20,776 nucleotides of DNA, from IMG/VR virus record IMGVR_UViG_3300007871_000010, positions 1 to 20,776 of that record; one strand, 5' to 3'. This DNA comes from a virus. Shown piece by piece: positions 1 to 20,776 of this stretch. The notes under the pieces are model-generated. The model saw nothing but the letters and a program-made list of their open reading frames with translations, had not been told where the DNA came from and ran no database searches. The translations under genes were made by a program, and so were the position numbers. Numbering within the stretch: position 1 is the first letter of the stretch; every line of letters starts with the position of its first letter.

Positions 1-2
1 GT

Positions 3-209
3 AATATTCACTGGATTGCAGCAATAATCACGTTATTTGCCAAGTATCTGGTCGATTGCAAGGATAAATGGGGTCACATTGCCCATGTAGTAAGTGAACT
101 CCTGTGGATATACGTGGCATTACAGACGAAAATATACGGTTTACTGTTAATAGCCATACCTACAATTTTACTTAGTCTGTATAACTTCTGGAAATGGAGC
201 AGGAAATGA
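3..209 (+). CDS. Small membrane protein, 5' truncated
   Basis: An open frame enters from the left edge and encodes 68 residues up to a TGA. It contains two hydrophobic stretches: one near the start (IAAIITLFAKYLV) and one near the end (YGLLLIAIPTILLSLYNFW) followed by a basic tail WKWSRK, so it looks like a small integral membrane protein with its C-terminus in the cytoplasm. The second segment, ending in an aromatic NFWKW, recalls PnuC-type small phage membrane proteins, and a holin is also possible; I cannot decide between them. Its stop overlaps the next start (ATGA at 206-209), so the SPFH gene downstream is probably translationally coupled to it. The upstream start lies outside the window. 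Confidence 0.55.
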   Translation, partial: NIHWIAAIITLFAKYLVDCKDKWGHIAHVVSELLWIYVALQTKIYGLLLIAIPTILLSLYNFWKWSRK

Positions 210-775
210 ACTGGCTAACTCAGTTACTGGACCGATTGTTATGCTGGATACCGAGAATTTGGCTTGTATCTCCGGATGAAGGTGGTGTGCGAGTAACTCT
301 GGGGAATCGAGTGCATCTTACTTCATCTGGTTGGTATGTTTACTGGCCCTTGATTCAAGAGATGACGAAAATAACTGTAACGCCGCAGGTTGTAGATCTT
401 CGTGTGCAGAGTGTGTTGACGAAAGATAGCCGGGATATGTGTTTTGGCGGAGCGATTATGTACCGAATTCGTGATGCACAGAATGCGTTATTGAAAGTGC
501 AGGATTATGATAAAAGTTTACAGACCCTCGCTCTGGGAATTATAAGCCGATATATTAGTAAGGTAGAATCAATTGAACAATTAAATATATCGCAGATTGA
601 AGCCGAGATACTTGAAGGCGTGAAGAAGGACGCACGTGGATGGGGGCTGGAAATAATGCGTGTATATATCACTGATCTGGGTACAACGAAGAATATCAGA
701 TTACTTACCGATCAATCAATTACAGGAGTGCAAACCTATGACTATGCCGCTGCAGGAAATTCATCAGGTTTATAA
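206..775 (+). CDS. SPFH/band-7 (stomatin/HflC-like) domain protein
   Basis: A 189-residue protein. The N-terminal 20 residues are hydrophobic and Trp-rich (LLDRLLCWIPRIWLV), suggesting a monotopic or hairpin membrane insertion. They are followed by SPDEGGVRVTLGN and SGWYVYWPLIQ, which match the stomatin/HflC pattern of an exposed strand, Gly turn and 'PG-hy-hy-hy-P' segment. Then come the core strands TPQVVDLRVQSVLTKDSRD and AIMYRIRDAQNAL and the helix that ends the SPFH domain. The protein stops soon after and lacks the long coiled coil that drives ring assembly in flotillins and HflK. I chose the ATG at 206 rather than the one 12 bases upstream because GGAG (196-199) sits six bases before it and it forms an ATGA overlap. 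In bacteria, SPFH proteins scaffold membrane microdomains and restrain proteases such as FtsH. Family call is good; role in the phage is inferred. Confidence 0.8.
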   Translation: MNWLTQLLDRLLCWIPRIWLVSPDEGGVRVTLGNRVHLTSSGWYVYWPLIQEMTKITVTPQVVDLRVQSVLTKDSRDMCFGGAIMYRIRDAQNALLKVQDYDKSLQTLALGIISRYISKVESIEQLNISQIEAEILEGVKKDARGWGLEIMRVYITDLGTTKNIRLLTDQSITGVQTYDYAAAGNSSGL

Positions 776-944
776 TGCGTTAAAGATAAAGGACATGTCC
801 AGAGAAGCATTTGTAAAGCAGGTGCAGGATCTGACGAGTCAGAGTGGCGTACAGCGAGATCTCGGAGTGATAATGGGTCGGAAACGGGCAGAAGCAAGGA
901 ATAAGATGAATATTGACAGGGCGATTGAAAATGGCCGAGGGTGA
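738..944 (+). CDS. Small helical hypothetical protein
   Basis: A 68-residue product, mostly helical, charged and without membrane segments. A longer reading from 660 is possible, but AGGAG at 724-728 lies nine bases before the ATG at 738, which fixes this start. The first 38 bases overlap the end of the SPFH gene in another frame, and the last 14 overlap the next Cys-rich ORF. I do not recognise a family. The C-terminal half is rich in Arg and Lys (GRKRAEARNKMNIDRAI), so nucleic-acid or acidic-protein binding is conceivable but not shown. Confidence 0.6.
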   Translation: MTMPLQEIHQVYNALKIKDMSREAFVKQVQDLTSQSGVQRDLGVIMGRKRAEARNKMNIDRAIENGRG

Positions 945-1077
945 AAAATATATAGAATTTTTATGTGCTTGTAATAAGAAACCTTGCGAGGGAGCCTGTC
1001 GGAAAGAACACCTGTATCGTAAAAGGAAGGACCTTGAAATATGCCCCGCAGCTTACGAGCAGAAACTGAGAAAATGA
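931..1077 (+). CDS. Cys-rich mini-protein, possible zinc binder
   Basis: A 48-residue ORF. Five cysteines cluster as CAC at 12-14, C19, C23 and C38, within a basic Lys/Arg-rich protein. Such spacing suggests a small metal-binding fold, though no standard zinc-ribbon spacing (two CxxC pairs) is present. The start overlaps the end of the preceding gene by 14 bases, and GACAGGG around 915-921 may serve as a weak ribosome-binding site. It resembles in size and style the Cys-rich ORF after the large terminase (4834-4974), but the sequences are not obviously alike. Function unknown. Confidence 0.5.
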   Translation: MAEGEKYIEFLCACNKKPCEGACRKEHLYRKRKDLEICPAAYEQKLRK

Positions 1078-1187
1078 AAAAACTTATAGAGGATATGCGA
1101 GTTCAATTACTTTATATGCAGTTTGATTTAGAAGCTACACGTAGGGAAAGAGAATATTTTAAAAGACTACTTCAGGAGAAAAAATAA
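1041..1187 (+). CDS. Small coiled-coil hypothetical protein
   Basis: A 48-residue ORF from the ATG at 1041, or 37 residues from the in-frame ATG at 1074. GGAAGG at 1024-1029 is 11 bases before 1041, while 1074 has no good site but overlaps the previous stop as ATGA. The sequence is almost continuous charged helix (AETEKMKKLIEDM, then LEATRREREYFKRLLQE), consistent with a short coiled coil. The stop overlaps the next start as TAATG. No family recognised. Confidence 0.5.
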   Translation: MPRSLRAETEKMKKLIEDMRVQLLYMQFDLEATRREREYFKRLLQEKK

Positions 1188-1525
1188 TGGATAGTGGGTA
1201 TCAAATTGATAATAGTGGTAATAGAGTGGGTGCTGGAGTGCAGGCCATAAATCCTGTGGCTGCATCAGGACAGACAGTAGCAACTGGTACAGCCGGTGAT
1301 GATAAGACGTTTACAGTTGTGGGTGGTGCAAGATACGTATTAGTTGGAATGGGTACAGGAATTTTAGCAAGCATAACTGGTGTAACATCTACGGCAGCTA
1401 ATATAGAGTGGTTTGCTGGTGCAAATGTTCCTATGGTTGTTAAGATACCAGAAGGTAAAACGACTTTATATCTTGAAGGTGATACGAGTACAAAGAATGT
1501 ACATCTGGCACGGCTTGCTGATTAA
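1187..1525 (+). CDS. Small beta-rich protein of unknown function
   Basis: A 112-residue protein rich in Gly, Ala, Thr and Val with predicted alternating beta strands (FTVVGGARYVLVGMG, IEWFAGANVPMVVKI, TTLYLEGD) and no signal peptide. The pattern suggests a compact beta sandwich, as seen in phage decoration or fibre-tip proteins, but there is no diagnostic motif. AGGAG at 1174-1178 lies eight bases before the ATG, which also overlaps the preceding stop (TAATG). It is immediately upstream of the serine protease gene. A structural role is a guess from composition. Confidence 0.6.
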   Translation: MDSGYQIDNSGNRVGAGVQAINPVAASGQTVATGTAGDDKTFTVVGGARYVLVGMGTGILASITGVTSTAANIEWFAGANVPMVVKIPEGKTTLYLEGDTSTKNVHLARLAD

Positions 1526-1536
1526 AAAGGATTAAA

Positions 1537-2256
1537 ATGAGTAAAGATCCGAAGAAATGGCTCATAGCAGTAGCTATAGCTGTGATATTCGCTGCATGTT
1601 TTCCAACAATATACAATAGACCTAAACCAGAACCTGTAACTTATCAGGTTAATTTAGTTTCTCTGATTCGGACCGTTGACCCATCAGTTGTATATGTGGA
1701 AGCTGTAGATGAGTATGGCGACCGTCTTTGGTCTGGATCAGGAGTGATAATTTCTTCTGATGGATTAGTTCTTACAGCCGGGCATGTAATTGACGGGGCT
1801 GTGGCATTTAAAGTTATATTACCCGATGGTCAAGAATTCTGGAGTAATAAGAGTTATTTATCTAATATAACAGATGTCGGCCTAATCCAGATTGATGCAG
1901 AAAAACTACCATTTTCCCATATAGGAAATTCAGATAATTTACGCAAGGGTGAAGAAGTTTTTATAATTGGCTCCCCGCTTGGTTTTAATTTATTTAATAC
2001 AGTAACTGCTGGAATTATATCTGGATTAAAACGTGATATTGATTTTTTTGGTGAGAAATTAATGATTCAAAGTGATTCTGCTTCGTTTTCAGGGAATTCA
2101 GGTGGTCCTGTATATAATATGCAAGGTCGTGTGGTCGGAGTTTTAGTTGGCGGGTATGGTTATTACGATAATATTAGCTTGGTAATTCCTTCTAATATTT
2201 GTCGACTTGTGGTAAATATTTATAAAGCAGAAAGAGAATTAGAAAATGCCAGCTAA
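1537..2256 (+). CDS. Membrane-anchored trypsin-like serine protease (HtrA/DegP-type)
   Basis: A 239-residue chymotrypsin-fold protease. Residues 8-22 (WLIAVAIAVIFAACF) after a lysine-rich N-terminus form a signal anchor; Cys21 sits in a poor lipobox (FAAC), so lipidation is possible but doubtful. The catalytic triad is complete: His83 in LTAGHVI, Asp113 in TDVGLIQI, and Ser188 in SGNSGGPV with the oxyanion-hole GNSGGP. The SGSGVIIS strand before the His and the IGSPLG loop are typical of HtrA proteases. The PDZ domain found in DegP/DegS is absent, as the protein ends about 50 residues after the Ser. AAGGA at 1527-1531 precedes the ATG. The active site should face the periplasm or outside. It could cleave envelope or superinfecting-phage proteins, or process virion parts; a prohead-protease role is less likely given the membrane anchor. 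Confidence 0.88.
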   Translation: MSKDPKKWLIAVAIAVIFAACFPTIYNRPKPEPVTYQVNLVSLIRTVDPSVVYVEAVDEYGDRLWSGSGVIISSDGLVLTAGHVIDGAVAFKVILPDGQEFWSNKSYLSNITDVGLIQIDAEKLPFSHIGNSDNLRKGEEVFIIGSPLGFNLFNTVTAGIISGLKRDIDFFGEKLMIQSDSASFSGNSGGPVYNMQGRVVGVLVGGYGYYDNISLVIPSNICRLVVNIYKAERELENAS

Positions 2257-2320
2257 AAGGCATAAATAGAATGCCACAGAATTATTCATAAGTGGAAAAT
2301 AAGGAAGGCAGGGTAAAACC

Positions 2321-2530
2321 ATTCCTGCAAAATCGAAAGCTCAACAGCAAGCGGCTGGAATAGCTCTTGCTGTGAAAAAAGGTAAACTCCCAGCATCTAA
2401 ACTTAAAGGCGCGTCAAAACAAATGGCAAAAATGGGTACGAAAAATTTAAAACATTTTGCTGAGACAAAACGTAAAGGGTTGGTTAAGAAGGTTCAGAAA
2501 AAGTTGGACAAAACGTTCAGAAAGAAATAA
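2321..2530 (+). CDS. DUF3008-like small basic protein with ATT start
   Basis: A frame open from 2303 to a TAA at 2530 encodes PAKSKAQQQAAGIALAV, then KLKGASKQMAKM and HFAETKRKGL, which matches my recollection of the small DUF3008 family, whose members begin MPAKSKAQQ. Here the codon at the Met position (2321) is ATT. AAGGAAGG at 2301-2308 lies about 12 bases upstream. No ATG, GTG or TTG exists in frame before 2372, and starting there would delete the most conserved part. So either AUU is used, as in infC, or one base is wrong or mutated. The predicted protein is 69 residues and very Lys-rich. In the same frame upstream, 2246-2269 reads MPAKRHK then stop. The stop overlaps the next ATG (TAATG). 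Confidence 0.6.
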   Translation: MPAKSKAQQQAAGIALAVKKGKLPASKLKGASKQMAKMGTKNLKHFAETKRKGLVKKVQKKLDKTFRKK

Positions 2531-2910
2531 TGGCTAAGAAAAAACCTTTAAAAATTAAAAAAGCTGGTCAGTTGTTAAGTCAGTTTATACGTAGTATTGC
2601 TCTTGAAGAAACCGAACTTATAAAAGGTGCTGATGGCGAAGATCAAATGGCTTCTAAAGCTGAGGCTTTGGCCCGTCTGATGTGGCAGCGTGCGTTGGGT
2701 TATGTGGAACAAAGAATTGAAAAAGGTGGATTAGTAGATATTACCCATCCACCTGATAAAGTATTGATGAGTATGATTTTTGATCGGATGGAAGGTAGAG
2801 CACCGTTGATGAATCCAGAAAAAGGAAATAAACGGACGATTGCAGATAGAGTTTCAGAACAAGGAAAGAAACGATTAAATAAATTAGCAAAGAGTTCTTT
2901 GAAAAGTTAA
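2530..2910 (+). CDS. Putative terminase small subunit
   Basis: A 126-residue basic, helical protein directly upstream of the large terminase and separated from it by one base. The middle part (ALARLMWQRALGYVEQRI and VLMSMIFDRMEGRAP) resembles small phage proteins that precede TerL and carry a 'DRMEGRxP' segment. The strongly basic N-terminus (AKKKPLKIKKAG) and basic C-terminus would suit DNA binding. The start overlaps the DUF3008-like stop (TAATG). The assignment rests on position and composition; no classical helix-turn-helix could be confirmed by eye. Confidence 0.5.
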   Translation: MAKKKPLKIKKAGQLLSQFIRSIALEETELIKGADGEDQMASKAEALARLMWQRALGYVEQRIEKGGLVDITHPPDKVLMSMIFDRMEGRAPLMNPEKGNKRTIADRVSEQGKKRLNKLAKSSLKS

Positions 2911-2911
2911 T

Positions 2912-4831
2912 ATGGGTAATATAGCGATTGAAGAACAGATCAAGCCAAAGTTACGGGAGCCTTTTCCTGGTACTCCACGATTTTGGGAGGATCCAAAAAC
3001 CGGGATATTAGTACCAAAACAGGAAACTGAAAATTTTCAGTGGCGAAAGAAACTTTTACAAGAGGCCGAAAATGATATAATTCTCCAAAATGATTTGATG
3101 GCAGCTTGTAAACAATCTTTGCTTTTTTGGATTAATGCTTTTGTGATGACTTTTCACCAATTCGATGTGTGCCCGGAGACGGGAAAACGTATTGAAGCTG
3201 TGAATGCACACACGGCATTTATTACGTGGGAAGTCCAGGATGATCTTTTTGGTCAATTTGAAAAATCTCTTGAAACCGGTAAAGATATTCTGATTAATAA
3301 GACACGTGACATGGGAGCAAGTTGGTGTTGTCTGGCATATTTACATTGGCTCTGGTTATTTAGACCAGATAGTCAATTACTTGAAATGTCACGTACTGAG
3401 GATTATGTAGATAAAGCCGGTAATATGAAGGCTTTATTTCAACGGCATGATTATATCAATAACTGGTTGCCAGAATGGATGCTTCCTCCACAATGTCACT
3501 ATGGAGAAAAGAATCGTACTAAAATGCACTTACTTAATGTGGAGAATGGTTCTTGCATAGATGGTGAATCAACGACAGAACATGCCGCATCAGGTGATAG
3601 ACGATTAATTGGTTTACTTGATGAGTTCGCTAAAGTTGAAAACGGAAAATTAATGCGTAGTGCTACAAGAGATGCTTGTTATATGCGTATTGTAAATTCA
3701 ACTGTAGCCGGGCCTGGTACTGAATATAGTATGTGGAAAAATTCAAAACAGATAAAGGTTTTTCCATTAATGTTTTGGGATCATCCGGATAAAGGTAAGG
3801 GGCGTTATGTACGAAAACATCCGGTGACGGGTATTTGGGAAATTCGTTCTCCCTGGTTTGATGAGGAGGAAAAAGTTAGATCTCCACAAGAAATGGCAAG
3901 AGAAATTTTAGCCCAAGATGTTGAATCTGGATCACAATTTTTTACTCCTGGTAATGCTGATAGACATATTGCTTTTTTCGCCTGTGAACCTAAGACCAGA
4001 TGGAACGTAGATTTCAAAAAAGGTGTTGCAAATGATCAGATCCCAAAAATAATTCGTAGTAGGGTTTTATCAAAAGTAAAATTTAATCGTGATAAAAATG
4101 GTCCATTACGAGTGTGGACTAATTTACTTATGGGTCGTCCTGATCAGTCTAAGAATTATATTTTTGGTATTGATCTTAGCAAAGGAATGGGGGCGTCAAA
4201 TTCTGTTATTTCAATCAAATGTAAAGAGACGGGTGAGAAAATTGCAGAGTGGCGTGATGCGAATACTCCGCCGTATGAAATGGCCAGGATTGTTACCGCA
4301 ATAGCTCTCTGGTGCGGTGGCCGAGGAGATAAAAAACTTCCGTTTTTGAAATGGGAGATGAATGGTCCTGGATGGGATTTTGGTCGTTTAATTGTTAAAG
4401 AATTCCATTATCCCTATTATTATAGAGATCATCAACCAGGACAAATCCGGAATAAGAAATTAAAGAAATATGGGTGGCATGCAAATTCATCATCTAAAAA
4501 AGAATTATTGTTATTATATGATAGATTATTAGCTCATGGCGGATATATTAATCATTCAAAATGGGGACTTGAAGAATGTAATATATATGTTTGGTATGAT
4601 GATGGTGGAATTGGACCGGCATATTTAGTTAAAGAAAGTCAGGCAGCAAAGAAAACTCATGGTGATGTTGTTATTGCTGATGCTTTGACACTTGAAGATA
4701 AAGAGATTCCTAAAATGAAATTTAAAAGCCCAAATGCTCCAGAAGGGTCATTTGCCCGCAGGCGAAAAATGGCATTAGAGAAGAAAAGAAAGAAAACAGG
4801 TTGGAAACAATCGTTTGATTTCGGTGTATAG
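2912..4831 (+). CDS. terL: Terminase large subunit (ATPase and nuclease)
   Basis: A 639-residue packaging motor. The ATPase has an atypical Walker A at residues 129-138 (NKTRDMGASW, the phage variant of the 'K-x-R-x-x-G-x-S' loop) and a Walker B LIGLLDEF at 232-239 with Asp237/Glu238. SRTEDYVDKAGNMK (160-173) follows the usual post-Walker A strand. The C-terminal RNase H-like nuclease begins at FGIDLS (Asp421), continues through LKWEMNGPG (Glu482), and ends with HGDVVIADAL (Asp585/Asp590), giving a full set of acidic residues. It cuts concatemeric DNA and pumps it through the portal encoded downstream. Length is slightly above average for the family. No strong ribosome-binding site precedes the ATG at 2912, so coupling with the upstream gene is likely. 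The polypeptide has no frameshift. Confidence 0.93.
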   Translation: MGNIAIEEQIKPKLREPFPGTPRFWEDPKTGILVPKQETENFQWRKKLLQEAENDIILQNDLMAACKQSLLFWINAFVMTFHQFDVCPETGKRIEAVNAHTAFITWEVQDDLFGQFEKSLETGKDILINKTRDMGASWCCLAYLHWLWLFRPDSQLLEMSRTEDYVDKAGNMKALFQRHDYINNWLPEWMLPPQCHYGEKNRTKMHLLNVENGSCIDGESTTEHAASGDRRLIGLLDEFAKVENGKLMRSATRDACYMRIVNSTVAGPGTEYSMWKNSKQIKVFPLMFWDHPDKGKGRYVRKHPVTGIWEIRSPWFDEEEKVRSPQEMAREILAQDVESGSQFFTPGNADRHIAFFACEPKTRWNVDFKKGVANDQIPKIIRSRVLSKVKFNRDKNGPLRVWTNLLMGRPDQSKNYIFGIDLSKGMGASNSVISIKCKETGEKIAEWRDANTPPYEMARIVTAIALWCGGRGDKKLPFLKWEMNGPGWDFGRLIVKEFHYPYYYRDHQPGQIRNKKLKKYGWHANSSSKKELLLLYDRLLAHGGYINHSKWGLEECNIYVWYDDGGIGPAYLVKESQAAKKTHGDVVIADALTLEDKEIPKMKFKSPNAPEGSFARRRKMALEKKRKKTGWKQSFDFGV

Positions 4832-4833
4832 AA

Positions 4834-4974
4834 ATGGCAACTAAAGAACAGTGTAAAAAGTGTGTTCACAGAAAGAAAAAAGATTGCCCGATATTAAAAG
4901 TCCTACATGAAAAAGGTGTTAAGGGTGAAAATATATTGCGGGCAAAATGTATAAGTTATAAAGATAAAAGATGA
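4834..4974 (+). CDS. Cys-rich mini-protein between TerL and portal
   Basis: A 46-residue ORF two bases after the TerL stop, whose own stop overlaps the portal start (ATGA). It contains C7xxC10xH12, C18 and C39 in a very basic context, so it may be a small zinc-binding protein. No family was recognised. Its position between the two packaging genes, with overlaps on both sides, supports it being translated, even though a clear Shine-Dalgarno sequence is missing. Confidence 0.5.
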   Translation: MATKEQCKKCVHRKKKDCPILKVLHEKGVKGENILRAKCISYKDKR

Positions 4975-6770
4975 GAGAATTGAGAGTTGAATCAGAATAT
5001 CCCCGTAAAATTGCCTTAGTCGTTAAGAACGGATTCCAAAGGTTAAGACGATATAGACGAGCAAGGGCCATGTTTATTAAGCAGTATGTAGGCCAGTATT
5101 ACGCATCCTCAAAAGGTATAACCGGAGATGAACCCATAAATCTGATTTTTCATGCTATACGTACCCTGGTCCCGAATCTTGTAATGAAAAATCCGATTAC
5201 TAAGGTGACAACTGAAGATGTGAATCAAGAGGATTATGCGTATCTACTTGGCCTTGCCCTCGATTCTATAGACAAGAAAATCAAATTAAAAGAAATTTTA
5301 CGTGGTGGAATAGTCGCTGCACTGTTTGCGATGGGGATCTTTAAAACCGGCATTGCGGCCAGTGGACAAGTAATTACATGGGGTGATCTCCAGATAGATC
5401 CTGGTCAGGTTTACAGTGATCTTGTAGATCTTGATGATTTTGTAATTGATCCTTCATGCAGGGCTTTCGATAAGGCGGCGTTTCTGGGTGATCGAAATAG
5501 GGTTCCACGTCAATTATTACTGGATGATAATAATTGTGATCATGATTTGGTTATGAGATTACCACGATCTACACATCCGGATGCCAAAAATAAAATTGAA
5601 AAATTAACACAATCAAATCTTAGTAATATTGAAATGTTTGAATTACAGGATTTTGTTGATGTAGTGGAATTATTTGTTCCAGAAGCTAATGTAAGTCTAT
5701 TAATTCCTGATCCAAATGTTATTATATTTGATGATTATATAAGGGGCGTTGACTTTTATGGCCCAAGTGAAGGACCATATACTACGATGTCACTAACTCC
5801 ACCGGTTCCCGGAAACCCATATCCAGTGGCTCCTGTAGGTATTTGGCATGACCTACATGTGATGGCTAATAAATCAATGGTAAAAAGTATGGAACAATCT
5901 AATCGTCAAAAGGACATTGGTATATATGATCCTGCTGGAGCGGATGAAGCTGAAGATATTCGTACAGCAAGAGATGGTGACATGATTGCTGGTAATCCGG
6001 ATTCAGTGAAAGTTGCATCATTCGGTGGGCAAAATCGTGATAACGCATCCATGCTAAGTCAGATGCAGATTTGGTTTAATTATATGTCCGGAAATCCAGA
6101 TCAAATGGCCGGATTAAAATCAGATGCACGAACAGCTACACAAGCCCAGTTGCTTCAGGCGAATGCGAATGTTACAGTAGAGGACATGCGTGATATAATT
6201 TATGATATTGCTGCTGAGCTTAATAAGAAAATGGCCTGGTATTTGCATACTGATCCATTGATTGATTTACCATTAACAAAACGCCGAGCCGGTGGTAGAC
6301 AGATACAACTACGATTAACACCGGAACAGCGTAGCGGTGATTTTCTTAATTTTGCATTTAATCTTAAAGCCAGGTCAATGTCACGGCTTGACCCTACTAT
6401 AAAATCTAAACGTATGATGGAATTTGCCACTAATGTGATTCCGGGTGTTATGACATCCGGGCAAATAGCTACGCAAATGGGCGTGGCACTTAATGTAGTA
6501 AGGGTACTTACAGATCTTGCTGAAGAACTCGATATTACAGAGACAGCTAAGGATTGGTTCCAAGATCCCGAATTTATGAATCGTATTAAATTAATGATGG
6601 CTATGGGACCACAAAATGCTGGTAAAGCTGGAATGGGGTCGTCACAGGGTATACAACAACAAGGTGGTTATCCTGGACAAAGGTCAGTTTCAAGCTCACA
6701 GAAAGAACAGAATCAAAGTTTTCAAATGGGAGCTAATGAATCGCAATCGGCTAATCAAGGGGTTTATTAA
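4971..6770 (+). CDS. Portal protein
   Basis: A 599-residue protein that follows TerL and precedes the scaffold and capsid genes, as portals do. Recognisable portal features include the N-terminal helix-rich region with INLIFHAIRTLVPNLV (about 57-72), the VDLDDFVIDPSCRAFDKAAF segment around residue 160-180 typical of podovirus-like portals, and the long central helix region (ARTATQAQLLQANANVTVEDM, near 385-405). The last 55 residues are Gln/Ser/Gly/Asn-rich and probably disordered. Twelve copies would form the ring that docks TerL and the head-tail adaptor. Start at 4971 forms an ATGA overlap with the Cys-rich ORF. Confidence 0.85.
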   Translation: MRELRVESEYPRKIALVVKNGFQRLRRYRRARAMFIKQYVGQYYASSKGITGDEPINLIFHAIRTLVPNLVMKNPITKVTTEDVNQEDYAYLLGLALDSIDKKIKLKEILRGGIVAALFAMGIFKTGIAASGQVITWGDLQIDPGQVYSDLVDLDDFVIDPSCRAFDKAAFLGDRNRVPRQLLLDDNNCDHDLVMRLPRSTHPDAKNKIEKLTQSNLSNIEMFELQDFVDVVELFVPEANVSLLIPDPNVIIFDDYIRGVDFYGPSEGPYTTMSLTPPVPGNPYPVAPVGIWHDLHVMANKSMVKSMEQSNRQKDIGIYDPAGADEAEDIRTARDGDMIAGNPDSVKVASFGGQNRDNASMLSQMQIWFNYMSGNPDQMAGLKSDARTATQAQLLQANANVTVEDMRDIIYDIAAELNKKMAWYLHTDPLIDLPLTKRRAGGRQIQLRLTPEQRSGDFLNFAFNLKARSMSRLDPTIKSKRMMEFATNVIPGVMTSGQIATQMGVALNVVRVLTDLAEELDITETAKDWFQDPEFMNRIKLMMAMGPQNAGKAGMGSSQGIQQQGGYPGQRSVSSSQKEQNQSFQMGANESQSANQGVY

Positions 6771-6991
6771 TGAGAGGAGAAATAAAAGCAATGACTGAAA
6801 AAAAAATTAATGGGTTTGATGAGTGGGAAATTAAGAATGCTCTTGATACTCTTATTCAAGCTAAAGAAATTATGAAGGACGCTAAAAAAGTGAAAGCAGT
6901 CCAACAGTTAATAACTGATAAGGCTAAAGCTACTAATGAGGTAGCACGTGAACTTAAAGTTTCTAAGAAATTAAAAAAGGTGCTCGGATGA
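6770..6991 (+). CDS. Small helical protein following portal
   Basis: A 73-residue product from the ATG at 6770 (TAATG overlap with portal; AAGGGG seven bases upstream), or 66 residues from the ATG at 6791, which has AGGAG at 6775-6779. Both starts are credible. The protein is charged and helical. FDEWEIKNALDTLIQAKEI followed by several Lys-rich helices resembles a small conserved protein often placed after portal genes in podovirus-like phages; its function is unknown. No membrane segment or cysteine. Confidence 0.65.
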   Translation: MRGEIKAMTEKKINGFDEWEIKNALDTLIQAKEIMKDAKKVKAVQQLITDKAKATNEVARELKVSKKLKKVLG

Positions 6992-7224
6992 GTGTAGTAA
7001 GATCACGATATGTAGAAGAACTTGAAGGAAAAATGGCAAAGGGTGAACCTTTTGAAAAAGCCCATAAAAAAGCTGTTAAAAAAACTGCGGTGAAATCAAC
7101 AAGAAAAAGGTCTGACCGGGATGAGGATATAATAAAGAGAGTGGCCCGTAAGTTGTATGAAGTTTTTTATGGCTCAAAAGCCTATGCTAAAAAGAAATTT
7201 AAACCGAGTGGGAAAAGAAAATAA
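6988..7224 (+). CDS. Very basic small protein
   Basis: A 78-residue protein with about one third Lys/Arg, including KKAVKKTAVKSTRKRSDRD and a C-terminal tail AKKKFKPSGKRK. Start overlaps the preceding stop (ATGA). The composition suggests binding to DNA or to the acidic scaffold encoded nearby, but there is no motif to prove it. The second half (DIIKRVARKLYEVFYG) could form an amphipathic helix. Confidence 0.6.
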   Translation: MSVVRSRYVEELEGKMAKGEPFEKAHKKAVKKTAVKSTRKRSDRDEDIIKRVARKLYEVFYGSKAYAKKKFKPSGKRK

Positions 7225-7225
7225 A

Positions 7226-7561
7226 ATGGTGACACATAGATTTATTTGTAATAGATGTAAGATATTTATTGAGGACACTACTACAAAGGGTATTCATAAG
7301 TGCCCAGAATGTGGTGGGGATGCGGCTTTAGATTGTAAAATTGCTATTCATGGCAATTATAAGCATCCAATACATTCTGATGCCCTGGCGATTAGTCCGA
7401 CCCAAATAGCCGAGCATGAAAAATTATTTCCAAATATTAGGTTAGATAAAGCATGTCGTCCAATATTTGAAAAATTTTCTGATCACGAAGCGTATATGAA
7501 AAAGTGTGGGATTGTTAAGCATCGGCAAAGGATAAAGTCTAAGGGGAAAAGAATAGCATGA
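7226..7561 (+). CDS. Zinc-ribbon phage protein (FmdB-like N-terminus)
   Basis: A 111-residue protein starting at the ATG at 7226; a longer in-frame reading from 7157 would lie entirely inside the preceding gene. The N-terminus has two CxxC pairs, C8NRC11 and C26PEC29 followed by GG, a zinc ribbon of the FmdB/rubredoxin-like type. The rest contains HSDALAISPTQIAEHEKLFP and RPIFEKFSDHEAYMKKCG, a segment I recognise from conserved uncharacterised proteins in portal-to-capsid regions of podovirus-like phages. A role in head assembly or as a zinc-binding regulator is possible. The stop overlaps the HNH start (ATGA). Confidence 0.7.
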   Translation: MVTHRFICNRCKIFIEDTTTKGIHKCPECGGDAALDCKIAIHGNYKHPIHSDALAISPTQIAEHEKLFPNIRLDKACRPIFEKFSDHEAYMKKCGIVKHRQRIKSKGKRIA

Positions 7562-8028
7562 AACATTGTGGTTGTTGTAAAATCTGGAAAAAAGAAATCG
7601 AATTTTCAAAAGATAAATCTGCGTCAGATGGTTTAGATAGAGTGTGTAGGAAATGTAGAAGTAAAAAAGCAAAAATATATCGAAAGAAACATCCTGAAAA
7701 AATAAAAGCGATTAATAGAAAGAATTATTTAAAAAATAGAGTGGCCCGTATTGAATATTCAAGAAAATATGGGTATGAATTACATTTAAATAGAATATAT
7801 AACATTTCCTTAGAAACTTATGATCAGATGTTTAAGGATCAAAATGGTAATTGTGCAATATGTGGATTGCCGCAATTGATGAAACGGTTGGCAGTAGATC
7901 ATGATCATAAGACAGGTAAAATTCGAGGATTACTTTGTACTAATTGTAATACAAAACTTCGAGTAATAGAAGATAATGAATTTGTTGAAAAAGCAGAGAT
8001 ATATCTTAAAGCAACTGTTAAATTATAA
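7558..8028 (+). CDS. Endonuclease VII-like HNH nuclease (first copy)
   Basis: A 156-residue nuclease. An N-terminal zinc module uses C4/C7 and C30/C33, followed by a Lys/Arg-rich helical linker. The C-terminal Endonuclease VII domain (PF02945-type) has YDQMFKDQNG, C99AIC102, the catalytic D114HDHKTGKIRGLLC motif and C127xxC130. T4 endonuclease VII resolves branched DNA, but free-standing copies of this type scattered in structural gene clusters often behave like homing endonucleases. It lies between the zinc-ribbon and scaffold genes and interrupts the usual portal-scaffold-capsid run. Start overlaps the upstream stop (ATGA); the downstream scaffold keeps its own strong site AGGAG at 8041-8045. 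All metal and catalytic positions are intact. Confidence 0.85.
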   Translation: MKHCGCCKIWKKEIEFSKDKSASDGLDRVCRKCRSKKAKIYRKKHPEKIKAINRKNYLKNRVARIEYSRKYGYELHLNRIYNISLETYDQMFKDQNGNCAICGLPQLMKRLAVDHDHKTGKIRGLLCTNCNTKLRVIEDNEFVEKAEIYLKATVKL

Positions 8029-8051
8029 CACTTACCCTTTAGGAGAGTAAT

Positions 8052-9263
8052 ATGCCAGAAGAGAAAGAACCAACGCAATCGTTAAAAGACGTGGCAAATG
8101 CTGTTGAAGATGAAAACGTGGTAGCTGCTGTTCAAAAACGGTTAAATGAAACTCTTGGTGATGTTTCGGCAGAAGATCTTAAAGATGAAGGAGTCTCTAC
8201 CCCTGATGATAAGAAAAATCAGGCAGATAATTCTGAATCTAAAGATGATTCTACCCCGGACGACAAACCAGAGGATAAAGAGGACAAGGAAGATACTGGG
8301 GACACGGATGGGGATGAGATCAAGGATGCCCCCTCAGAGTCTGATGATAAGACTGATGATAAGACTGATGGTAAAACTGATGATAAAACTGAGAAGAAGT
8401 TTGAATTACCTGATGCTTTTCATCGGGCTGCAGAACATGATGGATGGAAGCCCGAAGATATAAAAGGATTTTTCGAGGCTGATCCGGAACGAGCATTGGT
8501 AACTTTTCAGAATATTTATAACAGCATGAATAGGGCATCCAGGGATTTTGCTAATCTTGGTCGTATTAAAGCGGAGCAAACAAGGCAACAAGTAGAAGAT
8601 ACAGCTAAAGCAGATGATAAGGTTGAGATTAAAGATTTTGTTGATGTTGAAAAACTGAAAGAGGAATACGGGGATAATCCATTAATTAATGTAGTTGAAC
8701 CGTTGAATGATGCTCTTAAACAGATCACTCAAGAAGTAAAATCTTTAAAATCACAAAAAAGTTCTTCTGCTGCTGATATTGCATTTGCTAAATCAGATCA
8801 GGAAGCAGCTACAGCACGTGCTGATGCAACTGCTAAGCAGGCAGATATGAAATTGATTGAACAATTTTTTACTGCTGAGGATATGAAATCTTATAAGGAT
8901 TTTTATGGTACGATAAGAATGGGTCAGATTTTTCAGGATTTACAACCGGGACAACAGAAGAACCGTTATGAGGTTTTACAGACTGCTGATCAAATGATTG
9001 CTGGAAATGCTATGCAGGGAAATGAACTTTCTGTTCCAGATGCTCTTTTGCGTGCCCATTTGCTCGTAACGGAATCGATTCGTGAGAAGGTTATCAGGGA
9101 AGAAATAAAATCTTCTTTAACTAAACGTAATAAAGGTTTAACATTGCGACCTTCTGCTGGTAAGAAATCGGTTGCTGCTGTTAGTGAAGGTGGTAAACCA
9201 AAAGACAAGGCGGAAGTAATCGCACGTGCCCAACGGAATTTAGCAAAGACGTTTGGCACTTAA
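8052..9263 (+). CDS. Capsid scaffolding protein
   Basis: A 403-residue acidic protein placed just before the major capsid gene. Residues 1-115 are extremely rich in Asp, Glu and Lys and include a DDKT-type tandem repeat (97-114). Residues 118-160 form a more conserved part (LPDAFHRAAEHDGWKPEDIKGFF), and the remainder is mostly helical and probably coiled coil, ending with a basic tail (AQRNLAKTFGT) that could bind the capsid protein. Composition, length and location match scaffolds of short-tailed phages. Start: AGGAG six bases before the ATG. Confidence 0.75.
   Translation: MPEEKEPTQSLKDVANAVEDENVVAAVQKRLNETLGDVSAEDLKDEGVSTPDDKKNQADNSESKDDSTPDDKPEDKEDKEDTGDTDGDEIKDAPSESDDKTDDKTDGKTDDKTEKKFELPDAFHRAAEHDGWKPEDIKGFFEADPERALVTFQNIYNSMNRASRDFANLGRIKAEQTRQQVEDTAKADDKVEIKDFVDVEKLKEEYGDNPLINVVEPLNDALKQITQEVKSLKSQKSSSAADIAFAKSDQEAATARADATAKQADMKLIEQFFTAEDMKSYKDFYGTIRMGQIFQDLQPGQQKNRYEVLQTADQMIAGNAMQGNELSVPDALLRAHLLVTESIREKVIREEIKSSLTKRNKGLTLRPSAGKKSVAAVSEGGKPKDKAEVIARAQRNLAKTFGT
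8343..8390 (+). repeat. Four 12-bp tandem repeats in the scaffold gene
   Basis: Four consecutive 12-base units, GATGATAAGACT twice, then GATGGTAAAACT and GATGATAAAACT, encode a run of DDKT/DGKT/DDKT. The units differ at three positions. The repeat lies in the disordered acidic region, so copy number could change without breaking the frame. Confidence 0.9.
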
Positions 9264-9277
9264 AAGGAAGGTGAAAT

Positions 9278-10393
9278 ATGAGCGTAAAGAACGCTGATCT
9301 TATTGATCTAATCGCAACTACGCTTCCCGATCTTCCAGAACAGTATTTTGAAGTTACATGGGATAATACTGATTATGAGTTCTGTCGTATTTATCAGACA
9401 GAACGAATGGAAGTCGATGGCGGAACGAACATTCAACGTAAGGTTATGTTCGATGATAATGGAAATGCGAGTTATTGCAGATTATTTGATGTTGATCAAC
9501 CAAATATTCCCGATGTGATGGATACGATTACAGTGCCCTGGACCCAGTTGAAAACACATTACTCTTGGGATAAGCTGGAGATTATTCGTAATAAAGCCTC
9601 CGCTAAGGGTTTTATTCGTTTACTTGAAACTCGCAGAGTAGCTGGTTTGTGGAGTTTGGCGAAATTAATTGAGAATTATGCCTGGAAATCTCCAAGAAAT
9701 GCTACTGATGATCTGTATCCGTATGGTGTTCCGTATTACATTAACCATTTAAATAGGGGAATAACTGCTGCTGATTTTAGTGGTCAAACAATTCGTTATC
9801 AAAATGGTAGTACGGGAACTGTTTGTGCTGGTATCGAAGCTGGTTCTACTGGTGAGGCTAAATGGCGTAGCTATGCTGGTACTTATAGTAATGTAGATAA
9901 TGGTTTATTGAAAACTTTCCGTAAAGCATTTTTGGTTACGCAGTTTAAAGCTCCGTTATTTATTAACGATCCGGCACAGAAACGTAATGCAGCTAAGAGA
10001 ATCTATTGTGATGCTGATACTGCCGTTGCTTTGCAGGATCTTGCTGATGCAAAAGATGACAAGCATACAGGGAAAGAAGTTCTTGGCAATATCCGAATGG
10101 ATGATGGTGCTTTGGTATTAATTAATCGTTTGCCGGTTGTGTATATTAATCAACTGGATGGTTATACAGATCCAGAGACTGATGAAGCAACCGCACCGAT
10201 TTATTGTATCAACTTCGAGAAGTTTATCCCGTATGTCCAGGATGGTTATTGGATGGAAGAAACTGAACCGATAAGCGGTGGAGTTACACAGCATACCGTG
10301 TTTACAGTCTTTCTGGATGGATCCCATAATAATTTGTGCGTGAATCGTAGGACTTGTGGCTTTGTGATTCATAAAGCTATTAGTGCTGCCTAA
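9278..10393 (+). CDS. Major capsid protein
   Basis: A 371-residue protein directly after the scaffold. AAGGAAGGTGA just before the ATG is one of the strongest ribosome-binding sites in the window, as expected for the most abundant virion protein, and a rho-independent terminator follows. The sequence has an N-terminal arm, then mixed alpha/beta regions (KLIENYAWKSPRNATDDLYPYGVPYYI near 125-150; RIYCDADTAVALQDLADA near 240-255) and a beta-rich C-terminus with RRTCGFVIHKAI. This agrees with HK97-fold capsid proteins of podovirus-like phages, though the fold cannot be proven by eye. No separate prohead protease is encoded nearby. Confidence 0.78.
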   Translation: MSVKNADLIDLIATTLPDLPEQYFEVTWDNTDYEFCRIYQTERMEVDGGTNIQRKVMFDDNGNASYCRLFDVDQPNIPDVMDTITVPWTQLKTHYSWDKLEIIRNKASAKGFIRLLETRRVAGLWSLAKLIENYAWKSPRNATDDLYPYGVPYYINHLNRGITAADFSGQTIRYQNGSTGTVCAGIEAGSTGEAKWRSYAGTYSNVDNGLLKTFRKAFLVTQFKAPLFINDPAQKRNAAKRIYCDADTAVALQDLADAKDDKHTGKEVLGNIRMDDGALVLINRLPVVYINQLDGYTDPETDEATAPIYCINFEKFIPYVQDGYWMEETEPISGGVTQHTVFTVFLDGSHNNLCVNRRTCGFVIHKAISAA

Positions 10394-10407
10394 TATTAAT
10401 TTTATTC

Positions 10408-10443
10408 AAGGGGCCAGGCAATCTGGCCTTTTGGCCCCTTTTT
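10408..10443 (+). terminator. Rho-independent terminator after major capsid gene
   Basis: A perfect nine-base stem AAGGGGCCA (10408-10416) and TGGCCCCTT (10432-10440), followed by a run of five T (10439-10443), lies 14 bases after the capsid stop. An alternative six-base hairpin GGCCAG/CTGGCC (10412-10417 with 10423-10428) overlaps its left arm and loop, so the two foldings exclude each other. It probably attenuates rather than fully stops transcription, because the next virion gene begins at 10457 without an obvious promoter. Confidence 0.85.
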
Positions 10444-10456
10444 GGAGAAAAAGAAA

Positions 10457-11293
10457 ATGGCAAGAGGAAAAGCAAAGTCAACCCTGTTAGGTATTCAGGG
10501 CGTAGTTGGTCATAAAGATGCTCCCGATTGGAGTTTTCTTTATGAGGCTTCTACAATTAAAAGTCCCAAATGGGAAGTTGGCGATAGAGTAGTAACACCT
10601 GACGGTCGTGCATTTAGGTACTCAAAGTGTGGAGCTACACTTGAAAGTATGAAGTATTTTGTTTTCAGTTACAACCAATTAATAGCTGAAAAAAGTGACC
10701 CAGATGCCAGTGTAGGTGCGGCTGCTGTTGGCGACAAATACCTTACTATGACGTGTACTAAAGAGGAGATAGGTGCCAATAGAGACGGGATTATAGCTAA
10801 GAATGAACTTCGTGGTGGGTATATTTCAATATACGGTAGTAGTTCTGGAGATAGACAACAACGTGGGATTATAGGGAATACTGCCCTTGCTGCTGCTGGC
10901 ACTTCGTTTATAATCTATCTCGATGCAGCTATAAAAGTTGCTATAACTGCTGGTGCACAATGCGAGATTCTTGGAAATCCATATAGTGATGTTCGTAGAA
11001 CCTCTGGTGGATACGTTTCTGCACTTGGAGCACCTTGTGTAAAAGCAACTACTGGCCAATATTTTTGGATTCAGACTTGGGGCATTTGTCGTATTACGCC
11101 AGATAGTGACGCACATCATGGTCATGGCAATAACCAACGTTCTTTTTATGTTGACCAATATGGTTTATCACAGATGCCAGCAGCTTATGATGCCGCTAAA
11201 CAAAATCGACAATATGTTGGTTTTGTTGTAGAACGTAGTGGTAGTGCTTTTGGTGACTGTGCACCATTCGTAAATTTGCAGATTAATCCGTAA
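10457..11293 (+). CDS. Virion structural protein, head decoration/fibre-like
   Basis: A 278-residue protein right after the capsid gene. Start at 10457 is supported by GGAG at 10444-10447, nine bases upstream; a TTG at 10442 would also read in frame but lies in the terminator tail. The segment KWEVGDRVVTPDGRAFRYSKCGA (about 38-60) is a pattern I know from uncharacterised virion proteins following the capsid gene in environmental phages. The rest is Gly/Ala-rich and predicted beta (GGYISIYG, FIIYLDAAIKVAITAGA, YVGFVVERSG). No enzymatic motif. Decoration protein or head fibre is the likely role, from position and family memory. Confidence 0.65.
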   Translation: MARGKAKSTLLGIQGVVGHKDAPDWSFLYEASTIKSPKWEVGDRVVTPDGRAFRYSKCGATLESMKYFVFSYNQLIAEKSDPDASVGAAAVGDKYLTMTCTKEEIGANRDGIIAKNELRGGYISIYGSSSGDRQQRGIIGNTALAAAGTSFIIYLDAAIKVAITAGAQCEILGNPYSDVRRTSGGYVSALGAPCVKATTGQYFWIQTWGICRITPDSDAHHGHGNNQRSFYVDQYGLSQMPAAYDAAKQNRQYVGFVVERSGSAFGDCAPFVNLQINP

Positions 11294-11340
11294 TTCGTAT
11301 TTTTTACCCGGTCCCGCTCCTTTTATTTTAAAGGAAACTG

Positions 11341-11883
11341 ATGAAAACCAGAATTTGTTCAAAATGTAAAAAAGAATTGCCGTTGACTTTTGATTATTTC
11401 TTTAGAAGCAAACGTGAAAAAGGTGGTTTTATATATTCTTGCAAAAAATGTAGTTATAGGCGCAAGAAAAAATATAGAAGGTCTGAACAATCAAGAATTA
11501 TCCATAAAGAATATAATAAAAAATATCGGCAATCTTTACATGGTAGTAGAGTAAGACAAGAGGGTAGATTGAAATATAAGCACGGTTTAACTCTTGAACA
11601 ATACGACCAGATGTTTGAACAGCAAGATGGTTTATGTGCAGTTTGTAGAAATATAAATGGAGACGGTCGAAGATTAGCGATTGATCACAATCATCAAACG
11701 GGTAAAATAAGAGGTTTGTTATGTTTTAGGTGTAATACTTGGCTTGGCATTTTAGAAAATAAAGAATTTACTATAAATGCTAAAAAGTATTTACGTGAAT
11801 TTGACCCTAACTCAGCCCTTCTTTTGGATATGGAAGGGCAGAGTGGGGTCTTAAACCCATGTCCAAAAGGAGAAATAGAATAA
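11341..11883 (+). CDS. Endonuclease VII-like HNH nuclease (second copy)
   Basis: A 180-residue protein with the same layout as the first HNH gene: zinc pairs C6/C9 and C34/C37, a basic linker, then the Endo VII core with YDQMFEQQDG, C99AVC102, catalytic D115HNHQTGKIRGLLC and C128xxC131. Outside this core the two are quite divergent. After KKYL, where the first copy ends within a few residues, this one carries about 25 extra residues (FDPNSALLLDMEG onwards, ending CPKGEIE) encoded by DNA that looks like the former leader of the adaptor gene, including a hairpin and the AAGGAG site. AAAGGA just before the ATG is its own ribosome-binding site. All catalytic residues are present. Confidence 0.85.
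   Translation: MKTRICSKCKKELPLTFDYFFRSKREKGGFIYSCKKCSYRRKKKYRRSEQSRIIHKEYNKKYRQSLHGSRVRQEGRLKYKHGLTLEQYDQMFEQQDGLCAVCRNINGDGRRLAIDHNHQTGKIRGLLCFRCNTWLGILENKEFTINAKKYLREFDPNSALLLDMEGQSGVLNPCPKGEIE
11815..11839 (+). other. Hairpin inside the 3' end of the HNH gene
   Basis: Arms GCCCTTC (11815-11821) and GAAGGGC (11833-11839) pair perfectly with an 11-base loop. A second small hairpin, GGGT/ACCC at 11846-11858, follows, and then the AAGGAG of the adaptor gene. No T run follows the stem, so it is more likely an mRNA processing or translation element than a terminator. Confidence 0.55.
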
Positions 11884-13232
11884 TGTCTGAGTCAACCAGT
11901 AGATTAACCTTTGCTGATTTGGTCCAGCGTGTTGCCAGAAAAGCTGGAATTGCATATTATGGATCAAAAGGTGCAGAAAAAGCGATGGTTCCAATTGATG
12001 TCTATAATCTGGAACTGTGCAAGGATATAGTCGGCGATGCTATAAGAATGTTTATATCTGACGCTCCACTCAGAGGTTGGCGGTGGCAACGGCGGATTAT
12101 AAGTGTCGTACTTTCATCTGTGCGGATTACTGGTACTGCCGATGCTGCTGATTCAGATTCTTTAACTGATGCTGTTCTTGAGACTACCTATGATACAGAT
12201 GATGATCTCAATGATTATTATATTTATATTCTCACTGGAACTGGTGCTGGTAGTTTTGCTAAAATTGAAGATTACACAGCAGATGGCGGAGTTATTGATA
12301 TTTGTAATGATGAATGGTTAGATCAATATGGTAATTCTCCGCCCGTTGATGATGTTACTGCGAATGATCCGGATGCTGATAGTACGTATGCCATCACATC
12401 AGTAGAAACTGTAGGTGGCGACATTGCCCGGTATCCTCTCGTTGAGGATTTTAGTGGTGAATATACCGGCAGGATAGATTATGCAGCAAATACCGCACAT
12501 GGAACAGTTATTGACTGGTGTGATGAGTCCCTGATTAGGGCTAAACGATCAGTGAATGTAATATCTGGTTATCCGAGACTCGCTGCTATTCGCCCACTTG
12601 AACCAGCTATCAGTGACCTTGAAGATGGAAGTGCCAAACGTAGGTTTGAACTGATACTTGATCCTGAACCTTCTGCTGGTGACACATTACAGTTCTCGTA
12701 TAATCTAACTTTTAATAATTTACAATTGGAAACTGGTAAAGCTACTGCTGGAACTGGTGCTGATAATCTTACAGATAGTGCCAGAACAGAAGGTAATGAT
12801 TATTTTAATGGCTGGAAAATTGAAATAATTTCTGGAGATGGTAAAGGAAGTTGGGCAATAGTAAGCGATTATACTGGTGGTGATACTGGTAAATTTGATA
12901 TTGTTGATGATGATTGGCTAAAAGCGGATGGAAAAACAGGGGGAACACATCCTGCTGCTGATAGCATCTATGTAGTAGCACCAGTGAATAATGTACATCC
13001 GGCTGGACTCAGGTTTGATGAGAGTATTCTTGCTGCTTGTATGGCAAGATTGGAAATGGATTCTGATGAATTACAGGAAGGATTGGAACAACGGTATATG
13101 CAAAAGGCTATTCCTTTAGCTCATAAAATTGATGCCAGGTCCGCTCCGAGGACTCTTGGCTCAATGAACGTAAGTGATAGGCGTTACTTTGATCGTGTTC
13201 AAGGGGATGCCGTCACAGAACATGACGTATAA
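11883..13232 (+). CDS. Head-tail adaptor with duplicated inserted domains
   Basis: A 449-residue protein starting at the ATG at 11883, ten bases after AAGGAG (11867-11872); an in-frame ATG at 11859 would start before that site. The N-terminal 70 residues (LTFADLVQRVARKAGI, LELCKDIVGDAIRMFISDAP, WRWQRR) and the C-terminal 75 (DESILAACMARLEMDSDELQEGL and onwards) are helical, and together resemble the helical bundle of connector proteins that attach to the portal. Between them lie beta-rich parts with two copies of one domain (about 84-174 and 285-368). Known adaptors of this type are shorter, so the duplication explains the extra length. Position after capsid and before nozzle fits a tail tubular A-like role. 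Confidence 0.65.
   Translation: MSESTSRLTFADLVQRVARKAGIAYYGSKGAEKAMVPIDVYNLELCKDIVGDAIRMFISDAPLRGWRWQRRIISVVLSSVRITGTADAADSDSLTDAVLETTYDTDDDLNDYYIYILTGTGAGSFAKIEDYTADGGVIDICNDEWLDQYGNSPPVDDVTANDPDADSTYAITSVETVGGDIARYPLVEDFSGEYTGRIDYAANTAHGTVIDWCDESLIRAKRSVNVISGYPRLAAIRPLEPAISDLEDGSAKRRFELILDPEPSAGDTLQFSYNLTFNNLQLETGKATAGTGADNLTDSARTEGNDYFNGWKIEIISGDGKGSWAIVSDYTGGDTGKFDIVDDDWLKADGKTGGTHPAADSIYVVAPVNNVHPAGLRFDESILAACMARLEMDSDELQEGLEQRYMQKAIPLAHKIDARSAPRTLGSMNVSDRRYFDRVQGDAVTEHDV
12132..12404 (+). repeat. Inserted domain copy 1 in adaptor
   Basis: Encodes adaptor residues about 84-174. Key pattern: DSLTD, then ILTGTGAGSFAKIEDYT, a Gly, IDICNDEWLD and DADSTYAITSV. This 'TGxGxGSxAxIxDYT ... DxWL ... 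ADSxY' signature recurs in copy 2. Similar beta modules ending in a 'DxTSxY' strand occur in many phage virion proteins. Confidence 0.75.
12735..12986 (+). repeat. Inserted domain copy 2 in adaptor
   Basis: Encodes adaptor residues about 285-368. It aligns with copy 1: DNLTD, ISGDGKGSWAIVSDYT, FDIVDDDWLK and AADSIYVVAPV. The copies are diverged in DNA, so the duplication is old or the two were acquired separately. Confidence 0.75.
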
Positions 13233-13240
13233 TTTTAACA

Positions 13241-13259
13241 GGTAGCTCATCTCGCTACC
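13241..13259 (+). other. Short hairpin upstream of 13278 gene
   Basis: GGTAGC (13241-13246) and GCTACC (13254-13259) pair across a seven-base loop, eight bases after the adaptor stop. The following bases are A-rich, so this is not a canonical terminator on the + strand. It could be an mRNA 5'-end stabiliser for the strongly translated gene that follows. Confidence 0.5.
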
Positions 13260-13277
13260 AAATAAAAAGGAGAGAAC

Positions 13278-13769
13278 ATGAGTGCAAATCGCAGTAATAT
13301 TGCCTGGCATTTAGAAAATCAAATTCCAGGTACGGATCGTAGAGCTATAGGTATGATTTATGAAAAATTGGTGGAAGTTTCTGCCGCAGAACTTCTTCTT
13401 TTAAATACCGTACCTAAAGTGCTTGTAGAATCACCAGGAGCAGGTAAAGTTATTGAGTTCCTGTCGGCTGTATTTTTTCTTGATTGGAGCGGAACAGATT
13501 TTGCTGATGGTGGTGATTTAATTATTCGGAGCATTAGTGACATAGTTGTTAGTGATGCAATACCAGCGGCTGATTTTATGAATTTATCAGCAGATGCTTA
13601 TGAAGTCATGCAGGCGTTATCTGCCAACACATCATTAGCTGTTAATGATGGATTAGAGTTGTATAATGATACTCAAGCTCATACAGGTGGCGGTACAAGT
13701 ACAGTGAAAGTTTTAGTTAGATACTGCATCCATGATTTTAATGAGAAGCATCCACGATTTGATAACTAA
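13278..13769 (+). CDS. Conserved small virion protein
   Basis: A 163-residue protein with a strong ribosome-binding site (AAGGAGAG about six bases before the ATG). The middle part (VLVESPGAGKVIEFLSAVFFLDWSGTDF) looks like a family of small beta-rich structural proteins found near head-tail genes in environmental phages; PGAGK here is followed by a beta strand rather than a nucleotide-binding helix, so I do not read it as a Walker motif. No catalytic residues. Likely a head or tail-joining component present in many copies, judged from location and translation signals. Confidence 0.6.
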   Translation: MSANRSNIAWHLENQIPGTDRRAIGMIYEKLVEVSAAELLLLNTVPKVLVESPGAGKVIEFLSAVFFLDWSGTDFADGGDLIIRSISDIVVSDAIPAADFMNLSADAYEVMQALSANTSLAVNDGLELYNDTQAHTGGGTSTVKVLVRYCIHDFNEKHPRFDN

Positions 13770-13802
13770 TCCCGGATTATACCCCCGATGGTTTATTTAT
13801 AG

Positions 13803-13830
13803 TCCTGGGTAGTATATATACTACCCAGGA
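13803..13830. promoter_or_regulatory. Perfect 28-nt palindrome before nozzle gene
   Basis: A flawless inverted repeat with two 14-base arms; the left arm reads TCCTGGGTAGTATA. As RNA it would give a stem of about 12 base pairs closed by TATA. It sits in an 83-base spacer, 34 bases after the upstream stop and 22 bases before the ATG at 13853. No T tract follows on either strand, so a classic terminator is unlikely. Options are an operator for a dimeric regulator, an RNase III-type processing site, or a bidirectional weak terminator. Confidence 0.8.
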
Positions 13831-13852
13831 TGGTATTATAGGATAATATAAT

Positions 13853-14074
13853 ATGGAACTTTTATTCCCGATTAAAGGCAAACATATAGGGTTCCCAACA
13901 GGCAAACAACCACAGAATACGTCCCCCCATTTAAATAATGTTCGCCCGTATGATACACTTGATAATCGAATACGTGGCGGGCAACGTCCCGGTTTAAGTC
14001 AGAAATATACAGATCAAATTGCTTTAACTGCATTTCCAATAATTGCAATTTGTTCAGTAACGGTGGTAAGTTAA
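13853..14074 (+). CDS. N-terminal fragment of nozzle/tail protein in separate frame
   Basis: A 73-residue ORF with AGGA at 13840-13843, nine bases before the ATG. The sequence LLFPIKGKHIGFPTGKQP, VRPYDTLDNRIRGGQRPGL and AICSVTVV matches what I remember as the extreme N-terminus of large podovirus-like tail proteins, where it normally continues without a break. Here it ends at TAA (14072-14074), overlapping the ATG of the next ORF, which is in the -1 frame. That frame is open back to 13966 but has no ATG before 14074. Either two polypeptides are made and assemble together, or a frameshift or sequence error hides one gene. No classical slippery heptamer was found in the overlap. Confidence 0.65.
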   Translation: MELLFPIKGKHIGFPTGKQPQNTSPHLNNVRPYDTLDNRIRGGQRPGLSQKYTDQIALTAFPIIAICSVTVVS

Positions 14075-16296
14075 TGGCCGCAACAAAATATGAATATTAT
14101 GAAACCGGCGATGATGGGTATAAAGCTCTGTCTGCGGATGGGGCTGGCTTATATGATTATGGGCAAACATTTACCCCATCAACAAGTCATATACTTCAAA
14201 AAGTTGAATTAAAACTTTTTAGATTGGGAACAGTTGGAAATGTTACAATAGAAATACGACCTACTTCTGCCGGTATACCGCTTGGTACTGATGCAGCTTA
14301 TGGTGAGGCATTAGCCAGTGTAACTACTGATTGTAGTGCAATTACAACAACTGCTGCTGGTGAGTGGGTTGTATTTACCCTTAACACGCCAATAGCATTA
14401 ACTGCAAGTACAATGTACGCCATTGTTGTTGCCTCAACAATTTATGAAAATGGTGCTGCCGAAGTAAGATGGAGATATGATGGTGCAGCATCTACATATG
14501 CAAATGGGACATCATGTATATATAATGATGGATGGAGTGCTTATGCAAATGATCCAACTGGAGATCCTGGTGGCACTAAAGATCTTTTATTCAGGGAATA
14601 TGGTGGACCAACTATAGGTGTTTCTCCGCCTGTTGCTAATGTAGAGTATACTAAAAAATTAGTTGCCATTGGTGCTAATGAAGTGTGGTATGAATCCTCT
14701 GCTGGAACAATGAGTCCGTTAGCTGGATCTATAGATGATCTCGATGTCTCCAAAGGTCTGGATATGGTAGAAGCCTATGGTAAAGTGTTTATTGCTAATG
14801 GTACTAATCTTAAAGTAGCCGATTTTATAAATGTAAAATTACATACAATTGATATTCAGCCAACAGATAAAGTCTATCCCCGGCATGGAACCGTTATTAC
14901 TGGTGATTCATCCGGTGCTAAGATGGTTGTTGATTATATTACCGATCTTGACGGCGATACTTATATTTATGGTAAATTAATTACTGATGCAACATTTGTA
15001 GATACAGATGTGTGCGAAGCAATTATTACTGAGGGAGATGTTTCATTTACATTAGATGCAGATCAAGTAGATGGACCTCATTGGTATGATTGGACAACTT
15101 ATGGTAATTTAGCCGGTGATGACGATACTTATGGTGCGATGCCAGATCAGGCGACTATACTTGCGTTATATCAAGGACGAATAGTGTTAGCGGGTGATGA
15201 AGATTATCCGCATATGTGGTATCAATCACGACAAGCAAATCCCTGGAATTGGTTATATGGGATAAATGATGCCCAATCAGCCGTAGCTGGTAATGATGCA
15301 GATGCCGGGGAAATTGGTGATGTTGTTACTGCTATAATTCCTTATAAAGATGATTTTTGTATTTATGGTGCTGCTGGATCAATATGGTATCTGATAGGGA
15401 ATGCGGCAGAAGGTGGAGTTATATTAGAATTGAGTTTGACAGCAGGAATACTCGCATCGAAAGCATGGTGTTGGGATAGTGCAGATAATCTTTATATCCT
15501 GGCTACAACTGGAATTATTAAAATCCCAAGGGGATTCGGGATACCAGAAAATTTAACTGGACAATCATATCCTAATTTTATTAAAGATCTTGATTATGAT
15601 GATGTAGATGATAGATTAACAATGGCTTATGATAGAATTAGACATGGAATTCATATTTGTAAAACTGAATTAGCTGATGGGACAAATAAAAATTGGTGGT
15701 TTGATTTAAAAATAATAGATGAAGAAGGGCGTGTGGGTGGATTATTCCCAGAGACATTTCCTGAAGAATGTGGAGTATGTTCAGCATTTTATTATGAATC
15801 GAATGATCCTACTTATAGAGATCTTTTATTTGGTTGTTACGATGGTTATATTCGTTTCTCTGATGATGCCGCTAAAGATGATAATATTGGGGCTGATGTT
15901 GAAGCTGATGTTGAAGCGATTGATAGCTATGTATGTTTTGGTCCAATGCCATTAGCAAAAGAAAATATGGAAGGGAAAATAACATCTTTAGTTGGAGTTT
16001 TAGCAGGTGGCGGTATCGGTAGTACCAGCCCGCTTCAGCCTGATTCAAATGATGTTGATTATGAAATATTTACTGAACTTTCGGCTGCAAAAGTTTTGGA
16101 AAGATTAAAAGCTGTAACCCGTAGTCCGGATATAGCAGGAGTTATAAGTGCTCCTGGTAGAATACGTGGAAGTATTAAAAGACAAACAGTACGAGGGGCT
16201 TTTGCCGGTATTCGTGTGAGTAATGACGATGCTGGTGAAACATGGGCATTGGAAAGATTATTAGTTAATGCAAAAGAATTAGGAAGAATAAGATGA
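14074..16296 (+). CDS. Tail nozzle-like (tail tubular B-like) propeller protein with N-terminal binding domain
   Basis: A 740-residue protein from the ATG at 14074 (TAATG overlap; GGTGG seven bases upstream); a TTG at 14050 is also in frame. Residues 1-180 form a beta-sandwich domain with GQTFTPSTSHILQKVELKLFR, IEIRPTSAGIPLGT, GEWVVFTL and TMYAIVV, a carbohydrate-binding-like pattern that also occurs in bacterial surface proteins. From about 187 the protein has the repeating strands of a phage nozzle/propeller: KKLVAIGANEVWYES, KVFIANGTNLKVADF, LYQGRIVLAGDEDYPHMWYQSRQANPWNW (365-393) and AAGSIWYLIG. It should form the tail tube end joined to the adaptor. The N-terminal peptide of this family is encoded by the preceding ORF. 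Confidence 0.7.
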   Translation: MAATKYEYYETGDDGYKALSADGAGLYDYGQTFTPSTSHILQKVELKLFRLGTVGNVTIEIRPTSAGIPLGTDAAYGEALASVTTDCSAITTTAAGEWVVFTLNTPIALTASTMYAIVVASTIYENGAAEVRWRYDGAASTYANGTSCIYNDGWSAYANDPTGDPGGTKDLLFREYGGPTIGVSPPVANVEYTKKLVAIGANEVWYESSAGTMSPLAGSIDDLDVSKGLDMVEAYGKVFIANGTNLKVADFINVKLHTIDIQPTDKVYPRHGTVITGDSSGAKMVVDYITDLDGDTYIYGKLITDATFVDTDVCEAIITEGDVSFTLDADQVDGPHWYDWTTYGNLAGDDDTYGAMPDQATILALYQGRIVLAGDEDYPHMWYQSRQANPWNWLYGINDAQSAVAGNDADAGEIGDVVTAIIPYKDDFCIYGAAGSIWYLIGNAAEGGVILELSLTAGILASKAWCWDSADNLYILATTGIIKIPRGFGIPENLTGQSYPNFIKDLDYDDVDDRLTMAYDRIRHGIHICKTELADGTNKNWWFDLKIIDEEGRVGGLFPETFPEECGVCSAFYYESNDPTYRDLLFGCYDGYIRFSDDAAKDDNIGADVEADVEAIDSYVCFGPMPLAKENMEGKITSLVGVLAGGGIGSTSPLQPDSNDVDYEIFTELSAAKVLERLKAVTRSPDIAGVISAPGRIRGSIKRQTVRGAFAGIRVSNDDAGETWALERLLVNAKELGRIR

Positions 16297-17120
16297 ATAT
16301 AACATATACACCATCTACTGTAAAGCCTGTTAATATAAAACCTGTTACTGGTGAAGCACCATCAATATTAAAACAAGCAATTGAATACTATAAACCAGGT
16401 GGTGAATTTGCTGGAATACGTGGTGAACAACTTGCAGCTAAAAAGGGTACATACACAGCAGGAGCAGAAGCTCAATTAGTCGGTCGTGGATTAGCTGGAA
16501 CTACTGTTGGTGCTGCTATTCCTGGTGCATTTGAACAAGAAGTGGCTACACCCTGGCGAACTGAAACAGAAATGTTTCGTGGTGCTCGATTAATGGAAGC
16601 AGTTTTAGCTCAAGCTGGATATTCAGAACGCCAAACAGCACGTGAACAAGAAGTTGCAATAGCTAATGCACAAATGGAATTACAACGCCAATTAGCAATG
16701 CGACAAATTAGTGCACAGGAATATAGTACAGCTATGCAATCACTCGCATCAAGAAGTAGTGGTGGTACGTCTCCTTCTGAACAATTTTTCGCCAGAAGTG
16801 CTGCTGAAACTGCTGCTTTTGGTAAAGAAGGTGCTGGTGCAGGTGGCGGCGGGGGTGCTGGTGGTGGTGCTGGATATGCCGGTAGATTACTTGATTCGCT
16901 TGAAGGTGGTGGCGGAGAAACAGGTTCACCATATGCCGAACAATTAGCTGGTGGAGAAAAATCTCTTGCTGATTGGTTGGGTGAAGGTTATACATATTAT
17001 GGACCGGGTGGACAATATATAGGGGGCGGTAAAGGTGGACAATATAGTTCAGAAACTATAGCACATTCAAAAGCAAAAGGAATACCACTTAGTAGTTATC
17101 AACCGAGGTCAGGTTTTTAA
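16293..17120 (+). CDS. Ala/Gly/Gln-rich internal virion-like protein
   Basis: A 275-residue protein starting in an ATGA overlap, with AGGAAG upstream. Residues 80-155 are long Gln/Ala/Glu-rich helices (ARLMEAVLAQAGYSERQTAREQEVAIANAQ), followed by a Gly-rich stretch near 180-195 and Gly/Tyr-rich sequence to the end. Such composition after the nozzle gene fits an ejection or internal virion protein that enters the cell with the DNA, as encoded at this position in T7-like phages. No lytic transglycosylase motif is visible. The assignment is positional. Confidence 0.5.
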   Translation: MNITYTPSTVKPVNIKPVTGEAPSILKQAIEYYKPGGEFAGIRGEQLAAKKGTYTAGAEAQLVGRGLAGTTVGAAIPGAFEQEVATPWRTETEMFRGARLMEAVLAQAGYSERQTAREQEVAIANAQMELQRQLAMRQISAQEYSTAMQSLASRSSGGTSPSEQFFARSAAETAAFGKEGAGAGGGGGAGGGAGYAGRLLDSLEGGGGETGSPYAEQLAGGEKSLADWLGEGYTYYGPGGQYIGGGKGGQYSSETIAHSKAKGIPLSSYQPRSGF

Positions 17121-17123
17121 ATT

Positions 17124-17336
17124 ATGGCACTTGTACCAATTGTTAGAAATATAGATGATGCAAGACGGGCTATACAAAAATTAGCCGGTAATAAAATAGG
17201 TCCAAATGCGAGTCCTACATTCTATAATTTAATACTTACTGGATTAGCAACAGGTTTATTATATATTGATGCAGATGGGAATATAACGGCTGCTGAATAT
17301 GTTTCTGAATATGGTGCTTTCGAGGTAGGAGCCTAA
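17124..17336 (+). CDS. Small fibre-like protein
   Basis: A 70-residue protein with ARRAIQKLAGNKIG, then PTFYNLILTGLATGLLYIDADGNITA. The latter resembles the 'LTLTGLT...LVYTDADG' segment found in phage tail-fibre proteins, where it forms a beta turn repeat. It could be a separate fibre subunit or the remnant of a longer fibre gene. It lies three bases after the preceding stop and has no strong ribosome-binding site. Confidence 0.5.
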   Translation: MALVPIVRNIDDARRAIQKLAGNKIGPNASPTFYNLILTGLATGLLYIDADGNITAAEYVSEYGAFEVGA

Positions 17337-17337
17337 T

Positions 17338-18405
17338 ATGAAGATAGGACACTTCGTCCAATTCGCTCCACATGCCGCAGGAATCTATGAAACAGCAAGG
17401 GATCTAATTTTAGCAGAACGAAAAGTCGGAATAGATTCTCAAATGATTGATTATGGAGCGGGTAAACCAGAAAATTCTTCAAGAGTTTGGTGTAAAGATG
17501 GTGATATTGAAACAGTTTCACCGGAATGGGCACTTAAAGCGGATATATTGGTACGACATTCAGCCATTCCAAAAAGGATTTATGAAAAAGGTATACCTAT
17601 CGTAATGTGCCTGCATGGAGCACCTGAATATAGTTTTTTACTTGAACATACGGGCAAAACTCGTACATTAAAAGAACTTATTGTCTCACATGAAATATTA
17701 AAATATAAAGCATGCGTAACGTTTTGGAAACAAAATATTTTTAATTGGGAAATAATGTTACCCGGTGCGAATATTTGTTATTGTCCGCCACCTGTTGATT
17801 TGGATAAATTTAATCCCAATGGAAAAAAATTTAAATGGGAATCAAAAAAAACTGGTGATTTTAATATTGTAATAACAAATGTATGGCGAACAGAATATGT
17901 TACGCCATATTCCGTTCTATTTGCCGCAGCAAAATGGGTAAGAGACAAACATCCGTCAGCAAGGGTACATATATTTGGAACACCAAAGGACAATAAAAAA
18001 TATCCTAAAAATGACGGACCAGTAAACAGGACTCTTTTAGCTCTCCAAAAAGCGGATTTAGTGGGAAGTTGTTTTCCTGCGGTTCCTTTTTTAGATGAAG
18101 TTTATAGAGCGGCTGATATGATAGTGACGCCACATGTATTGGCGTCCAGAACAGTTAGAGAAGCAATGGCATCAGGGTGTCCCATTGTAGCGGCAACTGG
18201 GAATCCATATACACCATATACTGCACATCCAAAAGATATAGATGGATTTGTTGATGCAATTGAAAAATGTTATCAAGATATAAAACATGATAGACAAACA
18301 GTTCATGATATAATACGTAAGATAGCAGAAAAAGAATTTAATATGGAACAAGTCGGTAAAACAATGAAAGAAATATTCGAGAAAATTTTAATTGGGGAGA
18401 AATAA
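17338..18405 (+). CDS. GT-B fold glycosyltransferase (GT4-like)
   Basis: A 355-residue enzyme. The N-terminal domain begins with KIGHFVQFAPHAAGIYETARDLILAERKVGID, the beta-alpha opening and Gly loop of GT4 enzymes. The C-terminal domain begins around NIVITNVWRTEY and ends with LDEVYRAADMIVTPH (252-266) and TVREAMASGCPIVAATG (272-288), equivalent to the nucleotide-sugar 'E-x7-E' region; here only the second acidic residue, Glu275, is evident, the first position being replaced in HVLASR. AGGAG (17327-17331) six bases before the ATG gives strong translation. It transfers a sugar from a nucleotide donor; the acceptor is unknown. Setting among tail-fibre genes suggests virion or host-surface glycosylation. 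No signal peptide or membrane segment, so it is cytoplasmic. Confidence 0.82.
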   Translation: MKIGHFVQFAPHAAGIYETARDLILAERKVGIDSQMIDYGAGKPENSSRVWCKDGDIETVSPEWALKADILVRHSAIPKRIYEKGIPIVMCLHGAPEYSFLLEHTGKTRTLKELIVSHEILKYKACVTFWKQNIFNWEIMLPGANICYCPPPVDLDKFNPNGKKFKWESKKTGDFNIVITNVWRTEYVTPYSVLFAAAKWVRDKHPSARVHIFGTPKDNKKYPKNDGPVNRTLLALQKADLVGSCFPAVPFLDEVYRAADMIVTPHVLASRTVREAMASGCPIVAATGNPYTPYTAHPKDIDGFVDAIEKCYQDIKHDRQTVHDIIRKIAEKEFNMEQVGKTMKEIFEKILIGEK

Positions 18406-18407
18406 TA

Positions 18408-19493
18408 ATGGCAACTTATAGGGTTCCAGTTTTAGAAGATTTTTCTTGGCAGCCACCCGTAGCAGATATAAATCTTACTGCTCCCCCAGGTGGTGAAGCC
18501 AAAGGTGATCGTTATATTGTAGCCAGTGTAGCTTCAGGTGCTTGGGAAGGACTTGAAAATCATATTGTCACCTATGATGGTGCGGCCTGGTTGGATGATA
18601 CACCAGTAGAAGGTTGGACAGTATGGGTCTTGGATGAGAATTGTTATTATCATTATACTGGAGCAGCTTGGGATAAAGATGATGTAGATGCAATGCAAGA
18701 TTCTATTACATCTATTATAGCAAGTTTACATACTTATGAATCAGCACTATCAGATGCCACAAGTGCACTTAAAGAATCTGTATTAAGTGATTTAGCATCC
18801 GCTATATCAGATATAAATAGTATTATTGATCTTGATACGGCAAGTTTGGCCACAGCTATTAGTACAGTTGATGATAGAGTAGATTCTGTTGAAACCCGAA
18901 TGTTATCAGTTACATCTGATATGACGGCCAGTATTAATACTCAGATTGATAGTGCAATATCTGATATTAATGTTATGGTTGATTCTGCAATATCTGATTT
19001 AAAAACAAGTATATATGCTTATGAATCAGCACTAAGTAATGAAACATCAGCAGTTAAGGCATCAGCAGCAGTAGATTTTGCGACCAACAGTAATCTTATA
19101 TCGGCCATTAGTAATACTCTATCAGCAGTATCTAATGTAGTAGCGGACATTAATGTATCGGCATTATCTAATTTGGCTCAGAGCAATTACGACAGTATTA
19201 ATACACTTTATTCAAGTTTGCATACTTATGAATCAGCATTATCTGATGCAACATCAGCAGTTAGAGTAGGAGTAGATTCTGTTGAAACCCGAATGTTATC
19301 AGTAACATCTGATATGACAGCAAGCATTAATACTCAAATTGACTCTGCAATAAGTGATTTAAAAGCATCTGCTCATAGTGAACTGTTAAGTCAGGTTGTA
19401 ATATTATCTGATGCAACATCGGCTGTAAAAGCAAGTGCACAAACATTGGGCGTTTATACAGCCGCATACGGAGCAATTGAGTTTACAATATAA
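18408..19493 (+). CDS. Tail fibre with DUF2793-like N-terminus and coiled-coil shaft
   Basis: A 361-residue protein. Residues 1-90 (RVPVLEDFSWQPPVADINLT, PPGGEAKGDRYIVAS, VTYDGAAWLDDTPVEGWTVWVLDE and YYHYTGAAW) match DUF2793, a module that mounts fibres on phage particles. The following 240 residues are Ser/Asp/Ala/Thr-rich helical repeats (SALSDATSA, DSAISD) with near-regular spacing, a likely trimeric shaft. Two segments are duplicated (see repeat entries). It is preceded by GGGGAG eight bases before the ATG and by two stops of the glycosyltransferase. The Ser/Thr content would offer many acceptors if the upstream enzyme glycosylates it, which is speculation. The stop overlaps the next start (TAATG). 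Confidence 0.75.
   Translation: MATYRVPVLEDFSWQPPVADINLTAPPGGEAKGDRYIVASVASGAWEGLENHIVTYDGAAWLDDTPVEGWTVWVLDENCYYHYTGAAWDKDDVDAMQDSITSIIASLHTYESALSDATSALKESVLSDLASAISDINSIIDLDTASLATAISTVDDRVDSVETRMLSVTSDMTASINTQIDSAISDINVMVDSAISDLKTSIYAYESALSNETSAVKASAAVDFATNSNLISAISNTLSAVSNVVADINVSALSNLAQSNYDSINTLYSSLHTYESALSDATSAVRVGVDSVETRMLSVTSDMTASINTQIDSAISDLKASAHSELLSQVVILSDATSAVKASAQTLGVYTAAYGAIEFTI
18721..18767 (+). repeat. Fibre repeat A, copy 1
   Basis: Forty-seven bases encoding SLHTYESALSDATSA. Repeated at 19213-19259 with the same 15 residues but about seven base differences, all silent. A looser third version (YAYESALSNETSA) starts near 19014. Confidence 0.85.
18879..18965 (+). repeat. Fibre repeat B, copy 1
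   Basis: Eighty-seven bases encoding 29 residues, beginning VDSVETRMLSVTSD and ending NTQIDSAISD. Identical in protein to 19272-19358; ten base differences by my count, all synonymous, with the first 32 bases identical. Confidence 0.9.
19213..19259 (+). repeat. Fibre repeat A, copy 2
   Basis: Second copy of the SLHTYESALSDATSA unit, 492 bases downstream of the first. It lies just before repeat B copy 2, whereas copy 1 lies about 110 bases before repeat B copy 1, so the spacing between A and B differs. Confidence 0.85.
19272..19358 (+). repeat. Fibre repeat B, copy 2
   Basis: Second 87-base copy of the VDSVETRMLSVTSD unit, identical in protein to copy 1 across 29 residues. Confidence 0.9.
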
Positions 19494-20098
19494 TGGCCGA
19501 TTATAAATTACCTATTATAACGGGAACATCTTTAACTACCGGGGATATATTACGCTGGAATGGTAGTGCCTGGGTAAATTATCCTGATAGTAATTATGGA
19601 GTTAGTATTATGCTTGGAAATTCTTTAATTTTTACTCCACAATGTAATGAACCACCTGCAAGTAACTTTGCAACATTAGATACAAGAAATAATCATCCAG
19701 TTCTTGACTTTGATGATACCACAAATGAATCCGCTATATTTAGTGGTATTTTATCATCAGGTTATACAGGGAGCGGATTAACAGTTTATTTACATTATGC
19801 GATGACAAGTGCTGAAGTCAATACAGTTGATTGGGATGTGGCATTTGAACGTATCGGAGATCAACAAATAGATATTGATGGTGATAGCTTTGCGGCAGTT
19901 AATTCAATTGATAATACTACAGTGCCTGGTACTGCAGGTTTAGTAGATATAGTTAGTGTAACTTTTACCGATGGAGCAGATATGGATAGTATTGCTGCTG
20001 GTGAGGGATTTAGAATAAAAATAGCAAGAGATGCTGCAAGTGATGATGCAACAGGTGATGCAGAACTTTTACTTGTTGAAATTAAGGAAACACCATAA
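19493..20098 (+). CDS. Beta-sandwich tail-fibre tip-like protein
   Basis: A 201-residue protein. The N-terminus (LPIITGTSLTTGDILRWNGSAWVNYP) is the short 'GDxLxWNGSxWxN' turn used by phage fibre and appendage proteins. The rest (FATLDTRNNHPVLDFDDTTNESAIFSG, GSGLTVYLHYAMTSAE, VDWDVAFERIG, EGFRIKIARDA and AELLLVEIKE) matches a beta jelly-roll I recognise from many uncultured phage genomes, usually at the end of the structural cluster. Probable receptor-binding or fibre-tip module. Start and stop both overlap neighbours as TAATG, so it is coupled to the fibre before it and the LamG-like gene after it. Confidence 0.65.
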   Translation: MADYKLPIITGTSLTTGDILRWNGSAWVNYPDSNYGVSIMLGNSLIFTPQCNEPPASNFATLDTRNNHPVLDFDDTTNESAIFSGILSSGYTGSGLTVYLHYAMTSAEVNTVDWDVAFERIGDQQIDIDGDSFAAVNSIDNTTVPGTAGLVDIVSVTFTDGADMDSIAAGEGFRIKIARDAASDDATGDAELLLVEIKETP

Positions 20099-20776
20099 TG
20101 GCTCGTTTGTTTGATGATGGTTCAAGTGAATACTTAATAAGAGCAGAAGTAGTACATTCTGCTACTCCGATGGCGATGGGCTGTTGGTTTAACACCAATG
20201 ATTTAAGTATCCATCAATGTTTAATGGCAATAAGTGATGAAGATGCTGTTAGTGATTATAGAAGTTTGCAGATAGTACAAACTTCCGGGAATCTTTATGT
20301 ATTAGATTATCGAAACGGTGCTGGTATTGCTGAAACGACATCTGGATGTTCCATAAATAATTGGCATCACGCTTGCGGAATATTTGCATCTGCTACGGAT
20401 AGAAGGGTATTGCTTGATGGTGACTCAAAGGGAACAGATAATACAAATCTAACCCCTATAAATCTTGATAATACGAGTATTGGAATACGAGTACAATCAA
20501 GCAATTTTTGGCCTATGTCTGGTCTGATTGCTGAAGCAGTAATTTGGGATTTATCAACTTGGCCGGGGGCAACTAATACAGATAAAGCAGATAACTTTGA
20601 GAAGATATTACCAAGTTTAGCTAAAGGATTTTCTCCTTTGTGTTATCCATTAGGGCTTGTCGCTTATTGGCCTTTAATACGTGGATTGAATGATAAAATT
20701 GGTGGTTATAATTTAACTGCAAGTGGAACTGTTGTTTCTGCTCACCCAAGAATTATCTTACCACAAGGAGTACAAT
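20098..20776 (+). CDS. LamG/concanavalin A-like domain protein, 3' truncated
   Basis: An open frame of 226 residues runs to the window edge. The opening ARLFDDGSSEYLIRAEV, followed by MAMGCWFNTND, INNWHHACGIFASATDRRVLLDGD, TSIGIRVQSSNFWPMSGLIAEAVIWD and GLVAYWPLIRGLNDKIGG, is the standard run of strands of a LamG/laminin-G-like jelly roll, including the WHHxxG strand. These domains bind carbohydrate or protein and are common in phage adhesins. It begins by TAATG overlap. The C-terminal end is outside the window. Confidence 0.75.
   Translation, partial: MARLFDDGSSEYLIRAEVVHSATPMAMGCWFNTNDLSIHQCLMAISDEDAVSDYRSLQIVQTSGNLYVLDYRNGAGIAETTSGCSINNWHHACGIFASATDRRVLLDGDSKGTDNTNLTPINLDNTSIGIRVQSSNFWPMSGLIAEAVIWDLSTWPGATNTDKADNFEKILPSLAKGFSPLCYPLGLVAYWPLIRGLNDKIGGYNLTASGTVVSAHPRIILPQGVQ

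Follow-up and report, generated by a model that had tools for sequence, protein, structure and literature searches.

Gene layout at the start of the window

The window, by which we mean the whole 20,776-base stretch of DNA that was analysed, is a virus record that almost exactly matches a section of IMGVR_UViG_3300008517_000002 (49,254 bases), and all genes described here lie on its plus strand. It begins within an ORF (positions 3-209) encoding the 3' part of a small hydrophobic, PnuC-N-like protein with about three hydrophobic segments by eye; the product matches positions 3-68 of the 175-position Pfam model NMN_transporter (E 1.7e-7), and the complete version of the ORF in the near-identical record L007 encodes 73 residues. 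Its stop codon overlaps the start codon at 206 (ATGA) of a gene for a 189-residue SPFH/Band_7 protein (206-775, with an alternative ATG at 194), assigned by Pfam, fold and predicted model; in two relatives (L013 and L094), similar ORFs also overlap the SPFH ORF.

Overlapping, co-directional small ORFs fill the 761 bases between the SPFH gene and the protease gene. The first (738-944; start at 738 or 744 likely, 660 possible) belongs to a family that many relatives also carry ahead of the terminase; it is followed by two ORF calls, one cysteine-containing (931-1077, other start at 913) and one of 48 residues (1041-1187), and by a gene for a 112-residue protein without assigned function (1187-1525), whose family occurs in relatives both with and without the protease. 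Eleven bases past the end of this last ORF starts the gene for a putatively membrane-anchored, 239-residue HtrA-type serine protease without a PDZ domain (1537-2256), assigned by Pfam, alignment and model. Downstream lie a probable small terminase (2530-2910), so called because it directly precedes the large terminase and of a family with 74 matches in the 81 sequences searched, the large terminase itself (2912-4831) and a gene (4971-6770) assigned to the portal on weak matches, to SU10_portal at E 1.1e-5 (below the cut-off) and to a PHROG portal family at E 1.3e-5. The original prediction had placed an SPFH gene and an anchored protease gene with a complete triad some 760 bases apart with tiny ORFs between them, and the ORF, Pfam and triad evidence all agree with this arrangement.

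A minimal SPFH protein and a PDZ-less HtrA-type protease

The SPFH protein matches Pfam Band_7 over residues 21-165 (E 4.4e-21), its 76.2 bits lying above the curated cut-off of 23.6, and its predicted model (mean pLDDT 90.7) has the SPFH fold, with human stomatin as the nearest solved structure (Foldseek E 5e-14); it is thus a member of the SPFH superfamily. Model and sequence indicate an amphipathic N-terminal helix (residues 2-12) followed by the SPFH core. No segment of transmembrane strength was found in the window's protein, and a C-terminal coiled coil or oligomerisation region is absent, the chain ending just past the core with about 20 residues of low model confidence. PHROG 200 matches the protein (E 1.4e-9), and tblastn with an E threshold of 0.1 gave no match in 50,697 phage records. 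When genomes were scanned with the SPFH alignment, not one of the 39 pattern matches held up; the scan used a single short degenerate pattern that missed the SPFH genes of L093-L095, which were reached by the terminase scan, and bacterial or prophage relatives may therefore exist.

The protease matches Pfam Trypsin_2 over residues 67-202 (E 3.1e-29), with a catalytic triad of His83 (1783-1785), Asp113 (1873-1875) and Ser188 (2098-2100) that is invariant in all 34 aligned proteases, a selection from 52 protease matches. Its predicted model (mean pLDDT 93.8) finds its best Foldseek matches among proteins of the DegS/DegQ/DegP/HtrA1 type, at 26-39% identity; no PDZ domain was matched in Pfam at E values up to 1, and a single helix follows the protease domain before the chain ends. 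By a Kyte-Doolittle cut, a hydrophobic N-terminal segment precedes the catalytic domain in 78 of 78 distinct proteases judged complete, identical and truncated ones having been skipped. A lipobox-like pattern occurs in three of the 78 (L019, L052 and L155), with a few more possible by eye; the sequence of the L155 protease, which is linked to an SPFH gene, looks like that of a lipoprotein. PHROGs 11383 and 9683 match the window protease (E 2e-37 and 1e-17), as do 24 of the 50,697 phage records, the best at 25-41% identity and none spanning 80% of the query; several of the 24 look like bacterial DNA, being annotated as degS, degQ or protease Do.

The two genes recur together in rearranged loci

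SPFH loci of this subfamily numbered 42 and grouped into 35 clusters, the window being counted through L007 and second loci of the same records being skipped in locus and gene-order counts; the survey took in 80 of 313 terminase relatives and is therefore partial. In 31 of the 35 clusters the SPFH locus also carries a protease gene of the same orientation, with a median gap of 561 bp, and in 22 the two genes are within 1 kb of each other. Co-occurrence across related phages, which the original prediction had put forward as its test, was borne out: a protease is present in the same record in 33 clusters, in two of them elsewhere in the record, and the pair is found in three gene orders. In L081 and L161 the SPFH and protease genes are far apart. 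No protease was found in two clusters, L089 (a 12-kb fragment) and L093; a search of the whole metagenome-assembled genome (MAG) containing L093 gave matches on contigs C65 and C294 (both beyond base 100,000) and on C333 (114,422 bases), and thus none on the 47,236-base phage contig of L093 itself.

The orders were SPFH-protease-terminase in 18 clusters, terminase-protease-SPFH in nine and protease-SPFH-terminase in four; L099, a 44-residue SPFH fragment at a contig end, is included in the 35 clusters and in these 18, and was left out of the table of records of at least 30 kb. Within a divergent terminase lineage, L154 has the protease first with a gap of 2 bp and L155 has the SPFH gene first with a gap of 9 bp, and in L168 the SPFH and protease ORFs overlap under some choices of start codon. 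In L090, the SPFH gene and the protease group with one clade and the terminase with a different one, in trees read with support values left aside. Close relatives with the same two flanking genes differ in whether the protease lies between them (L114 and L123 versus L119, L124 and L126), as expected of an accessory gene. That the two genes usually remain together through rearrangement and gene exchange in this group of uncultured phages suggests that they act as a pair on the envelope of the infected cell.

Association and correlated divergence

Among records of at least 30 kb, a protease was found in 13 of 14 with the SPFH gene and in 11 of 21 without it (Fisher p = 0.013, kinship ignored); the protease is thus the commoner partner. 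Omission of L092, an SPFH-negative, protease-positive record in which SPFH was sought in a 21.9-kb locus only, gave p = 0.0096, and restriction to records from the terminase scan gave 6 of 6 versus 10 of 20 (p = 0.035), a subset that leaves out L003, which was reached by the SPFH scan only. When records were instead selected by the length of sequence upstream of the terminase, cuts of at least 3, 4, 5 and 6 kb yielded p values of 0.027, 0.049, 0.061 and 0.10, kinship again being ignored. The association is therefore moderate and depends on the context cut. The GroES-like (Cpn10) gene, another accessory gene of the region taken as a control, showed no such association (12 of 15 versus 26 of 33, p = 0.62).

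Pairwise distances of SPFH and protease were correlated (r = 0.452, and 0.449 when controlled for terminase; n = 24, with 0 of 2000 shuffles as high), also with portal included (r = 0.465; n = 23, p = 0.0005), whereas in the full set neither followed terminase or portal (r 0.03-0.07); some terminases in the trees are fragments. With the exchanged lineages removed from the main clade (n = 14), the correlations were 0.66 for SPFH-terminase, 0.52 for SPFH-protease and 0.44 for protease-terminase, and in the subset carrying the 112-residue gene (n = 11) they were 0.71, 0.50 and 0.54, respectively. In most relatives a single short, variable region holds both genes, so that short distances between them are partly expected.

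These data bear on the best-surviving alternative, that SPFH and protease are two unrelated accessory genes with separate jobs in a hypervariable pre-terminase cargo region, travelling together only through their location. The region is indeed full of variable small ORFs and Cpn10 genes, the protease is found without SPFH in those 11 large records, significance is lost at the two strictest context cuts, and in the subsets both genes also track the terminase; against this, same-strand linkage holds in three orders, with gaps of 2 and 9 bp in members of the divergent lineage, the full-set distances follow each other and neither terminase nor portal, and the Cpn10 control lacks the association. 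We regard shared location alone as a somewhat unlikely explanation, albeit a serious competitor. The idea of a strict two-gene module had to be modified: recurrent pairing and correlated distances stand, but the core member is the protease, which is often present where SPFH is not, and Cpn10, whose gene lies between the two in six clusters, is an intermittent third member.

The protease and capsid assembly

Another reading is a virion-assembly module, in which the protease would be of the prohead type, or SPFH and protease would form a platform for portal or prohead assembly with Cpn10 as capsid chaperone. Prohead proteases usually lie after terminase and portal, and nine clusters are ordered terminase-portal-protease-SPFH; by eye, these are followed by scaffold-like and capsid-like genes in two loci (L087 and L159) and by a capsid-like gene in a third (L168), and Cpn10 adjoins in some loci. 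Capsid-like proteins, recognised mainly by position (the PHROG head match has an E value of only 0.094), were, however, alike with and without the protease: median lengths were 368 (n = 52) and 363 (n = 11) residues, loci with less than 4 kb upstream not being counted as protease-negative, and the first 45 residues are identical in L114, which has the protease, and in L119 and L126, which lack it. This argues against head maturation, lengths and starts being an indirect comparison in which no capsid processing tied to the protease was seen. A separate scaffold-like gene is likewise present with and without the protease (57 and 13 loci), 10 of the 21 large SPFH-negative records lack a protease, all 78 proteases carry an export- or anchor-type N terminus, and the catalytic domain is HtrA-like, which to our knowledge corresponds to no prohead-protease family. 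A prohead protease was accordingly rejected as the main reading on capsid-like starts and lengths and export signals, and we consider assembly roles improbable overall. The window, L087 and L159 each have, by eye, another gene of acidic, scaffold-like type ahead of the capsid-like one, and SPFH was therefore rejected as the scaffold gene.

A possible role in envelope proteolysis

Cellular SPFH proteins have repeatedly been tied to membrane proteases. Our main reading, to which we give a probability of about one half, is that SPFH and protease form an accessory phage module acting on proteolysis in the host cell envelope. The SPFH protein would use its amphipathic helix to attach to the inner membrane from the cytoplasmic side and assemble there in a stomatin-like manner, while the protease would be held at the outer side of the same membrane by a transmembrane segment, a lipid anchor probably taking its place in a few relatives. 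The protease may cleave envelope proteins, and the SPFH platform could gather or limit either the protease or its substrates. With SPFH predicted inside and protease outside the membrane, and with a lipoprotein-like protease in L155, a direct complex is uncertain. Both genes lie among terminase and capsid genes, which makes late expression likely; the most probable use would be control of envelope proteins late in infection, one possible case being removal of proteins needed by later phages. If this is correct, the pair would show a phage route to control of the host envelope by proteolysis. More tentatively, the genes may form a phage-built machine, consisting of SPFH, the PDZ-less protease and, in some phages, the GroES-like co-chaperonin, that was assembled independently of the cellular SPFH-NfeD and HflKC-FtsH systems, is exchanged as a unit and takes over envelope proteolysis; we view this wider proposal as possible rather than probable.

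No Phage_integrase family match was found in any of 25 long records searched, which makes a role in the lysis-lysogeny decision less likely in these phages, and control of lysogeny through HflKC was rejected on this ground. The same result speaks against the notion that SPFH is a truncated decoy that enters the host's HflK/HflC or stomatin rings or caps them, thereby altering FtsH activity, with the protease acting separately; although SPFH is a bare domain without a coiled-coil tail, HflK/C-FtsH is among the closest solved complexes and a report on phage CSP3 suggests a lysogeny role through HflC (PMC10269572), the decoy leaves the linkage to the protease unexplained and is very improbable. 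In genome assemblies, terminase relatives were found on four differently labelled MAG contigs (31-51 kb), which may be mis-binned phages, and no host is therefore claimed. As for lysis cassettes, candidate small membrane ORFs of L150 had no family match.

Comparison with known systems

No paper on such a phage SPFH-protease pair was found in open-licence PMC full text. SPFH genes themselves are described for the T4-like phages 44RR, Aeh1 and RB43 and for DLP3/DLP5 and CSP3 (PMC1524935, PMC7326821, PMC5834331, PMC10269572); in DLP3, the SPFH gene is listed as gene 69 and a serine protease as gene 3, unlike the linked pair seen here. The best viral fold match is a short 'HflK' (A0A6J7WFI0, 173 residues, 17% identity) of an uncultured Caudovirales phage. 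Trypsin-like proteases are carried, as in the window, by Rhizobium phage RHph_TM3_3_14B and Rhizobium phage 16-3 (p036). VMAP conflict-system proteins combine trypsin-like and Band-7 domains in one bacterial protein (PMC7159879), but these are multi-domain proteins with cyclase or HAD domains, whereas here the two parts are separate phage genes.

The phage protease shares its type of catalytic domain, a chymotrypsin fold with a His-Asp-Ser triad, with DegS, DegQ, DegP and HtrA1 (26-39% identity), and DegS also has an N-terminal anchor; it differs from the HtrA family in lacking a PDZ domain, in being phage-borne and in its linkage to SPFH. HflK/HflC with FtsH, and QmcA with YbbJ, likewise tie an SPFH protein to membrane proteolysis and are among the nearest folds, but YbbJ is NfeD-like and FtsH belongs to the ATP-dependent metalloproteases. 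Compared with the phage SPFH protein, host HflK/C have greater length and a transmembrane helix; since the phage protein lacks a helix of that strength and at least the L155 protease is lipoprotein-like, an FtsH-HflKC-like complex should not be taken for granted.

Another close parallel is SPFH-NfeD, for which operon pairing and correlated trees in prokaryotes are described (PMC2636767, PMC3795559). In SPFH1b-NfeD1b (stomatin PH1511 and serine protease PH1510), a stomatin-type SPFH gene likewise lies beside one for a membrane-bound serine protease, but the NfeD1b protease is of the ClpP-like type, PH1510 having a Ser-Lys dyad, whereas the phage partner is of the Trypsin_2/HtrA, chymotrypsin type; moreover, the archaeal protease cuts the C-terminal region of its SPFH partner, a region that the phage protein lacks. 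SPFH1b-NfeD1b forms prokaryotic operons, whereas the pair described here is phage-carried. If our reading holds, a tiny SPFH protein and a protease of unrelated fold would be a separate, independent version of this pairing, and one of a size suited to reconstitution.

A stomatin-type protein and an HtrA-type protease are encoded ahead of the terminase

The viral window of 20,776 bases is near-identical to part of a 49-kb IMG/VR record (3300008517_000002), and its late gene block consists of terminase and portal genes followed by scaffold-like and capsid-like genes, the last two named mainly from position; the sole PHROG match of the capsid-like protein was at E 0.094. Ahead of the terminase, on one strand, lie the genes for a 189-residue SPFH protein (206-775 (+); Band_7, E 4.4e-21) and a 239-residue protease (1537-2256 (+); Trypsin_2, E 3.1e-29), separated by 761 bases that are bridged by overlapping small ORFs; the original prediction had placed proteins of these two kinds here, and both domain matches bear it out.

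The predicted model of the protease (pLDDT 93.8) was nearest to the catalytic domains of DegP, DegQ, HtrA1 and related proteins, and no PDZ match was found in the window protease. His83, Asp113 and Ser188 were unchanged in all 34 aligned relatives; a hydrophobic N-terminal segment was present in every one of the 78 distinct relatives taken to be full-length, and a lipobox-like pattern in 3 of 78, including the protease of L155 (a related phage locus). The SPFH model (pLDDT 90.7) matched human stomatin first, with HflK/C and QmcA near after, and a sequence-profile search also placed the latter close. Residues 2-12 of the SPFH protein are predicted to form an amphipathic helix, and no segment of transmembrane strength was found; whereas stomatins possess a coiled-coil tail, the phage protein lacks one, because its chain stops just past the core.

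Several other ORFs in the window deserve mention. The SPFH ORF is overlapped, in the window (3-209) and at L007:2202-2423, L013:6240-6458 and L094:4232-4432, by a short hydrophobic ORF similar to the N-terminal portion of PnuC, which may encode another membrane partner or a holin. The family of a 112-aa protein (window 1187-1525) is frequent ahead of the terminase with the protease present or absent, and two copies were matched in L025, L047 and L055. Judged by eye, 17338-18405 within the late structural block encodes a putative glycosyltransferase, and two similar small cysteine-rich ORFs among the structural genes (7558-8028 and 11341-11883) are HNH endonuclease-like.

The gene pair recurs among related phages

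Across 50,697 phage records, nothing matched the SPFH or portal of the window, the terminase had 131 distant matches (all below 60% identity, one covering 80%) and the protease had 24, all partial; these records therefore contain no close relative of the phage group. An IMG/VR terminase scan yielded 75 loci and a second scan 80 kept of 313 relatives; further IMG/VR loci were added from SPFH scans and other terminase scans, and 42 SPFH loci were grouped into 35 clusters at 90% identity. A protease lay on the SPFH strand of the same locus in 31 of 35 clusters (median gap 561 bp; 22 within 1 kb), in the order SPFH-protease-terminase in 18, terminase-protease-SPFH in 9 and protease-SPFH-terminase in 4. 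Within a divergent terminase lineage, L154 has the protease first with a gap of 2 bp, and L155 has SPFH first with a gap of 9 bp. In L081 and L161 the protease was elsewhere in the record, and none was found in L089, a 12-kb fragment with SPFH amid apparent replication genes. The most divergent SPFH, that of L093 (30% identity to the window SPFH), had no protease in its locus; matches in the remaining assembly sit on other contigs.

SPFH genes of the same subfamily occur amid apparent replication genes, not late genes, in L089/L169 and L081. In the terminase-portal-protease-SPFH lineage (L084, L157, L158, L159, L160, L164, L168 and L170) the terminase is often in two ORFs, which may reflect an intron, an inserted element or sequencing error.

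A Cpn10/GroES gene (PF00166) lies between SPFH and protease in six clusters (L013, L064, L070, L088, L090 and L095) and near both in two more (L051 and the L157/L159 group). Genes of this kind in the block include L013:7155-7424, L093:6025-6372, L159:11321-11581 and L064:2068-2388. Among 48 records, 15 had such a gene, 14 of them with a score over the family cut-off, and some of these records were without SPFH or protease.

Tests for linkage beyond a shared genomic region

Because main-clade phages have both genes in one small variable stretch ahead of the terminase, proximity by itself counts for little as evidence of linkage. With kinship ignored, the protease was present in 13/14 records of at least 30 kb with SPFH versus 11/21 without (p 0.013), and, in terminase-scan records alone, in 6/6 versus 10/20 (p 0.035). 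Where at least 3 kb upstream of the terminase was available, the figures, again ignoring kinship, were 20/21 versus 31/43 (p 0.027), moving to 17/18 versus 25/35 at a 4-kb cut (p 0.049), 14/15 versus 19/28 at 5 kb (p 0.061) and 9/10 versus 14/23 at 6 kb (p 0.10). No such link to the protease was seen for the GroES-like gene, which belongs to that region too (12/15 versus 26/33, p 0.62).

Over 24 phages, SPFH and protease distances were correlated (r 0.452; 0 of 2000 shuffles as high), also with terminase controlled for (r 0.449), and neither tracked terminase (0.058 and 0.125); addition of portal (n=23) left the pattern unchanged, with terminase-portal at 0.976. SPFH-terminase, SPFH-protease and protease-terminase values were 0.66, 0.52 and 0.44 in the main clade minus exchanged lineages (n=14), 0.71, 0.50 and 0.54 in the subset with the 112-aa gene (n=11), and 0.55, 0.67 and 0.27 in that with small terminase (n=19). 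Since both genes track terminase too within subsets, the correlation signal is largely inter-lineage exchange, a case being L090, whose SPFH and protease fall in one clade and terminase in another. The protease lies between the same two neighbours in L114 and L123 and is absent from between them in their close relatives L119, L124 and L126, which marks it as an accessory gene.

A candidate envelope-proteolysis module

Proteases whose N terminus is of the export type act beyond the cytoplasm or at the membrane that bounds it, and stomatin-type proteins organize membrane patches. Our preferred reading, at about even odds, is that SPFH and protease form an accessory module for envelope proteolysis in the late phase of infection; the membrane sides, assembly, timing and target of such a module are all matters that we infer. 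Blocking of superinfection, put forward in the original prediction, is one possible use of the pair. In L155 the protease adjoining SPFH is lipoprotein-like, a hint that the pair may work on one membrane rather than bind through a shared transmembrane helix.

Several comparisons argue against a role in head maturation. Capsid-like proteins were of similar length in 52 loci with the protease (median 368, range 323-378 residues) and 11 without (median 363, range 361-376), the latter exclusively main clade; main-clade capsid-like proteins start alike with or without protease, and the first 45 residues are identical between L114 (protease-positive) and L119 and L126 (protease-negative). A scaffold-like gene was present in 57 protease-positive and 13 protease-negative loci. 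A lysogeny role is also less likely, Phage_integrase being unmatched in 25 of 25 long records.

Phage SPFH genes are already known singly, and trypsin-like proteases are known from phages; searches of open-licence PMC papers turned up none that describes linked SPFH and HtrA genes in a phage. Some bacterial conflict proteins couple trypsin-like and Band-7 domains, according to PMC7159879. Cellular SPFH genes repeatedly adjoin membrane protein genes, proteases included, as described in PMC2636767; in its example, SPFH1b with NfeD1b, an SPFH gene is paired with a membrane protease gene as in the phages, but that protease is ClpP-like and the phage protease has an unrelated fold. An archaeal NfeD1b-type protease cleaves the C-terminal region of its own stomatin (PMC3795559), a region that the phage SPFH protein lacks.
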